Shown piece by piece: positions 1 to 64,000 of a DNA stretch of 64,000 bases (positions within the stretch are counted from its first letter, which is position 1; every line of letters begins with the position of its first letter). The DNA lies in the NCBI RefSeq assembly GCF_003063245.1, contig NZ_MUXE01000003.1, forward strand, positions 1 through 64,000. Reading direction: 5' to 3'. Made by a program: the position numbers and the translations under genes. The notes under the pieces are model-generated. The model saw nothing but the letters and a program-made list of their open reading frames with translations. It did not search any database and was not told the DNA's origin. This stretch comes from Arcobacter caeni (lineage in GTDB: Bacteria; Campylobacterota; Campylobacteria; Campylobacterales; Arcobacteraceae).

Positions 1-127
1 AATAAGAAATTGGAGCTTAACAATTTCACAACTAGCCATCCACTTTGATGGACGGCTTGATGATGCTTTAAATTTATGATAGAATTTTAGGAATTATCTA
101 GGCTGACACAGAATGATGAACACTACC
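1..127 (+). mobile_element. Right end of an IS256-family insertion sequence
   Basis: The window opens inside an insertion sequence. Frame 2 reads the last residues of a transposase up to a TGA at 77-79. A terminal inverted-repeat-like end follows at 104-127; read on the minus strand it begins GGTAGTGTTCATCATTC and continues CTGTGTCA, the kind of terminus found on IS256/Mutator-type elements. Ordinary sequence resumes at 128. The left end and most of the transposase lie outside the window, so the target-site duplication cannot be checked here. The element abuts the 3' end of the hypothetical gene at 142-525, only 14 bases away. Family assignment rests on the C-terminal protein motif and the end sequence together. 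Confidence 0.75.
2..79 (+). CDS. IS256-family transposase, C-terminal fragment (cut by the window edge)
   Basis: Only 25 codons are visible before the TGA at 77-79. They read as a Trp-containing stretch followed by SQLAIHFDGRLDDALNL, which matches the usual C-terminal pattern of IS256/Mutator transposases (W, then L-x-Q-L-x-I-x-F-x-G-R). The catalytic DDE residues would be upstream and are not in view, so whether the copy is intact is unknown. No other reading of this stretch gives a recognisable protein. Confidence 0.7.
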   Translation: MRNWSLTISQLAIHFDGRLDDALNL

Positions 128-141
128 AAAAGTTAAAACTT

Positions 142-525
142 TTATATCTCTAACTCAAAAAAGCTCTCTTCAACTTTTTCGTATTTTGAAACTGAACATG
201 TAATTCTTATTGCGTTTTCATAGTCTTTAAACTCTTCTACAAATAATTTTTGTAATTTCTCAATTTCCACTGCTCTAAAAATAAAATAACCTAAAACTTC
301 TGTTCCTCTTGAACCTGTTTTTTCTATTCCAAAACTATCAAATTTCCAGTCAACTCCCCTTGAAAAGAAAAAAACTTCTGATAATCTTTTTTCTAATTCA
401 TCTCTTACGCTATTATTATATGCTTTTAAATGTATGAAAAAAGCTACATTTGTATTAAACTGTGATTGTACTAACTTTTCTTGTTCAACTGTTGTTGGTT
501 TTTCTATAATATTTATATTGCTCAT
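142..525 (-). CDS. Hypothetical protein, 127 aa, next to an IS element
   Basis: I do not recognise this protein. It is a soluble, charged protein with no signal peptide and no membrane segment; the middle is rich in aromatic residues (FFFSRGVDWKFDSFG, about residues 52-66). The ATG at 523-525 is supported by AGGAAG at 535-540 (minus strand) with 9 bases spacing, and a TATAAT-like -10 at 553-558. It is divergent from the hemerythrin gene. Its stop codon lies only 14 bases from the IS256-type end. A short perfect inverted repeat (AAAAGT/ACTTTT, 128-143) covers the stop. The insertion may have replaced the original 3' end, but nothing in view proves truncation. Confidence 0.65.
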   Translation of the reverse strand: MSNINIIEKPTTVEQEKLVQSQFNTNVAFFIHLKAYNNSVRDELEKRLSEVFFFSRGVDWKFDSFGIEKTGSRGTEVLGYFIFRAVEIEKLQKLFVEEFKDYENAIRITCSVSKYEKVEESFFELEI

Positions 526-600
526 CTTTAAATGCTTCCTGTTTTTGCTTGTATTATAGTAAACTATCTTAAAATAAAGCTTGTATTAATAATTTAAATC

Positions 601-632
601 TATAATAAAAGTAATAAAAAAAATATTAAAGG
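601..632 (+). promoter_or_regulatory. Promoter -10 and ribosome-binding site of the hemerythrin gene
   Basis: TATAAT at 601-606 is a perfect -10 box and AAAGG at 628-632 is the ribosome-binding site for the ATG at 638. No convincing -35 is present, as is usual for sigma70 promoters of Campylobacterota. The predicted 5' leader is about 25 bases. Confidence 0.55.
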
Positions 633-637
633 CTTTC

Positions 638-1483
638 ATGAATAGCTACTCAAATTCCAATTCAATTATTTGGAAATCTGAATACAATATCCATAATTTC
701 AAGATTGATAAGGAACATCAAAAGCTTTTTACGATTGCTAGAGAAGCCATGAGCATTTCAAAACTAAAAGATGATGATAAGGTTAAAATCAGACTAAAAG
801 ATGTTATCTCAAAACTTTTTGATTATGTGGGAACACATTTTGCTAATGAACAAAAATATATGGCACAAATAGATTATCCAGAACTTAGCTCACACAAACT
901 TCTTCATAAAAATATGTTAGATATGCTTACAACTTTAATTTCTGAATTAAATAACTTAGAATTACATGATATTGAAAAATCTCTTAACGATTTTATTGAA
1001 GAGTACTTTATAAGACATATTGTTTTAGAAGATAAAAAAATTCAACTTTGGAACACTTCATTATCAGATTTAAAAAAGAATTTTGGATGGAAAGATATTT
1101 ATAGCGTTGGTGATAAGAAAATTGATGCAGAGCATAAAAAACTTTTTGATATTGCAGAAGAAGCATTTACTGAAGTCGAACTTGAGGAAAGAACTGCAAA
1201 AATAAAAGAAGTTTTAACAGAATTATACGCATATATGAAATCACATTTTAAACATGAAGAACTATTTATGCAAGAAATGAATTATCCTTCACTTGAAGAG
1301 CATAAAGTATTACATCTTAATATTATTGAAAAAATAAATACTTTTGTAAAACAACTTCCAAATATGGATGAGAGTCTTTTTGAAAAGGAATTAGCAAAAA
1401 TAATTGATATTGCACTTGTTCATCACATAATTCAAGAGGATAGAAAAATAATTTCTTGGTCAAAATCAAACACACAAAATTAA
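638..1483 (+). CDS. Tandem two-domain bacteriohemerythrin
   Basis: The protein consists of two complete hemerythrin domains in tandem (about residues 10-140 and 150-275), each a four-helix bundle expected to hold a diiron site that binds oxygen reversibly. All seven ligands are visible in each half: domain 1 has H27 (IDKEHQKL), H67 and E71 (HFANE), H86 and H90 (SHKLLH), H127 and D132 (HIVLED). Domain 2 has H166, H203, E207, H222, H226, H263 and D268. There is no signal peptide, so it is cytoplasmic. Single-domain proteins of about 130-140 residues are the usual form, so a tandem pair points to internal duplication. It is probably monocistronic. Oxygen storage, delivery or sensing in a microaerophile is the likely role (inferred). 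Confidence 0.9.
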   Translation: MNSYSNSNSIIWKSEYNIHNFKIDKEHQKLFTIAREAMSISKLKDDDKVKIRLKDVISKLFDYVGTHFANEQKYMAQIDYPELSSHKLLHKNMLDMLTTLISELNNLELHDIEKSLNDFIEEYFIRHIVLEDKKIQLWNTSLSDLKKNFGWKDIYSVGDKKIDAEHKKLFDIAEEAFTEVELEERTAKIKEVLTELYAYMKSHFKHEELFMQEMNYPSLEEHKVLHLNIIEKINTFVKQLPNMDESLFEKELAKIIDIALVHHIIQEDRKIISWSKSNTQN

Positions 1484-1546
1484 TTATTAATATTTTATTA
1501 ACATAGATGTTATACAATCATTTAATTTATTATCAAGGCTACCCTA

Positions 1547-2689
1547 GTGTCAAAACAATCTAAATTTTTTATTTTATTAGCAACTACATTGATAGTTTTA
1601 AGTGGCTGTGAAGATAAAGCTCCTGCAAATACACAAGCTAAAACTATTGAAGTGGGAGTGATAACTCTTCAAGAACAAGCAATTGCACTACAACAAGAAT
1701 TAAGTGGAAGAGTAAAAGCAAAATTGGTTTCACAAGTTAGACCTCAAATTGGTGGAATTATCAAAGAACAACTTTTTAAAGAAGGAAGTTTTGTAAAACA
1801 AGGTGATGTTTTATATCTTATTGATTCTGCTACTTATCAAGCAACTTTAAATCAAGCAAAAGCATCTTTGCAAAGTGCAAAAGTAGATGTTTTAAATGCC
1901 AAAACAAAAAGTCAAAGATATGAAGAGTTATTAAAATTTGATGGAACTTCAAAACAAGAAGCAGATGATGCAAAAGCCGTTTATTTACAAGCAGAGGCTT
2001 TAGTTCAAGAAAAAGAAGCAAACCTTGAAAGTGCTAAAATCGACCTTGAAAGAACAAAAATAAAAGCCCCTATTTCTGGATATATTAGTATTTCAAATGT
2101 AACTCAAGGTGCTTTAGTAAGTGCAAACCAAAGCGATGCTTTAGCAACAATTAGAGATACATCAAGTGTTTATGTGGATTTGAGTCAATCAAATACACAA
2201 CTTTTAGCTTTACGAAAACTTTTAAGTCAAGAAAATATCCAAAAAGGAAGTACTGATGTTACTTTGATTTTAAGTGATGAAAGCACTTACGAACACAAAG
2301 GGCAACTTCAACTTCAAGAAATTGCAGTTGATGAAAGTACGGGTTCTGTGACACTTCGAGCTCAATTTTCAAATACAGAGGGAATTTTATTACCAGGAAT
2401 GTTTGTAAGAGCAACTATTCAAGGAGCTATTGATACTAAAGCATTTTTATTACCTCAGCAAGCCGTATCAAGAGATTCAAAAGCAAATCCTATAATCACT
2501 CTTGTAAAAGATGATAACACGACTATAAAACAGATGATAACAACACAAAGAGCTATTGGAAATAAGTGGCTTGTAACAAGTGGAATTAATAATAATGATA
2601 AAATTATTATAGAAGGTTTAAATAAAATCAATGAAAAAAGCCATGTGAATCCTATTGATGTTAGTAGTAAATACCTTGAAAACAAATAA
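1547..2689 (+). CDS. RND efflux pump periplasmic adaptor lipoprotein (MexA/AcrA type)
   Basis: This membrane-fusion protein links the inner-membrane RND pump to the outer-membrane channel encoded next. A lipoprotein signal peptide ends in LSGC with the lipidated Cys at residue 21. The two halves of the biotinyl-lipoyl-like domain are at about residues 64-93 (PQIGGIIKEQLFKEGSFVKQ) and 171-200 (IKAPISGYIS), separated by an alpha-helical hairpin; beta-barrel and membrane-proximal domains follow. The length of 380 residues is typical. The start is GTG at 1547 with AAGG at 1535-1538. A -10-like TACAAT at 1513-1518 may be the operon promoter. It is the first gene of a three-gene efflux operon; no TetR- or MarR-type repressor gene is adjacent. 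Confidence 0.93.
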   Translation: MSKQSKFFILLATTLIVLSGCEDKAPANTQAKTIEVGVITLQEQAIALQQELSGRVKAKLVSQVRPQIGGIIKEQLFKEGSFVKQGDVLYLIDSATYQATLNQAKASLQSAKVDVLNAKTKSQRYEELLKFDGTSKQEADDAKAVYLQAEALVQEKEANLESAKIDLERTKIKAPISGYISISNVTQGALVSANQSDALATIRDTSSVYVDLSQSNTQLLALRKLLSQENIQKGSTDVTLILSDESTYEHKGQLQLQEIAVDESTGSVTLRAQFSNTEGILLPGMFVRATIQGAIDTKAFLLPQQAVSRDSKANPIITLVKDDNTTIKQMITTQRAIGNKWLVTSGINNNDKIIIEGLNKINEKSHVNPIDVSSKYLENK

Positions 2690-2713
2690 TAAAAGCAGCC
2701 AAAAAGGCTTAAT

Positions 2714-5700
2714 ATGTTAGCAAGATTTTTTGTTTTTAGACCTATTTTTGCATGGGTTATCTCTTTAGTAATTATGATTGCAGGAATTGTAAGTCTTTAT
2801 GTACTTCCAATGGAACAATATCCAGATATTGCACCTCCACAAATAAATATTTCTGCTACATACACAGGAGCATCTGCTCAAACTGTTGAAAATAGTGTTA
2901 CTCAAATTATTGAACAACAACTTACAGGTCTTGATGGAATGATTTATTTTTCATCATCAAGTAGTTCTTCTGGAAATTCAAGGATAAAAGTAACTTTTCA
3001 ACAAGGAACTGATCCTGATATTGCACAAGTTCAAGTTCAAAATAAAGTTCAACAAATTCTTTCTCGTTTGCCTGATGATGTACAAAGACAAGGATTAAGA
3101 GTTGTTAAATCACAATCAGATTTTTTATTATTAGCATCATTATATGATGATACTGAAAAGGCAGAAAAAGCTGATATTGCCGATTATTTAGTAAGTAATC
3201 TTCAAGATAGCATCTCAAGACTTGAAGGTGTTGGAGATGTTCAAGTTTTTGGTGGACAATATGCCATGCGTATTTGGCTTGACCCAATAAAACTAGAAGC
3301 TTATAATCTAATGCCCCAAGATATAGAATCAGCAATAAGCGCTCAAAATTCTCAAGCATCAGCAGGAAAACTTGGTGGTTTACCTGTAATTAGTGACCAA
3401 CAATTAGCAGTTACTGTAACCGCTAGATCAAAATTTAAAACCGTACCTGAATTTGAAAACATTCTTATAAAACATAATAGAGATGGTTCTTTTGTTAAAT
3501 TAAAAGATGTAGCAAGGGTTGAAATAGGAGCTCAAACATATAGTAATATCACAGCATTAAGTGGTAAACCAGCTTCTGGTATTGCTGTTCAACTAGCTTC
3601 TGGTGCAAATGCCATAAGGACAGCTAATAGTATAAAAGCTCTTTTAAGTAAATATGAATCAAATCTACCTGTTGGTTATAAAATAGATTATCCAAGAGAT
3701 TCAACACTTTTTATTCAAGCTTCTATTAATGAAGTGGTTAAAACACTTTTAGAAGCTATTTTATTAGTTGTTTTAGTAATGTTTGTTTTCCTTAAAAGCT
3801 GGAGAGCAACTTTAATACCTGCCATTGCTGTTCCTGTTGTATTACTTGGAACCTTTGGTATTTTAAATGTTCTTGGTTATTCTATTAATACTCTTACTAT
3901 GTTTGGAATGGTTTTATCCATTGGTCTTTTGGTTGATGATGCTATTGTTGTTGTTGAAAATGTTGAACGAAATATGAGAGAAAAAAAACTTCCCGCAAAA
4001 GAAGCCACTATTATTTCAATGCAAGAAATCACAAGTGCTTTAGTTGGAGTGGCAACCGTTCTTTCAGTTGTTTTTTTACCAATGGCGTTTTTTAGTGGTT
4101 CAACGGGAGTTATTTATAGACAGTTTTCAGTTACGATTATCTCTTCTATGGTTTTATCTGTGATTGTGGCTTTAACTTTAACACCTGCTTTATGTGCAAC
4201 TATATTAAAACCCCATGATGAAAATGAAAAACAAAAAGGCTTTACTCATTGGTTTGGTAGAAAATTTGAATCTCTTACTTCAAAATATAAAAATGGAGTT
4301 TCTAAAGTATTACAAACACCTATTCGTTGGATGCTTACTTATGTTGCAATTATTGGATTATTAGCTTTTGTATTTATAAAACTTCCAACAAGTTTTCTTC
4401 CAAAAGAAGATCAAGGTAGTTTGATGGTTCAATATACCCTTCCAGTTGGTGCAATCACATCAAGAACTGTTGAAGTAGCAGAAAAAATAAAAGATTATTT
4501 CCTAAAAGAAGAAGCAAATAATATAGATAGTATTTTTACAATTTCTGGTTACAGTAGTAACAGTAGTGGACAAAATATTGGAACTGCTTATATTTCTTTA
4601 AAAAGTTGGGATTTAAGACCTAATCTAAGTAGCCGTTCTGATATTATTGGTCAAAGAGCTGCCCAAACATTTGCCGATCCTAAATCACCTTATTTTATTC
4701 GTGATGCAAAAGTTATTGCTATGAATCCACCCGTTGTTCAAGGCTTAGGATCAACAGATGGATTTGAATTTCAACTTCAAGCAGATGCAATTACTTCAAG
4801 AACAACTCTTGCAGAGGTAAAAGAAAAAGTATTATTAGAAGCTGGTCAAAATAGTAAAATTAATTCAATCAGAGCAGATGGTTCAGATGATACTCCACAG
4901 TTAAAAATCGAATATGATACTGCAAAAGCTTTATCTTTAGGTCTTTCTATGAGTAATATTGATTATACCCTTAGTGCTGCTTGGGCTGGTATTTATGTAA
5001 ATGATTTTATTGATCGATCAAGAGTAAAAAGAGTTTATATTCAAGGTGATGCACCATTTAGATCAAAACCTGAGGATTTATATACATGGAAAGTTAGAAA
5101 TGCAAATGGAACTATGACTTCTTTTTCAGAATTTGCAACTACAAAATGGGAATATGGTCCAGAAGAATTAAGCCGTTATAATGGTTTTGCTTCATATCAA
5201 ATTCAAGGTTCAGCAAATAATGGAATTAGTTCTGGAACTGCTATGGATGAGATGGATAAAATTGCTGATAAACTTTCAAATGGAACAATGCATTCATGGA
5301 GTGGACTTTCATATCAAGAAAGATTATCAACAGGACAATCTGGTTTACTTTATGCAGTTTCTATTCTAATTATCTTTTTATGTTTGGCTGCTTTATATGA
5401 AAGTTGGTCTGTTCCTTTTTCTATTTTAATGGTTGTACCATTAGGTATAGTAGGAGCCGTTTTAGCTGTTTATTTTAGAGGTTTAGACAATGATGTGTAT
5501 TTTCAAGTGGCACTTCTAACAACCATAGGATTGGCTGCTAAAAATGCTATTTTGATTGTTGAGTTTGTAGATACTGCATATAAAAATGGTAAACCACTTC
5601 TTGAAGCTGCAATTGAAGGAGCAACTTTGAGATTAAGACCTATTGTTATGACTTCTTTAGCATTTATTGCAGGAATTACTCCCCTTGCTTTATCTTCAGG

Positions 5701-5869
5701 AGCTGGTGCAAATAGTAGAATTTCTATTGGAACTGGAATTGTGGGTGGAACTTTAACTGCAACTATTTTGGCTATTTTCTTTGTACCATTATTTTTTGTT
5801 TTGATTAAAAAAGTTTTTTCATCAAAAGTAGAGAAAGAATTAGAAAAAAAGGCAGGACAAAATGATTAA
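2714..5869 (+). CDS. RND multidrug efflux transporter, inner-membrane pump (AcrB/HAE1 type)
   Basis: This is the proton-driven drug exporter of the tripartite pump. At 1051 residues it has the standard length. It opens with FFVFRPIFAWVISLVIMIAG, the usual first transmembrane helix. TM4 carries the paired proton-relay acids D408 and D409 (GLLVDDAIVVVENV), matching D407/D408 of E. coli AcrB. The two large periplasmic loops and a second set of six helices (from about residue 540, and again near 880-1040) are all present. The ATG at 2714 lies 24 bases after the adaptor stop and is preceded by AAGG. The last 8 bases overlap the outer-membrane gene, so translation is coupled. Substrates cannot be read from the sequence. 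Confidence 0.95.
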   Translation: MLARFFVFRPIFAWVISLVIMIAGIVSLYVLPMEQYPDIAPPQINISATYTGASAQTVENSVTQIIEQQLTGLDGMIYFSSSSSSSGNSRIKVTFQQGTDPDIAQVQVQNKVQQILSRLPDDVQRQGLRVVKSQSDFLLLASLYDDTEKAEKADIADYLVSNLQDSISRLEGVGDVQVFGGQYAMRIWLDPIKLEAYNLMPQDIESAISAQNSQASAGKLGGLPVISDQQLAVTVTARSKFKTVPEFENILIKHNRDGSFVKLKDVARVEIGAQTYSNITALSGKPASGIAVQLASGANAIRTANSIKALLSKYESNLPVGYKIDYPRDSTLFIQASINEVVKTLLEAILLVVLVMFVFLKSWRATLIPAIAVPVVLLGTFGILNVLGYSINTLTMFGMVLSIGLLVDDAIVVVENVERNMREKKLPAKEATIISMQEITSALVGVATVLSVVFLPMAFFSGSTGVIYRQFSVTIISSMVLSVIVALTLTPALCATILKPHDENEKQKGFTHWFGRKFESLTSKYKNGVSKVLQTPIRWMLTYVAIIGLLAFVFIKLPTSFLPKEDQGSLMVQYTLPVGAITSRTVEVAEKIKDYFLKEEANNIDSIFTISGYSSNSSGQNIGTAYISLKSWDLRPNLSSRSDIIGQRAAQTFADPKSPYFIRDAKVIAMNPPVVQGLGSTDGFEFQLQADAITSRTTLAEVKEKVLLEAGQNSKINSIRADGSDDTPQLKIEYDTAKALSLGLSMSNIDYTLSAAWAGIYVNDFIDRSRVKRVYIQGDAPFRSKPEDLYTWKVRNANGTMTSFSEFATTKWEYGPEELSRYNGFASYQIQGSANNGISSGTAMDEMDKIADKLSNGTMHSWSGLSYQERLSTGQSGLLYAVSILIIFLCLAALYESWSVPFSILMVVPLGIVGAVLAVYFRGLDNDVYFQVALLTTIGLAAKNAILIVEFVDTAYKNGKPLLEAAIEGATLRLRPIVMTSLAFIAGITPLALSSGAGANSRISIGTGIVGGTLTATILAIFFVPLFFVLIKKVFSSKVEKELEKKAGQND

Positions 5870-7289
5870 AACAAATATCTCAATAACACTTGCCTTAGTT
5901 CTTTTCACTGGTTGTTTTTCTTTAAAACCAGAACTTGAACCACTTGATTCAAAAGTTATTCCACTTGAATGGAAAAATCCAATTGATACAAAAAATCAAG
6001 ATAATTTAACACAAACAAAACCCGTTTGGGAAGATTTTGTTCAAAATAAAACTTTGAAAGAAGTTGTTTCTTTAGCTGTTAAAAACAATAAAGATTTAAA
6101 AATTGCACTTTTAAATATTGAATCAGCAAGGGCAACTTATAGAATTTCAAAAGCTGAGGATTTTCCCAAAATTAGTGCAAATGGTGCATTAACTAATTCA
6201 AAAAGTATAAACTCTTCAAATGGCACTACGATTTCACATAATTATTCTGCAACAATTGGAGCTTCTTATGAAATTGATTTATTTGGAAAAATAAAAAATC
6301 TAAATGAAAGTGCTTTACAAAGTTATCTTTCAACACAATTTGCAGCAAATGCCACAAAAGTTAGTTTAGTTTCTGAAACAATTAACGCGTGGTTTACTTT
6401 AGCCACACACACAGAACAATTAAGACTTTCAAATGAAACCGTACAAAATTTGCAAAAAGCCTATGAACTAACACAAAAAAGATTCGCTGCAGGTGTGATT
6501 TCTCAAGCTGATGTACTTGATGCAAAAGGTTCATTAAATGAAGCGCAAATAAATGTTATTTCATATTCAACAATGATTGAACAAGATAAAAATGCTTTAG
6601 AATTATTAATCGCGCAACCTTTAAGTGCTGAGCTTTTACCAAAAGAGTTTAATAATTATGAGAATTGGCTTTTACTTGTAAAAGCTGGAATTTCATCAAA
6701 TATTCTTCTTGGTCGTCCTGATATAATAGAAGCGGAACATAATTTAAAAGCAAAAAACGCAAATATAGGCGTTGCAAGAGCTGCGTTTTTCCCATCTATT
6801 TCATTAACTGCAAATACGGGAATTGCTAGTAAATCTCTTTCATCTTTATTTGATGGTGGAGCTCAAAATATTTGGTCTTTTTCTCCAAATATTTCTCTTC
6901 CTATTTTTAATGCAGGAGAAAATAGTGCAAATCTTGATTATACTTATGCACAAAGAGATATTGCACTTTCACAATATGAAAAAACTATTCAAACAGCATT
7001 CAAGGAAGTTTCAGATGCTCTTGCAACTAGAGCTACAATAAATGAGCAAATCATAAAACAAAAAGAGCTTGTAGATACTGTTTCAAAAAGATATGATTTA
7101 GCCCTAAAAGCATATAAAGTAGGAACAGGTTCATATCTTAATGTGTTGATTTCACAAAGAACTCTTTATTCAGCGCAACAAATATTAATATCTAAATATC
7201 AAGAAGATTTAACAAATCGAGTAAGTTTATATAGTGCTTTAGGTGGAAATGAAAATGTCCAAGAAACACAAAAAGTATCAGAAAAGTGA
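5862..7289 (+). CDS. Outer-membrane efflux channel lipoprotein (OprM/NodT family)
   Basis: This is the TolC-like outer-membrane component of the pump. A short lipoprotein signal ends in FTGC with Cys at residue 18, as in the NodT subfamily. Two outer-membrane efflux repeats follow (about residues 60-250 and 270-460). Motifs such as YEIDLFGKI and RPDIIEAEHNLKAKNANIGV are characteristic of OprM-like channels. At 475 residues it is a normal full-length channel. The start overlaps the pump gene by 8 bases (ATGATTAA arrangement), and the stop overlaps the start of the next small gene, so all four genes form one transcription and translation unit. Confidence 0.93.
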   Translation: MIKTNISITLALVLFTGCFSLKPELEPLDSKVIPLEWKNPIDTKNQDNLTQTKPVWEDFVQNKTLKEVVSLAVKNNKDLKIALLNIESARATYRISKAEDFPKISANGALTNSKSINSSNGTTISHNYSATIGASYEIDLFGKIKNLNESALQSYLSTQFAANATKVSLVSETINAWFTLATHTEQLRLSNETVQNLQKAYELTQKRFAAGVISQADVLDAKGSLNEAQINVISYSTMIEQDKNALELLIAQPLSAELLPKEFNNYENWLLLVKAGISSNILLGRPDIIEAEHNLKAKNANIGVARAAFFPSISLTANTGIASKSLSSLFDGGAQNIWSFSPNISLPIFNAGENSANLDYTYAQRDIALSQYEKTIQTAFKEVSDALATRATINEQIIKQKELVDTVSKRYDLALKAYKVGTGSYLNVLISQRTLYSAQQILISKYQEDLTNRVSLYSALGGNENVQETQKVSEK

Positions 7290-7477
7290 ATATAGAATTT
7301 AGATTTTTACAAAAAGCTATTGTCGATAAAAACTATATTTCTTTTACTTATGAAAATAAAAACTATAAAAATATCAAAGCTTTAAAACTAGATGAAAAAA
7401 ACAAAGTTTTTTGTGATAATGGTATTTTTGAGTTTGAAAAAATCAAGAAGTTAGTGATTTTAAAAGATAGATTTTAA
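7286..7477 (+). CDS. Small protein of 63 aa, WYL-like fold suspected
   Basis: This small gene starts with GTG at 7286, overlapping the TGA of the efflux channel gene (GTGA), which argues that it is real and translationally coupled. The sequence (LQKAIVDKNYISFTYENKNY followed by a basic-hydrophobic C-terminus) resembles the opening of WYL domains, in which an A-I-x-x-K-x-x-I-x-F-x-Y pattern is common. It is far shorter than a WYL regulator and has no DNA-binding domain. It could be a ligand-sensing remnant or a small modulator of the efflux operon; that role is speculative. Confidence 0.6.
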   Translation: MNIEFRFLQKAIVDKNYISFTYENKNYKNIKALKLDEKNKVFCDNGIFEFEKIKKLVILKDRF

Positions 7478-7500
7478 TCTCTCAAAATAAAGGATTAGGG

Positions 7501-8376
7501 TTGATAGAACTATTATTTAACAAACTTATGCCAATTGTAATACTAATAATCATCGGTTATTATTGGAAGAAAAAAGAGTTACCATTTGATAAAGATATGA
7601 TTAGTTCTTTGATAATGAACCTTGGAACTCCTGCTTTATTAATCGCTTCAATAAACAATAAAGATTTAACTACAAATAATATGATAACTATTTTAATATA
7701 TGGAACATCAATAATTATCATTTGTACAATATTTACAATACTTTATTTAAAACTTGAAAAAAAACCAATAAGACCATTTCTTCAAAGTTTTATTTTTCCA
7801 AATACTGGAGGACTTGGATTACCAATCGTATATGTATTATTAGGAGAAACTGCATTTGTTTATGCTATTACTTTTTCTACTTTGATTAATATTTATCATT
7901 TTACTATTGGATTATGGCTCGCAAATAATTCATTAAATATTAAAAAAGCCTTACAAACACCTATTTTATACGCTTTGATTATTGCCTTAACTCTAAAAGG
8001 AACAAATACATCTGTCCCTCTTGTAATTGAAGATGTATGTCATATGTTAGGTGGAATAGTAATACCTTTATTACTTATTGCTTTTGGTTCATCATTAGTT
8101 GGTATTAAAATCCTGCAAAATATGAAAGCTGTAAGAATGGGTGTTGCAAGAGTCATTATTGGTTTTATTGTGGTTTATGTAACTTTCTCTTTTGGGAATT
8201 TTGAAAAAATATTAATAGACACCCTAATCATTCAATACTCAATGCCAATTGCCTCAGCTAGTTATCTTTTTGCCCTAAGATTTAATGGACCAGCAGATGA
8301 AATAGCAGTAATGACAGCATCAAGTACTATTGCTGTGTTGTTTTTACTTCCGGTTATTATTTATGTGGTGAATTAA
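7501..8376 (+). CDS. AEC-family transporter (auxin efflux carrier/malonate permease type)
   Basis: A 291-residue, strongly hydrophobic protein with about ten predicted membrane helices in two sets of five separated by a short loop near residues 140-155, the standard AEC layout. The N-terminal LMPIVILIIIGYYWKKKELP and the conserved LGTPALLIASI and PNTGGLGLPIVYVLLGE segments support the family. Members export or exchange organic acids, amino acids or glutathione-type compounds; the substrate here is unknown. The start is TTG at 7501, preceded by AAAGGA about 10 bases upstream. It follows the small gene by 23 bases and may be the last gene of the same transcript. Confidence 0.85.
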   Translation: MIELLFNKLMPIVILIIIGYYWKKKELPFDKDMISSLIMNLGTPALLIASINNKDLTTNNMITILIYGTSIIIICTIFTILYLKLEKKPIRPFLQSFIFPNTGGLGLPIVYVLLGETAFVYAITFSTLINIYHFTIGLWLANNSLNIKKALQTPILYALIIALTLKGTNTSVPLVIEDVCHMLGGIVIPLLLIAFGSSLVGIKILQNMKAVRMGVARVIIGFIVVYVTFSFGNFEKILIDTLIIQYSMPIASASYLFALRFNGPADEIAVMTASSTIAVLFLLPVIIYVVN

Positions 8377-8381
8377 AAATT

Positions 8382-8437
8382 TTGACAAATTCTAGTATAT
8401 AGTATATAATACTATTAAAAGTACTATTAGGAGTATT
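8382..8437 (+). promoter_or_regulatory. Consensus sigma70 promoter and AGTATT-type operator of the toxin-antitoxin operon
   Basis: A perfect -35 (TTGACA, 8382-8387) and a perfect -10 (TATAAT, 8405-8410) are separated by exactly 17 bases. This is much stronger than the -10-only promoters elsewhere in the window. Around and downstream of the -10 lie repeated AGTAT/AGTACT/ATACT units (8394-8399, 8401-8406, 8409-8413, 8420-8425, 8432-8437). AATACT at 8408-8413 and AGTATT at 8432-8437 form inverted half-sites. This fits autorepression by the antitoxin or the toxin-antitoxin complex. AGGAG near 8430-8434 serves as the ribosome-binding site for the ATG at 8440. Confidence 0.8.
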
Positions 8438-8439
8438 AT

Positions 8440-8694
8440 ATGATTATAAATGCCAATGATATAAAAACAAAAGGTGTTTCAATCTTTGCAAACCTTCTTG
8501 AAAAATTTGATGAATTAATCATCAATGTAAGAGGTAAAAACCAATATGTTGTACTTGATATAGAAAGATATAAAGAATTAAGAGCAAATGAACTTGATTT
8601 AGCATACTTAAAATCTCTTCAAGATATACAAAATGGTAACTTCAAAGTTCAAACAGCAAGTGAACATATTGATGAGTTAAGAAATGAATTATAA
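8440..8694 (+). CDS. Type II antitoxin, Phd/YefM family
   Basis: This 84-residue protein has the Phd/YefM pattern: an N-terminal DNA-binding part (IINANDIKTKGVSIFANLLE) with the V-x-D-I-E-x-Y-K segment near residues 45-51, then a charged C-terminal tail that would fold over the toxin. It should neutralise the toxin encoded immediately downstream and repress its own promoter by binding the AGTATT-type repeats upstream. The two genes overlap by 11 bases, typical of coupled antitoxin-toxin pairs. It shows no sign of truncation. Confidence 0.88.
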   Translation: MIINANDIKTKGVSIFANLLEKFDELIINVRGKNQYVVLDIERYKELRANELDLAYLKSLQDIQNGNFKVQTASEHIDELRNEL

Positions 8695-8959
8695 GTTAGT
8701 CATCACAGATGAATACAAAAAACGATTAAAAAAGTTTCTAAAAAAACACCCTGATATGTTTGAAAGATATGCAAAATGCATCTTTATATTAGAAAATGAC
8801 CCTTTTCATCCAAGTCTTAGACTTCATAAATTAAAGGGTAAATTAACTGATTTTCACTCTATTTCTATAAATATGGAATATAGAGTGATTATTGATTTTA
8901 TCATTAAAAATAATGAGATTATTCCCATTGATATTGGGACACATGATGATGTGTATTAA
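8684..8959 (+). CDS. Type II toxin, RelE/ParE superfamily
   Basis: This 91-residue basic protein has the RelE/ParE fold signature: an N-terminal helix pair rich in Lys and Arg (YKKRLKKFLKKHPDMFERY), then LRLHKLKGKLTDFHSISI and MEYRVIIDF, and a C-terminal IGTHDDVY. The H-K-L-K-G-x-L and Y-R-V-I motifs fit RelE-like mRNA interferases better than ParE gyrase poisons. It overlaps the antitoxin gene by 11 bases. Which RNA or protein it attacks is not shown by the sequence. The downstream 200 bases contain only a palindromic repeat, so the operon ends here. Confidence 0.85.
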   Translation: MNYKLVITDEYKKRLKKFLKKHPDMFERYAKCIFILENDPFHPSLRLHKLKGKLTDFHSISINMEYRVIIDFIIKNNEIIPIDIGTHDDVY

Positions 8960-8965
8960 TACTTC

Positions 8966-9140
8966 ATTCTTTTCTTTTTAGTAAAGAAAAGTAAGCAAAA
9001 GAAAAGCGTTCGCAAAGTTCCAAAATAGCTAAAAAATAAAATGAAATCTTAAAATTTGAAAACTCGCTCAGTCGCTCAAACAGTTCAAATTTCTTAACAG
9101 ATTTAATTTGATTTTTCTTTACGCTATTTTGAAAATGCTC
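8966..9140. repeat. Long imperfect palindromic intergenic repeat
   Basis: The 200-base gap after the toxin gene holds structured, non-coding sequence. A perfect 9-bp hairpin (CTTTTCTTT at 8969-8977, AAAGAAAAG at 8983-8991) is followed by a larger inverted repeat. Its outer arms are 9018-9029 and 9123-9134 (TTCCAAAATAGC against GCTATTTTGAAA, one mismatch). Its inner arms are 9044-9060 and 9084-9104. The centre holds a CGCTCAGTCGCTC motif at about 9065-9077. No terminator-type T-run follows on either strand. Composition and symmetry suggest a dispersed genomic repeat, but a second copy is not present in this window. Confidence 0.6.
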
Positions 9141-9159
9141 ACATTTTTCTACTGATATC

Positions 9160-10020
9160 CTATATATAAGGAATTGTTGAATGTTTTATTTTTATATTTA
9201 CAAAACCTTTTCTTTCTAATACCATTTTTATTGACTCTTCACATCTTCTTGCATTTACATTAGGTCCTATTATTATTTCTTTTATAATCTCTTTTGAGAA
9301 ATTTAATAAATCTAAATTGATAAATGGTATTAGATATCCTTTCCCTTTTCTAAAATTAATTGTTGTATTTGGACTTTTACAAATTATTCTCCACTCTTTT
9401 TCTTCATAAAAACCATTATTTTTAATTAGAGGAGCATATTCTATAAGAGAATTACTAAATTTTGTAAATACATCTGTACTATTACTAAATTTCTTTATTT
9501 CTTCATGATAATCCATTTCAAAATCAACACAATCCTTAGAATTAAGTAAATTATATTCACCTTTTGATATAGTATGTTGAGGACAAGACTTATAACATTT
9601 TTCTACAATTTCATGAATTTTTCTTAATTGTATTTCTTCTTCATATATGCATTTCTCAAATTTAAACTTATTTTGATTACAAAATTCTTTAATTATATTT
9701 TTATCAAAACCGATGCAGATTCCTTCATTTGGAGGGCAATATCCTCGCCATTGACTTAATAAATCAAATTTTTCACTAAATGATGTAATAAATACATTAC
9801 TATTATCAGGAATTAAAGAAATATTTTTTCTTAATATAAATCCAAATCCTGCATTATAATCATCATTCATAAATATATCTGAACTTATATTTTTTGCATA
9901 ATTTAATGCATGTTCATATTCACTTGCATCATTCAAATATTGACAATGACTTGCCCATAAACTTTTAGAGGAAATAATTCCTAAAAAACCTTCTATACTT
10001 GTGTAATGATATAACAACAA
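9160..10020 (-). CDS. DUF2971 family protein
   Basis: The 286-residue protein opens with LLYHYTSIEGFLGIISSKSL and then WASHCQYLNDASEYEHAL. This Y-H-Y-T ... L-W-x-S-x-x-x-x-L-N-D-x-x-E pattern is the signature of DUF2971. Later conserved pieces include LSQWRGYCPPNEGICIGFD (near residues 88-106) and EEKEWRIICK. No membrane segment or signal peptide is visible. The biochemical function of the family is unknown; members are patchily distributed and often found in accessory regions, in keeping with the nearby toxin-antitoxin pair and palindromic repeat. The ATG at 10018-10020 has AAAGGAAAT just upstream. It reads in the same direction as the flavoprotein gene, 12 bases downstream of it. Confidence 0.85.
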   Translation of the reverse strand: MLLYHYTSIEGFLGIISSKSLWASHCQYLNDASEYEHALNYAKNISSDIFMNDDYNAGFGFILRKNISLIPDNSNVFITSFSEKFDLLSQWRGYCPPNEGICIGFDKNIIKEFCNQNKFKFEKCIYEEEIQLRKIHEIVEKCYKSCPQHTISKGEYNLLNSKDCVDFEMDYHEEIKKFSNSTDVFTKFSNSLIEYAPLIKNNGFYEEKEWRIICKSPNTTINFRKGKGYLIPFINLDLLNFSKEIIKEIIIGPNVNARRCEESIKMVLERKGFVNIKIKHSTIPYI

Positions 10021-10032
10021 AATATTTCCTTT

Positions 10033-11265
10033 TTACTTTATTTTCCCAAAACTCTTCCCAACCAAATAGCCACTTGCCCACGCAAATTGGAGATTAAAAC
10101 CTCCCCTATTTCCTACTATATCTAAAACTTCACCAGCAAAATATAGACCTTTAACCAACTTACTCTCATAAGTTTTATTATCAACCTCAGCAGTTCTTAC
10201 TCCACCACCACTTGCTTCTGCGTGACCAAATCCTTGTGAATCTATTACTTTTAGTTTCCATTGATTTAGTTGATATGAGATTGCTTTTATTTGTTTTGCA
10301 TTTATTTCAGAGGCTTTTGTATTTAGGTCAATTTTGCAAATATCTAATAAAACTGGTGCTATTTTATTTGATATTATTCCTGTTAGAATATCTACTGCTT
10401 TTTGATTTGGTACTGTTTTAAAAAGTGCTTGGATTTGGTCTGCTAAATCGTTTCTGTTTATTTTTGGAAAGAAGTTTATTCCTATTTTTACATCTTGATA
10501 TGAAGTTAGATTTAAAACTGCTAATTGTGAAATATCAAGTATTGCAAAACCAGAAACTCCATAACTTGTAAATAATACATCTCCAAAAATCTCTTGCTCC
10601 AAATTTCCATTTATAAATAAACTTACATTACACTCTTTTTTAACTCCTTGAAGTTTTCCATTATAAGTGTTTTCAGTTTTTAATCCTACTAAAGATGGGT
10701 AAGTTGGATTATATGAGTGTCCGAATTTTGAAGCGAAATCAAGTCCGATTTCTGAAGCATTTAGTTGTGGAGCGGCACCTAAACCATTTGAAATTAGCAC
10801 TTTATCATAATCTTTAAATTCTTTTTCATCGGTTCTTATTATAAACTTTTCACCCTCTTTTTCGATGTCATTTATAAAAGTCTCTAAAAAGTCTCTAACA
10901 TCTAACTCTTGTAAAGCTAACTCCAAAAGATTTGTTACAGATTTTGCTTCATTTGAAAGTGGATAAACTTTTCCACTCTCTTTTATATCAAGCAAAAGTC
11001 CGATACTTTTACAAAACTTTTCAAAAGCTTTGAAATCAAACTCTTTTAGTGCATAATTTATAAAATCTGGATTTTCACCTATATAATTCTTTGAAGTGAT
11101 ATTTGAATTTGAGATATTACATCTTCCATTTCCACTTGCTAGTATTTTTTTACCTATACTTTTATTTGCATCAAATAAATCAATTTGCAGATTTTTATTT
11201 AATCTTTTAGCAGTAATCGCTGCCATAATCCCAGCAGCGCCTGCTCCTATAATTGCTATTCTCAA
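10033..11265 (-). CDS. FAD-dependent oxidoreductase, HI0933/BaiN-like family
   Basis: A cytoplasmic flavoprotein with an N-terminal Rossmann dinucleotide motif (RIAIIGAGAAGIMAAITA) followed by the family's KKILASGNGRCNISN segment and a C-terminal FAD-binding stretch (GLYFAGEVLDIVGNRGGFNL). These place it in the HI0933/YhiN/BaiN group, whose members are NAD(P)/FAD-dependent reductases of mostly unknown substrate. I choose TTG at 11265 as the start because it follows AAGGAAG with 6 bases spacing and places the Rossmann motif at the N-terminus, giving 410 residues. A longer reading would overlap the cupin gene. It is 10 bases downstream of the cupin stop, so the two are probably cotranscribed. 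Confidence 0.85.
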   Translation of the reverse strand: MRIAIIGAGAAGIMAAITAKRLNKNLQIDLFDANKSIGKKILASGNGRCNISNSNITSKNYIGENPDFINYALKEFDFKAFEKFCKSIGLLLDIKESGKVYPLSNEAKSVTNLLELALQELDVRDFLETFINDIEKEGEKFIIRTDEKEFKDYDKVLISNGLGAAPQLNASEIGLDFASKFGHSYNPTYPSLVGLKTENTYNGKLQGVKKECNVSLFINGNLEQEIFGDVLFTSYGVSGFAILDISQLAVLNLTSYQDVKIGINFFPKINRNDLADQIQALFKTVPNQKAVDILTGIISNKIAPVLLDICKIDLNTKASEINAKQIKAISYQLNQWKLKVIDSQGFGHAEASGGGVRTAEVDNKTYESKLVKGLYFAGEVLDIVGNRGGFNLQFAWASGYLVGKSFGKIK

Positions 11266-11275
11266 ATTCTTCCTT

Positions 11276-11605
11276 TTAATAAAAAACTGCAAACCAAATA
11301 GTTGGTTCATCTAAACTTGTAAATTTAACTCTATGTTTTTGTTTTGCTTTTATATTTATACAATCACCTTTTTTCAGTTCCACTTCTCTATTCTCAAATT
11401 CAAGTATTGCAAAACCTTCTAAAAGTAGTATAAATTCACTTTTTTCTTGTTCATACCAAAAGTTTTCTGATGATTTTTGACCATTAGATACTATTTTTTC
11501 TATTTTTATTGTTTCATTTCTGAAAATTTCAAAAAAGTTTTCTTCTTTTTTATCCACTATTATTTTGTCAAAAATGTTATATTTTTCCATATAAGAACTA
11601 TCCAA
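11276..11605 (-). CDS. Small cupin-domain protein
   Basis: A single cupin beta-barrel of about 105 residues. The conserved region EFILLLEGFAILEFENREVE followed by LKKGDCINIKAKQKHRV is the second half of a cupin metal site, with the C-terminal His of KQKHRV. The usual H-x-H of motif 1 is replaced (FWYEQEKSEF), so metal binding is uncertain. The start is either TTG at 11605 or the in-frame ATG at 11588-11590, which encodes MEKYNIF; neither has a strong ribosome-binding site. The gene is followed closely by the flavoprotein gene. Sensing or binding of a small ligand is the most that can be said. Confidence 0.75.
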   Translation of the reverse strand: MDSSYMEKYNIFDKIIVDKKEENFFEIFRNETIKIEKIVSNGQKSSENFWYEQEKSEFILLLEGFAILEFENREVELKKGDCINIKAKQKHRVKFTSLDEPTIWFAVFY

Positions 11606-11717
11606 GATGTTGATTTGCTGGTATTTTAACTTAAAATTACTTAATCATCTGATATAATCCTGATAGATTTAATCAAGTTACTTATACACCCCTTATTTAA
11701 AGGGTATTACATTAATT

Positions 11718-11759
11718 GTGATTAAATCACTTGACATTAATAAATATTTGTTCTATAAT
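11718..11759 (+). promoter_or_regulatory. Sigma70 promoter with palindromic operator upstream of the sulfur operon
   Basis: TTGACA at 11731-11736 and TATAAT at 11754-11759 are both perfect and 17 bases apart. Directly upstream of the -35 is a perfect 13-base palindrome, GTGATTAAATCAC (11718-11730). A related GATTTAATCA occurs at about 11667, and a second TATAAT lies at 11653-11658, so a more distant promoter is possible. The operon encodes a CymR-like Rrf2 regulator, the obvious candidate to bind the palindrome (inference). The ATG at 11802 has GAAAGGAAG just upstream. Confidence 0.75.
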
Positions 11760-11801
11760 TCCAACATATTAAGAGAATGAACAAAAAAAGAAAGGAAGAA
11801 T

Positions 11802-13070
11802 ATGCAAAACGAAACAATTGCGATCCACACTGGTTATAACAAAAAACAAGGTAATGGTGAGATGTCTGTTCCTATTTCTCAAACAACAGCTTATGCATTT
11901 AGAGATTCTGAGCATGCGGCTAATTTATTTGCATTAAAAGAATTAGGTCCAATCTATACTAGATTAAATAATCCAACAACGGATATTTTAGAGCAAAGAT
12001 TTGCTGCACTTGAAGGTGGAGCTGCTGCTATTTGTACATCAAGTGGTCAAGCTGCATCATTTTATGCAATTGCAAATGTGGCTGAAGCTGGAGATAATAT
12101 AATTATTTCTGATAAATTATATGGTGGAAGCGTTACTTTATTTGCTTACACAATGAAAAGATTTGGAATTACTGCAAAAGTATTTAAAAGTGAAGATGCT
12201 TCTGATTTAGAAAGTTTAATTGATGATAAAACAAAAGCTATTTATTTTGAATCATTATCAAATCCACAAATTGCCATTGCAGATGTGGAAAAAATATCAT
12301 CAATTGGAAAAAAACATGGTGTAATAACTATTTGTGACAATACAGTTGCGAGTGCTGCTTTATTTAATCCAATTAAATGGGGAATTGATGTTGTAGTTCA
12401 CTCAACTTCAAAATACACAAGTGGTCAAGGTACAGCACTTGGTGGTATTGTTGTAGAAAGAGCTGGATTAGCTGAATTTTTCAAAGCAAACGAAAACAGA
12501 TATTCACACTTTACAACACCTGATGAGTCATATCATGGTTTAGTTTATACAGATGTTCCTCTTCCAAACTTTTGTTTAAGAATTAGATTATCACTTTTAA
12601 GAGATATTGGAGCAGTTCCAGCACCTTTTAATTCATGGTTATTAATTCAATCATTAGAAACATTAAGTTTAAGAGTTGATAAACACTCTGATAATGCTTT
12701 AGAAGTTGCAAAATTTCTAGAGTCACATCCAAAGGTTAAAGCTGTAAATTATCCAGGATTAAAATCTAACAAGTATTATGACAAAGCTCAAAAGTATTTC
12801 AAAGGTGGAAAATCATCAGGACTTATTTCATTTGATGTTGGATCTTTTGAAGAAGCAAAAAAAGTAATTGATAGTGCAAAATTATTCAGCGTAGTTGTAA
12901 ATATTGGAGATAGTAAATCACTTATTGTTCATCCAGCATCTACAACTCACTCACAAATGAGTCCTGAAGATTTAATTAAAGCTGGTGTAAATCCTGTAAC
13001 TATTAGACTTTCTATTGGTTTGGAAAATACTATTGATTTAATTGAAGATTTAAATCAAGCATTAAATTAA
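11802..13070 (+). CDS. metY: O-acetylhomoserine sulfhydrylase (aminocarboxypropyltransferase)
   Basis: This PLP enzyme makes homocysteine from O-acetylhomoserine and sulfide, joining sulfide assimilation to methionine synthesis. It belongs to the Cys/Met metabolism family: TRLNNPTTDILEQRFAALEG near residues 53-72, CDN around 178-180, and the PLP-binding lysine K204 in HSTSKYTSGQG. The length of 422 residues is typical for MetY rather than for cystathionine synthases (about 380-400). The start ATG has GAAAGGAAG 6-8 bases upstream and sits behind a consensus promoter. It is the first gene of an eight-gene sulfur operon. A role in cysteine formation from O-acetylserine cannot be excluded. Confidence 0.93.
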   Translation: MQNETIAIHTGYNKKQGNGEMSVPISQTTAYAFRDSEHAANLFALKELGPIYTRLNNPTTDILEQRFAALEGGAAAICTSSGQAASFYAIANVAEAGDNIIISDKLYGGSVTLFAYTMKRFGITAKVFKSEDASDLESLIDDKTKAIYFESLSNPQIAIADVEKISSIGKKHGVITICDNTVASAALFNPIKWGIDVVVHSTSKYTSGQGTALGGIVVERAGLAEFFKANENRYSHFTTPDESYHGLVYTDVPLPNFCLRIRLSLLRDIGAVPAPFNSWLLIQSLETLSLRVDKHSDNALEVAKFLESHPKVKAVNYPGLKSNKYYDKAQKYFKGGKSSGLISFDVGSFEEAKKVIDSAKLFSVVVNIGDSKSLIVHPASTTHSQMSPEDLIKAGVNPVTIRLSIGLENTIDLIEDLNQALN

Positions 13071-13082
13071 GAAATTAATAAA

Positions 13083-13496
13083 ATGCCATTAATTTCAACA
13101 AAAGGTGTATACGGTTTAACAGCCATGTATGAGCTAAGTAAACACAAAGAAGATAGTCCCATGCAAATCAAGGAAATATCAGCAAATGCAAATATTCCTC
13201 AAAATTACTTGGAACAACTTTTAAGTAAATTAAGACGAGCAGAACTTGTGAAAAGTATAAGGGGAGCAAGAGGTGGTTACATACTTGCTAGAAGTGCTAA
13301 AGAGATAAAAATAGTTGATATTTTAATTGCTTTAGAAGATGATATAAAGATTATAGATTCAAAAGCGGATAATCCAATTTTGAATATTTTCTTTGATGAA
13401 TCTAAAAATAGTATGAAAAAGATTTTTGATATTAGCCTTGATAAACTAGATGATTATCAAGAAAAATATAATGAATTTTTACATTACAACATATAA
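13083..13496 (+). CDS. Rrf2-family transcriptional regulator, CymR-like
   Basis: A 137-residue Rrf2 protein with an N-terminal winged helix: TKGVYGLTAMYELSKH, then IKEISANANIPQNYLEQLLS as recognition region and VKSIRGARGGYILAR as wing. It has no cysteine at all, so it cannot hold the Fe-S cluster of IscR or NsrR. It resembles CymR, the cysteine-metabolism repressor of Firmicutes, which signals through a complex with cysteine synthase. Here the gene lies between metY and cysK, 12 bases after the first and 21 before the second, which supports a role in controlling this operon. The palindrome at 11718-11730 is a plausible target. Confidence 0.85.
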   Translation: MPLISTKGVYGLTAMYELSKHKEDSPMQIKEISANANIPQNYLEQLLSKLRRAELVKSIRGARGGYILARSAKEIKIVDILIALEDDIKIIDSKADNPILNIFFDESKNSMKKIFDISLDKLDDYQEKYNEFLHYNI

Positions 13497-13517
13497 ATAA
13501 GAATAAAGGAAAACAAA

Positions 13518-14450
13518 ATGAAATACGCAAATAACATAACAGAATTAATTGGTAACACACCTTTAGTAAAATTACAAGGTGCAAGTAATACAAGTGGTGC
13601 AACAGTTTTAGGTAAATGTGAATTTATGAATCCATCTCATTCTGTAAAAGATAGAATAGGAACAAATATGATAAATGCAGCGATTAAAGCTGGATTAATC
13701 AAAGAAGGTACAACTGTAATTGAACCTACAAGTGGAAATACTGGAATTGCATTAGCTTCTGTTTGTGCAGCTTTAGGAATTAAATTAGTTCTTACAATGC
13801 CTTCATCAATGAGTATTGAAAGAAGAAGATTATTAAAAGCTTTAGGTGCTGATTTAGTATTAACAGCTCCTGAAAAAGGTATGAAAGGTGCTATTGATAA
13901 AGCTGTTGAATTACAAGCAGAGACTCCAAACTCTTTTATTCCTCAACAATTTGCAAATGAAGCAAACCCTGAAATTCACAGACTTACAACTGCAAAAGAG
14001 ATCTTAGCAGACACAAATGGGAAAATTGATATTTTTGTAGCTGCAATTGGAACAGGTGGAACAATTACAGGAACTGGTGAAGTTTTAAAAGCTCACAATC
14101 CAAATATCCAAATTATTGCAGTTGAGCCAGAAGCATCACCTGTTTTAAGTGGTGGAAAACCAGGACCTCATAAAATTCAAGGAATTGGAGCAGGGTTTGT
14201 ACCTGATGTTTTAAATACAAAAATTTATGATGAAGTTATTCAAGTATCAAATGATGATGCAATTGCAACTTCAAGAAAAATTGCTCAAAAAGAGGGATTA
14301 TTAGTTGGTATTTCTGCTGGTGCAAATATTTATGCTGCAGAATTAATTGCATCAAGACCTGAAAACAAAGGTAAAACTGTTGTTACAATTTTATGTGACA
14401 CAGGTGAAAGATACTTAAGTTCTGGTTTATATGATTATGATGAAGAGTAG
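13518..14450 (+). CDS. cysK: Cysteine synthase A (O-acetylserine sulfhydrylase)
   Basis: This enzyme forms cysteine from O-acetylserine and sulfide. The PLP lysine is K44 in [11 protein letters not shown], the substrate loop is [13 protein letters not shown] (about residues 69-81), and the phosphate-binding [11 protein letters not shown] occurs near residue 178. At 310 residues it is a standard CysK with no extra regulatory domain. AAAGGAAA sits just upstream of the ATG at 13518. Because it follows a CymR-like gene, it may also act as the regulator's partner, as CysK does for CymR in Bacillus and Staphylococcus; this is inferred from context. Confidence 0.95.
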
Positions 14451-14482
14451 AAATACTCTTTATCGATAAAAAAAGGAAATAA

Positions 14483-14713
14483 ATGCACGAGAAACCATAT
14501 AGATCAATTGTAAAAGCGATTTCGTGGAGAACAGTAGGAACAATTGATACAATCATTGTTTCTTATTTTATTACTGGAAATTTAATTATGGCAGCTTCAA
14601 TTGGTTCAATTGAAGTAGTTACAAAAATGGCTTTATACTATTTTCATGAAAGAGCTTGGAACAAGTTATCTTTTGGAAGAGTAAAACCTCCAGAAACTGA
14701 TTATCAAATTTAG
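14483..14713 (+). CDS. DUF2061 small membrane protein
   Basis: The 76-residue protein matches DUF2061: EKPYRSIVKAISWRTVGTID, then a hydrophobic TIIVSYFITG, then IEVVTKMALYYFHERAW. Two membrane helices are expected (about residues 20-35 and 37-55). Its function is unknown, but DUF2061 genes are repeatedly found inside sulfate-assimilation operons, as here between cysK and cysH. AAAAGGAAAT precedes the ATG at 14483. A role in sulfate or sulfite movement at the membrane is guilt by association only. Confidence 0.88.
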   Translation: MHEKPYRSIVKAISWRTVGTIDTIIVSYFITGNLIMAASIGSIEVVTKMALYYFHERAWNKLSFGRVKPPETDYQI

Positions 14714-14721
14714 GTTATAAA

Positions 14722-15423
14722 ATGAGTAATAAAGAATTAATACAAGATATAAATAAAGATTTAGAAAATAAATCTACGAAAGAAGTAATTGAATATTTTT
14801 TAACAAAATTCAAAAATGTGGCGCTTAGTTCAAGCTTAGCAGCAGAAGACCAAGTTTTGACAGATATTATTTTAAAACAAGATAAGAATGCAACAATATT
14901 TACATTAGATACAGGAAGATTACATCCTGAAACTTATGATGTTATGGATGCAACAAATTTAAAATATGGTGTAAAAATTGATGTGTTTTTCCCCAACAGC
15001 CAAAAAGTTCAAGAGTTATATCAAACTCAAGGCATAAATGGTCACTATGAAAGTATAAACAACAGAAAAAACTGTTGTAATATTAGAAAAATCGAACCTT
15101 TAAAAAGAGCTTTAAAAGATGTTGAAGTTTGGATTACAGGTTTAAGAGCAGCTCAAAGTGTAACAAGAGTTGATATGCCTTTAGTTGAGTGGGATGAAAA
15201 CTTCAAAGTAATAAAAGTAAATCCTTTGATTAATTGGACTGAAGAGAATGTATGGGATTACATAAAAACAAATAGAGTTCCATACAATAAACTTCATGAT
15301 AAGGGATTTCCAAGTATTGGATGCGCTCCTTGTACCAGAGCCATTAAAGATGGTGAAGATATAAGAGCTGGAAGATGGTGGTGGGAAAACCCTGAACACA
15401 AAGAGTGTGGTTTACACAAATAA
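14722..15423 (+). CDS. cysH: Adenylylsulfate (APS) reductase, assimilatory, CysH family
   Basis: The enzyme reduces activated sulfate to sulfite. The 233-residue protein has the PP-loop fold, and its cysteines identify the substrate class: C118-C119 in KNCCNIRK and C201-x-x-C204 in GCAPCTRA are the four ligands of the [4Fe-4S] cluster found in APS reductases and absent from cluster-free PAPS reductases. The catalytic Cys is C229 in ECGLHK at the C-terminus. The lack of an APS kinase gene (cysC) in this operon agrees with direct use of APS. The ATG at 14722 lies 8 bases after the DUF2061 stop; cysD follows 14 bases downstream. Confidence 0.93.
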   Translation: MSNKELIQDINKDLENKSTKEVIEYFLTKFKNVALSSSLAAEDQVLTDIILKQDKNATIFTLDTGRLHPETYDVMDATNLKYGVKIDVFFPNSQKVQELYQTQGINGHYESINNRKNCCNIRKIEPLKRALKDVEVWITGLRAAQSVTRVDMPLVEWDENFKVIKVNPLINWTEENVWDYIKTNRVPYNKLHDKGFPSIGCAPCTRAIKDGEDIRAGRWWWENPEHKECGLHK

Positions 15424-15437
15424 TAGGAGACAAATAG

Positions 15438-16349
15438 ATGATAAGTACAGAAAGATTAACTCATTTAAAACAGCTAGAAGCTGAATCAATTCATATTATT
15501 AGAGAGGTTGTTGCAGAATTTAATAACCCTGTAATGATGTATTCAGTTGGTAAAGATTCAGCTGTTATGTTACATCTTGCATTAAAAGCTTTTGCACCTG
15601 CAAAGTTACCATTTCCACTTTTACATGTGGATACTTTATGGAAATTTAAAGAGATGATTGCATTTAGAGACCAAAGAGCAAAAGAAGAAGGATTTGAATT
15701 ATTAATTCATACAAATCCAGATGGAATTGCTCAAGGAATTGGACCATTTACACATGGAAGTGCGGTTCATACAGATGTTATGAAAACTCAAGGTTTAAAA
15801 CAAGCTTTAAATAAATATAAATTTGATGCTGTTTTTGGCGGTGCGAGAAGAGATGAGGAAAAATCAAGAGCAAAAGAGAGAATTTACTCTTTTAGAGATA
15901 AAAACCACAGATGGGATCCAAAAAATCAAAGACCAGAACTTTGGAATGTTTACAATGGTAGAGTTCACAAAGATGAATCTATCAGAGTTTTCCCTATTTC
16001 AAACTGGACAGAACTTGATGTTTGGCAATATATTTATCTTGAGGGAATTCCTATTGTTCCTTTATATTTTGCAGCTAAAAGACCAGTTGTTGAAAAAGAT
16101 GGTGTAAAAATCATGGTTGATGATGAAAGAATGCCAATAGGTCCTGATGATGTAATAAAAGAAGAAATGGTAAGATTTAGAACTCTTGGATGTTATCCAT
16201 TAACAGGTGCTGTTGATTCAAATGCAACAACACTACCTGAAATTATTCAAGAAATGTTATTAACAAAAACAAGTGAAAGACAAGGAAGAGTTATTGATAA
16301 TGACTCAGCTGGATCAATGGAAAAGAAAAAAATAGAGGGGTACTTTTAG
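15438..16349 (+). CDS. cysD: Sulfate adenylyltransferase subunit 2 (ATP sulfurylase small subunit)
   Basis: CysD catalyses formation of adenylylsulfate from ATP and sulfate, driven by GTP hydrolysis in CysN. The PP-loop nucleotide-binding motif [13 protein letters not shown] is at about residues 35-47 (the usual SGGKDS with V replacing the first G). Downstream the conserved [16 protein letters not shown] and [15 protein letters not shown] occur at about residues 133-200. Its length of 303 residues is standard. TAGGAGA precedes the ATG at 15438. The stop is followed one base later by the cysN start. Confidence 0.95.
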
Positions 16350-16350
16350 G

Positions 16351-17760
16351 ATGTCACAATTAGAAACAAAAATAGCTAACGATATAGAGGCGTACTTAAA
16401 AGAACATGAGAATAAACAACTATTGAGATTTATTACTTGTGGAAGCGTTGATGATGGAAAATCTACTTTAATTGGAAGATTATTACACGATTCTAAAATG
16501 ATTTTTGAAGACCAATTAGCAGCAATTAAAAATGATAGTAAAAAAACAAATACTACAGATGGCGAGTTTGACTTAGCACTTTTAGTTGATGGTTTACAAT
16601 CTGAGAGAGAACAAGGTATTACTATTGATGTGGCTTACAGATATTTTACAACTGATAAAAGAAAATTTATCATTGCAGATACTCCAGGTCATGAACAATA
16701 CACAAGAAATATGGCAACAGGTGCTTCAACAGCAGACTTAGCAATTATTTTAATAGATGCAAGATATGGTATTCAAACACAAACAAAAAGACACTCATTT
16801 ATTGCAAAATTACTTGGGATTCACCATATTGTAGTTGCTGTTAATAAAATGGATTTAGTTGATTTTAGTGAAGATAGATATAACGAGATTTGCGCTTCTT
16901 ATTTAGAATTTGCAAAAGAGTTAGGAATGACAACAGATATTACTTTGATTCCATTATCTGCACTAAATGGAGACAATGTTGTAAATATAAGTCCTAAATC
17001 ACCTTGGTATAAAGGTGGAACTTTAATGAATGTTTTAGAAACTATTAAAATTGATGAAGATAGAGATTTAGTTCACTTTAGACTTCCTGTTCAATATGTA
17101 AATAGACCTAACTTAGACTTTAGAGGATTTTGTGGAACGATTGCAAGTGGAGTTATAAAAGTTGGTGATCCAATCACTGTTTTACCATCAGGAAAAAGTT
17201 CAAGCGTAAAAGAAATCGTAACTTACGATGGAAATTTACAATACGCTTACGCTCAACAAGCAATTACTTTAACACTAAATGATGAAATAGACATTTCAAG
17301 AGGTGACACGATTGTAAAAAGTGACGAGCAACCAGACCATGCTGCTAACTTAGATGTAGATATTGTTTGGATGAGTGAAGAACCACTTATAAAAGGAAAA
17401 CAATATTTTATCAAAAGAGCAACAACAGTAACAGTTGGAACTATTGATAAATTTTATTATAAAACAGATGTAAACACTTTAGAAGAAAGTGAAGCAAATG
17501 TTTTAAATCTAAATGAAATTGCCCATGCAAAACTAGATTTGGAACAAAATATTGCTTTTGATGCTTACGATAAAAACAAAGTTATGGGAAGTTTTATCAT
17601 CATTGATAGAATCACAAATAACACAGTTGGTGCAGGAATGATTAGAAATAAATCAATTGACCAAAGTAAAAAAGATACTCAATATTCTGATTTTGAAATT
17701 GAGTTTAATTCTCTTGTGAGAAAACATTTCCCTCATTGGGAAGCAAAAGAAATTTTTTAA
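16351..17760 (+). CDS. cysN: Sulfate adenylyltransferase subunit 1 (GTPase)
   Basis: CysN is the translation-factor-like GTPase that powers the CysD reaction. The GTP-binding motifs are P-loop [15 protein letters not shown] (about residues 31-45), [13 protein letters not shown] (G3) and NKMDLV (G4), followed by EF-Tu-like domains 2 and 3. The 469-residue length fits CysN alone; there is no C-terminal APS kinase (CysC) domain. The ATG at 16351 follows the cysD stop by one base with AGAGGGG upstream, so the two subunits are translationally coupled. Confidence 0.95.
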
Positions 17761-17768
17761 GAAATTTT

Positions 17769-18857
17769 ATGTCTCAAAACCTAAACTTAGAAAATATAAA
17801 AAAAGAAAAAGATGGAATAGATGTCTTAGCAGACATCTATTTACATGCTATTTTTGGAGAAATTGTTACTCCAGCGGACTTAGAAAGATTCAAATGGTAC
17901 GGAATCTACGCACAAGATGAAAAACAAGAATATTTTAAATTAAAAGTTCCTCTATCTTTGGGAGAACTAAATTTAAATCAACTAAAAATACTCAGTCAAA
18001 TCTCAAAAGAATTTAGTGATGATACTTTGATTTTTTCAAGTGAACAAAAAATTGAGTTTAAAAATCTAAAAATTTATGATTTACCAAATATCTTTAATCT
18101 TCTTCAAGAAGTAAATTTAAAGACTCATTTTGAAGCAGGTCATACAATAAGAAGAGTTCTGACTTGTCCTGTAAATGGAATAGATGATACACAATTATTT
18201 GATGTTGAACCACTTGCGAATAAATTAAATGATACTTTTATTGGAAATAAAAACTTCTCAAATCTACCAAATAAACTTCAAATTGCAATAAGCGGTTATG
18301 AAGAGGGATGTAATGTTCAGTTTACTCCTGATATTAGTTTTAATGCAACAAAAGATGCGAAAGATAAGATTGTTTTTAGTGTAAAGGTTTTAGATAAAAC
18401 AATTGGTTATATAACTCCTGCTCAAGTTATAAAAACTGCACTTGCACTTGCAAATATTTACAAAGATTTTGGAGATAGAATAAATCCACAAAATAGCTCT
18501 TTTGAATTTTTAGTAAATAACTGGGGAATAAATAAATTCTTCGATATTTTAAACTCAACTGTAAACTATAAAATAGGAAAAAATCTATTTATAAAAGAGC
18601 AAATAATCCCAAGAAAACCACGAATGGGTATAAATAAAAGTAAAATTGAAAAACAAAGTTACATAGGTTGTAAAATTAGTTCTTCAACAATACAAAGTTC
18701 AAATCTAGATAATTTAACATCTTTACTTGAAAAATATAATGCTTCAAAAATCAAGATTACCCATAAAGGAAATATCATAATTTTAGATGCCTTATCAAAT
18801 AGTGCAAATGATTTAGCTATTGAACTTGAGAAAATAGACTTTAATCCTTTTGTATAA
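17769..18857 (+). CDS. Nitrite/sulfite reductase-like protein lacking the siroheme-[4Fe-4S] C-terminal half
   Basis: I start this gene at the ATG at 17769, giving 362 residues. It contains, in order, a ferredoxin-like half-domain (about residues 30-105), a first NIR/SIR core domain beginning GHTIRRVLTCPVNGID (about 118), with KLQIAISGYEEGCNVQF later in it, and a second ferredoxin-like half-domain (about 285-360, from KPRMGINKSKIEKQSYIGCK). It then stops where a normal sulfite reductase would continue into the second core domain with the C-x5-C and C-x3-C cluster ligands. Neither motif is visible. It ends 7 bases before dgt on the other strand, so no missing half follows. It may be a non-catalytic or partner subunit. 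Confidence 0.8.
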   Translation: MSQNLNLENIKKEKDGIDVLADIYLHAIFGEIVTPADLERFKWYGIYAQDEKQEYFKLKVPLSLGELNLNQLKILSQISKEFSDDTLIFSSEQKIEFKNLKIYDLPNIFNLLQEVNLKTHFEAGHTIRRVLTCPVNGIDDTQLFDVEPLANKLNDTFIGNKNFSNLPNKLQIAISGYEEGCNVQFTPDISFNATKDAKDKIVFSVKVLDKTIGYITPAQVIKTALALANIYKDFGDRINPQNSSFEFLVNNWGINKFFDILNSTVNYKIGKNLFIKEQIIPRKPRMGINKSKIEKQSYIGCKISSSTIQSSNLDNLTSLLEKYNASKIKITHKGNIIILDALSNSANDLAIELEKIDFNPFV

Positions 18858-18864
18858 AAAGATT

Positions 18865-20202
18865 TTAATCTCCCATTCCATTTAATTGATTTGCCACATA
18901 TTTTGCGTAATTATCTGTCATTCCTACAATATAATCAATAACTCTTTGGTACATTGTATAAAGAGATTTATCTTCATTTGGTAAATCTTCTCCCATTAAT
19001 TCTAAAGCTCTTTTATTTCTAAATGAAAGTTTTGATAACTCTTTTTTTTCATATAATTCATAAGTTGCAGGAATTAAATTATTAAGTAAAGTTTCAATTA
19101 TATTATAAGCTCCAAGTTCTAACTCTATTTTTCTTTTTTCATTAAAGATTTTATCTTTTGCTAATCTTTTAGCCTCTTTAAGACCATCTTTTAATTTCTG
19201 ATGCGAAAATCTATCTATTAAATCACTAGGTTGATTATCACTTATTATTTCATCATAATTACTTTCAAAAACTTCCATTACATGTCTTGCTAGTTTATCA
19301 ATTGAAATTGCCACAAGTTTAGAAACTTTTTTTAATTTAGAGATATTTTCTTCATAAACTTTTGAAACTATTTCTTCTTCACAAAGTAATTCAAATATTT
19401 TTCTAACATCATTTTCATCTATTATATTCAATTCAAAAGCATCTTGTAAATCAAGAAGCCCATAACAAATATCATCAGAAGCTTCCATTAAAAAAGATAA
19501 CGGATGTCTTTTATATGTTCCATCTTCTTTTACAAGCTTAAGTTCATCAAAAACGGATTTAAAAAAATCTTTTTCACTTTGAAAATAATTAAATTTCGAT
19601 TTACCACTAATTTTACAATTAGCAGAAGAATAAGGATATTTTATCAATGTTCCAAGAGTTGCAAAAGTTAAACTGATTCCACCTGAAAACATATTATTTT
19701 CAAGTTGACTCACTATTCTAAAACTTTGAGCATTCCCATCCAAATGTAAAAAATCATTCATCTTTTTCTTTGATAGTGTTTTTAAATACTTTTTTTTCTT
19801 ATGATTTTTAAACCACTCTTTTATAACTTCTTCACCAGCATGACCAAAAGGAGGATTTCCTATATCATGAGATAAACAAGCTGTTTGGACAATGTATGCA
19901 ATATCATAAGGATTTACCTTGATTTCTGGAAATTTCTTATTTAAAAATTCTCCAGCTCTTAAACCCAAACTTCTTCCAACACTTGCTACTTCTAAACTAT
20001 GAGTTAGTCTATTATGAACATGGTCATTTTTTGATAAAGGGTGAACTTGCGTTTTTTTTGATAATCTTCTAAAAGAATTAGAAAATATTATTCTGTCATA
20101 ATCTTTGTGAAAACTATTTCTATAAAAATCATCATATTTATCAACTTTAATTTCTTCAAAACTATAAAATCTTTTTTTGCATAATAAATTATTCCAATCC
20201 AA
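18865..20202 (-). CDS. dgt: Deoxyguanosinetriphosphate triphosphohydrolase-like HD protein
   Basis: A 445-residue dNTPase that hydrolyses dGTP (or other dNTPs) to deoxynucleoside and triphosphate. The HD metal site is visible: [16 protein letters not shown] supplies the first His and [19 protein letters not shown] the HD pair, in the N-terminal third. The first residues contain [20 protein letters not shown], typical of dGTPases, and the length fits the longer subtype. The start is TTG at 20202 with AAAGGAA 7 bases upstream. The gene converges on the sulfite-reductase-like gene and diverges from the aminotransferase gene. Confidence 0.9.
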
Positions 20203-20327
20203 AAGAATTCCTTTAATTAACTATTTTTTATATAATGCCATAATTTCAAAAGATAATAATGCATATTTAGCTTCTTAAATATGATTCTTATCTAAAATAA
20301 TATAAAATTATAATATTAATAACTAAG

Positions 20328-20333
20328 TATAAT
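20328..20333 (+). promoter_or_regulatory. Promoter -10 of the class V aminotransferase gene
   Basis: TATAAT at 20328-20333 is a perfect -10 box 18 bases before the ATG at 20352, implying a leader of only about 12 bases and no clear Shine-Dalgarno sequence. No -35 is seen. Confidence 0.45.
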
Positions 20334-20351
20334 CTAAATGAGCAAATAAAC

Positions 20352-21659
20352 ATGAACAAAAATATTTTTAGACCTTTTTTAAATGAAAACACCGATGTGT
20401 TAAATTTTATTAGATACAACACTATTGGGAAAAATAAAAAAGAGTATTTTGACTATACAGCATCAGGATTAGCTTTTAGACAAATAGAAAATAGAATCCA
20501 TGATGTACTTGAAACTTATGCAAATACTCACTCTAAAGAGGCTTCAAATGCCGATAAAACTACAAATTATTATGAATTAGCAAGAAGTAGTTTAGTAAAA
20601 AATTTAGAACTTACAGATGATTTTGCAATTCTTCCAAGTGGTTATGGAACAACTGCTGCCATTAAACATTTTCAAGAATTAATGGGACTTTATATTCCTC
20701 CTGCAACTAAAAAAAGATTTGCTCTTCAAATAAATAAAAGAACTGCTCCATTAGTAATAGTTGGACCTTACGAACACCACTCAAATGAAGTTTCTTTTAG
20801 AGAAGCTTTTTGTGAAGTTAAAAGAATAAATTTAGATAAAGATGGTTTAATAGACTTAAATCATCTTAAAGTTGTACTTGAAGAAAATAAAAATAGAGAA
20901 ATAATAGCTTCATTTTGCGTAGCGTCAAATGTAACTGGAATTATCACTCCCTATGAAGAAATCTCTAAACTACTAAGAACTTATAATGCAGTAGTTTGTT
21001 TTGATGCCGCTGCTTCAAGTCCATATATGAATATTCCTTGTCATCTTTATGATGCTTTATTTATGTCACCACACAAACTTCTTGGAGGTCCAGCATCTTG
21101 TGGTTTATTAGTGATTAAAAAATCATTAGTTGATACAACTATAGCACCATCATTTTCAGGTGGTGGAACTGTTGAATATGTAAATAAAACTTCACAAACC
21201 TATAAAAAAGGAATAGAAGAAAGAGAAGACGCAGGAACTCCACCGATTTTACAATTTATAAGAGCATCGTTAGCTTATCAATTAAGAAATGAAATAGGTT
21301 TTGAATTAATAAAAAAACAAAAAGATGAACTAAAAGAGTATTTCATAAGTGAACTAAAAAAAATTCCAAATTGTGAGATTTATGGAAATCAAGAAGCTTC
21401 AAATATTGGAATAATCTCGTTTAATATAAAAGGATTAAACCCTTATGAATTATGTAATCGTTTATCTTTAGAAAATAACTTCCAAACAAGAGCTGGATGT
21501 TCATGTGCTGGTCCTTATGGACATGATTTATTAGGAATAGAAGAATTAGATATGAACAATCGTCCAGGATGGGTTAGAGTTTCTATTCATTTTTCACAAA
21601 CAAAACAAGAGATACAAAATTTAGTTGATGGGATTAAGAAAATATCTTTTCAATATTAA
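20352..21659 (+). CDS. Class V aminotransferase, cysteine desulfurase-like
   Basis: A 435-residue PLP enzyme of the SufS/CsdA/NifS fold group. The PLP lysine is K242 in MSPHKLLGGPASCG. A substrate-binding signature RAGCSCAGPYGHDLLG occurs near residue 380, with two cysteines in place of the single active-site Cys in the usual RxGxHCA loop. The N-terminus (YFDYTASGLAFRQIENRIHD) matches class V enzymes that begin with a D-Y-x-A-S-x motif. Sulfur transfer from cysteine is plausible, but the subfamily is not the housekeeping IscS or NifS, so a different small substrate is possible. It appears to be monocistronic. Confidence 0.85.
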   Translation: MNKNIFRPFLNENTDVLNFIRYNTIGKNKKEYFDYTASGLAFRQIENRIHDVLETYANTHSKEASNADKTTNYYELARSSLVKNLELTDDFAILPSGYGTTAAIKHFQELMGLYIPPATKKRFALQINKRTAPLVIVGPYEHHSNEVSFREAFCEVKRINLDKDGLIDLNHLKVVLEENKNREIIASFCVASNVTGIITPYEEISKLLRTYNAVVCFDAAASSPYMNIPCHLYDALFMSPHKLLGGPASCGLLVIKKSLVDTTIAPSFSGGGTVEYVNKTSQTYKKGIEEREDAGTPPILQFIRASLAYQLRNEIGFELIKKQKDELKEYFISELKKIPNCEIYGNQEASNIGIISFNIKGLNPYELCNRLSLENNFQTRAGCSCAGPYGHDLLGIEELDMNNRPGWVRVSIHFSQTKQEIQNLVDGIKKISFQY

Positions 21660-21767
21660 ATCCATAAATATCGGCTTTTTTGAACCTTTTGAAGATTAAT
21701 TTCAAAACTACACAAATACTACATAATTCATTTAAACTTCATTAACCTAAAAAGCTTACAATCCTAA

Positions 21768-22886
21768 ATGAATTTCATATTGTTTTTTTTAATTTTTTTT
21801 GTTGCTTTTGCTTTTCAATCTTTGATAATAAAAAAGCGTCTTATAAATAAACTCGATTTTACTTATAAGACGAAAAAATATCTTAGCCTAATTTTATATA
21901 TCACTTTTTTGGGTGTAATTTTATACCCAATGGCTAGATATTTTCCACTAGTGCCAAATTGGCTCTATTTTGTTCTTTCCTTGCCAATTGGGGTGATTTT
22001 TTTAACATTTATTATTACTTTATTACATGAAATCATCTCTTTTGGAATTAACAAAACACCATTCAAAAAAAATCGAAGAGAATTTTTCAAAAAAGGTCTA
22101 GATATTGGAGCCATTTCTTTAGTAATTGCCACAAATGCAAAAGCTATGGATAATGCAAAAAATGTACAAATTGAACTTGTTGATGTAAAAATAAACAATT
22201 TAGCCCAACCTTATAATATTATTCAAATAAGCGATATTCACATTGGTGGATTGATTGATAAAAACTTTATAAAATCCCTCGTAAATAAAATTAATATATT
22301 AAATGCTGATGCAGTTGTAATTACGGGTGATTTAGTTGATACAAAATTAGAATATGCAACCCCTGCTCTTAATGAACTTAAAAACATACAATCAAAATAT
22401 GGAACTTTTTTTATAGTTGGAAACCATGAATATTTTCATGGCGTTAAACCAATTATTGATTATGTGAACTCATTGGGAATTAGAACTTTAGAAAATGAAA
22501 ATGTTTATATTGGAGAAAAAGATAAAGGGTTTAATCTTTGTGGAGTTTATGATTGGTTTGGAAATAAATATGGTTCATACAAACCAGATATAAATAAAGC
22601 TTTAGAAAATACAACTAATCAACCCACTATTTTATTAGCTCATCAACCAAAATATGTTACTGAACTTGAAACTACAAAAGGAATAGATTTAGTCCTTTGT
22701 GGTCATACTCATGGTGGACAAATTTTTCCATTTAATTTTTTAGTAAAACTACAACAACCTTATATAAAAGGTCTTCATCAACACAATGAATTTACACAAG
22801 TTTATGTAAATAAAGGCACAGGATTTTGGGGTCCACCCATGAGATTGGGCGCTAGTAGCGAAATAACTATTCTAAAACTTTCTTAA
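21768..22886 (+). CDS. Membrane-anchored metallophosphoesterase (YkuE-like)
   Basis: The N-terminal 110 residues hold about three membrane helices. A calcineurin-like phosphoesterase domain follows, with all five metal motifs: ISDIHIGG (D-x-H), VITGDLVDT (G-D), VGNHEYFHG (G-N-H-E), LLAHQPK (H) and LCGHTHGGQ (G-H-x-H). Such proteins hydrolyse phosphodiesters, often in lipids such as UDP-diacylglucosamine analogues; the substrate here is unknown. A -10-like TACAAT at 21757-21762 lies only 6 bases before the ATG with no ribosome-binding site, so the message may be leaderless. Confidence 0.88.
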   Translation: MNFILFFLIFFVAFAFQSLIIKKRLINKLDFTYKTKKYLSLILYITFLGVILYPMARYFPLVPNWLYFVLSLPIGVIFLTFIITLLHEIISFGINKTPFKKNRREFFKKGLDIGAISLVIATNAKAMDNAKNVQIELVDVKINNLAQPYNIIQISDIHIGGLIDKNFIKSLVNKINILNADAVVITGDLVDTKLEYATPALNELKNIQSKYGTFFIVGNHEYFHGVKPIIDYVNSLGIRTLENENVYIGEKDKGFNLCGVYDWFGNKYGSYKPDINKALENTTNQPTILLAHQPKYVTELETTKGIDLVLCGHTHGGQIFPFNFLVKLQQPYIKGLHQHNEFTQVYVNKGTGFWGPPMRLGASSEITILKLS

Positions 22887-22944
22887 TCTTAGGCTGTAAC
22901 ACTTACTATACAGCTATTTAATAAATTTACTCATTTTATTCATG

Positions 22945-22974
22945 TATAATGATTTCAATTAAAAAATAAAAGGA
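22945..22974 (+). promoter_or_regulatory. Promoter -10 and ribosome-binding site of the transglutaminase/ATP-grasp operon
   Basis: A perfect TATAAT at 22945-22950 and AAAAGGA at about 22968-22974 precede the ATG at 22982. There is no recognisable -35. The predicted leader is about 25 bases. No promoter is seen before the second and third genes, which follow with 0 and 2 bases spacing, so this should drive all three. Confidence 0.6.
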
Positions 22975-22981
22975 TTTTAAA

Positions 22982-25900
22982 ATGTCTTTAAAAGTAGTTA
23001 TTTCCCATAAAACTCACTATAAATATGATAAACCTATATCATTATCTCCACATATTATAAGACTAAGACCAGCACCTCATAGTAGAACTCCAATTGAAGC
23101 TTATTCGTTAAATATAAAACCTGATAATCACTTCTTAAATTGGCAGCAAGACCCATTTGGAAACTATCAAGCAAGGGTAGTATTTCCTGAAAAAACAAAA
23201 GAGTTTTTTATTGATGTTGAAATTATTGCTGATTTAATCACATTAAATCCTTTTGACTTTTTCGTTGAAGAAAGTGCAACAAACTTTCCTTTTGAATATA
23301 AAAAAGAGTTAAAAAAAGAGCTAAAACCTTATCTTAAAATCAATGAAGAAGGTAAACTTTTAAAAGAATTTGTAGAGAGTATTGATAAAAGTGAAAAACC
23401 TATTATTGATTTTTTAGTAGAAGTTAATCAAAAAATTAACCAATATGTAAACTACACTGTAAGACTAGAAACAGGTGTTCAAACTTGTAAAACTACTTTA
23501 GAAAAGAAGTTAGGTTCTTGTAGAGATTCAGCTTGGCTTTTTGTACAAGTTTTAAGACATTTAGGACTTGCAGCTAGATTTGTATCTGGATATTTGGTTC
23601 AATTAACAGCTGATGTTAAATCACTGGATGGACCAAGTGGTCCAGAAGCTGACTTTACCGATTTACACGCATGGACAGAAGTTTATATTCCAGGTGCTGG
23701 ATGGGTTGGACTTGATAGTACAAGTGGACTTTTTGCAGGAGAAGGTCACATTCCATTAGCTTGTACTCCTCATTTTGATAGCGCACATGCAATTGAAGGA
23801 TTTAGTGATAAATGTGAAACTAAATTTGAATTTGAAAATAAAGTTACAAGAATTTTTGAATCTCCAAGGGTTACAAAACCATATAAACAAGAACAATGGG
23901 ATGCAATTTATAACTTAGGATTTAAAGTTGATAAAGATTTAGTAAAAAATGATGTTCGTCTAACAATGGGTGGAGAGCCAACTTTTGTATCTATTGATGA
24001 TATGGAATCACCTCAATGGAATAGTGAAGCAGATGGTGAGCATAAAAGAGAGTTAGCTACAAAACTATCAAGAAGACTTTTAGAAACATCAACAACTGGT
24101 GGACTTTTACATCACGCTCAAGGAAAATGGTACCCAGGGGAACCACTTCAAAGATGGCAAACGACTATTTATTGGAGAAAAGATAAAAAACCAGTTTGGG
24201 AAAACCCAAAACTTCTGGCAAATAAAAATGATGTTTTTGCTTATACTTCAAAGGATGCTAAAAACTTTTTATCAACTTTAGCTTTAGTTTTAGGAGTTAG
24301 TGATGAAAATATTCTTCCAGCTTTTGAAGACCCAATTTATTATATTATGAAAGAAGCTGAACTTCCTCTTGATATTGACCCTTTAAAATATGATTTAAAA
24401 GATCCACTTGAAAGAAAAACAATAGCTGATAAATTAGCTCAAGGATTAAACAATGAAGTTGGATATGTTTTACCTTTAAATTTTGGTGTTTCAAAATGGA
24501 TAAGTTCAAAATGGGAATTTAGAAGAAATCACCTATTTCTAAGTGCTGGAAATTCACCATTGGGATTAAGACTTCCATTAGAATCATTAATAGTAAAACC
24601 TCCTGTTGAATTAGAAAAAAGTTTTGAAACAGACCTTTTTGCATTTGCTCCACAACTTGGTGATTATATTAAAGATGTTAAAAAAAGAGCTAAAAAAACT
24701 AGCAAAAAAACAACTCCAAAATATAATTCAAATGCTTTTGTAAGAACTGCAATTAGTTCTGAAATAAGAGATGACAAACTTTGTATTTTCTTACCTCCAA
24801 TTGAAGATACAGAAGTATTTTTAGATTTAATAGCTTCGATTGAACAAACAGCTGAAATGTTAAATCTAGCTGTAATAATTGAAGGTTATGAACCTCCTCA
24901 TGATTTAAGAACAGATAGAATAAAAGTAACTCCTGATCCTGGTGTTATTGAAGTAAATATTCAACCAACATCTTCATGGAAAGAACTAAGCGATAATCTT
25001 CTTGCACTTTATGAAGATGCAAGACTTTGTAGACTTGGAACTGAAAAGTTTATGCTTGATGGAAGACATACAGGAACAGGTGGTGGTAACCATGTAACAA
25101 TTGGAGCAATGAAACCTAGTGATTCTCCACTATTAAGAAATCCTCAATTACTTAGAAGTTTAATCACATTTTGGCAACACCATCCTGGTTTATCATATCT
25201 TTTTTCAGGTGCATTTATAGGTCCAACTTCTCAAGCTCCAAGAGTTGATGAGGGACGAGCTGAAAATCTTTATGAATTAGAAATTGCCTTTTCACAAATT
25301 CCAGAAAGCACAGATGTTCCTTTTTGGTTAACTGATAGATTATTTAGACATATGCTCACAGATATTACAGGGAATACTCATAGAAGTGAGTTTTGTATAG
25401 ATAAATTATATTCACCTGATTCAAGCACTGGAAGATTAGGTATTTTAGAACTTCGAGCTTTTGATATGCCTCCTCACTCTCAAATGGCACTTTTACAAAT
25501 GTTATTAGTTCGAGCTTTAGTATCTTGTTTTTGGAAAAAACCATATAAACATGATTTAGTTAGATGGGGAACAAGATTACATGATAAATTTTTACTTGAG
25601 CATTATGTAAAAGAGGATTTAAGAAGTGTTGTTCAATACTTAAATGATGAGGGTTATGAGTTTAAACTTGATTGGTTTGACCCATTTTTTGAGTTTAGAT
25701 TCCCATTATATGGAATGACAATGATAGAATCAATGCCAGTTGAAATTAGATCAGCAATTGAACCATGGAATGTTTTGGGTGAAGAATCAAGTTCACAAGG
25801 AACATCAAGATATGTTGACTCATCAGTTGAAAGGTTACAAATTAAAATTGCTAATTTTAATGAAGAAAGATACATCGTAACTTGTAATGGTGTGCAAGTT

Positions 25901-26347
25901 CCACTTTCTAAAACCGATATTGAGGGTGAATATGTAAGTGGAGTTAGATATAAAGCTTGGCAACCTTGGTCAGCTCTACATCCAACCATTAAAGTAGATA
26001 CACCTTTAACTTTCGATATAATAGATAAATGGAATACTAGATCTATTGGTGGATTCAACTATTTTGTTGCACATCCAGGGGGAAGAAGTTATGATACATT
26101 CCCTGTAAATTCTTATGAAGCCGAATCAAGAAGGATAAATAGATATTGGGATTTTAATCACTCACAAGGTGAGCTTGAAGCTTATGAACCTTCTCTTTCA
26201 GCAGAAGCAAACTCTATTTTTGCAGTGGAAGCAACTAGAACTTTAACGAATACAAAAGGAAGTAAAAAACTTCTTTTTAAAGAAATGCCAAAAAACAAAG
26301 AGTACCCACATACATTAGATTTAAGACAAAGGTGGATAAAAAAATAG
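22982..26347 (+). CDS. Transglutaminase-like protease domain fused to DUF2126
   Basis: This 1121-residue protein has an N-terminal bacterial transglutaminase beta-region (residues 1-85) and a transglutaminase core with the complete catalytic triad C180 (LGSCRDSAW), H229 (TDLHAWTEVY) and D245 (VGLDSTSG). A DUF2126 region fills the rest, starting at about residue 324 (DVRLTMGGEPTFVSIDD). The core could cleave or form amide bonds. DUF2126 has no known activity and is nearly always encoded beside circularly permuted ATP-grasp and alpha-E proteins, as here. There is no signal peptide, so it acts in the cytoplasm. It is the first gene of a three-gene operon whose next ATG follows its stop with no gap. 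Confidence 0.92.
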   Translation: MSLKVVISHKTHYKYDKPISLSPHIIRLRPAPHSRTPIEAYSLNIKPDNHFLNWQQDPFGNYQARVVFPEKTKEFFIDVEIIADLITLNPFDFFVEESATNFPFEYKKELKKELKPYLKINEEGKLLKEFVESIDKSEKPIIDFLVEVNQKINQYVNYTVRLETGVQTCKTTLEKKLGSCRDSAWLFVQVLRHLGLAARFVSGYLVQLTADVKSLDGPSGPEADFTDLHAWTEVYIPGAGWVGLDSTSGLFAGEGHIPLACTPHFDSAHAIEGFSDKCETKFEFENKVTRIFESPRVTKPYKQEQWDAIYNLGFKVDKDLVKNDVRLTMGGEPTFVSIDDMESPQWNSEADGEHKRELATKLSRRLLETSTTGGLLHHAQGKWYPGEPLQRWQTTIYWRKDKKPVWENPKLLANKNDVFAYTSKDAKNFLSTLALVLGVSDENILPAFEDPIYYIMKEAELPLDIDPLKYDLKDPLERKTIADKLAQGLNNEVGYVLPLNFGVSKWISSKWEFRRNHLFLSAGNSPLGLRLPLESLIVKPPVELEKSFETDLFAFAPQLGDYIKDVKKRAKKTSKKTTPKYNSNAFVRTAISSEIRDDKLCIFLPPIEDTEVFLDLIASIEQTAEMLNLAVIIEGYEPPHDLRTDRIKVTPDPGVIEVNIQPTSSWKELSDNLLALYEDARLCRLGTEKFMLDGRHTGTGGGNHVTIGAMKPSDSPLLRNPQLLRSLITFWQHHPGLSYLFSGAFIGPTSQAPRVDEGRAENLYELEIAFSQIPESTDVPFWLTDRLFRHMLTDITGNTHRSEFCIDKLYSPDSSTGRLGILELRAFDMPPHSQMALLQMLLVRALVSCFWKKPYKHDLVRWGTRLHDKFLLEHYVKEDLRSVVQYLNDEGYEFKLDWFDPFFEFRFPLYGMTMIESMPVEIRSAIEPWNVLGEESSSQGTSRYVDSSVERLQIKIANFNEERYIVTCNGVQVPLSKTDIEGEYVSGVRYKAWQPWSALHPTIKVDTPLTFDIIDKWNTRSIGGFNYFVAHPGGRSYDTFPVNSYEAESRRINRYWDFNHSQGELEAYEPSLSAEANSIFAVEATRTLTNTKGSKKLLFKEMPKNKEYPHTLDLRQRWIKK

Positions 26348-28840
26348 ATGTCAATTTTTGATAGTTGTAAGTTAGAATCATCATTTGATGAGATGTTTGA
26401 TAACTCTTGTACAATAAGACCCCATTGGGTTGATATTATAGATGGTTTGGAAAAAGCTGGTATCAAACAACTTGAACTTAAACAGACAGAAATTGATTGG
26501 CGGCTTGAAGATAATGGAGTTACCTATAACATTTACAATGATCCAGAGGGAACTAATCGAAGATGGAACTTAGATCCAATTCCTTTGGTATTAACTTCGC
26601 AAGAGTGGGAAGAAATTTCAAAAGGTTTAAAACAAAGAGCTAAACTTTTAAATCTAATTTTTAAAGATTTATATACAGAGCAAAGATTAATTAAAGAGGG
26701 AATTGTTCCTGCTGAAATCATTTTTGCTCATAAAAGTTTTATACCTGAAGTTTTCAACTTTGAAAACAAAGATTATTACTCAATGAGATTTTATGCAACA
26801 GACATAAGTAGAGGTCCTGATGGAAAGTTTTGGGTTATAAATGACAGAACCCAATCACCATCAGGACTTGGTTATGCAATAGAAAATCGACTTACAATGA
26901 ACTCAATATCAAATGATTTATATCCAAATATTGAGATTTTAAAAATGGCAAAGTTTATTGAGGGATTTAAAGATATGTTAAAATCTCTCTCCTCATCAAA
27001 TCATGATAATCCACTAATTGCACTTTTAACGCCTGGACCATTAAATGAAACATATTTTGAACATTCATATATTAGTTCTTTTTTAGATTTAACTCTTGTT
27101 CAAGGGGAAGATTTACTTGTAAAAAACAACCAATTATGGCTAAAAAATTTAAATGGTTTACGAAAAGTTGATACTTTAATAAGAAGAGTTGACTCACAAT
27201 ATTGCGACCCTCTTGAATTAAAAAACAATTCTCAACTAGGAGTTGCTGGTCTTGTAAATGTAGTTAGAAAAGATAATCTTTCAATGATAAATCCAATTGG
27301 AGTTGGTATTTTAGAAAATATTGGACTAAATCCATTTATGAAAAATATTGCAAAATTTTTATTAGATGAAGAGTTGATTTTACCTCAAATAGCAACTTGG
27401 TGGTGTGGACAAAAAAAAGAACTTGATTTTGTTCTTAGAAATATCAAAAATTTAATTATCAAAAAAATAGATAGAACAGATAATATTGAAGTTCATTTTG
27501 CAAATAAATTAAATGATGAAGAGTTAAAAAATTTAATTGAAAAAATACAAAATAATCCTAACTACTATGTGGGTCAAGAAATAATAGATTTCTCAACAAC
27601 TCCTTCTTTTACAAAAGGTAGAGTGGAACCAAGAAATACAGTTATTAGAGCTTTTTCTTATTTACATGAAGAAAAATATCATGTAATGCCTGGAGGTTTG
27701 ATTAGAGTTTCACCATCAAAGGATTCACTTGTAGTATCAAACCAAAAAGGTGGAACAAGTAAAGATTTATGGATTCTTGGAAAAGATGATGATTTTTCTG
27801 GAAATAGTATTTTTAAAAATAGGTCTTTTATTGATTCAAGATTAGAAAATATTTCAACAAAAAGAGCAGAAAATCTTTTTTGGTTAGGAAGATATTTAAC
27901 AAGAGCAATAACAACTGCTCGAATGATTAGATTTAATCTTAAAAGTATGCTCAATCTAAATAGATATGATGATCATACAAATTCAACACAAACAAATAAA
28001 ATCCTAAATAATGCTTTAACTCATTTAACAATGAGTTATCCAGGCTTTTTAGATGAAAAACCTACTTTGGTACCAATGAAAGAGATAATCTCATTAATTA
28101 GAGATAAAAATAGAGCTGGAACTCTTAGTTTTAGTCTTACTCTGCTTTCAGATTTAAATGCAAGTGTTAAAAATCTTCTTACCATGGAAGCATGGAGAAT
28201 TTATGAGAAGATGCAAAGAGAATGGAATAACTATAATAAAAAAGAGATTTTCTCAAATAAAGATCATATAAACGAACTTGACAAACTTTTGATTTATTTA
28301 ATGGCTTACAAAGAGTTAATTGATGAAAGTATCTTTAAAGAACAAGGTTTGATTTTATTTGATATTGGTTCAAAAATAGAAGTTTCACAACTATTAATTT
28401 CAAAATTAAGATCACTTCTGACCCAAAAACTTGATAAATTAATCGAATATGATGTCTTAGATTCTATGCTAAATTCTTATGAAAGTTATAACTCATATAG
28501 AGCTTATTATAAATCATCTTTGGCATTGGAAAATGTCTTGGATTTTTTAATCTTTAACACAAAATATCCTAAATCATTAATTTATATTATAAATCAATTA
28601 CTTGCTGATTTAAAAGAACTTCCAAAAAATATTGATAATTCACATCTTAGCAGTTTTGAAGAACCTATATTTAAACTGTTTTCTATGATAACTTTAACAA
28701 ATACACAAAAACTTTTGGAAATTCCAGAAGATGAATATATTTATAAAGAACTAGATAAATTTTTATCTATACTTTCTGAATTATTAACAAAAACATCTGA
28801 TGAATTAACAAAAACATATTTTTCACACTACAATGAGTAA
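26348..28840 (+). CDS. Circularly permuted ATP-grasp domain fused to an alpha-E domain
   Basis: An 830-residue fusion. Residues 1 to about 490 form a circularly permuted ATP-grasp ligase-like domain: RAKLLNLIFKDLYTEQRLI, WVINDRTQSPSGLGYAIENR, and SNQKGGTSKDLWILGK are family landmarks. From about residue 500 an alpha-E domain begins with the typical KRAENLFWLGRYLTRA. ATP-grasp enzymes join a carboxylate to an amine through an acylphosphate, so peptide or amide synthesis is predicted. The glycine-rich GG-Y-G loop of the stand-alone paralogue at 34394-35758 is not evident here (KKIDRTDNIEVHF occupies that place). The ATG follows the preceding stop directly. Confidence 0.92.
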   Translation: MSIFDSCKLESSFDEMFDNSCTIRPHWVDIIDGLEKAGIKQLELKQTEIDWRLEDNGVTYNIYNDPEGTNRRWNLDPIPLVLTSQEWEEISKGLKQRAKLLNLIFKDLYTEQRLIKEGIVPAEIIFAHKSFIPEVFNFENKDYYSMRFYATDISRGPDGKFWVINDRTQSPSGLGYAIENRLTMNSISNDLYPNIEILKMAKFIEGFKDMLKSLSSSNHDNPLIALLTPGPLNETYFEHSYISSFLDLTLVQGEDLLVKNNQLWLKNLNGLRKVDTLIRRVDSQYCDPLELKNNSQLGVAGLVNVVRKDNLSMINPIGVGILENIGLNPFMKNIAKFLLDEELILPQIATWWCGQKKELDFVLRNIKNLIIKKIDRTDNIEVHFANKLNDEELKNLIEKIQNNPNYYVGQEIIDFSTTPSFTKGRVEPRNTVIRAFSYLHEEKYHVMPGGLIRVSPSKDSLVVSNQKGGTSKDLWILGKDDDFSGNSIFKNRSFIDSRLENISTKRAENLFWLGRYLTRAITTARMIRFNLKSMLNLNRYDDHTNSTQTNKILNNALTHLTMSYPGFLDEKPTLVPMKEIISLIRDKNRAGTLSFSLTLLSDLNASVKNLLTMEAWRIYEKMQREWNNYNKKEIFSNKDHINELDKLLIYLMAYKELIDESIFKEQGLILFDIGSKIEVSQLLISKLRSLLTQKLDKLIEYDVLDSMLNSYESYNSYRAYYKSSLALENVLDFLIFNTKYPKSLIYIINQLLADLKELPKNIDNSHLSSFEEPIFKLFSMITLTNTQKLLEIPEDEYIYKELDKFLSILSELLTKTSDELTKTYFSHYNE

Positions 28841-28842
28841 AC

Positions 28843-29736
28843 ATGATTTATGAAATATACCACGAAACCAAATTTGATTATGTTGCGCTTGTAACTTTTA
28901 GTCATAATCTAGCAAGATTAAAACCTAAAAATTCTAATACTCAAAAACTATTAGAATATTCTTTAAAAATAGACCCTATTCCTTATGAAACTAATGAATT
29001 TATTGATTATTTTGACAATACAAATAATTTTATGCTAATTAGAGAAGCCCATAAAAATCTTAAAGTTATAGCAACTTCAAGGGTTGAAAGAATAAAAGAA
29101 GAAATCAACAAAGAATTGGATTTATTAAAAGAAGTAAAAATAACTGTAAAAGAAGTAAAACAAAGACTTAGTTCTTATCATCCAGATGATGTTTTAGCAA
29201 AATATTTTTTATTTGAAACTGATTTAATTCCAATGCCATCAATAGAAATAAAAAAATATATTTTAGAATCTTTTAGTGAAAATAGAAATATTGTTGAAGC
29301 AAGTAATGAATTTATGGCGAGAATCTTTAATGATTTCAAATTTGTATCAGGCTTTAGTGATATTACAACTCCAATTGAAGTTATTTTTAAAGAAAAAAAG
29401 GGAGTTTGTCAAGATTTTGCCCAATTTGCAATATCAGCACTTAGAAGTATTGGAATTCCGGCTCGATATGTAAGTGGTTATATTCAAACCATTCCAGCCC
29501 AAGGAAAAGAAAAACTTTTTGGTGCAGATGCTTCACATGCATGGTTTTCTGTATATATTCCAGATTTTGGATGGGCTGATTTTGACCCTACAAATAATAA
29601 AATTCCAAATGAAGAGTATATTATTTTAGGATATGGAAGAGATTATTTAGATATCTCACCATTAAAAGGTGTTGTTCAAAGTAGTGGAAATAGTTCTTTA
29701 GGCGTAAAAGTTAATGTTAAAATCTTAGCAGATTAG
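28843..29736 (+). CDS. Transglutaminase-like cysteine protease or amidase
   Basis: A 297-residue stand-alone transglutaminase-fold protein: N-terminal beta domain (MIYEIYHETKFDY onwards), then a core with C189 (GVCQDFAQFA), H232 (DASHAWFSVYIP) and D248 (WADFDPTNN). It is a compact paralogue of the N-terminal part of the protein at 22982-26347. No signal peptide is visible. It starts 2 bases after the ATP-grasp/alpha-E stop and is the last gene of that operon, converging on the chemotaxis receptor gene 6 bases away. It could trim or recycle the peptide-like product made by the ATP-grasp proteins (inference). Confidence 0.92.
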   Translation: MIYEIYHETKFDYVALVTFSHNLARLKPKNSNTQKLLEYSLKIDPIPYETNEFIDYFDNTNNFMLIREAHKNLKVIATSRVERIKEEINKELDLLKEVKITVKEVKQRLSSYHPDDVLAKYFLFETDLIPMPSIEIKKYILESFSENRNIVEASNEFMARIFNDFKFVSGFSDITTPIEVIFKEKKGVCQDFAQFAISALRSIGIPARYVSGYIQTIPAQGKEKLFGADASHAWFSVYIPDFGWADFDPTNNKIPNEEYIILGYGRDYLDISPLKGVVQSSGNSSLGVKVNVKILAD

Positions 29737-29742
29737 AAGAGT

Positions 29743-31749
29743 TTAAAAACTCTCCCACTCTGTATCCTCTTTTGTATTAGGCTTAGAAACAACATGATTT
29801 GATTCATGTTTTACAGTTTTTGGCGTTATTTTATTTGCATTTGGTGCTACTATTTTATTATGACTTTCAGCATTATGTATAGCTTTTGCAGCTGATTTTA
29901 CATTTTTTGCTTTTACTTCATTTTTACCTTTGAATTCTTTTTCATCAGCATTTGCTACAACTAATTTTGCTATTTGATCTGTTAAAACTGCAACATCATG
30001 AGTTTGAGAAGCAACTGCTGCATTTTGTTGTGTTTGTTGATCTAATTGATTTACTGCATCATTTATTTGCTCAATTCCCAATAACTGCTCTTTTGAAGCA
30101 TTTTGAATATCTTGAATCAAATTTATTGTATGCGTAATATTCCCATTTAACTGTTTATATCCATCAATCATATTTCCAGCTATTTTTTTACCATCATTTG
30201 CTTTTTTTGTTGCATTTTCTACGATACTTTTTATCTCTTTAGCAGCTTCAGCACTTCTTGAAGCAAGATTTCTTACTTCTGCTGCAACTACTGCAAATCC
30301 TTTTCCAGCTTCTCCTGCAGTTGCTGCTTCTACGGCTGCATTTAATGAAAGAATATTTGTTTGGAATGCTATTTGGTCAATTACACTTATCGCTTCATTT
30401 ATTGCATTTACTTGTGTATTAATTTCATCCATAGAAATTGTTGTTTGGTTTGCAAGATTTTCACCTTGAGATGCAGAAGCTGTTACTTCATTTGAAAGTA
30501 ATGCCATTTTTGAAATATTTTCTGTATTATTTCTAATGTTAGAAGTTATCTCTTCAATTGCTGCTGCTGTTTCTTCTAAAGAAGCTGCTGCTTCATTTGA
30601 ACTTTGGTTTAATTTATCAACATTTACAAGTAAAATATTTGAACTTTCATCTAAAGTTAACCCATTTGTTTTATTTTCAACTAACATTTGAGTAATTGAG
30701 TTTTGTAAAGTATTAATTCCAACTACTAATTTTTCAAATAATCCACCTCTTTCATCATTTGGGTGCATATTTAAAGTCTCTAAATAATTAAGTTTTGCAT
30801 ATTGTTCTAAAATATCATCAACTTCTGCAAATCTATCTCTTGTACTTTTTATCATTTGATTTACATTATTTTTAAACTCTTCCAATGAAGTATTTGAAGT
30901 TGATTTTTCAATAAATTGTGAATACCAACCATTATTTACTCTTGTCATTACAACTTTTGCATCTTCAATTAATTCTACATCTTGATTTAGAGTATTTTCT
31001 ATTTGTTTGATATTTTCATTTACAAAAGTTGCCATTTCACCAAACTCATCTTTTGCACTATCTTCTAATAATGAAATTTTTGTAGTTTTTTTATTTAAAT
31101 AATCGAAGAAAGAAATTAACCCATTTTTAAAATCATTTAATGATTTTGTAACAATACTTGAAATAAATAAAGAAAATATTATAAAAATCAAAATTGAAAC
31201 TATTACTAAAATCATAAGAATATTATTTAGTAAATTATGAGCTTCTTCTTTTAATTGTAAAGCATTTTTATTTATTTCTATGATCTTAGCTTCTAAAACA
31301 AGTCCTGATTCTGACATTGTTTTAATAGTATTTTTTATTTGATCTGTTTCATCTTTAATACCATTTTTTTGATTTTCAATTAACATTGAATCAACAACTA
31401 TAAAGTTATTTATATACTCTTTTGATGAAGCTAAAATTTCATTACATAAGTCTATATTTCTTTGAAAAATCAATATCTCTTTTAATTGTGATACTTGAGT
31501 ATCTAAATCTTTAAAAGTATCTACTACTTTTTGTTTATTTACTTCTGTTGGAGCTCTTAAAAATTGGTATACAGAAATTCTTCCTTTTAATAATTGTTGA
31601 ATAAATTCTTCTGTTTCAATAGCTACTTGGCTTCTTGCTTTTTCTACATCACTATAGTGAATATACACAAATCCTGATACCGCTACTATTACAATAAACA
31701 TAAATGGAAACAATAATAGTTTCATTTTTGTATTGATGTTTTTTATCAT
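29743..31749 (-). CDS. Methyl-accepting chemotaxis protein with C-terminal EWESF pentapeptide
   Basis: A 668-residue receptor. A first membrane helix (about residues 10-28) and a second (about 176-200) flank a 150-residue, mostly helical periplasmic sensor. A HAMP-like linker and a long cytoplasmic coiled coil follow, with the conserved hairpin tip [20 protein letters not shown] near residue 465. The protein ends in a flexible tail and EWESF, closely resembling the NWETF pentapeptide that tethers CheR/CheB to enterobacterial receptors. AGGAAATC precedes the ATG at 31749, and TATAAT (minus) is at 31778-31783. It sits between the two peptide-ligase gene blocks; a functional link is not shown. 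Confidence 0.93.
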
Positions 31750-31862
31750 TTTGATTTCCTAATAAATTAATACCACTATTATATTATTTTTTTAATATAA
31801 AACTATTTAATTATTTGTTTTACTAATATTTAATTATAGCAAGTAATCTAATTAGCACACTT

Positions 31863-32795
31863 TTATCCAATCTTTGCAATTCTAAAAGCAACGGCATGTT
31901 CGTAAATCAAAGAATTACTATAAAAACAAGTAATCATTCCATTACATGGTGCCAAAAATTGGTGTATTATTTCACCTTCTAAAGAGTGAACTATTTCACC
32001 AATAACTTGATCTTTTGATACATAATTTCCAGGAAGTTCTTTTGATATAAAAATACCACTTCGTGGAGATTTTACGACAGCAATAGAACTTCTATCAATT
32101 ACAGTTGATTCATATCCATTAAAAATATGATAATCAATGATTTTTGTTTTATCCATAAATCTTATCATCGCTTGATTTATTTGACTTGCAATTTTTTTAT
32201 CAACTTGATTATCCCCTGGACATATAATTGAAAAAGCCTTTGTTCCCCAAAGCTGCCAATTATATTGCAAAGTAACAGTATCTATTGATTTCATTGTTCG
32301 ATGATGAATCATTTTGAAACCAAATTTTTTTGCACTGGGTAAATCTTCATATCCACTTTTAAAAAGTTTTATATATGGTAAACAAGTAGCTGGATCGGGT
32401 CGTCTTTCTAAAATAATTCCAAAATCATAACCATTAATTGCATCAAATATTTTTTTGGCAATTCTTTGTGTTGTTTCACCTTGTTCATAACCTGGAAACA
32501 TCATATTAAGGTCTGTATTATCCAAAGGCCAAAATCTTTTTCCAATGTTTAAAGCATAATGATTAATTGATGGAATTATTAAAACATCACCTTTTATTTT
32601 CTCTTTCTCAATCTTATTTTTGAAAAAATCAACCATTGCAGAAGAGCAATATAATGGTAAAATTGATTCTCCTTCCATTGCCCCAACGATGGCAACTTTA
32701 GGAGCTTTTGGATTGGTTCCTTTAAATAAATATCCCTCAACAACTAAAGGCGCGCGACTTAGTGATTCAATTCTTAATATTTCAATTTTTTCCAC
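31863..32795 (-). CDS. Aspartoacylase/succinylglutamate desuccinylase-like protein with lost active-site residues
   Basis: A paralogue of the gene just upstream (32782-33735), but the catalytic positions have changed. The zinc motif G-x-H-G-D-E is replaced by GAMEGES (His to Met). DLNRAFPG becomes DLNMMFPG, removing the substrate-binding Arg. DIHSS becomes ILERR, losing the second metal His. VVEMG becomes SIICPG, losing the catalytic Glu. The fold and the C-terminal beta domain (residues about 220-310) are kept. I choose GTG at 32795 because GGAG lies 6 bases upstream; a TTG at 32807 is an alternative. The start overlaps the upstream gene by 14 bases. It is probably a pseudoenzyme partner or binding protein. 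Confidence 0.85.
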   Translation of the reverse strand: MEKIEILRIESLSRAPLVVEGYLFKGTNPKAPKVAIVGAMEGESILPLYCSSAMVDFFKNKIEKEKIKGDVLIIPSINHYALNIGKRFWPLDNTDLNMMFPGYEQGETTQRIAKKIFDAINGYDFGIILERRPDPATCLPYIKLFKSGYEDLPSAKKFGFKMIHHRTMKSIDTVTLQYNWQLWGTKAFSIICPGDNQVDKKIASQINQAMIRFMDKTKIIDYHIFNGYESTVIDRSSIAVVKSPRSGIFISKELPGNYVSKDQVIGEIVHSLEGEIIHQFLAPCNGMITCFYSNSLIYEHAVAFRIAKIG

Positions 32796-33735
32796 TATTA
32801 TCTCCAAAAATTCTAGCTATCAATGAACCCTCGTAAACAACAGGATATTCTCTTAAAGTAAATAATATTCCATCATTTGGAGCAATTAGCGTAGCAAAAA
32901 TTGTTCCAGTTAAGGGGTCCACAATATCTCCAATTTTGTCATTCTTTTTAATAATTGCACAATGATCAAGAGCAGGAATAAATAAACCACTTTTAGGAGC
33001 ATTTAAATAATAAACTTCTCCAACTTCTGAATTAAAAGCTTCTCTTGTTACAAAATCTTCTTTACATTCAAGTATTCCTTCTTTTTTCATAAGATTTAAA
33101 ATACCTAATAATAATTGATGTCCATATGCTTTTGTAAGTCTCATTCCAACACCCATTTCAACAACCAAAGTTTTTGTACCCATTGAGTTCATTGTATGTG
33201 AAAAAGTTGATTCTAAAACGGTAACCGCATCATGTATCCAAATAAAATCACAATTTAACTCTTTTGCAAGTGGTAAAGTAGATTTTGAGAACTCTTTATT
33301 TATTCTAATTTGGGGGATTTCTCGTAAAAAAATATTACTTGAATGAATATCAATAGCAATATCACTTCCTTTTACATCATTTGCTAAAGCAAAAACAACT
33401 TGTCCTGGTAAAAATTCATTTGAACTTCCAGGAAAAGCTCTATTTAAATCAATATCATATAAAGGAAATCCTCTAGTAATAGAATCAACTCCCAAAGAGT
33501 TAACAGATGGATAAATATCAACTATTCCTTTTAATTTATCACTATTATTTTTAAGCCAAGTAGCCAGAAGATATATTACTAATTGACCTTCTAGCTCATC
33601 TCCATGGATTCCACTTACAATTGAAATTCTTTTTATTTTATTATTAGTTTTTTCAAGTGGTTCAAATCTTGTTCTTTTTATAGATAATTTCTCACCTACT
33701 GGTAACTCGGATGTGAAAATCTCTGTTGTGTTCAT
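32782..33735 (-). CDS. Aspartoacylase/succinylglutamate desuccinylase-family zinc deacylase
   Basis: A 317-residue M14-type metallohydrolase that should remove an acyl or amino-acyl group from a small amide. Catalytic features are complete: GIHGDELEG (zinc His and Glu near residues 44-47), DLNRAFPG (substrate Arg), AIDIHSS (second zinc His) and LVVEMGVG (general-base Glu). The C-terminal part is the usual barrel-like lid. Its ATG overlaps the stop of the alpha-E gene by one base (TAATG), so the operon is translationally coupled. In the context of an ATP-grasp ligase it could deacylate or hydrolyse the ligase product or a precursor (inference). Confidence 0.9.
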   Translation of the reverse strand: MNTTEIFTSELPVGEKLSIKRTRFEPLEKTNNKIKRISIVSGIHGDELEGQLVIYLLATWLKNNSDKLKGIVDIYPSVNSLGVDSITRGFPLYDIDLNRAFPGSSNEFLPGQVVFALANDVKGSDIAIDIHSSNIFLREIPQIRINKEFSKSTLPLAKELNCDFIWIHDAVTVLESTFSHTMNSMGTKTLVVEMGVGMRLTKAYGHQLLLGILNLMKKEGILECKEDFVTREAFNSEVGEVYYLNAPKSGLFIPALDHCAIIKKNDKIGDIVDPLTGTIFATLIAPNDGILFTLREYPVVYEGSLIARIFGDNSGKN

Positions 33736-34391
33736 TAATCCCCAACTATTATTTTATTAATTTTGGCATTTATAGAATTCATTATTACCTCATGAGAATC
33801 ATTTTTATCATGGGGACTAAATCTTGAATTTGGTGCTAAGATTGTTACAATTTTATCTATTTCTTCCATTACAACTAATGAAAACTCTTTATCTCTTCCT
33901 AGTCTTAAGTGAAAATCTACTTTTTCAACAAGTTTCCCAAGTCTAATAAAATAATCACTTGCTTGTCTATGTTGTTTTCTAGTTAATTCACCCCAAATTT
34001 CACTAATTAAAGATAAAACCTTATCAATAAATCTACAATCAATTTCTAAACCTGACTGTTTTAATAAATTAGTCAATTCAACAACAGAACCAAAAGCTTC
34101 AGTATCCATATTTGTTCTACTAATAATTGCATTTTCTTTAGCAAAATTAATCAAATTATGTAAATTAGCATGATGGTTTCCAAAAACTGCTTCATTTAAA
34201 AAATTCTTTGCATCTAAATACTCTAAATCAATTCCCAATTTTTTGTAAATTTCTTTACCACTATCTTTATTTGTATCAATAATCTTATCAAAAGCATCAA
34301 CTACTTCAAGTAATATTGCTTCAATTCTTTCTAAATATCTTCCAAACCAATATAAATTAGATGCTACATTTGCAGTTAATAATTGCTCCAT
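33735..34391 (-). CDS. Stand-alone alpha-E domain protein
   Basis: A 218-residue all-helical protein that begins LLTANVASNLYWFGRYLERI, the hallmark of the alpha-E (COG2307-type) family, and has the conserved D-Y-x-x-R-L-G-K-L-x-E-K-x-D-x-x-x-R-L-G motif near residues 158-180. Its biochemical role is unknown; it is nearly always encoded with circularly permuted ATP-grasp proteins, and the plus-strand block has it fused to one. I choose the ATG at 34391, because GGAGG lies just upstream, rather than a start further up inside the ATP-grasp gene. It follows that gene's stop by 2 bases. Confidence 0.9.
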   Translation of the reverse strand: MEQLLTANVASNLYWFGRYLERIEAILLEVVDAFDKIIDTNKDSGKEIYKKLGIDLEYLDAKNFLNEAVFGNHHANLHNLINFAKENAIISRTNMDTEAFGSVVELTNLLKQSGLEIDCRFIDKVLSLISEIWGELTRKQHRQASDYFIRLGKLVEKVDFHLRLGRDKEFSLVVMEEIDKIVTILAPNSRFSPHDKNDSHEVIMNSINAKINKIIVGD

Positions 34392-34393
34392 TT

Positions 34394-35758
34394 TTATGCC
34401 TCCATAACCCAAGTATCTTTAAATCCACCACCTTGAGATGAATTCACTAAATAATTTCCAGCTTCCATAGCATATCTTGTCAGTCCACATTTCCAAACTT
34501 TTGGTTCATCACTCATTACAACATAAGCTCTAAAATCAGCTTTTCTAGGAACTATTTCATCATTTAAATAACACTCTTCATCATAAAATTCTATTAATTC
34601 TTGAGCAATAAATCTTCTAGGATTTGCTTCAATAATTGTTTTTAAATCTGCTAACTGAATTTTTGTCATGGCATGTCCAAACATTACTCCATAACCTCCA
34701 GCTTCAGCAACATCTTTAATTACCAATTTTTCCATATTGTCAAAAATGTATTTTTTATCCTCTTTGAAATAAGGCAAATATGTAGGTGCATTATCTAATA
34801 AAGGTTCTTCTCCTAAATAATACTTAATCATTTTTGGAACAAAATAATAAATACCTTTATCATCAGCAACTCCATTTCCAGGGGCATTCATAATCGCTAC
34901 ATTTCCAGCTAAATATACTTCCATAATTCCTGGAACTCCAATTAAACTCTCAGAATTAAAAAATTTCGGATCTAAAAATTCATCATCTAATCTTCTATAA
35001 ACAGCTCCCACACGAACTAATCTTCCATCATAATTTTTGAAAAATAAAATTTTATTTTGAACGATTAGTTCATCATTTCTTACAAGTTGAGCGCCTATTT
35101 TTTTTGCTAAATATGCATGTTCATAATATGCTGAGTTAAATCTTCCAGGAGTTAAAACAACATTTATTCCACCACAATTTACATAATCCATAGATTCTAA
35201 CAACATTGATGGATACTCTTTTATGGGCTTAATTTTTAGTTTTTCAAAAAAAGTTGGATAAATTTTTCTATAAATATCTCGAATAGATAAAGGATAACTA
35301 GCTCCACTTGGAACTCTCAAATTATCTTCTAAAATAACCCATTTATCAGAAACAGTATCTTTTACTAAATCAATTCCATTTATATGTGTACGAATTTTTT
35401 TAGAAGGAGAAAATCCATGAAGTTCTTTTAAATAACCTTTTGCTTGATAAATAAACTCTTCAGGAATTATATTGTCTTTAACAATATTTTTTGTAGTATA
35501 TAAATCTTCTAAGAATAGATTTAAAGCCCTTATTCTTTGACTTAATCCTTTATCGATTATATCAAACTCTTTGGTTTCTATAATTCGAGGAATTACATCA
35601 AAAGGTAAAGATCTCTCGATAAAATTTCCATCTTTGTAAAGATTGAAATTAACAGCAAACTTATCCATATACTTCTGGAACTCTTTTATTTTTTGTCTAT
35701 CTTGGTTTGAAAATGTTTCCCAAAAAACTTCAGATACACTATTTTTTTCATTACTCAA
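34394..35758 (-). CDS. Stand-alone circularly permuted ATP-grasp ligase
   Basis: A 454-residue circularly permuted ATP-grasp protein. Family landmarks are RIRALNLFLEDLYTTKNIV, LEDNLRVPSGASYPL, the glycine-rich loop AEAGGYGVMFGHAMT (about residues 355-370), ANPRRFIAQELIEF, and the C-terminal NSSQGGGFKDTWVM. These retain the ATP- and metal-binding features expected of an active ligase, unlike the more divergent loop of the fused paralogue. The start is TTG at 35758, preceded by a perfect AGGAGG 6 bases upstream, which indicates strong translation. It is the first gene of a four-gene minus-strand operon continuing with alpha-E and two deacylase-like genes. Confidence 0.92.
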   Translation of the reverse strand: MSNEKNSVSEVFWETFSNQDRQKIKEFQKYMDKFAVNFNLYKDGNFIERSLPFDVIPRIIETKEFDIIDKGLSQRIRALNLFLEDLYTTKNIVKDNIIPEEFIYQAKGYLKELHGFSPSKKIRTHINGIDLVKDTVSDKWVILEDNLRVPSGASYPLSIRDIYRKIYPTFFEKLKIKPIKEYPSMLLESMDYVNCGGINVVLTPGRFNSAYYEHAYLAKKIGAQLVRNDELIVQNKILFFKNYDGRLVRVGAVYRRLDDEFLDPKFFNSESLIGVPGIMEVYLAGNVAIMNAPGNGVADDKGIYYFVPKMIKYYLGEEPLLDNAPTYLPYFKEDKKYIFDNMEKLVIKDVAEAGGYGVMFGHAMTKIQLADLKTIIEANPRRFIAQELIEFYDEECYLNDEIVPRKADFRAYVVMSDEPKVWKCGLTRYAMEAGNYLVNSSQGGGFKDTWVMEA

Positions 35759-35882
35759 ATTACACCTCCTGAACTATATAAATTCTAGTCTCATTTGTCT
35801 AAAAATAAACTAAATTATTTTATTACCCAACAATTTGATTGTATAATTACTATACATAAGTAAATGATTATTTTTTGTTATC

Positions 35883-35920
35883 AAAAAAAAAGAGGAAGGA
35901 TAAAATATCCTTCCTCTTTT
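35883..35920 (-). terminator. Rho-independent terminator of bipA
   Basis: A perfect 12-bp stem (AGAGGAAGGATA at 35891-35902 with TATCCTTCCTCT at 35906-35917) and a 3-base loop lie 25 bases downstream of the bipA stop. On the minus strand a run of eight or more U residues follows (A-run 35883-35890). A short T-run on the other side could make it weakly bidirectional. Confidence 0.9.
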
Positions 35921-35944
35921 ATAAAACAATTAAAAAAATATAAA

Positions 35945-37759
35945 TTAGTTATATTTCTCTTTTTTTGCAGTTCTTTTTCTAATAGTTGGATCTAATTCTC
36001 TTTTTCTAACTCTTACAGAAATAGGTGTAATCTCAACTGATTCATCTTCTTCAATCCACTCTAAAGCATTTTCTAAAGACATATTTCTTGGTGGAACTAA
36101 TTTAATAGCTTCATCAGCACCTGAAGATCTAACATTTGATTGAGCTTTCCCTTTAGTTGGGTTAACATCTAAATCATTGTCTTTTGCATGTTGACCAATT
36201 ACCATTCCAACATATACTTTATCTTGAGGTTTAACGAACATAATTCCTCTATCTTGTAAGTTGAAAATTGAATAACCAACAGCTTCTCCAGCTTCCATAG
36301 AAACTAATGCTCCATATTTTCTAGATTCAACCATTCCTGAGTATGGTCTAAAATCTAAGAATGAGTGATTCATAACACCCTCACCTTTAGTTTCAGTTAA
36401 GAACTCAGTTCTAATACCAATTAAACCTCTAGCTGGGATTTCAAATTCAAGTCTTGTATAACCAGCACCCATTGGTACCATATTAGTCATATTAGCTTTT
36501 CTTTTTCCAAGTTTTTCAATAATTGCACCTGTATGTTCATCAGGTAAATCGATTACTAAATGCTCAAATGGTTCAGTTTTAACACCATCTTCAATTTTTG
36601 TAATAACCTCAGGTCTTCCAATACAGAATTCAAAACCTTCTCTTCTCATATTTTCAGCAAGAATACAAATTTGTAATTCCCCTCTTCCGTTAACTTTAAA
36701 TTTACCCTCACCAACTTGCTCATAATTCATAGCAATATTAGTATTCATTTCAGCAGCTAATCTTTCGTTAATTTTATTTGAAGTAATAAATTTACCTTCA
36801 GTTCCAGCTAATGGAGAATCATTAACAGCAAATGTAACTGATAAAGTTGGCTCTTCAATATGCATAGGGTCAAGAGGCATTGGATTTAATGGATCACATA
36901 AAGAATCCCCAACATCAATAGTTTCAAAACCAGCAACGGCAATAATATCACCTGTTCCAGCTGTTTTAATATCAAATCTTTCCATACCTTTAAATCCGAT
37001 AAGTTTAGAAACTCTTCCTTTTACTTTTTCGCCATCTGCTTTACATAAAACAACAGTTTCACCCATTGAAATAGTACCATTAAAGATTCTAGCGATTCCA
37101 ATTTTTCCAATGAAGTTATCGTAATCAAGTGTAAATACTTGAAGTTGTAAACCATTTTCATCAGAACCTTCAGGTTTTGGAACTTCTGTTAAAATAGTTT
37201 GAAATAATGGTGTTAAATCTTTGCTTTCATCTTCTAAAGCTAATTTTGCATATCCATCTCTTGCTGCTGCATAAACAACTGGGAATTCTAATTGTTCATC
37301 TGTTGCACCCATTTGAGCAAAAAGGTCAAATACTTCATCTACAACTCTATCTGGATCTCCACCTGGTTTATCAATTTTATTGATAACAACGATTGGTCTG
37401 TGTCCTAAAGATAGAGCTTTTTTTACAACGAATTTTGTTTGAGGCATAACACCCTCTTGAGCATCAACAAGTAATAAAACAGAATCAACCATTTTTAAAA
37501 CCCTCTCAACTTCTCCACCAAAATCGGCGTGTCCTGGAGTATCAATAATATTAATTCTCACCCCTTCGTAATCAATAGCAGTATTTTTAGAAAGAATTGT
37601 AATCCCTCTTTCTTTTTCAATAGCATTACTATCCATTACTCTTACATCTACATTTTGGTGCGAAGAAAACGTACCTGATTGTTTTAATAACTCATCTACT
37701 AATGTAGTTTTACCGTGGTCAACGTGCGCAATTACAGCGATATTTCTAATGTCTCTCAT
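35945..37759 (-). CDS. typA: Ribosome-associated GTPase TypA/BipA
   Basis: BipA is a translational GTPase related to EF-G and LepA that assists ribosome assembly and stress adaptation. The G motifs are [15 protein letters not shown] (P-loop near residues 9-23), [11 protein letters not shown] (switch I), [15 protein letters not shown] (G3) and NKIDKPG (G4). EF-G-like domains II, III and V and the BipA-specific C-terminal domain follow. The 604-residue length is standard. It is monocistronic with a strong terminator downstream. Its -10 (TATAAT on the minus strand) is at 37787-37792. Confidence 0.96.
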
Positions 37760-37786
37760 TGATTCTCTTTGATATAAATTTTCGCG

Positions 37787-37823
37787 ATTATACTAAAAAA
37801 TAGCTTAAAAAAATAGCTATTTT
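37787..37823 (-). promoter_or_regulatory. bipA promoter -10 with an adjacent inverted repeat
   Basis: The minus-strand TATAAT is at 37787-37792, about 28 bases before the bipA ATG. Immediately upstream is a perfect 9-bp inverted repeat, AAAATAGCT (37797-37805) and AGCTATTTT (37815-37823), separated by nine bases. It occupies the -35 and spacer side of the promoter, where an operator would lie. No regulator is known for it. It is not a terminator, as no gene ends here. Confidence 0.45.
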
Positions 37824-37928
37824 AGTACTTTTTGCTTATAAATTTTAAAATTTATCTATTTTAAATTAACTCTTTATTAATCATATTTGTTTATAATGCA
37901 CTTTTAATACTATGCATAAAGGTTTTCT

Positions 37929-39542
37929 TTGAAACAAATTTCTCAATATAAATTAATATTATTTACAGCTATTCTTTTTACAACTTTTTACAATTTCTCA
38001 TTTTTTAAAAATGTATTAACTACTTACCCAAATGAGGGCTTAAATATTATTTACATTGCATCTATTTTTATTCTATTATTGAGTTTTATTGTATTTTTAT
38101 TTACTCTTCTTTCATCTAAATATACAACCAAACCTTTGTTGATAATTACCTTGATTGTTTCAGCATTTACGGCTTATTTTATGGATACTTATCATATTGT
38201 TATTGATGAAAGTATGATTAGAAATACTTTACAAACAAACCTGAATGAATCATCTGATTTATTTACTCCTAAACTTATTGTTTATATTTTAATTTTAGCA
38301 ATAGCTCCTTCGTATTTTATATTTAAAACTAAAATTGAATACAAATCTTTTAAAGAAGAATCTTTAAAAAAATTAAAAACTCTATTTTTATCTTTGGTAA
38401 TTATTTTAATAATATTATTTAGTTTTAGTAAATTTTACACTTCATTTTTTAGAGAACATAAACCTTTAAGATTTCATATAAATCCTATTTATTGGATTTA
38501 TAGTATAGGAAATTATGTAAACAAAACTCTAACAAGTGGAGCAATAGTAGTTAAAGAAATTGGAAAAGATGCAACGGTAATATTAGATAAAGATGAAAAA
38601 CTTGAAAAAAAAGAATTAGTTATTATGGTTGTAGGAGAAGCAGCACGAGCTGATAGATTTTCTTTAAATGGTTATAAAAAAGAGACAAATCCTCTTCTTA
38701 AACAAGAAGAAATTGTGAATTTCCCAAATATGTATTCATGTGGAACATCAACTGCTGAGTCTGTTCCTTGTATGTTTTCTATTTTTGATAAAGCTGATTA
38801 TGATTATAAAAAAGGAATATCAACTGAAAATATTCTTGATGTTTTAAAACATACAAATTATGTAAATATTTTATGGAGAGATAATAATTCTGATTCAAAA
38901 GGTGTTGCTTTAAGAGTTGATTTTGAAGATTATAGAACTTCTAAAACTAATACTATTTGTGATGATGAATGTAGAGATGAGGGAATGTTAGTTGGACTTG
39001 ATGAATATATTAAAAATAATCAAGGTAAAGATATTTTAATAGTGCTTCATCAAATGGGAAATCATGGACCTGCATATTACAAAAGATACCCAAAAGAGTT
39101 TGAAAAATTTACGCCTGTTTGTAAAACAAACCAATTAGAACAATGTACACAAGAAGAAGTAAGTAATGCTTATGATAATGCAATTTTATATACTGATTAC
39201 TTTTTATCAAAAGTTATTAATTTTCTAAAACCTTATTCTAATAATTATGAAACTGCAATGCTTTATATGAGTGATCATGGAGAAAGTTTAGGAGAAAATG
39301 GGATTTATTTACATGGTCTTCCTTATTTTATGGCTCCAGATGAGCAAAAACATATCGGTTCTCTTATGTGGTTTGGTGGCGAAATAAAAGAAGAAATAGA
39401 TGTAGAAAAACTTAATACTTATAAAAATCAACCTTTTTCTCAAGATAACTTATTTCATACACTTTTAGGTTTATTTGAAGTAGAAACAAATGTTTATAAA
39501 AAAGATATGGATATTTTACATAATGCTAAAAAACCTCAATAA
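37929..39542 (+). CDS. eptA: Lipid A phosphoethanolamine transferase, EptA-like
   Basis: A 537-residue inner-membrane enzyme that moves phosphoethanolamine from phosphatidylethanolamine to lipid A. Five N-terminal membrane helices (residues about 8-175) precede a periplasmic alkaline-phosphatase-fold domain. In that domain VVGEAARADRFSLNGY supplies the first metal Glu, CGTSTAESVPCMFSI holds the Thr nucleophile, and YMSDHGESLGENGIYLHGLP supplies further metal ligands. The start is TTG at 37929 with AAAGG upstream. The next gene overlaps its 3' end. Adjacent LpxE-like phosphatase and EptA genes are known from Helicobacter pylori, where they act in turn on lipid A and confer polymyxin resistance. 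Confidence 0.88.
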   Translation: MKQISQYKLILFTAILFTTFYNFSFFKNVLTTYPNEGLNIIYIASIFILLLSFIVFLFTLLSSKYTTKPLLIITLIVSAFTAYFMDTYHIVIDESMIRNTLQTNLNESSDLFTPKLIVYILILAIAPSYFIFKTKIEYKSFKEESLKKLKTLFLSLVIILIILFSFSKFYTSFFREHKPLRFHINPIYWIYSIGNYVNKTLTSGAIVVKEIGKDATVILDKDEKLEKKELVIMVVGEAARADRFSLNGYKKETNPLLKQEEIVNFPNMYSCGTSTAESVPCMFSIFDKADYDYKKGISTENILDVLKHTNYVNILWRDNNSDSKGVALRVDFEDYRTSKTNTICDDECRDEGMLVGLDEYIKNNQGKDILIVLHQMGNHGPAYYKRYPKEFEKFTPVCKTNQLEQCTQEEVSNAYDNAILYTDYFLSKVINFLKPYSNNYETAMLYMSDHGESLGENGIYLHGLPYFMAPDEQKHIGSLMWFGGEIKEEIDVEKLNTYKNQPFSQDNLFHTLLGLFEVETNVYKKDMDILHNAKKPQ

Positions 39543-40212
39543 ACATATAATAATTACAGCTATTTTATTAGTAGCTGTAATCGCTCTTTTTCAATTTAGT
39601 AATTTAGATATTTTTGTTCAAAGCTTTTTTTATAATTTTGATACAAAAAATTGGCTAATTAATAAAGATGAACCTATATTAAAATTCTTTTTTTATGATG
39701 GAATCAAAAATTTACTTATTTTATTTGCTGTTATTATTTTCTTTTCTTTGATTTTTCTAAGAAAAAAAGAACTTATTCAAGAGTATAAAAAAGGTTTAAT
39801 TATCGTTTTATTAGCTGCTATTTTTGTACCTGTAATTATTGGTTCTTTAAAAGCCATTACAAATACGCCTTGTCCATGTAATATTATATATTTTAATGGT
39901 ACTTATCCAGATATTAAAGTATTTGATACTTATCCAAAAGATTTTATTCAAACATCAAAAGCTAAATGTTGGCCTGCTGGACATGCCAGTGGTGGATTTG
40001 CTTTAATGGCTCTATTTTTCTTATTTAAAACTCCTATTAATCAAAAAAGAGCTTTAATCAGTGCTTTAGTAATAGCTTGGAGTATGGGAACATATAAAAT
40101 GCTTTTAGGGGACCATTTTTTAAGTCATTCAATTATTACTATGATTATGGCTTGGCTTATTATTTTAATAATAGTAAAATTCACACAATTAAAACAAAGG
40201 CAAGAAATTTGA
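39523..40212 (+). CDS. PAP2-family membrane phosphatase, likely lipid A 1-phosphatase (LpxE-like)
   Basis: A 229-residue PAP2 phosphatase with about six membrane helices. The three catalytic motifs are present in the form used by this group: K-A-I-T-N-T-P-C-P (motif 1), CWPAGHASGGFALM (motif 2, P-x-G-H) and LLGDHFLSHSI (motif 3, with the nucleophilic His region). I choose the ATG at 39523, which overlaps the eptA stop by 20 bases; an earlier in-frame start would overlap more and add no membrane segment. Its position between eptA and dgkA suggests that it removes the lipid A 1-phosphate so that EptA can act. Undecaprenyl pyrophosphate phosphatase activity is the alternative. Confidence 0.82.
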   Translation: MLKNLNKHIIITAILLVAVIALFQFSNLDIFVQSFFYNFDTKNWLINKDEPILKFFFYDGIKNLLILFAVIIFFSLIFLRKKELIQEYKKGLIIVLLAAIFVPVIIGSLKAITNTPCPCNIIYFNGTYPDIKVFDTYPKDFIQTSKAKCWPAGHASGGFALMALFFLFKTPINQKRALISALVIAWSMGTYKMLLGDHFLSHSIITMIMAWLIILIIVKFTQLKQRQEI

Positions 40213-40568
40213 GAAATCAACCAAAATATAACTTTTTTAAAAATACTTCTTACGCATTAAAAGGCTTAATTGATTTAATAAAAACTGAAACTTCTTTTAA
40301 AATAGAGTTAATAATCACTCTTATTTTGCTTCCTGTAATTATTTTTATAGATGCTACTTTGACAAATAAAGCTTTATTATTTATCTCTTTAATGGGAATG
40401 CTTTTAGCAGAAGCCATAAATAGCGCCATTGAAAGAGTTGTTGATTTAGTAACGCTAGAACATCATCATATGGCTGGTCGGGCTAAAGATGTTGGAAGTA
40501 CTATTGTATTTATAAGTATTTTTATCTTTATTATTACTTGGGCTATTATTTTAATAGATACTTTCTAA
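40209..40568 (+). CDS. dgkA: Diacylglycerol kinase
   Basis: This small integral-membrane kinase phosphorylates diacylglycerol to phosphatidate. The signature EAINSAIERVVDLV is at about residues 66-79, and three membrane helices are predicted. I choose TTG at 40209, which overlaps the TGA of the phosphatase gene (TTGA) and has AAAGG 8 bases upstream. This gives 119 residues, very close to the 122 of E. coli DgkA; a longer reading would add an unlikely N-terminus. EptA releases diacylglycerol when it transfers phosphoethanolamine, so cotranscription with eptA makes sense as a recycling step. Confidence 0.92.
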   Translation: MRNQPKYNFFKNTSYALKGLIDLIKTETSFKIELIITLILLPVIIFIDATLTNKALLFISLMGMLLAEAINSAIERVVDLVTLEHHHMAGRAKDVGSTIVFISIFIFIITWAIILIDTF

Positions 40569-40657
40569 ACTTTGTCAAGAAAGTGTCAACAGAACTAACA
40601 AAAGAAATTTAAACTATTCCTTTATACTTTGCTTATATAAAAACCAAGGTATAAAAA

Positions 40658-41059
40658 ATGAAAATTCTACTACTAACAGCCCTACTTCTAAATCTATGTT
40701 TTGGAAGTGTTGTTGATGACTATTTAAACTCTTTAAAACAAGAAGTTTTAAAAGAAAATCCAAATTTTACAAGTTTTGATGCCTCAAGAGGTGAAAAAAT
40801 TTTTACTTCTAATCACATTGGAAAAAAAGGCAAAGAGATTTCATGTACATCTTGTCATGGAACAGATTTAAATAAATCAAGTGAAAACTTTTTCACAGGA
40901 AAAGTAATCGAGCCACTTTCACCAAAAGCAAATCCAAAAAGATTTACAGACCTAGCTGAAATAGAAAAATGGATAAAAAGAAACTTCAACGATGTTTATA
41001 ATCGTGAGGGAACTGCACTTGAAAAAGGCGATGTAATAACTTACATCATAAATAAATAA
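40658..41059 (+). CDS. Monoheme c-type cytochrome, SHP/DUF1924 type
   Basis: A secreted 133-residue cytochrome. The signal peptide is MKILLLTALLLNLCFGS, and a single heme site CTSCH is near residue 67. The region RFTDLAEIEKWIKRNFNDVY matches DUF1924, the family containing sphaeroides heme protein (SHP). SHP is an oxygen- and NO-binding cytochrome whose sixth heme ligand is a dissociable Asn. Asn residues in NFNDVYNREG could serve here (inferred). It is the first gene of a seven-gene redox operon and is followed by the usual SHP partners, a diheme cytochrome and a cytochrome b. AAGG lies 10 bases before the ATG. Confidence 0.85.
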   Translation: MKILLLTALLLNLCFGSVVDDYLNSLKQEVLKENPNFTSFDASRGEKIFTSNHIGKKGKEISCTSCHGTDLNKSSENFFTGKVIEPLSPKANPKRFTDLAEIEKWIKRNFNDVYNREGTALEKGDVITYIINK

Positions 41060-41068
41060 GGAAAATCT

Positions 41069-41584
41069 ATGAAAAATTTAATTTTAATTATCACAATATT
41101 TGTAAGTTCGTTATTTGCTGAATCTTTTTCAAATAATAAAGCAGATGTTGCCCCTGTTAATAATCAACTTTATATAAAAGAGTGTGGATCTTGCCACTTT
41201 CCTTATCAACCTGGATTGCTTCCAGCAAAGGCATGGAATAAAATGATGGTAAACTTAGATAATCATTTTAATAGTGATGCTTCATTAAATGAAGCCAATT
41301 TACAAACTTTAACTAAATATCTAAATGATAATAGCGCAGAAAAAAATATGCAATATAAAAGAAGTAATAGAATTGTTTCAAGTTTAGGAAAAAATGAAAT
41401 TCCAGATTCAATTTCTACAACTCCTTATATGATTAAAAAACATAAAGATATAAAAAAAGATTTGATTACTCAAAATGAAGTTAAAGGTCTATTTAACTGT
41501 ATGGCTTGTCATAAAACTGCTGATAAAGGGATTTATGGTGAAAGAGATATAAATATTCCAAATTTTGGAAGATGGAAAAATTAA
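41069..41584 (+). CDS. Periplasmic diheme cytochrome c
   Basis: A 171-residue secreted protein with a cleavable signal (LILIITIFVSSLFAES). It has two heme-binding motifs, CGSCH (about residue 38) in YIKECGSCHFPYQPGLLPAK and CMACH (about 147) in LFNCMACHKTADKG. The pattern matches the diheme cytochrome (DHC) family that passes electrons to SHP. It lies 9 bases after the SHP gene, with AAGGAAA before its ATG. Its sequence is clearly paralogous to the C-terminal part of the next gene's product. Confidence 0.9.
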   Translation: MKNLILIITIFVSSLFAESFSNNKADVAPVNNQLYIKECGSCHFPYQPGLLPAKAWNKMMVNLDNHFNSDASLNEANLQTLTKYLNDNSAEKNMQYKRSNRIVSSLGKNEIPDSISTTPYMIKKHKDIKKDLITQNEVKGLFNCMACHKTADKGIYGERDINIPNFGRWKN

Positions 41585-41595
41585 AAGGATAAATT

Positions 41596-42714
41596 ATGCA
41601 AAAGTCATATATTTGGTCACTACCAACTAGAGTTTTTCACTTCTTTTTTGTGTTATTTATTTTGTTAGCATTTCTAAGTGATGATGAAGATAGACTTTTA
41701 AATTATCATGCCCTTGCTGGATATGCTGTTTTAATTTTACTTATTTTTAGATTCTTTTGGGGATTTTGGGGTCCTAAATACTCTTTATTTAAAGATTTCC
41801 CAATTGGAATACAAAATGTAAAAGATTTTATAATAAATATTTTTGATTCAAATCAGAAATATATAGGTCACAATCCACTTGCATCTTACGCTATGTTTGG
41901 GATGTTAATAGTTACTTTTCTAACTGTAATCACTGGAATTTTAGCTTTTGGTGTACAAGAGGGAAAAGGAATTTTATCTTTTTTAAATTCTCCTTATTTT
42001 AAAGATATGAAACTATTTAAAGATATTCATGAGTTTTTATCATCTGTTTTAATAGCTCTTATAATTGCTCATATTTTAGGTGTTTTATCTGATAGATTAC
42101 TTCATTCAAAACATGAAACTTTAAAATCAATAGTTACTGGATTTAAGGTTACACAAGAAAATGAAAGTATAAAATTAAATATCTTTCAAAAATTATTTGC
42201 ATTTTTGGCTTTTGTGGCTTTCATAGCTTTTTTAATATTTAGTTTATCTCAACCAAAAAATATTTTAACAGCATCTATTCATAAACCAATAGATTATAAA
42301 ATGCAAAACCCACTTTTTGTAAAAGAGTGTGCATCTTGTCATATTTTGTATCCTCCAAATCTCTTACCTAAAAAATCTTGGGAAATAATGATGAGCAATT
42401 TAGAAAATCACTTTGGAGATGATGCTTCGTTAGATGACGAATCAAATAAAAATATCTTAGCTTATTTAGTAAAAAACAGTGCAGAAACTTCAACAACAAA
42501 AGCTTCATTTAAATTCTTAAATTCTATAGGAGATAAAGATATAATAGCTTTAACTAAAACAACTTTTTGGGAGAAAAAACATAGAGATATTCCAAAAGAG
42601 TTGTTTTTAAATAAAGATATAAAAAGTAAAGCAAACTGTAAAGCTTGTCATAGTGATGTTGAAAAAGGATTAATTGAAAATGAAAATATTAAAAATCTTT
42701 CTGATTTTAAGTAG
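41596..42714 (+). CDS. Cytochrome b561-type membrane protein fused to a diheme cytochrome c domain
   Basis: The N-terminal half (residues 1-215) is a cytochrome b561-type protein with about five membrane helices and heme-ligand histidines (VFHFFFVLF, LNYHALAGYA, LFKDIHEFLSS, LIIAHILG). From about residue 230 a diheme c domain follows with CASCH (near 247) and CKACH (near 355). This second half aligns with the preceding 171-residue cytochrome over its length (KECASCHILYPPNLLPKKSW against KECGSCHFPYQPGLLPAKAW). The protein can therefore carry quinol electrons through b and c hemes in one chain. It overlaps the next gene by 35 bases. Confidence 0.9.
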   Translation: MQKSYIWSLPTRVFHFFFVLFILLAFLSDDEDRLLNYHALAGYAVLILLIFRFFWGFWGPKYSLFKDFPIGIQNVKDFIINIFDSNQKYIGHNPLASYAMFGMLIVTFLTVITGILAFGVQEGKGILSFLNSPYFKDMKLFKDIHEFLSSVLIALIIAHILGVLSDRLLHSKHETLKSIVTGFKVTQENESIKLNIFQKLFAFLAFVAFIAFLIFSLSQPKNILTASIHKPIDYKMQNPLFVKECASCHILYPPNLLPKKSWEIMMSNLENHFGDDASLDDESNKNILAYLVKNSAETSTTKASFKFLNSIGDKDIIALTKTTFWEKKHRDIPKELFLNKDIKSKANCKACHSDVEKGLIENENIKNLSDFK

Positions 42715-43069
42715 TTTATATCTATTTTTAAATGCCGATGATGGGCATAAAAAATATAAACATTCATATAAAAATCTTGATTTTTTACATCTAAACTCTA
42801 ATCAATTAGAAAAGATAAAAACTATTCTAATTGATTTTAAAAAAGAGTATAAAGAGTTTTATGAATATAAAGAAAAGCAAGAAGATTTACTTGAAGATTT
42901 AATAGTAAATAAAGAGTTTGATGAAAAACAATATCTTAAAATTTTGACAGATATAAAAATAAAATCGGCGAATTTAGAAGTTAGTAGATTAAAAAAAATT
43001 CATGCAATACTAGATGAAAAGCAAAGAGAAGAATTTGCACAATATTTGGAGGAGTGGGAAATTGAGTAA
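42680..43069 (+). CDS. Periplasmic CpxP/Spy-like helical protein
   Basis: A 129-residue exported protein with signal peptide MKILKIFLILSSLYLFLNA. The mature part is a charged all-helical chain including HLNSNQLEKIKTILIDFKKE and a C-terminal KKIHAILDEKQREEFAQYL. The latter resembles the LTxxQ-type repeats of CpxP/Spy/CnrX proteins that bind unfolded proteins or metals in the periplasm. A His-rich start (DDGHKKYKHSYKN) could bind metal. I choose ATG at 42680 because AAAGGAT ends 8 bases upstream. It overlaps the cytochrome gene and the response regulator gene, which suggests that it modulates the sensor kinase encoded next (inference). Confidence 0.75.
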   Translation: MKILKIFLILSSLYLFLNADDGHKKYKHSYKNLDFLHLNSNQLEKIKTILIDFKKEYKEFYEYKEKQEDLLEDLIVNKEFDEKQYLKILTDIKIKSANLEVSRLKKIHAILDEKQREEFAQYLEEWEIE

Positions 43070-43727
43070 AAAAGTTTTATTAATTGAAGATGATTTACAA
43101 ATGCAAAAATTTATCTCTGAATATCTCGAAGATTATGGATTTACTTGTACAGCGTTTGCCCACCCAAAAGATGCAATTGAAAATTTTAAACATGAAGAAA
43201 ACTACGAAATAATCATACTTGATTTGATGCTTCCGGACATGGATGGTTTTGATTTATTTAAAAAGTTAAAATCTATAAGAAATATTCCTATTATTATCTC
43301 AACAGCCAGAGGTGATATAGGAAATAAAATTCACGGTTTTGAACTTGGAGCCGATGATTATTTAGCAAAACCTTATGAACCACGAGAATTAGTTTTAAGA
43401 ATTGAACATATTTTAAAAAAGAGTTTTAGCAAAACTATAAAAATAAATGATTTCTTAGTAGATAAAGAAAATAGAACCGTTTTATTGGATGATTTTCCAA
43501 TAGATTTTACAAAAATAGAATTTGAGATTTTTGTTTTTTTAAGTGAAAATCTAAATAAAATCTCATCAAGAGAACAAATTTTAAATGCAACTTCTCTTGA
43601 TATTAATACAAAAAATAGAACCATAGATATGCATATTTCAAATATTAGATATAAAATTGGGGATGATTCAAAAAATCCTAAATATATAAAATCTGTTTGG
43701 GGTATTGGTTATAAGTTCGTAGGTTAA
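43062..43727 (+). CDS. OmpR-family response regulator
   Basis: A 221-residue two-domain regulator. The receiver domain (residues about 1-115) has the acidic pair in LLIEDDLQM, the phosphoacceptor Asp in IIILDLMLPDMDGFD, the Thr/Ser in IIISTARGD and the Lys in DDYLAKPYEP. The C-terminal winged helix (about 125-220) contains SSREQILNATS and RTIDMHISNIRYKIG. The start is TTG at 43062, with GGAGG 9 bases upstream, and it overlaps the preceding gene's stop. Together with the next gene it forms a two-component system probably controlling the cytochrome operon of which it is part. Confidence 0.93.
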   Translation: MSKKVLLIEDDLQMQKFISEYLEDYGFTCTAFAHPKDAIENFKHEENYEIIILDLMLPDMDGFDLFKKLKSIRNIPIIISTARGDIGNKIHGFELGADDYLAKPYEPRELVLRIEHILKKSFSKTIKINDFLVDKENRTVLLDDFPIDFTKIEFEIFVFLSENLNKISSREQILNATSLDINTKNRTIDMHISNIRYKIGDDSKNPKYIKSVWGIGYKFVG

Positions 43728-43728
43728 G

Positions 43729-44919
43729 ATGTCAATATTTAAAAAAATTACAATTTTATTTTTTCTAAGCCTTATCTTAATGAGTGTCATAGGCTTTTGG
43801 ACAAATAGCATTAACTCAAAAAGAATGAATAAATTAGTACAAGAAAAATATCAAACTATTATAGATGATATTTTAAAAAATATTGAAAATAAAAACTACA
43901 TAAATACTATTCTTTTAAAAAATAATCTAACAATCCAAAAAGAGTTGCCAAAGTCTAATAAGCAAATAATTTATAGCCAAAATTACACCTTTGGAAAAAT
44001 CGAAATTTTGAAAGAGTTATTTGATAATGAGTTTTTAATAAAAATAAATTATTTAGATGAAGAATATATTTTGAAAACTCCAGATGAAGAAAATCTAAAT
44101 GAAAAAAATATTCTAAATTTCCTAGTTTTTCTTGATATATTTGTACTTTTTTTAATTTTTTTATATATATTAACTCTTCTTTCTCCTCTAAAAAAAATTA
44201 CAAAAGAGATTAAAAACTTCGCAAATGGCGAACTTTCAAGTCGTATAAAAATAAACTCAAAAGATGAAATAGGAATTCTTGCAAACACTTTTAATAATAT
44301 GGCAACTTCTTTAGAAAATTCGATTAAAACAAGAGAAGAACTTTTACGAGATATTGGACATGAACTACGAACTCCAATTGCAAAAGGCAAATTTGCAATA
44401 GAAAAAATAGATAATTTTTCTCAAAAAGAGTTACTAAAAAAGATATTTGTTGATTTAGAAATTTTGACAAATGAGTTAATAGAACTTGAAAAATTAAATC
44501 TTACAAAACTAAATCTTACAAATTTTAGTGCTGAAACTTTAATAGTAGAATCATTAGGAAAACTATATTTAGAAGATGAATCCAAAATAGAAATAAATAT
44601 TAATAAAAATTTTAAATTAACAGCCGATTTATATTATTTATCAACCGCACTTAAAAATCTAATTGATAATGCTTTAAAATATGCAATTTCATATCCCATA
44701 ATTATAGAAACAAATAAAAATGAAATCTCTATTTCAAATAAAGGGCAAAAACTCTCAAAAGAAATAGAATATTACTTAAAACCATTTACACAAGAATTAT
44801 CTCAAAGGGATGGTTTTGGCTTGGGGCTTAGTATTGTAAAAAAGATTATTGATAAACATAATTTTAAATTAGATTACTTTTATGAAAATGGAAATAACAT
44901 TTTTAGAATATATTGGTAA
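43729..44919 (+). CDS. Sensor histidine kinase
   Basis: A 396-residue kinase. TM1 is at about residues 8-26 and TM2 at about 130-150, bracketing a roughly 100-residue periplasmic sensor. HAMP (SPLKKITKEIKNFANGELSS) and the H-box GHELRTPIAKGKFAIEK, with the phosphorylated His near residue 213, follow. The ATP domain has NLIDNALKYA (N box) and DGFGLGLSIVKKI (G2 box). The ATG lies one base after the response regulator stop. The periplasmic sensor could receive the CpxP/Spy-like protein or the redox state of the cytochromes; that link is inferred from gene order. Confidence 0.93.
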   Translation: MSIFKKITILFFLSLILMSVIGFWTNSINSKRMNKLVQEKYQTIIDDILKNIENKNYINTILLKNNLTIQKELPKSNKQIIYSQNYTFGKIEILKELFDNEFLIKINYLDEEYILKTPDEENLNEKNILNFLVFLDIFVLFLIFLYILTLLSPLKKITKEIKNFANGELSSRIKINSKDEIGILANTFNNMATSLENSIKTREELLRDIGHELRTPIAKGKFAIEKIDNFSQKELLKKIFVDLEILTNELIELEKLNLTKLNLTNFSAETLIVESLGKLYLEDESKIEININKNFKLTADLYYLSTALKNLIDNALKYAISYPIIIETNKNEISISNKGQKLSKEIEYYLKPFTQELSQRDGFGLGLSIVKKIIDKHNFKLDYFYENGNNIFRIYW

Positions 44920-45101
44920 AAAATATTTTACTATTTTAATTACTATTAAGTTAGTTTCTATTAATATTCCATCAGATTTGTGGTACAAATAGAGATACAA
45001 AAACAGATTTTAATCTCATCAATTAGGATATTTATACTTTTAGACTCGTAAAAGTTTTATCCAAAATTTCAAAAATAAAACATATTGTTAGGAGAACTTG
45101 C

Positions 45102-46304
45102 ATGGATTATTTCAAGCAATTTAAACAAAACTATTTAGTTAGTTTTTGGCGTCCAACACCAGCTGTTATAGCTCTTGGTGTATTAGCTGCATACTATTTT
45201 GGAATCACAGGAACTTATTGGGCAGTTACGGGTGAATTCACACGATGGGGTGGACATATTTTACAATTTGCTGGTGTTGATATTAGCAATTGGGGATATT
45301 ATAAAATCATGAAAATGGATGGAAATAGTCTAACACGAATTGATGGTGTTATGATTATTGGTATGTTTGCAGGTTGTATTGCTGCTGCTTTTTGGGGAAA
45401 TAATGTAAAACTTAGAATGCCCGCTAGTAAAATAAGAATCGCTCAAGCATTAATTGGTGGAATCATTGCAGGATTTGGAGCGCGTCTTGGAATGGGTTGT
45501 AATTTAGCTAGTTTATTTACAGGAATTCCTCAGTTTTCACTTCATGCTTGGTTTTTTACTCTTGCTATGATTATTGGTGTTTATTTAGGAACAAAAGTAA
45601 CTATGCTTTCTATTTTCCAATCAAAAATAAAACTACAAAAAGTATCTTGTAGTAAAGAATTAAATAAAAATACTCAACATGTTAAATCACTATTTACAAT
45701 TGGTTCTTTTGTATTTGTAGCTATGATTATTTGGGCTTTATATTTAATATTTATTGCAAATAGTGCAAAACTTGGAATTGCAATGCTTTTTGGAGCAGCT
45801 TTTGGTTTATTAATCGCAAAAGCTCAGATTTGTTTTACATCAGCATTTAGAGATATTTTTACAACAGGACGAAGTGAACTTGCAATCGCAATTGTAATTG
45901 GAATGGCTGTTTCAACTATTGGAGTATTTTCTTATATAATGATGGGAGCTCCTCCTAAAATCATGTGGGCTGGACCAAATGCAATTATTGGTGGATTATT
46001 ATTTGGATTTGGTATTGTTCTTGCAGGTGGTTGTGAATGTGGTTGGATGTATAGAGCCGTTGAAGGTCAAGTTCACTTTTGGATAGTTGGTATTGGAAAT
46101 GTAATAGGTGCCACTTTATTAGCATTTGCATGGGATGGTTTTTCTGTTTCTCTTGCAACTTCATGGCCAAAAATAAATATGCTTGAATCATTGGGTAATT
46201 ATGGTGGATTATTTATGAACTATATTTTCTTATTTTTACTATTTTTATTAATTTTAAAACTAGAGAAAAATTATAGATTAAAACTACAAAATAAAGGAAA
46301 TTGA
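45102..46304 (+). CDS. yedE: YeeE/YedE-family sulfur-compound transporter
   Basis: A 400-residue membrane protein with about ten helices in two repeated halves, each containing a conserved Cys in a gly-rich helix break: GARLGMGCNLASLF near residue 130 and GIVLAGGCECGWMYRA near 308. YeeE/YedE proteins import thiosulfate or related sulfur or selenium compounds through such cysteines. The partner YedF/TusA-like protein follows one base after its stop. GTTAGGAGAAC precedes the ATG. The 182-base gap upstream holds a TATACT -10-like box at 45033-45038 and otherwise nothing I can name. Confidence 0.88.
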   Translation: MDYFKQFKQNYLVSFWRPTPAVIALGVLAAYYFGITGTYWAVTGEFTRWGGHILQFAGVDISNWGYYKIMKMDGNSLTRIDGVMIIGMFAGCIAAAFWGNNVKLRMPASKIRIAQALIGGIIAGFGARLGMGCNLASLFTGIPQFSLHAWFFTLAMIIGVYLGTKVTMLSIFQSKIKLQKVSCSKELNKNTQHVKSLFTIGSFVFVAMIIWALYLIFIANSAKLGIAMLFGAAFGLLIAKAQICFTSAFRDIFTTGRSELAIAIVIGMAVSTIGVFSYIMMGAPPKIMWAGPNAIIGGLLFGFGIVLAGGCECGWMYRAVEGQVHFWIVGIGNVIGATLLAFAWDGFSVSLATSWPKINMLESLGNYGGLFMNYIFLFLLFLLILKLEKNYRLKLQNKGN

Positions 46305-46305
46305 T

Positions 46306-46545
46306 ATGGAAAAAGAAAATATAATTCCAGATTATAGACTTGATATGCAAGGTGAACCTTGTCCATATCCTGCTGTTAAAACCCTTGAAGCCATGGAAAG
46401 TTTAGAAAAAGGTGAGATTTTAGAAATCATTAGTGATTGTCCACAAAGTATAAATAATATTCCAATTGATGCAAAAAATCATGGTTATAAAGTTCTAAGT
46501 ATTGATAGTAGCGGTCCTACTATTCAATATTTAATTCAAAAATAA
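46306..46545 (+). CDS. yedF: TusA-like sulfurtransferase, YedF type
   Basis: A 79-residue TusA-family protein. The active-site motif is GEPCPYPAVK, with the sulfur-carrying Cys at about residue 19; the second Cys in ISDCPQS is also typical of YedF. It probably accepts sulfur or selenium brought in by the YedE transporter encoded just upstream, since the genes are one base apart and pairing is conserved in other bacteria. It shares a terminator hairpin with the convergent HD-GYP gene. Confidence 0.9.
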   Translation: MEKENIIPDYRLDMQGEPCPYPAVKTLEAMESLEKGEILEIISDCPQSINNIPIDAKNHGYKVLSIDSSGPTIQYLIQK

Positions 46546-46570
46546 AAAGAGAATTTAATTTCTCTTTTTT
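46544..46570 (+). terminator. Bidirectional terminator between yedF and the HD-GYP gene
   Basis: AAAAAGAGAA (46544-46553) pairs with TTCTCTTTTT (46560-46569) around a 6-base loop, beginning at the yedF stop. The T-run at 46565-46570 serves the plus strand, and the A-run serves the minus strand, where the HD-GYP gene ends at 46580. Confidence 0.8.
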
Positions 46571-46579
46571 ACAAATATT

Positions 46580-48157
46580 CTAAAACTTATCTTTAAAAGT
46601 CTCTCTGATTTTTAAAAACTCATCTAAATGTTCAAAAAAAATGTCTACAAGTTTTGGGTCAAAATGTTTTGCTTTTTCTTCTTTAAAAAGATTAAATATT
46701 TTTTCATCATTCCAAGCTTGTTTATAAACTCTATCACTTCCTAAAGCATCAAAAACATCGGCAAGTGCAGTAATTCTTCCATAAATATGGATATTTTCAC
46801 CACTTAAACCATTTGGATAACCACTTCCATCCCATTTTTCATGATGTTCATTTGCCACAATTGCAGCCATTTTTAATAAAGGTCTATTTGAATGTTTAAG
46901 CATCTCATAACCTAAAAAGGCATGAGTATTCATTATTTCTCTCTCAGCTTTATCAAAACGACCAGGTTTATTTAAAATAGCATCAGGAATTGCAACTTTT
47001 CCAATATCGTGCATTGGACTTGCTTGTTTTAGCATTTCAGCTTCTTTTTCATCTAAACCATAATAAAGTGCCAAAAGTTTTGAATATTCAGCAACTCTTT
47101 TTACATGATTTCCTGTCTCTTTGCTTCTACTTTCACCAATGGCACCCATTGTAAATACAACTTCTTTTTGTGTATTTTCTATTTCATGATTTAAATTTGT
47201 AATTTCTGTTAAACCATCTTCAATTTTTGTTTCAATTTCATCTATTGATAAACCAACATTTTTATAAATTTTATAGGCTAAAAAACTTAAAAAACTAATC
47301 ACAATAAGCAAAAGTAATAAAATACTAAAGTATGTAATATTTATAAAATCACTTGAAAGTTTTTCTATTTTTTCTTCAATTTCAATGCTATATTTTTTAT
47401 TTATATTGATGATATTTAAACTTATATCTTTTATTTCTATTTCTTTGTCTTCAATTCTTTTTATATTAACAACATAATCGCCAACTTTATTTACTATTTC
47501 TAAATAATTTTTTGTGTCAATATTGTCATAACTATTTTTTAATAATTGGATTTTATTTAGCCATTTATGAAAAGTTTCAGTATCTCTTTTTTGATAAAGA
47601 ACCTCTTTACTATAATATTTTACATCACCAAATAACTGTGAAAGTTCAAAATTTCTTAGTTTCGATATATCATTATCAAGTTTTTTTCTTAACTCATTTT
47701 CCAATGGATAATCACTATTAAATTGTCTAATTAAATCTATTTTATTCTCTTGTAATAAATAAATTGAATCAAAAGCTTTTTCTATTTCTTGTTCACTTTC
47801 AAATAAAAGATTGAGTTTTTTAGCAATAATTTTATCATTATGAATATCATTTATTAAAAAATCTATTAAATCATTTTTATCTAATTCTTTAAAATTATCT
47901 TTTATTTTTTCAAACTCTTCTTCATATTTTGCAAAATCTTCTTTTGCTTTATCTAACTTTTCAATAGAATCCAAATTTATGGTATCTTTTAATAATTCAT
48001 TCATCTCTTCTTGCATAAAAACTAAACTATTAATAGCTTGTTTAGTTAAATTATTTTCTTTAATTTGATAAATAACTATTGTATTTATAATCCCAATTAC
48101 TGTAATTATGATTAGAATTGAAATAAAACTAATTTTAATAATCTTCTTTATGTCCAT
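46580..48157 (-). CDS. Membrane-bound HD-GYP domain phosphodiesterase
   Basis: A 525-residue signalling protein. TM1 (about residues 8-30) and TM2 (about 275-295) flank a 240-residue helical periplasmic sensor. The cytoplasmic HD-GYP domain (about 335-515) is intact: NHVKRVAEYSKLLALYYG, then MHDIGKVAIPDAILNKPG (HD and following Lys), and ANEHHEKWDGSGYPNGLSG with the GYP motif written as G-S-G-Y-P. Such domains hydrolyse cyclic di-GMP. No GGDEF domain is attached. The gene is divergent from thyX and appears to be monocistronic. Confidence 0.93.
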   Translation of the reverse strand: MDIKKIIKISFISILIIITVIGIINTIVIYQIKENNLTKQAINSLVFMQEEMNELLKDTINLDSIEKLDKAKEDFAKYEEEFEKIKDNFKELDKNDLIDFLINDIHNDKIIAKKLNLLFESEQEIEKAFDSIYLLQENKIDLIRQFNSDYPLENELRKKLDNDISKLRNFELSQLFGDVKYYSKEVLYQKRDTETFHKWLNKIQLLKNSYDNIDTKNYLEIVNKVGDYVVNIKRIEDKEIEIKDISLNIININKKYSIEIEEKIEKLSSDFINITYFSILLLLLIVISFLSFLAYKIYKNVGLSIDEIETKIEDGLTEITNLNHEIENTQKEVVFTMGAIGESRSKETGNHVKRVAEYSKLLALYYGLDEKEAEMLKQASPMHDIGKVAIPDAILNKPGRFDKAEREIMNTHAFLGYEMLKHSNRPLLKMAAIVANEHHEKWDGSGYPNGLSGENIHIYGRITALADVFDALGSDRVYKQAWNDEKIFNLFKEEKAKHFDPKLVDIFFEHLDEFLKIRETFKDKF

Positions 48158-48235
48158 ATTTATCCTTGGAATTAATTATCTATGTATGTACTTTTTTGTA
48201 TAATCTAAATTAATTATACAATAAGGTGCTAAAAA

Positions 48236-49075
48236 ATGATAAAAATGATTAACAAAAAAGAGAATATATTTGATGATAATATCGCCTTTGTAGAGAATTG
48301 GGACTTTTCAAAAGCAAATTTAAATGAAGAAAATAGAATCTTAGCTATTACTCAAGTTGCCTCTATTTGTTATCAATCACCAAAAGCATTAGGAAGTGAA
48401 AGTTTATACAATAGACTTATGGCAGAATCACAAGGACTGCCATCTTCATCTTTTGAATTTGTACCTGTTTTACTTGATTTTACAAATGAAAAACATAAAG
48501 AAATTCTAGCACCTGAATTTTCAAATACAAAAAAATTTGGAGAACTTATCTGTGATGGGAAATTTCTTCTTACAAATTATAGGGCTTTAGTTTATGATTT
48601 TGAAAATAATCCAAAAGCATATAGTTTTGACATAAGAACCACTTATAACACACTTGAAGAGTGTAAAATTATTCAAGCGCATTTCAAAGTATTCTTATTT
48701 AAAGTTGATTTCCCAACAAGATCTCAAATGGTAAGACATAGAGTAAACTGGCAAGAACTTTCAAGAAGATATGTAAGCGGAAAAAGAGTTCCTTTTGATT
48801 TTTATGTAAGTGAAAAAATGAAAGATGTTACAAGTGAAGCTGGAGATACTCAAAAAATATTAGATATTTGTTTAGAGCATTATTACAAAGCTTTAGAAGA
48901 TGGTGTAAAACCGCAAGAAGCTAGAAGAATAATTCCACAAGCTGGATATTCTCAGATTTGGGGAGGTTTTCAACCAACTCAATTAGAAAACTATTTTAAA
49001 CTAAGACTAGATTCTCATGCACAATGGGAAATAAGAAAAACAGCTGAGGCTATGAAAGAATTATTAGGAGATTAA
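48236..49075 (+). CDS. thyX: Flavin-dependent thymidylate synthase ThyX, variant signature
   Basis: ThyX makes dTMP from dUMP using FAD and methylenetetrahydrofolate. The 279-residue protein contains the family's dUMP/FAD motif as RHRVNWQELSRRYVSG, with RHR at 167-169 and the key Ser at 176, so only six residues separate them instead of the usual seven (RHRX7S). The C-terminal EARRIIPQAGYSQIWGG, then QLENYFKLRLDSHAQWEIR, is also ThyX-like. TATAAT at 48199-48204 and AAGG at 48223-48226 precede the ATG at 48236; the in-frame ATG at 48245 is an alternative. The glutaminase gene follows with no gap. Confidence 0.88.
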   Translation: MIKMINKKENIFDDNIAFVENWDFSKANLNEENRILAITQVASICYQSPKALGSESLYNRLMAESQGLPSSSFEFVPVLLDFTNEKHKEILAPEFSNTKKFGELICDGKFLLTNYRALVYDFENNPKAYSFDIRTTYNTLEECKIIQAHFKVFLFKVDFPTRSQMVRHRVNWQELSRRYVSGKRVPFDFYVSEKMKDVTSEAGDTQKILDICLEHYYKALEDGVKPQEARRIIPQAGYSQIWGGFQPTQLENYFKLRLDSHAQWEIRKTAEAMKELLGD

Positions 49076-49993
49076 TTGGATTATCAAGCAATTTTAGAAG
49101 AGATTAAAAATGAAATTCAACCTTTTCTAAATGAAGGAAAATTAGCAAACTATATTCCTGCTTTAGCAAATGTAGATGATAAAGAATTTGCGATGTCAAT
49201 TCAACTTTTTGATGGAACTTCTTATCATATTGGTAACCATAATTTAAAATTTTCTATTCAAAGTATCTCAAAAGTTTTCACTTTTACTTTGGCTTTAAAT
49301 CACTACGGAAAAGATTTATATAAAAGAGTTGGTCATGAACCATCTGGAAATCCATTTAACTCTTTAGTACAACTAGAATATGAAAATGGAATACCTAGAA
49401 ATCCTTTTATAAACGCAGGTGCAATCGTAACAGCCGATAGTTTAGTATCAATATATAAAAAAAATACTTTTAATACTATATTGAATTTTATAAAAAAAAC
49501 CTCAAATGACAAAACACTTACTTTTGATGAAGAAATCTTCAACTCTGAATTAGCTCATGGTTTCAGAAACTTTGCTTTAATAAATATGATAAAAAGTTTT
49601 AATAATATAAATAATAACATTGATGATGTAATTGATACATATTTTAAACAGTGTTCAATTATGATGAATACTTCACAACTCTCAAAATCAATGCTTTTTT
49701 TAGCAAATCATGGAATAAATCCTTTAACAAATGAAGAAATTTTAACTGTTTCAAAAGCAAAAAGAATAAATTCCCTAATGTTAACTTGTGGGCATTATGA
49801 TGCATCAGGTGATTTTGCATATAAAGTTGGACTTCCTGGAAAAAGTGGAGTTGGAGGTGGAATCGTAGCAGTCGTTCCTCAAAAGATGGCAATTTGTGTT
49901 TATTCTCCAAAACTAAATCTACAAGGAAATTCACTTGTAGGCACAAAAGCTTTAGAATTATTTACTACAAAAACTGGTTTGTCAATTTTTTAA
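49076..49993 (+). CDS. glsA: Glutaminase (serine-dependent, beta-lactamase fold)
   Basis: The enzyme hydrolyses glutamine to glutamate and ammonia. The catalytic S-x-x-K is S63-I-S-K66 in FSIQSISKVFTFTLA. Other conserved segments are GHEPSGNPFNSLVQLE, NPFINAGAIV and GKSGVGGGIVAVVP. At 305 residues it is the short bacterial form. The start is TTG at 49076, directly after the thyX stop, with GGAG about 6 bases upstream, so it is translationally coupled to thyX. The pairing with thyX has no obvious metabolic logic. Confidence 0.93.
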   Translation: MDYQAILEEIKNEIQPFLNEGKLANYIPALANVDDKEFAMSIQLFDGTSYHIGNHNLKFSIQSISKVFTFTLALNHYGKDLYKRVGHEPSGNPFNSLVQLEYENGIPRNPFINAGAIVTADSLVSIYKKNTFNTILNFIKKTSNDKTLTFDEEIFNSELAHGFRNFALINMIKSFNNINNNIDDVIDTYFKQCSIMMNTSQLSKSMLFLANHGINPLTNEEILTVSKAKRINSLMLTCGHYDASGDFAYKVGLPGKSGVGGGIVAVVPQKMAICVYSPKLNLQGNSLVGTKALELFTTKTGLSIF

Positions 49994-50004
49994 CTATAAT
50001 TTTG

Positions 50005-50038
50005 TATAATCCCAATCTTTTAAAACAATAATTAAGGA
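50005..50038 (+). promoter_or_regulatory. Promoter -10 and ribosome-binding site of the UPF0126 gene
   Basis: TATAAT occurs at 50005-50010 (and a second copy at 49995-50000, ten bases apart). AAGGA near 50034-50038 precedes the ATG at 50045. No -35 is seen. Confidence 0.5.
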
Positions 50039-50044
50039 TAAAAT

Positions 50045-50659
50045 ATGAGCGCGTTAGAAATTGCAGATATTATAGGAATTATTTGTTTTGCACTAAGTGG
50101 ATTTTTAATCTCTGTTCACTATAAACTCGATATTTTAGGCGTATTTATCTCTTCTTTTTTAACAGCACTTGGTGGTGGAATGATTAGAGATGTTTTAGCA
50201 AATAGAATTCCTTATGTTTTTACCACTGATTTGCCTGTTATTTTGGTTGTCGCAACTGTTTTAATTGCTTTATTATTTAAACTTCATAAAATTGATGATT
50301 TAGAGGGGAAAACTGCTTTTATAATCTCAGATGCCGTTGGTTTAGTTTCTTTTTCAATTACAGGTTCAATCGTTGCTATTCAAAATGATTTTAACTTTTT
50401 GGGTATTCTAATCTTAGCTTTCTTAACAGCAGTTGGTGGTGGAACAATTAGAGATATTTTAATAAACCGTGTTCCCTCTATTTTAGTATCAGAATTTTAT
50501 GCAACTGTGGCATTAATAGTAGCTTCAATTATATTTATATTAGAGCTTTTACACCTAAGAAGTTTACCTACACTTACAATAGTTTTTATTTTTGGAGTAG
50601 GATTAAGAATTCTTGCATATTATAAAAAATGGCAACTACCAACTTTGTCAAAAGAGTAA
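50045..50659 (+). CDS. TRIC-type cation channel family protein (UPF0126)
   Basis: A 204-residue membrane protein with about seven helices in two internal repeats. Each repeat carries the family's glycine-kink motif, TALGGGMIRDVL (about residues 39-50) and TAVGGGTIRDIL (about 126-137). This is the signature of UPF0126/YadS proteins, bacterial relatives of the TRIC potassium channel. The transported substrate in bacteria is debated (small cations, glycine). It appears to be monocistronic. Confidence 0.9.
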   Translation: MSALEIADIIGIICFALSGFLISVHYKLDILGVFISSFLTALGGGMIRDVLANRIPYVFTTDLPVILVVATVLIALLFKLHKIDDLEGKTAFIISDAVGLVSFSITGSIVAIQNDFNFLGILILAFLTAVGGGTIRDILINRVPSILVSEFYATVALIVASIIFILELLHLRSLPTLTIVFIFGVGLRILAYYKKWQLPTLSKE

Positions 50660-50730
50660 TTATTTCCTTTTAACTTTTCATTTACTTTTTGTTGGTATGA
50701 TTGCATAATTTTGAAAATTTAGGAGAAAAA

Positions 50731-51186
50731 ATGATAAAAAAATTACTATTTACAATTTTATTAGGTTTAGGTGCATTTGCAAATACACTTACAGTAGGAA
50801 GCAATATTCCAACACTTACAATAAAAGATCAGTTTGAAAAAGATAATATTGTTAATGAAAATATTAAAACAATAATCTTTGCAGCAACAAAAACTGAAAA
50901 TACAACTATTAAAGAGTTTTTACAATCAAAAGATAAAGAACTTTTAACAACTAATAAAGCAGTTTATATTGCTGATATTACAGGAATGCCTAGCTTAATT
51001 ACTAAGTTTGTTGCAATGCCTAAAATGAAAAGTTATCCATTTTCTATTCTTTTAATAGATGAAGCTAATAAAACATTATTTCCAATTAAAGAAGATATGA
51101 TTTCTATTATTTCTTTAGAAAATGGAAAAGTTACTGATATAAAATATATTAAAACAGCTGCTGAATTAGCTGAAATTTTAAAATAA
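50731..51186 (+). CDS. Exported thioredoxin-fold-like protein of unknown function
   Basis: The gene starts at ATG 50731 (AGGAG 6 bases upstream), giving 151 residues with a signal peptide MIKKLLFTILLGLGAFANT. The mature protein (SNIPTLTIKDQFEKDNIVNE, KTIIFAATKTENTTIKEFL, ADITGMPSLITKFVAMPKMK, YPFSILLIDE) looks like a redoxin or thioredoxin-type beta-alpha layout. It has no cysteine at all, so it cannot be a disulfide oxidoreductase. The family is unknown to me; a binding or structural periplasmic role is the most that can be proposed. Confidence 0.7.
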   Translation: MIKKLLFTILLGLGAFANTLTVGSNIPTLTIKDQFEKDNIVNENIKTIIFAATKTENTTIKEFLQSKDKELLTTNKAVYIADITGMPSLITKFVAMPKMKSYPFSILLIDEANKTLFPIKEDMISIISLENGKVTDIKYIKTAAELAEILK

Positions 51187-51193
51187 AACTTTG

Positions 51194-51219
51194 GCTACTA
51201 GTTCAAACTAGTAGCTTTT
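51194..51219 (+). terminator. Terminator after the exported thioredoxin-fold-like gene
   Basis: A perfect 9-bp stem, GCTACTAGT (51194-51202) and ACTAGTAGC (51107+0 offset: 51207-51215 in the listing by count from the stop), with a 4-base loop, is followed by TTTT at 51216-51219. It overlaps the last codons of the convergent purN gene and starts 7 bases after the upstream stop. Confidence 0.8.
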
Positions 51220-51784
51220 GAAATGCTTCTATAATCGCAATACTTTCTAACTCTTTTATTTTATTTTCTAAACTATCAACTGTTTCATTTTGAACAATTT
51301 CAAGCTCTTTTGTAAGAATTATTTCACCCTCATCATAAACTTCATCTATATAATGAATTGTAACTCCAGATTTTTTTTCGCCATTTTTTATAATAGCTTC
51401 ATGAACAAATCTTCCATACATTCCAACTCCTCCATAAATTGATGGCAAAAGAGCTGGATGAGTATTTATTATTTTATTAGGAAATGCAGTTAAAAGTTTT
51501 GATTCGATTTTTTTCATATAACCTGATAAAAATATATAGTCACAGCCAAATTCACTTAATAATCTTGCTATTTTATCATCAATATCTTGTCCAGGGTATC
51601 TTTTATCATTTATTATAAAATAAGGAATATTGTAAAATTCTGCTTTTTCTAAAACCTTAGCATTTGTGTTATTTGTAATTACCACAACTACTTTTGCGTT
51701 TAATTTTTTTTCAATTATAGCTTTTTGAATTGTTTCAAATCCACTTCCATTATATGAAGCTAATATTCCGATTTTTTTTATCAT
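51203..51784 (-). CDS. purN: Phosphoribosylglycinamide formyltransferase
   Basis: PurN transfers a formyl group from 10-formyltetrahydrofolate to glycinamide ribonucleotide in purine synthesis. The catalytic residues are N107 and H109 in INTHPALLPS and D151 in YDEGEII. The substrate loop ASYNGSGFETI is at the N-terminus (the usual G-S-G-S-N region is rearranged to Y-N-G-S-G). At 193 residues it is a normal PurN. AGGACA lies upstream of the ATG at 51784. The gene is 48 bases downstream of ruvC-side sequence on the same strand and may share its transcript. Confidence 0.9.
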   Translation of the reverse strand: MIKKIGILASYNGSGFETIQKAIIEKKLNAKVVVVITNNTNAKVLEKAEFYNIPYFIINDKRYPGQDIDDKIARLLSEFGCDYIFLSGYMKKIESKLLTAFPNKIINTHPALLPSIYGGVGMYGRFVHEAIIKNGEKKSGVTIHYIDEVYDEGEIILTKELEIVQNETVDSLENKIKELESIAIIEAFQKLLV

Positions 51785-51832
51785 TATTTGTCCTAATTTT
51801 GGGGCTTGAATTATATCTATTTTAAAATAAGT

Positions 51833-52297
51833 TTACAATCTTTGAGCGTGTGTTAAAGCAATTGCTATAGCATCTGTAATATCAAGAGGTTTAATCTCTT
51901 TTTTGACTCCTAAAAGCCTTTTAACCATGAAAGCCACCTGTTCTTTTGTAGCTTTTCCATTTCCTGTTACTGCTTTTTTTACTTGAAGAGGAGTGTATTC
52001 TGCAAAATTACCAAATTTTTGTAAAATCTTTAAAGAAATTGCTCCTCTAAATTGTGCGAGTTTTATAACTGTTTTTGGATTAAAAGCAAAAAACATATCT
52101 TCAATAGAAACTTCATCTATTTCATGTTTTCCAAAAATCAGATCAAAACCCTCTGTCATCTCCACAATTTGCTCTTGTAAAATTTTCGTTTTTATTTTTA
52201 TTAACCCAGCTTCTATCAGTTTTATACTATTTCCATTCTTTTCAACAATGGCATATCCACAGTTTCGTGTACCTGGGTCAATTCCTAATATTTTCAA
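51833..52297 (-). CDS. ruvC: Holliday junction endonuclease RuvC
   Basis: RuvC resolves recombination junctions together with RuvAB. The four acidic catalytic residues are D7 ([10 protein letters not shown]), E66 (VSIEDMFF), D139 and D142 ([11 protein letters not shown]), in the same arrangement as the E. coli enzyme. At 154 residues it is a compact but complete RuvC. It diverges from dnaA across the oriC1 region, an arrangement common in Campylobacterota. Confidence 0.95.
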
Positions 52298-52523
52298 CTA
52301 TTCACTCTTTCTATTTAATTTCTATTCACATTCATCTATAGCCGGTATAATGGTATCTTTTTAATAAAAATGAACTTAAAGGAAAAATTTTATTCACCAC
52401 TTATTCACTATGTGTATAACTTGATTTTTTTAATAAATTTAAACCCCTTCTTTTTAAATGAAGCTGTTTTATAAAAAATTTTGATATAATATTTACTAAT
52501 TACGATTAAAGAGTTTACAATAT
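52298..52523. other. Upstream part of the replication origin (oriC1) with clustered DnaA boxes
   Basis: The gap between ruvC and dnaA carries four TTCAC cores on the plus strand, at 52302-52306, 52325-52329, 52393-52397 and 52404-52408. It also has TGTGTATAA at 52411-52419, which reads as TTATACACA on the minus strand. TTCAC is the DnaA-box core known for this phylum. AT-rich stretches follow (52420-52480). The dnaA -10 box TATAAT is at 52485-52490. Boxes in this region could both start replication and autoregulate dnaA. Confidence 0.85.
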
Positions 52524-53840
52524 ATGACAACCAAAGATTTCCAAACAATAATTCAAAAAGAAGCTTCAAAAACAGATTTTGAAAGATACTTAAAACAATT
52601 AGTTTATAAAAAAATATCTTCTGACGAAAAAATCGCTATTTTTGAAGTAAATAATAAGTATATAGCCTCTTGGATAAAGAGTAAATTTACTGGACTAATA
52701 CAACATTGTTTTGAAATTTTTGATGGTTCAAAACCATCTATTGAAATAAAACTTACAGGTGAAAAAAAATCAAAAAAAGAGATTCTAAAAGAACAAGTTC
52801 AAAATGAAACTGCTGAAAGTACGATATTAAACCCATCTTATACTTTTGATTCTTTTGTTGTAGGACCTTCTAATCAAATGGCTTATAATGCTTCACTTGC
52901 AGTTTCAAATAAACCCGGAATTCAATACAACCCACTTTTTATTTATGGTGGAACAGGACTTGGTAAAACTCACCTTTTACAAGCAGTTGGTAATTATGCA
53001 ATTGAAAAAGGTAATACTGTTATTTATGTAACAATTGAGCAGTTTATGAATGACTTTACTTTCTCTTTAAAAAATAAAAGTATGGATCATTTTAGAAATA
53101 AATATAGAAAATGTGATGTTCTTTTAATTGATGATATCCAATTTTTAAGTGGAAAAGAACAAACTCAAGAGGAGTTTTTCCACACTTTTAATGAACTCCA
53201 CAATGCAAAAAAACAAATAGTAATGACATCAGATAGACTTCCATCACAAATTGCTGGTTTAGTCGATAGATTAAAATCAAGATTTGAGTGGGGTTTAACA
53301 GCAGATGTTCAACTTCCAGGACTTGAAACAAAAATTGCAATTATTGAGAAAAAATCAGATTTAAATGGAATACATTTAAGTAGAGAAATTATTAATTTTA
53401 TAGCAACAACACTTGATAACTCTATTAGAGAAATTGAGGGTGTATTAATTAGAATAAATGCAAGTGCTTCTTTATTAAATCAAGAAATTACACTTCCAAT
53501 GGTTCAAAATTTATTAAAAGACCAAATTAAAGAAACAAAAGAGAATATAAAACTCCCTGATGTTATCAATATTGTGGCAAATCAGTTAAATATTAAACCA
53601 AGTGACATAAAATCTAAAAAAAGAACAGCAACAGTTGCAAATGCTAGAAGAATTGTAATTTATCTAACAAGAGAATTAACACATAACTCTATGCCAGATA
53701 TTGCAAAGTTCTTAGGAATGAAAGATCATAGTTCTATTTCACACAATATTAAAAAAGCAAATGAGTTAATTGAAAAAGATGAAAACTTTAAATTAATTAT
53801 TGAAAATTTAAAAAATAAAATCATCAATAAGGAGTGGTAA
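52524..53840 (+). CDS. dnaA: Chromosomal replication initiator DnaA
   Basis: DnaA binds origin boxes and melts the duplex. Residues 1-90 form the helicase-interaction domain, followed by a short linker and the AAA+ core. The core has Walker A GGTGLGKTH (142-150), Walker B LLIDDIQF (200-207) and the Arg-finger region DRLKSRFEWGL. Domain IV contains the box-binding signature DHSSISHNIKKA near the C-terminus. At 438 residues it is standard for the group. The ATG at 52524 has no strong ribosome-binding site; the leader from the TATAAT at 52485 would be about 27 bases. Confidence 0.97.
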   Translation: MTTKDFQTIIQKEASKTDFERYLKQLVYKKISSDEKIAIFEVNNKYIASWIKSKFTGLIQHCFEIFDGSKPSIEIKLTGEKKSKKEILKEQVQNETAESTILNPSYTFDSFVVGPSNQMAYNASLAVSNKPGIQYNPLFIYGGTGLGKTHLLQAVGNYAIEKGNTVIYVTIEQFMNDFTFSLKNKSMDHFRNKYRKCDVLLIDDIQFLSGKEQTQEEFFHTFNELHNAKKQIVMTSDRLPSQIAGLVDRLKSRFEWGLTADVQLPGLETKIAIIEKKSDLNGIHLSREIINFIATTLDNSIREIEGVLIRINASASLLNQEITLPMVQNLLKDQIKETKENIKLPDVINIVANQLNIKPSDIKSKKRTATVANARRIVIYLTRELTHNSMPDIAKFLGMKDHSSISHNIKKANELIEKDENFKLIIENLKNKIINKEW

Positions 53841-54008
53841 AATCTTTAAGACAAAATAAGTTTTAAAGACTTATGTGAAAAGATGTGAATACAAAGACAA
53901 TTTTAATCACTGGGGTAAAGTTCGACTCCAGAGTGTTTTAAAAGGTATTTTCATCTTTTCACATGAACTACTACTTCCACTAAATTAAATAAAAATATAG
54001 GAGACAAA
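53841..54008. other. Downstream part of the replication origin (oriC2) between dnaA and dnaN
   Basis: This 168-base gap contains TTCAC cores on the minus strand (GTGAA at 53875-53879 and 53885-53889, exactly one helical turn apart) and one on the plus strand at 53958-53962. In Helicobacter and relatives the unwinding element lies on this side of dnaA, so these boxes are probably where strands open. A bulged hairpin at 53908-53935 (CACTGG ... CCAGAGTG) with an internal GTTCGACTCC resembles a tRNA T-arm but is too short to be a tRNA. Confidence 0.8.
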
Positions 54009-55079
54009 ATGAGATTCGTAATTACAAAGAATATCTTTGAAAATGTTGTAGCTTCAATGCAACCTTTTTTAGAAAAAAAAGATTCTAGTGCAATCACATC
54101 ACATATATATTTAGAAATCAATAATGCAAAACTAATCATAAAAGCAACTGATTATGAAATTGGATTAGAATCATACATTGATAATATAACTGATATGGTT
54201 GATGGAAAAGCAACAGTTAATGGTTCTAATTTATTAGGTATTATAAAAAGATTAAAAAATGAAGATATTATAATAGAAGCTTCAAATAATAATCTAGTTA
54301 TAAAACAAAATAAATCAACTTTTAAATTACCAACTTATGATGCAGATGAATTTCCATCTTTAAATAAATCAGAAAATTTAAAAGAATTATCAATTTCAAC
54401 TATTAATTTTATTAATTCTATTAGAAAAATTACTCCCGCAATTGATAATAATAATCCAAAATTTGAGTTAAATGGTGCATTATTAGATATTAAAAGTCAA
54501 AAAATAAATTTTGTTTCAACAGATACAAGAAGATTAGCAGTTTCTTTTTTACAAAATATTACAAATGAAGAAGCTCAATTTATTATTCCTAAAAAAGCAA
54601 TAATAGAAATTCAAAAACTATTTTTAGATGATGCAAAAATATCTTATGATGATACAAATCTTGTTATATCAAATGAAAATACAAAATTTTTTACAAAACT
54701 AATAAATGGAAAATTCCCAGATTATGAAAGAATTATTCCATCAACTTTAAAATATAACTTTCCATTACCAAAAAGTATGTTAGTTGAATCTATAAAATTA
54801 GTAACTTCTTTATTTTCAAATATTAAAATCACATTTAACTCAACATCAATTCTTTTTGAATCTCTTGATGAAGATAGTGAATCTAAAACTCAAATTGATA
54901 TTGATTTAAATATTGAAAAAGAGTTTTATTTAGCAGTAAATGCTAAATACTTGTTAGACTTTTTAAGTATGTCAAATAATGAAAAAATAAAAATTGGTTT
55001 TAATGAATCTAATTTACCATTTTTACTAGAAGATGATAAATTTTTTACTATTGTAATGCCAATAGTTTTAGAAAAATAA
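54009..55079 (+). CDS. dnaN: DNA polymerase III beta subunit (sliding clamp)
   Basis: DnaN forms the ring-shaped dimer that tethers polymerase III to DNA. The 356-residue protein has the three repeated clamp domains, with segments such as FELNGALLDIKSQKINFVST, TDTRRLAVSFL and NGKFPDYERIIP, and ends in the usual PIVLEK-like tail. TAGGAGA precedes the ATG at 54009. The gene lies between oriC2 and gyrB, 35 bases upstream of the latter, in the standard dnaA-dnaN-gyrB order. Confidence 0.96.
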   Translation: MRFVITKNIFENVVASMQPFLEKKDSSAITSHIYLEINNAKLIIKATDYEIGLESYIDNITDMVDGKATVNGSNLLGIIKRLKNEDIIIEASNNNLVIKQNKSTFKLPTYDADEFPSLNKSENLKELSISTINFINSIRKITPAIDNNNPKFELNGALLDIKSQKINFVSTDTRRLAVSFLQNITNEEAQFIIPKKAIIEIQKLFLDDAKISYDDTNLVISNENTKFFTKLINGKFPDYERIIPSTLKYNFPLPKSMLVESIKLVTSLFSNIKITFNSTSILFESLDEDSESKTQIDIDLNIEKEFYLAVNAKYLLDFLSMSNNEKIKIGFNESNLPFLLEDDKFFTIVMPIVLEK

Positions 55080-55093
55080 TAAACAAAAATTAA

Positions 55094-57436
<2,343 letters not shown>

Positions 57437-57451
57437 AAATTAATTATTTAG

Positions 57452-57489
57452 AATATAACAATAAAATATTTATTATTGTTATATTTTAT
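57452..57489 (+). terminator. AT-rich terminator of gyrB
   Basis: A perfect 13-bp stem, AATATAACAATAA (57452-57464) with TTATTGTTATATT (57473-57485), and an 8-base loop begin 15 bases after the gyrB stop and run into T residues. It is unusually poor in G and C for a terminator, but its length compensates. Confidence 0.65.
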
Positions 57490-57560
57490 ACAGTTTTTCC
57501 TCTATTTAAATAATAAATTAAGATATAATAATTCTATATATTATAGCTTTGGAGGAAAAA

Positions 57561-57878
57561 ATGAATTTATTAATTAAAAACATTGCTGAACTTTTAGATA
57601 TTGCTTTAAAAACTACTTCTTTTGATGAAATGTTACTCCTAAAAAATCATTCATCAATGTCAATTAGAAGAAACCTAGCTCGAAACTCAAACTTAAATCA
57701 AGAAATCATTGATTTTTTATTATACGATCCTGTTCAAAATGTCTCTTATATTGCTTCAATAAATCCAAATAACAAAAATTTTGAACGAACTTTTACTAAT
57801 TTAAGACCTTGTGTTTTATGTAATAAAAATCAAAGTGATTGTGATTTGTGCCAAGAAACAATGAGTCATAGTTTCTAA
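57561..57878 (+). CDS. Small LRV-repeat protein with a CxxC-x6-CxxC motif
   Basis: I start the gene at the ATG at 57561, which has GGAGG 5-8 bases upstream, giving 105 residues. Residues about 30-75 (SMSIRRNLARNSNLNQEIID, FLLYDPVQNVSYIASINPN) follow the leucine-rich-repeat-variant pattern x-V-R-x-x-L-A-x-N-x-x-x. The tail has CVLCNKNQSDCDLC, four cysteines spaced to hold zinc or an Fe-S cluster. LRV proteins of this type carry a cysteine cluster beside the repeats, so an Fe-S site is possible. TATAAT at 57524-57529 is its likely promoter. The function is unknown. Confidence 0.75.
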   Translation: MNLLIKNIAELLDIALKTTSFDEMLLLKNHSSMSIRRNLARNSNLNQEIIDFLLYDPVQNVSYIASINPNNKNFERTFTNLRPCVLCNKNQSDCDLCQETMSHSF

Positions 57879-57948
57879 ATAGTAACTCTTATAAGTCTTT
57901 TTTGGGTAAAATAGGCAAAAATTATATTTATAAAAGGTTATAAAAGTT

Positions 57949-58332
57949 ATGGAAATGAAATATGGTGAAAAAGAAATTAGAGAGTTTGATATTAATAAAG
58001 ATGAAAATTTTTGGCCAAATGAACATGATAAAAATTATATAATTGATATTGAATTACCTGAATTTATGGCAAAATGCCCAAGAAGTGGCTATCCAGATTT
58101 TGCAACAATAAAATTACAATATACTCCAAATAAAAGAGTAATAGAGTTAAAAGCTTTAAAAATTTATATAAATACATTTATGTTTAGAGAAGTTTCACAT
58201 GAAAATTCTATTAATGAAATTTTTGATACTTTATTTTCAAAATTAGAGCCAAAATGGATGAAAGTAATTGGAGATTTTAAACCAAGAGGAAATGTACATA
58301 CAGTTATTGAAATAGATAGTTCGAAATTTTAG
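57949..58332 (+). CDS. queF: NADPH-dependent 7-cyano-7-deazaguanine (preQ0) reductase
   Basis: QueF reduces the nitrile of preQ0 to preQ1 in queuosine biosynthesis. The active-site Cys is C43 in MAKCPRSGYPDFA, with the catalytic Asp D50 in YPDF. The QueF signature ELKALKIYINTFMFREVSHE (substrate Glu in the first residues) follows at about residues 68-87. At 127 residues it is the short, unimodular type. The ATG at 57949 is adopted; the ATG at 57955 would also work. I see no preQ1 riboswitch in the 70 bases upstream. The next gene follows 10 bases later. Confidence 0.95.
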   Translation: MEMKYGEKEIREFDINKDENFWPNEHDKNYIIDIELPEFMAKCPRSGYPDFATIKLQYTPNKRVIELKALKIYINTFMFREVSHENSINEIFDTLFSKLEPKWMKVIGDFKPRGNVHTVIEIDSSKF

Positions 58333-58342
58333 GACTTAAACC

Positions 58343-58963
58343 TTGGAAAGATTAGTTACAACTTCACAAGCAGCTGAAATATTGGGCTTATCTTTACAAG
58401 GAATACATTATAGAATTAAGAAAGAACAATTAAAATCTATTAAAAAAGATGGAAAAACTTTTGTTTATATTAATGATGATGAAAAAGTGGAAAATACTCA
58501 AACTCAATCAAAAGTTAAATTATCTACATCACAATCTACTTTTGATGCCGTGCAAGCTGTTTTAGATGTTAAAAATGAACAAATTGACTTATTAAAAAAA
58601 TCTATGAAATGGATGAAAAAACAGTACATTTCAGAAATTTTTAGATTAGAAAAAAATCAAAAAAGAATAATTGAAGTTTTTAATTCAGAAATAAAACTTT
58701 TACAAAGCGCATTTAATGAAATGCGTTCTATTTATAAACCACAAATTGAATCTAATTTAAAAAATCAAAAAAAAGAAGATATTGTTAATGATTTTATTAC
58801 AGTAAAAGATTTTTTTGTTTTGATGAAAAGATATAATAAAACTGAACAAGAGATAAAATCAATGATTTTTAATGGAATAAAAGTTAATGATAAAAGATTT
58901 ATTTATAATAAAGTTGAAAAAAAGTTGTTGATTTTGAATTCTGATTTTTTAGATTTAATTTAA
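58343..58963 (+). CDS. MerR-like helix-turn-helix protein with a long coiled coil
   Basis: A 206-residue protein. Residues 1-45 form an excisionase/MerR-like helix-turn-helix (VTTSQAAEILGLSLQGIHYR, then LKSIKKDGKTFVYIND). Residues about 70-150 form a coiled coil rich in Lys, Glu and Met (LLKKSMKWMKKQYISEIFRL). A C-terminal part with DFFVLMKRYNKTEQEIKSMI follows. The start is TTG at 58343, 10 bases after queF, so it may be cotranscribed. The function is unknown; such architecture could serve in DNA organisation or as a transcriptional regulator. Confidence 0.75.
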   Translation: MERLVTTSQAAEILGLSLQGIHYRIKKEQLKSIKKDGKTFVYINDDEKVENTQTQSKVKLSTSQSTFDAVQAVLDVKNEQIDLLKKSMKWMKKQYISEIFRLEKNQKRIIEVFNSEIKLLQSAFNEMRSIYKPQIESNLKNQKKEDIVNDFITVKDFFVLMKRYNKTEQEIKSMIFNGIKVNDKRFIYNKVEKKLLILNSDFLDLI

Positions 58964-58972
58964 AAATTGAGC

Positions 58973-58998
58973 AAAAAAAAAGAGTACCTAAGTACTCT
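58973..58998 (-). terminator. Terminator of the SRP RNA gene
   Basis: AGAGTAC (58981-58987) and GTACTCT (58992-58998) form a perfect 7-bp stem with a 4-base loop. On the minus strand a U-run follows (A-run 58973-58980), directly after the SRP RNA. It lies just beyond the plus-strand HTH gene stop at 58963. Confidence 0.85.
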
Positions 58999-59000
58999 TC

Positions 59001-59090
59001 TCCAGATACCCAAACACACCATTAAATGAAGTGCCTTGCTATGTTCCCATCCTGGGGCATTGCCTCAAATAACAATTGTAAAGGTCTAAA
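59001..59090 (-). ncRNA. ffs: Signal recognition particle RNA (small bacterial 4.5S type)
   Basis: On the minus strand this stretch contains the SRP domain IV hairpin: CCAGG, then AUG closed by a GGAA tetraloop and CAU, then AGCAAGG (plus-strand 59034-59055). The asymmetric loop with CAGG on the 5' side and AGCA on the 3' side, and the GGAA loop, is the Ffh-binding signature. Flanking segments (TTGAGGCAATGCC and GGCACTTCATTTAA) extend the helix. The RNA ends just before a strong terminator. A TATAAT on the minus strand at 59145-59150 is the likely promoter. Exact 5' and 3' ends are estimates. Confidence 0.88.
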
Positions 59091-59150
59091 GAAGAGCATT
59101 CAAAATATTTGAAATATTCTCAATGCTTCTCTTTTAAGTTTGGAATTATA
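59091..59150 (-). promoter_or_regulatory. SRP RNA promoter and 5' leader hairpin
   Basis: The minus-strand TATAAT is at 59145-59150. Between it and the SRP RNA core, 59091-59131 forms an imperfect long hairpin: GAAGAGCATT with AATGCTTCT, and an inner AATATTT/AAATATT. If transcription starts near 59138, this hairpin would sit at the 5' end of a precursor RNA and would have to be removed during maturation. Confidence 0.45.
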
Positions 59151-59187
59151 TCTTAAAAATCTTTATATTATGCTTTGAAAGAATAAA

Positions 59188-59595
59188 ATGATTTATTTAG
59201 TACTATTTACTACGGCTTTTATATCAGCAACTTTATTTCCACTTGGAAGTGAAGCTTTATTGATTTATGATATTTTTGCTGGTTATAATATATATTTATT
59301 ACTATTTTTTGCAACTTTAGGAAATAGTTTAGGTTCAGTTGTAAACTATTATTTGGGTTTAAAAGGTGAAGAATATTTAATAAATAAAAAACTTTTGAGT
59401 GAAAAACTTATTTTAAAATCTAAAAATTATTTTGATAAATATGGTGGATTTTGTCTTCTTTTTTCTTGGCTTCCAATAATTGGTGATCCAATTACTTTTA
59501 TTGCAGGAACTTTAAAATATGATTTTAAAAAGTTTTTGATTTTAGTAATAATTGCAAAATTCTCAAGATATTTATTTTTAGTTTGGGTAATTTAG
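59188..59595 (+). CDS. DedA/YqaA-family membrane protein
   Basis: A 135-residue membrane protein of the VTT/DedA-like YqaA type. It has the re-entrant-loop motifs FISATLFPLGSEALLIYD (about residues 11-28) and ATLGNSLGSVVNYYLGLKGE (about 43-62), and FSWLPIIGDPITFIAGTLKY near residue 92, with three to four membrane helices. DedA-type proteins support membrane lipid scrambling and proton homeostasis; the exact role of this small form is not known. No good ribosome-binding site beyond GAAAG precedes the ATG at 59188. Confidence 0.85.
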   Translation: MIYLVLFTTAFISATLFPLGSEALLIYDIFAGYNIYLLLFFATLGNSLGSVVNYYLGLKGEEYLINKKLLSEKLILKSKNYFDKYGGFCLLFSWLPIIGDPITFIAGTLKYDFKKFLILVIIAKFSRYLFLVWVI

Positions 59596-59693
59596 TTTAC
59601 AAATATTAAATTAAATAATTTTTTTAAGATATATTATTTTATTTTTTATTAATGTCAAATAAATTTTATTTTATTAAAAAAAGTTTTTTAAAT

Positions 59694-59725
59694 ATCGCTA
59701 TATATGTACTTATATATACAACGAT
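59694..59725 (+). promoter_or_regulatory. ModE-like operator upstream of the molbindin gene
   Basis: ATCG at 59694-59697 and CGAT at 59722-59725 bound an AT-rich imperfect palindrome. The left half reads ATCGCTATATA and the right half, on the minus strand, ATCGTTGTATATA. This resembles the ModE box of proteobacteria (CGNTATAT arms around a spacer), and the downstream gene is a molybdate-binding protein. It lies about 88 bases before the ATG. The rest of the 217-base gap is plain AT-rich sequence. No modE gene is in the window. Confidence 0.6.
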
Positions 59726-59812
59726 ATAAAAATATATTTTTTAATTAAGCCATAATTTATAATAATAAGCCTAAAATCTGTGAATAAAATAACTAAATTA
59801 AAAGGAAATATT

Positions 59813-60226
59813 ATGAAAACAAGTGCTAGAAATGAATTAACTGGGAAAATTACAAATATACTTGATGGTGCTGTAATGAGTGAAGTGAAAATCACTGTTT
59901 CTGCTGATGTAACAGTTAGTGCAACAGTAACTAAAGAAGGAATTCACTCTTTAGGAGCTAAGGTAAATGATAACATAACTGCAATCATTAAAGCATCTTC
60001 AATTATCATTACAAAAAATTTAGTAAAAACAACTGCTAGAAATGTATTAAAAGGAAAAGTAGTTGAACTTACAAAAGGTGCTGTAAACAGTGAAGTAAAA
60101 CTTTCTATTGGAACAGGTGTTATTTCTGCAATTATCACAAATGATGCTGTTGAAGATTTAAATATCAAAGTAGCAGAAGAAGCTTATGCTATTTTTAAAG
60201 CTTCAAGTGTAATCTTAATCGCTTAA
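59813..60226 (+). CDS. Molybdate-binding molbindin with two Mop domains
   Basis: A 137-residue cytoplasmic molybdate-binding protein made of two Mop (TOBE-like) domains. Each begins with a near-identical motif, TSARNELTGKITNILDGAVM (residues 2-21) and TARNVLKGKVVELTKGAVNS (about 72-91), followed by SEVK and ending in IKASSII or FKASSVI. Mop proteins oligomerise and store molybdate or tungstate. The ATG at 59813 has AAAAGGAAA 5-9 bases upstream; an earlier in-frame start is less likely. It converges on the molybdate transport operon, and a ModE-like site lies upstream. Confidence 0.92.
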   Translation: MKTSARNELTGKITNILDGAVMSEVKITVSADVTVSATVTKEGIHSLGAKVNDNITAIIKASSIIITKNLVKTTARNVLKGKVVELTKGAVNSEVKLSIGTGVISAIITNDAVEDLNIKVAEEAYAIFKASSVILIA

Positions 60227-60236
60227 TAAATGTAGG

Positions 60237-60260
60237 AAATATAGGGTTTTCCCTATATTT
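60237..60260. terminator. Bidirectional terminator between molbindin and modD
   Basis: AAATATAGGG (60237-60246) and CCCTATATTT (60251-60260) form a perfect 10-bp stem with a TTTT loop, 10 bases after the molbindin stop and overlapping the modD stop. T-runs are short on both sides, so efficiency is uncertain. Confidence 0.65.
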
Positions 60261-61104
60261 AAATAAGCTTTAATTTACTACTAATATCCGCCATTCCACA
60301 GTTATACACAGAACTTGTAACAATTCCATCTACACCTTTTTTAACATATTCTTCAACATTTGAAAGATTTATTCCACCAGCTGCTGTTATTTTTATATTT
60401 GGGAAGTTTTGATTTTTGTAATTTACAACTTTTTCTAACTCTTCTAAATTTATTTTATCAAGTTGAATTACATCAACTGCATATTTCATTAGATTTTTAC
60501 TATCTTCAAAAGTATAACTTTCTACATTTAGTTTTTTTTCTGGAATTTTTGTTTTTATTCTTTTTAAATCTTCGTAAAATTCTTCATTGTTTTTATATAA
60601 AATTCTATGTCCATCAAAAAATAAAATTGTTTCTGATAAATTTAATCTATGAATTGTTGCACCACCACAAATTGTGGCTTTTATACAAAATCTTTTTGAA
60701 AAAGGAAAAGTTTTTCTTGTAGTTAGGAGTTCGCAAGATGGATTTATTTTCTCTATTTTTTCCTTCATTTGATCAGCATAAGTGCTTATTTTACAGCTAT
60801 ATTCCAAAAGAACTTGAGTTAATCTCCATGCTTTGTGAACATCTTCATAAAGCCCTGAAAACTTTAAAATAGTGTTTCCTTTTTCAACTTTATTTTTACT
60901 TTTTATAAAAAACTCAACTTTACAATCTAAAAGTTCAGCAATTTTTGCAGCTTCTTCACTACATGAAACAATAATATCTTCTCTTGTAAAAACTTCAATT
61001 TGAGCTTTTGCATTATTACAATTTTGTAAACTGGTGGTTAAATCAAAATATGGTAAATCATCTTGTATATATTTTTCTAATTCGCTTATTGATAAATTAA
61101 ACAT
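60259..61104 (-). CDS. modD: ModD protein (nicotinate-nucleotide pyrophosphorylase homologue)
   Basis: A 281-residue protein of the quinolinate phosphoribosyltransferase fold encoded in molybdate operons. The N-terminus has IQDDLPYFDLTTSLQ. TTRKTFPFSKRFCIKATICG (near residue 130) matches the phosphate-binding segment of NadC, where R-K-T-x-P is conserved, and ITAAGGINLSNVEEYVKKGV is near the C-terminus. The reaction of ModD is unknown; its place in the operon is the main clue. I prefer the ATG at 61104 (MFNLSI), 8 bases inside the modB stop overlap. An ATG at 61119 is the longer alternative. Confidence 0.88.
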   Translation of the reverse strand: MFNLSISELEKYIQDDLPYFDLTTSLQNCNNAKAQIEVFTREDIIVSCSEEAAKIAELLDCKVEFFIKSKNKVEKGNTILKFSGLYEDVHKAWRLTQVLLEYSCKISTYADQMKEKIEKINPSCELLTTRKTFPFSKRFCIKATICGGATIHRLNLSETILFFDGHRILYKNNEEFYEDLKRIKTKIPEKKLNVESYTFEDSKNLMKYAVDVIQLDKINLEELEKVVNYKNQNFPNIKITAAGGINLSNVEEYVKKGVDGIVTSSVYNCGMADISSKLKLI

Positions 61105-61765
61105 TTTTTCTCTTTTCAAAAAAATTTAGTGCTATAAAAAACAGCACAGAAATAAAGACTAGAATTCCACTTAAAATCATAGCTAGATTGTAATCTCCAT
61201 CAAATACAGCATTATAAATCGCCAATGAAATGGTATCCGTTTTACCTATAATATTTCCTCCAAGCATCAAAGTGATTCCAACTTCTCCTAAAGCTCTAGC
61301 AGTTGAAATCAAAAGTGCAACTATCAAAGTATTTTTTATATTAGGAAGAACAACAAAAATAAAAGTTTTTATTTCACTTTTCCCACTAATATATGAAGCC
61401 TCTTTTATCGCACTTGGAAAAAGTTCGATACTAGCTTGTAAGGGTTTTACCATTAAAGGAAGTCCTGCTATAAATGCAGCAATTACAATTCCACTAAAAC
61501 TAAAAATTAAAGATATATCAAATTCATAAAAGAATTTCCCAATAAAACCATTTCTTCCTAAAATTAAAAGTAGAAAAAATCCCACAGCAATGGGAGGAAA
61601 AATTAAAGGTAAAGTTACAATGGTATTAAGTAACCATTTGAATTTTAGATTTTTTTTAGCAAGTAAATAAGCTATTGGAATACCAATAAATATAAATAAA
61701 ATAGCACTTACACTAATCGTTTTTAAACTCAATAAAAAAGGAGTTGAAATAAGTGCTAAATCCAT
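61097..61765 (-). CDS. modB: Molybdate ABC transporter permease
   Basis: A 222-residue permease with about five membrane helices. The EAA loop that contacts the ATPase is visible as ARALGEVGITLMLGGNIIGK (about residues 160-179), a form typical of ModB/CysT-type permeases. It lies 5 bases downstream of modA and overlaps modD by 8 bases. The N-terminal STPFLLSLKTISVSAILFIF is the first helix. Confidence 0.92.
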   Translation of the reverse strand: MDLALISTPFLLSLKTISVSAILFIFIGIPIAYLLAKKNLKFKWLLNTIVTLPLIFPPIAVGFFLLLILGRNGFIGKFFYEFDISLIFSFSGIVIAAFIAGLPLMVKPLQASIELFPSAIKEASYISGKSEIKTFIFVVLPNIKNTLIVALLISTARALGEVGITLMLGGNIIGKTDTISLAIYNAVFDGDYNLAMILSGILVFISVLFFIALNFFEKRKNV

Positions 61766-61770
61766 ATTAA

Positions 61771-62478
61771 TTATAAACCGTATTTCTCAAAAATCTCTTT
61801 TGCAGTTTTTGATGTTAGGAATGTTGCAAATTTTTCACACTCTTTTGTATTACAACTTTCTAGTTTTCCAACAACTATTTCAATAGGTGTATAATATTTT
61901 TTATCAACTTTTATAAAACCACCAATATTATCTTTGTTTGCAATAGCTTCACTTAAATTTACAAAACCTGCATCCACTTCATTTGTTAAAATATAAGTCA
62001 TAGCTTGAGGAACAGTTGATACAACTATTAATTTTTCTTTTACTTTTTCTTCCAAATTTGCATTTTTTAGAAATTGCGTTCCTGCTATTCCATAGATTGC
62101 TTTTTCAGAATCTGGTATTGTTATTTTTTTGATATTTTCTTTTGTTAAATCATTTATTGAAGTTAAACTTTTGTCTTTTGGATAAACAATTACCAATTCA
62201 CCATGACCTAAAGTTATGAAATCTTTAAATGTTAAACCACTTTTCTCTACTAAAAAGTTTTTATCCCCAATAATTAAAGCAATATCTGTTTGTGTAGCTT
62301 GTGTGCTTACTTGTTTTAGATGTCCAAATATTGCTTCAACTTTTTCCCCATTTTTTTCATACTCTTTGATTACTTCCATTAAAGGTTTTTTATAACCAGC
62401 ACCTGCTGCAATTTTTAAATCACTTGCACTTAAAACTAAACTTGTAGCTATTAAAGCTAATAATAATTTTCTTAACAT
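61771..62478 (-). CDS. modA: Molybdate-binding periplasmic protein
   Basis: The binding protein of the transporter. I choose the ATG at 62478 (GGGAGAAA just upstream), giving 235 residues with a clear signal peptide (MLRKLLLALIATSLVLSASD). The mature protein starts LKIAAGAGYKKPLMEVIKEY, which corresponds to the usual ModA start, although the canonical A-A-A-S-L pattern is changed to A-A-G-A-G. That suggests an altered ligand loop, perhaps favouring tungstate or another oxyanion. Its start overlaps the end of the methyltransferase gene by 7 bases. Confidence 0.88.
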   Translation of the reverse strand: MLRKLLLALIATSLVLSASDLKIAAGAGYKKPLMEVIKEYEKNGEKVEAIFGHLKQVSTQATQTDIALIIGDKNFLVEKSGLTFKDFITLGHGELVIVYPKDKSLTSINDLTKENIKKITIPDSEKAIYGIAGTQFLKNANLEEKVKEKLIVVSTVPQAMTYILTNEVDAGFVNLSEAIANKDNIGGFIKVDKKYYTPIEIVVGKLESCNTKECEKFATFLTSKTAKEIFEKYGL

Positions 62479-63278
62479 TTTTTCTCCCATGAAATTAATG
62501 CCCATTTTATGTAATTGGGCGTTTTTATATATTTATATGTTGTTTCAAAATAGTTTTCCAATACAAGTTTCTCTTCATTTGAAAGTTCACCTAAACTCCA
62601 ACTAACTCTTTGTATAAACTCTTCTTTATTTGAATTTTCAAATTTTGTATTTTCACTTAAAATAAAATCAACTTTTGCAAATATTCCCATACTATGCAAA
62701 ACATTTACTAAATAAATATAATCAGGTCTTGGATAAATTTCTCTTTCTAGTTGATTTAGAATCTGTGTATCTATAAAACTTCCTCCAACCTTTGTAGTTA
62801 GGTAAACTCTTTTATTTGCTTTTGAGTTTAGTTTTATAAGTGCATCTTTTATATCTTTTACTTCCATTGACCTTGAAGCTACGACAATATCTGCTTTTGG
62901 TACATCATCCCAATTATCATCCCAAGATTTATGAATAGTGCTTATATTATTGATATTATTTAATTTACAATTATCTTCAACACAAGTTAACATTCCTTTT
63001 GAATAATCTAATGCATAAATTTTTGATAATTTTGAAGAAATAGCTAAAGATATGTTTCCAGGTCCACAACCAACATCTAAAATAGATGAGGCATTTGTTG
63101 TATCAATTTTATCAATAAAAGTTTTTGTATAAATACTTTTATGAACATTTATATTCATACTATTTGCTCTTTTATCCCAATCTTGACTACTTTTACTTTT
63201 AAAAGTTGAACTTTTCATTTGTTTTTTATAAAGTTCTGCAAAATCTAAAGCGTCTAAATTTGTTTGAATTAATCCCAT
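62472..63278 (-). CDS. Class I SAM-dependent methyltransferase in the molybdate operon
   Basis: A 268-residue soluble methyltransferase. SAM motif I is SILDVGCGPGNISLAI (about residues 64-79), the acidic motif II is IYALDYSKGML, and motif post-I is ADIVVASRSMEVKD (about 127). The C-terminal 90 residues are helical and specific to this protein. The gene sits between the ATPase and modA, 9 bases after the ATPase and overlapping modA, so it is a full operon member. Methyltransferases are not standard transporter parts; the substrate might be a thiol, a metalloid or a cofactor intermediate (speculative). Confidence 0.88.
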   Translation of the reverse strand: MGLIQTNLDALDFAELYKKQMKSSTFKSKSSQDWDKRANSMNINVHKSIYTKTFIDKIDTTNASSILDVGCGPGNISLAISSKLSKIYALDYSKGMLTCVEDNCKLNNINNISTIHKSWDDNWDDVPKADIVVASRSMEVKDIKDALIKLNSKANKRVYLTTKVGGSFIDTQILNQLEREIYPRPDYIYLVNVLHSMGIFAKVDFILSENTKFENSNKEEFIQRVSWSLGELSNEEKLVLENYFETTYKYIKTPNYIKWALISWEKKC

Positions 63279-63287
63279 AATTTTCCT

Positions 63288-64000
63288 TTATAAACCTTGG
63301 ATTATAGGTGAAAATGCTTTTGTAGAAAGAGTTACTTTTTGCCCTATTTCTAGATTTAATACTTCATCTTTACTAATAACAACTTCAACTAATTGTTGAC
63401 CAATTGAAACTATTGCTACATAAATTACATCAACTTTTACTATATCTAAAAGCTCACCTTCAAATGAAAATTTTTGGCTACCTTTTGTTTTTAAAAGTAT
63501 ATGTTTAGGAATTCCATCATTTATTATTTGTCCATAATTTAAAACTACTATACGATTTGCTAAACGATAAATTTCACTTGAATCATGACTTACCATGATT
63601 GTGGTTGTTCCAAATTCTTTATGTAAAGTTAGGATTTCATTTTGAAGTTTTGTTCTCATATCTGGATCAAGTGCAGATAGCGGTTCATCTAATAATAATA
63701 TTTTTGGTCTATTCATTAAAGCTCGACATAAACTAATTCTTTGTTTTTGTCCACCACTTAATGTTTGTGGGAATCTATTTTTTAATTCTTCTAATTCTGT
63801 CATTTTTAGTAAATAATTAGCTAATTCTTTATCTTTATTTACATATAAAAGATTGTCAAGCACTGAAAAATTTGGAAATAAAGCATAATCTTGAAATACA
63901 AAACCAATATCTCTTTTTTGTGGAGCTAAAGAGAATTTATTATTTAACCAAATATCATTATCAATATTTATAGTTCCACTTGCTTCTTCCAGACCTGCTA
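63288..64000 (-). CDS. modC: Molybdate-type ABC transporter ATP-binding protein, 5' end beyond the window
   Basis: The gene enters from the window edge and its reading frame stays open to 64000; Walker A is outside. Visible parts are the Q-loop VFQDYALFPNFSVLDNLL, the signature LSGGQKQRISLCRALMNRP, Walker B KILLLDEPLSALD and the H-loop MVSHDSSE. A TOBE-like C-terminal domain with KDEVLNLEIGQKVTLSTKAF may bind oxyanion. This order is that of ModC/WtpC/CysA-type ATPases; the operon context favours molybdate or tungstate. A shorter reading from 63863 would leave out the Q-loop and is wrong. Confidence 0.9.
   Translation of the reverse strand, partial: AGLEEASGTINIDNDIWLNNKFSLAPQKRDIGFVFQDYALFPNFSVLDNLLYVNKDKELANYLLKMTELEELKNRFPQTLSGGQKQRISLCRALMNRPKILLLDEPLSALDPDMRTKLQNEILTLHKEFGTTTIMVSHDSSEIYRLANRIVVLNYGQIINDGIPKHILLKTKGSQKFSFEGELLDIVKVDVIYVAIVSIGQQLVEVVISKDEVLNLEIGQKVTLSTKAFSPIIQGL

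Follow-up and report, generated by a model that had tools for sequence, protein, structure and literature searches.

A putative layered amide-forming gene locus in Arcobacter caeni, with an intact split ATP-grasp and a degenerate fused one

Results

Gene content and layout of the locus

The DNA analysed here, referred to as the window, is a stretch of 64,000 nucleotides from Arcobacter caeni (contig NZ_MUXE01000003.1, positions 1 to 64,000), whose genome assembly (GCF_003063245.1) comprises 2.4 Mb in 59 contigs and is 99.98% complete. Seven genes within positions 22982–35758, arranged in two facing blocks, had been described in an earlier note made from the letters alone, and their coordinates, spacing and families were confirmed by the ORF list and by Pfam. 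The plus-strand block opens with TG-DUF2126 (1121 aa; 22982..26347), in which an N-terminal transglutaminase-like cysteine enzyme is combined with a DUF2126 domain of the carboxylate-amine ligase type (1268 bits over the full length of the model, 826/826 positions). It continues, with intergenic spacings of 0 and 2 bases, through GraspE (830 aa; 26348..28840), a circularly permuted ATP-grasp fused to an alpha-E domain, to TG (297 aa; 28843..29736), a free transglutaminase-like cysteine enzyme. The Bact_transglu_N and Transglut_core models match both transglutaminases.

The minus-strand block runs from a split circularly permuted ATP-grasp (454 aa; 34394..35758), whose TTG start codon is preceded by AGGAGG, through a short-form alpha-E (225 aa; 33735..34412) to the zinc amidohydrolase-type AspA (317 aa; 32782..33735) and AspB (314 aa; 31863..32807), both of the AstE/AspA fold, with successive genes overlapping by 19, 1 and 26 bases. 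The two ATP-grasps of the locus match PF14403/PF04174 only (CP_ATPgrasp_2 scores of 451 and 440 bits), and the two alpha-E domains score 175 and 60 bits; the AstE_AspA_cat model gives 62 bits for AspA and 38 bits, over the first half only, for AspB. Upstream of this block a terminator-like hairpin with a T-run (35883..35920, minus strand) follows bipA, and a −10-like TATAGT lies near 35851; both were read by eye, and together they suggest that the minus block may have its own promoter. An Rfam scan of positions 18000–38500 returned no matches. The earlier remark that an Anbu gene is absent was upheld for the genome, in which the sole proteasome-family gene is a 182-aa ORF of HslV size on another contig.

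Between the blocks lies a gene for a methyl-accepting chemotaxis protein (668 aa; 29743..31749, minus strand), which the earlier note had left unmentioned. It is found at this place only in close Aliarcobacter relatives and is absent there in other relatives; it is a lineage-specific insertion, probably outside the system. The chemotaxis receptor, a permease, an MFS gene and varied metabolic genes were considered as further parts of the system and set aside, the sole recurrent neighbour being a permease of 453 aa, which members of one genus have upstream of the minus block.

The split and fused ATP-grasps belong to separate subfamilies

In order to compare the two ATP-grasps, we surveyed their ligase residues in 38 split and 31 fused sequences, the latter from four phyla. 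Every residue checked is intact in all 38 split sequences, and the protein of the window likewise retains D130, E144, N146, D299-D300-K301, K348 and the glycine loop. The fused sequences, by contrast, have lost E144 and N146 (the latter mostly to Arg), D300 and K301 in every case (0/31 for each), and the glycine loop at 354–357, of invariant type in the split class, is gone in nearly all of them. D299 is Glu in 31/31, and D130 (or Glu), R256, D258, D263 and most K348 are retained. A tree of 51 sequences drawn from several phyla, in which long branches are flagged, places the split domains apart from the fused ones at 100/100 support, from which we conclude that, as far as sequence can tell, they are separate old subfamilies.

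Because the Mg/ATP motifs are missing in all 31 sequences, the fused ATP-grasp is probably no standard ATP-dependent ligase, yet a constrained protein, and the conserved residues that it retains make an altered activity possible. The split ATP-grasp, in contrast, is predicted to be an active amide ligase. Its residues presumably correspond to the E-x-N metal ligands E330 and N332 of E. coli Gss and to K533 and the glycine loop of that enzyme, a mapping made by motif only, hhalign giving no significant match between the two proteins. The split ATP-grasp does match 3n6x (2e-109), its closest relative of solved structure, an uncharacterised protein labelled as a putative glutathionylspermidine synthetase family member. 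Release of Pi from ATP has been demonstrated for the ATP-grasp of a Yersinia Anbu operon (PMC6376114), and by alignment the ATP-grasps of Klebsiella Anbu operons belong to the split class. The locus points to the split ATP-grasp as the likely ligase of such gene sets, the widely annotated fused one being predicted to be no standard ligase.

The alpha-E domains also differ. That of the window's split block has the canonical YWFGRYLER motif and covers positions 3–172 of the 294 in the Pfam model, whereas the Glu of the ‘ER’ motif is replaced in all Campylobacterota fusions and kept in most Proteobacterial fusions. AlphaFold models of GraspE and TG-DUF2126 were too poor to use (pLDDT 37 and 36).

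AspA is accompanied by a conserved, putative pseudo-enzyme

The earlier note had listed two aspartoacylase-like proteins, and the family holds for both, but only AspA has the features of a hydrolase. Its zinc site is complete in 28/28 sequences (H44, E47, R99, H131 and E193), whereas AspB has lost the zinc ligands, the DLNR arginine and the catalytic Glu: H44, R99, H131 and E193 are found in 0/27 sequences and E47 in 1/27. AspB nevertheless keeps invariant positions of its own, for example FPG...GETTQRIA and a Glu that always occupies the H131 position. Among the Campylobacterota genomes surveyed (see below) it occurs in 19 of the 21 with a split ATP-grasp and in none of the 228 others (Fisher 1.5e-26), and it had no match among 72,556 plasmid records. 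One active hydrolase with one conserved, putative pseudo-enzyme is thus a better reading than two hydrolases. Because the inactive AspB is conserved and tied to one ligase, AspA and AspB may form a hydrolase of two subunits, with AspB providing structure, substrate holding or control. The genome's third AstE/AspA match, a cell-shape carboxypeptidase (M99), has no connection with the system.

The rimK gene, whose product is an ordinary-class ATP-grasp peptide ligase, has a close relative of AspA as its neighbour in Vibrio, Salinivibrio, Phaeobacter and Acaryochloris. Two Campylobacterota genomes have the order Zn_protease-RimK-AstE/AspA-M42 peptidase. By analogy, these neighbourhoods set a precedent for a hydrolase of the aspartoacylase type working on the product of an ATP-grasp ligase, and AspA is proposed as an eraser of the ligase product. 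Together with AspB it becomes a candidate eraser for the ATP-grasp/alpha-E/transglutaminase set.

In the Campylobacterota surveyed, the plus block occurs only together with the minus block

The two blocks were followed through 249 genomes of Campylobacterota. An identical set of 21 contained Alpha-E and CP_ATPgrasp_2, and DUF2126 was found in 17, exactly those with the fused ATP-grasp. All 17 also carry the split ATP-grasp (Fisher 7e-23); the minus block stands alone in four genomes and the plus block in none. The earlier note had named, as grounds for refutation, the finding that the blocks never co-occur in related genomes; they co-occur wherever the plus block is present. By this distribution the plus block is dependent, one way, on the minus block within Campylobacterota, the sampling of other phyla consisting of plasmid records. 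The blocks converge on one contig in 13 of the 17 genomes, diverge in one, lie in tandem in one and are on different draft contigs in two; because the facing order is conserved in 13/17 genomes, from several families, a chance arrangement is excluded. The system has a patchy distribution: within the window's genus, six other species that were sampled are without it. Protein distances correlate between split and fused proteins (r = 0.73) and, very strongly, for AspA with either the split ATP-grasp or AspB (r = 0.98 for each pair), correlations that are supportive only, as ordinary shared descent also yields them.

The transglutaminases of the two blocks appear to be interchangeable

TG-DUF2126 has the triad C180/H229/D245, and both this triad and the DUF2126 residues are nearly invariant across phyla; the protein is predicted to be active in both parts. 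DUF2126 has been placed in the GCS2/PafA carboxylate-amine ligase superfamily (PMC2588565), and hhalign gave no significant match between it and E. coli YbdK. The motifs of the free TG (GVCQDF, SHAW and FDPTN) are likewise intact.

In some relatives the minus block carries a transglutaminase of its own, TG2, between alpha-E and AspA. TG2 has its catalytic Cys (GVCQDF) in 4/4 genomes that are without the plus block; in the 17 plus-block genomes it is either absent from the minus block (11 genomes) or has the Cys changed to Ser or Arg (six genomes; GISQDF, GLSQDF or GLRNDF). The state of TG2 is associated with the presence of the plus block (Fisher 1.7e-4), although all six Cys-changed copies belong to one genus, which leaves few independent events behind the pattern. 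On the simplest reading, a plus-block transglutaminase does the job of TG2, and the natural gene loss indicates that the two blocks' transglutaminases can probably stand in for each other. From such a replacement it would follow that the blocks belong together as one system, of which the minus block is the core, and the relatives with the minus block alone define a minimal set of five genes: ATP-grasp, alpha-E, TG2, AspA and AspB.

Discussion

Proposed mechanism

Starting from the gene content, the intact and lost motifs, the co-occurrence, the one-way dependence and the transglutaminase replacement, as read from the genomes, we propose that the two blocks constitute one layered amide-forming system, with the minus block as core and the plus block as an add-on, and we put the chance of this proposal being right at about even. 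In the core, the split ATP-grasp, assisted by alpha-E, would convert a carboxylate and ATP into an acyl-phosphate and then join it to an amine; the zinc amidohydrolase AspA and the non-catalytic AspB would take the group off again, the ligase acting as writer and the pair as eraser in the place held by the Anbu peptidase in other bacteria. Further amide hydrolysis or transfer would fall to a transglutaminase-like cysteine enzyme. In the add-on block, TG-DUF2126 would contribute a second carboxylate-amine ligase, of the GCS2 type, together with a cysteine enzyme; the free TG would assume the transglutaminase step of the core; and the fused ATP-grasp/alpha-E would serve as a scaffold or as a substrate-binding and positioning partner rather than as a second ligase. 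A single substrate would be common to both blocks, and a free amide, a protein modification or a breakdown pathway would all be compatible with the data.

The arrangement also has the look of active/inactive pairs, the split ATP-grasp with a pseudo-ATP-grasp/alpha-E and the zinc hydrolase with an obligate pseudo-hydrolase; that these form a switchable writer and eraser of a peptide or protein tag, with Anbu replaced by the aspartoacylase pair, is a tentative extension, which may well prove wrong.

Alternative explanations

The earlier note had viewed the fused and split versions as the same module, used in two separate ligase pathways with linked or opposing reactions on different substrates. 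Each block does hold ATP-grasp, alpha-E and hydrolase genes, and the free TG and AspA are of unlike chemistry, but the ATP/Mg motifs missing from 31/31 fused sequences are lost in 0/38 of the split ones, the two domains form separate subfamilies, the plus block never stands without the minus block in the 249 genomes, and TG2 decays where the plus block is present, a pattern that argues for one layered system; we therefore consider two pathways quite improbable. If, instead, the fused ATP-grasp were active with a re-arranged metal site or by other chemistry (as a kinase or non-Mg ligase, for example), the plus block would be a second catalytic module. The uniform change of D299 to Glu and the retention of D130, D258, D263, R256 and most K348 do indicate a constrained site, but such an activity seems unlikely when, in every phylum sampled, the fused domain has jointly lost the glycine loop, DDK and two residues (E and N) of the EDN metal motif.

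A mainly catabolic system, labelling and dismantling nitrogen-rich peptides or amides for nitrogen recovery, has its best argument in Burkholderia cenocepacia, where the homologous cluster I35_5080-5083 drops 6- to 9-fold when ntrC is mutated, placing the homologues under NtrC/sigma-54 control (PMC5491218); marine metagenomes also show a correlation between domains of the system and urea genes (PMC3597751). By analogy with the Burkholderia homologue, a role under nitrogen limitation is suggested. However, sigma-54 sites are not above chance here (25, with 19.5 expected) and neither block has one upstream, no nitrogen-assimilation genes were recognised adjoining the blocks, and simple breakdown would be an odd use for ATP-driven ligases; we consider a catabolic purpose rather unlikely. 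The presence of AspA relatives in rimB-rimK-aspartoacylase operons, including those of Campylobacterota, would suit a protein modification of the RimK/RimB kind, in which the split ATP-grasp would attach amino acids to a protein, from which AspA would trim them; the ligase here is, however, of the circularly permuted class, not RimK, and a substrate protein is not encoded nearby, and we do not think this likely. Lastly, AspA and AspB might be hitch-hiking metabolic genes with no tie to the ligase, and two genomes (G122 and G195) indeed have neither of them next to the split block; the near-exclusive restriction of AspB to split-block genomes, the overlapping genes and the distance correlation between AspA and the split ATP-grasp nevertheless render this highly improbable.

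Relation to known systems

The proposed layered system built on the split ATP-grasp can be set beside several known gene sets. Sets of ATP-grasp, alpha-E and transglutaminase genes are widespread in bacteria, including proteobacteria, actinobacteria and cyanobacteria. Iyer et al. reportedly predicted in 2009 that the circularly permuted ATP-grasp, alpha-E and transglutaminase proteins form a peptide-synthesis system, and may already have described a degenerate fused ATP-grasp; we are aware of no product identified since then. The old puzzle of what this gene set does is now directly testable. The link to such systems drawn in the earlier note is supported, the split ATP-grasp having the ligase motifs and adjacent alpha-E and transglutaminase genes, while the fused copy lacks the intact motifs. 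Anbu-type operons, for example in Klebsiella, likewise combine a split ATP-grasp, alpha-E and a transglutaminase, but here AspA and the inactive AspB stand in place of Anbu, the alpha-E is shortened, and the minus block's own transglutaminase is missing, its role apparently assumed by the facing block.

The plus block may be likened to the Rv2566-type operon of M. tuberculosis; on phenotypes of the M. tuberculosis homologues we found nothing useful. The identical three genes, in the same order, occur in Granulicella, Enterobacter, Caballeronia and Burkholderia; the Campylobacterota set differs in facing a split block that carries AspA and AspB. Operons of rimB, rimK and an aspartoacylase similarly place an ATP-grasp peptide ligase beside an AstE/AspA-type zinc hydrolase, but RimK is not circularly permuted (neither ATP-grasp of the locus matched the RimK-type domain in Pfam), alpha-E, a transglutaminase and an inactive AspB are absent, and a RimB-type protease is present. 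E. coli Gss also joins an ATP-grasp amide ligase, sharing the E-x-N motif of the split ATP-grasp, to a cysteine amidase, although the cysteine enzyme here is of the transglutaminase type rather than CHAP.

Having fused and split versions in one locus is not unique to Campylobacterota. In the plasmid records, the split ATP-grasp, alpha-E, TG-DUF2126, fused ATP-grasp/alpha-E and TG are adjacent in Enterobacter roggenkampii, Caballeronia and Burkholderia cenocepacia, and Klebsiella has a split set with Anbu. The place of the ‘hydrolase’ is taken by Anbu in Klebsiella and by AspA/AspB in Campylobacterota, and a putative zinc metallopeptidase lies near the set in Caballeronia, Hymenobacter and Kozakia.

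Genes accompanying the two blocks

A chemotaxis receptor gene (29743-31749, minus strand) is inserted between the plus and minus blocks of the window, its end lying 6 bases from that of the transglutaminase gene. The gene for AspB, the pseudo-enzyme partner of AspA, is followed by the receptor gene on the same strand, and in Aliarcobacter the receptor and the minus block may therefore share a transcript.

Among the compared loci, a gene for a hydrophobic, permease-like protein of 451-453 amino acids lies immediately upstream of the split ATP-grasp gene in L048 (17177-18538), and likewise in L049, L050, L051, L052, L055 and L064, all from one genus. The L048 protein had no match in Pfam or NCBIfam. 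These permease-like proteins may transport the substrate or product of the system. A BTLCP-type cysteine proteinase (Peptidase_C93) is encoded in L048 (3339-3974) immediately upstream of TG-DUF2126, and L049 and L055 carry 211-aa genes at the matching position.

A third Alpha-E match, in a 282-aa frame, directly adjoins the split ATP-grasp in one genome (G191, contig C1, 707689-710445). The split ATP-grasp of locus L041 is 82% identical to that of the window despite a contig label of Desulfosporosinus; the assembly is probably mislabelled or mixed.

A relative of AspA also belongs to a second ATP-grasp system of Campylobacterota, a Zn_protease-RimK-aspartoacylase-M42 peptidase gene set (L091, 1759-5170; L092, 1466-4923).
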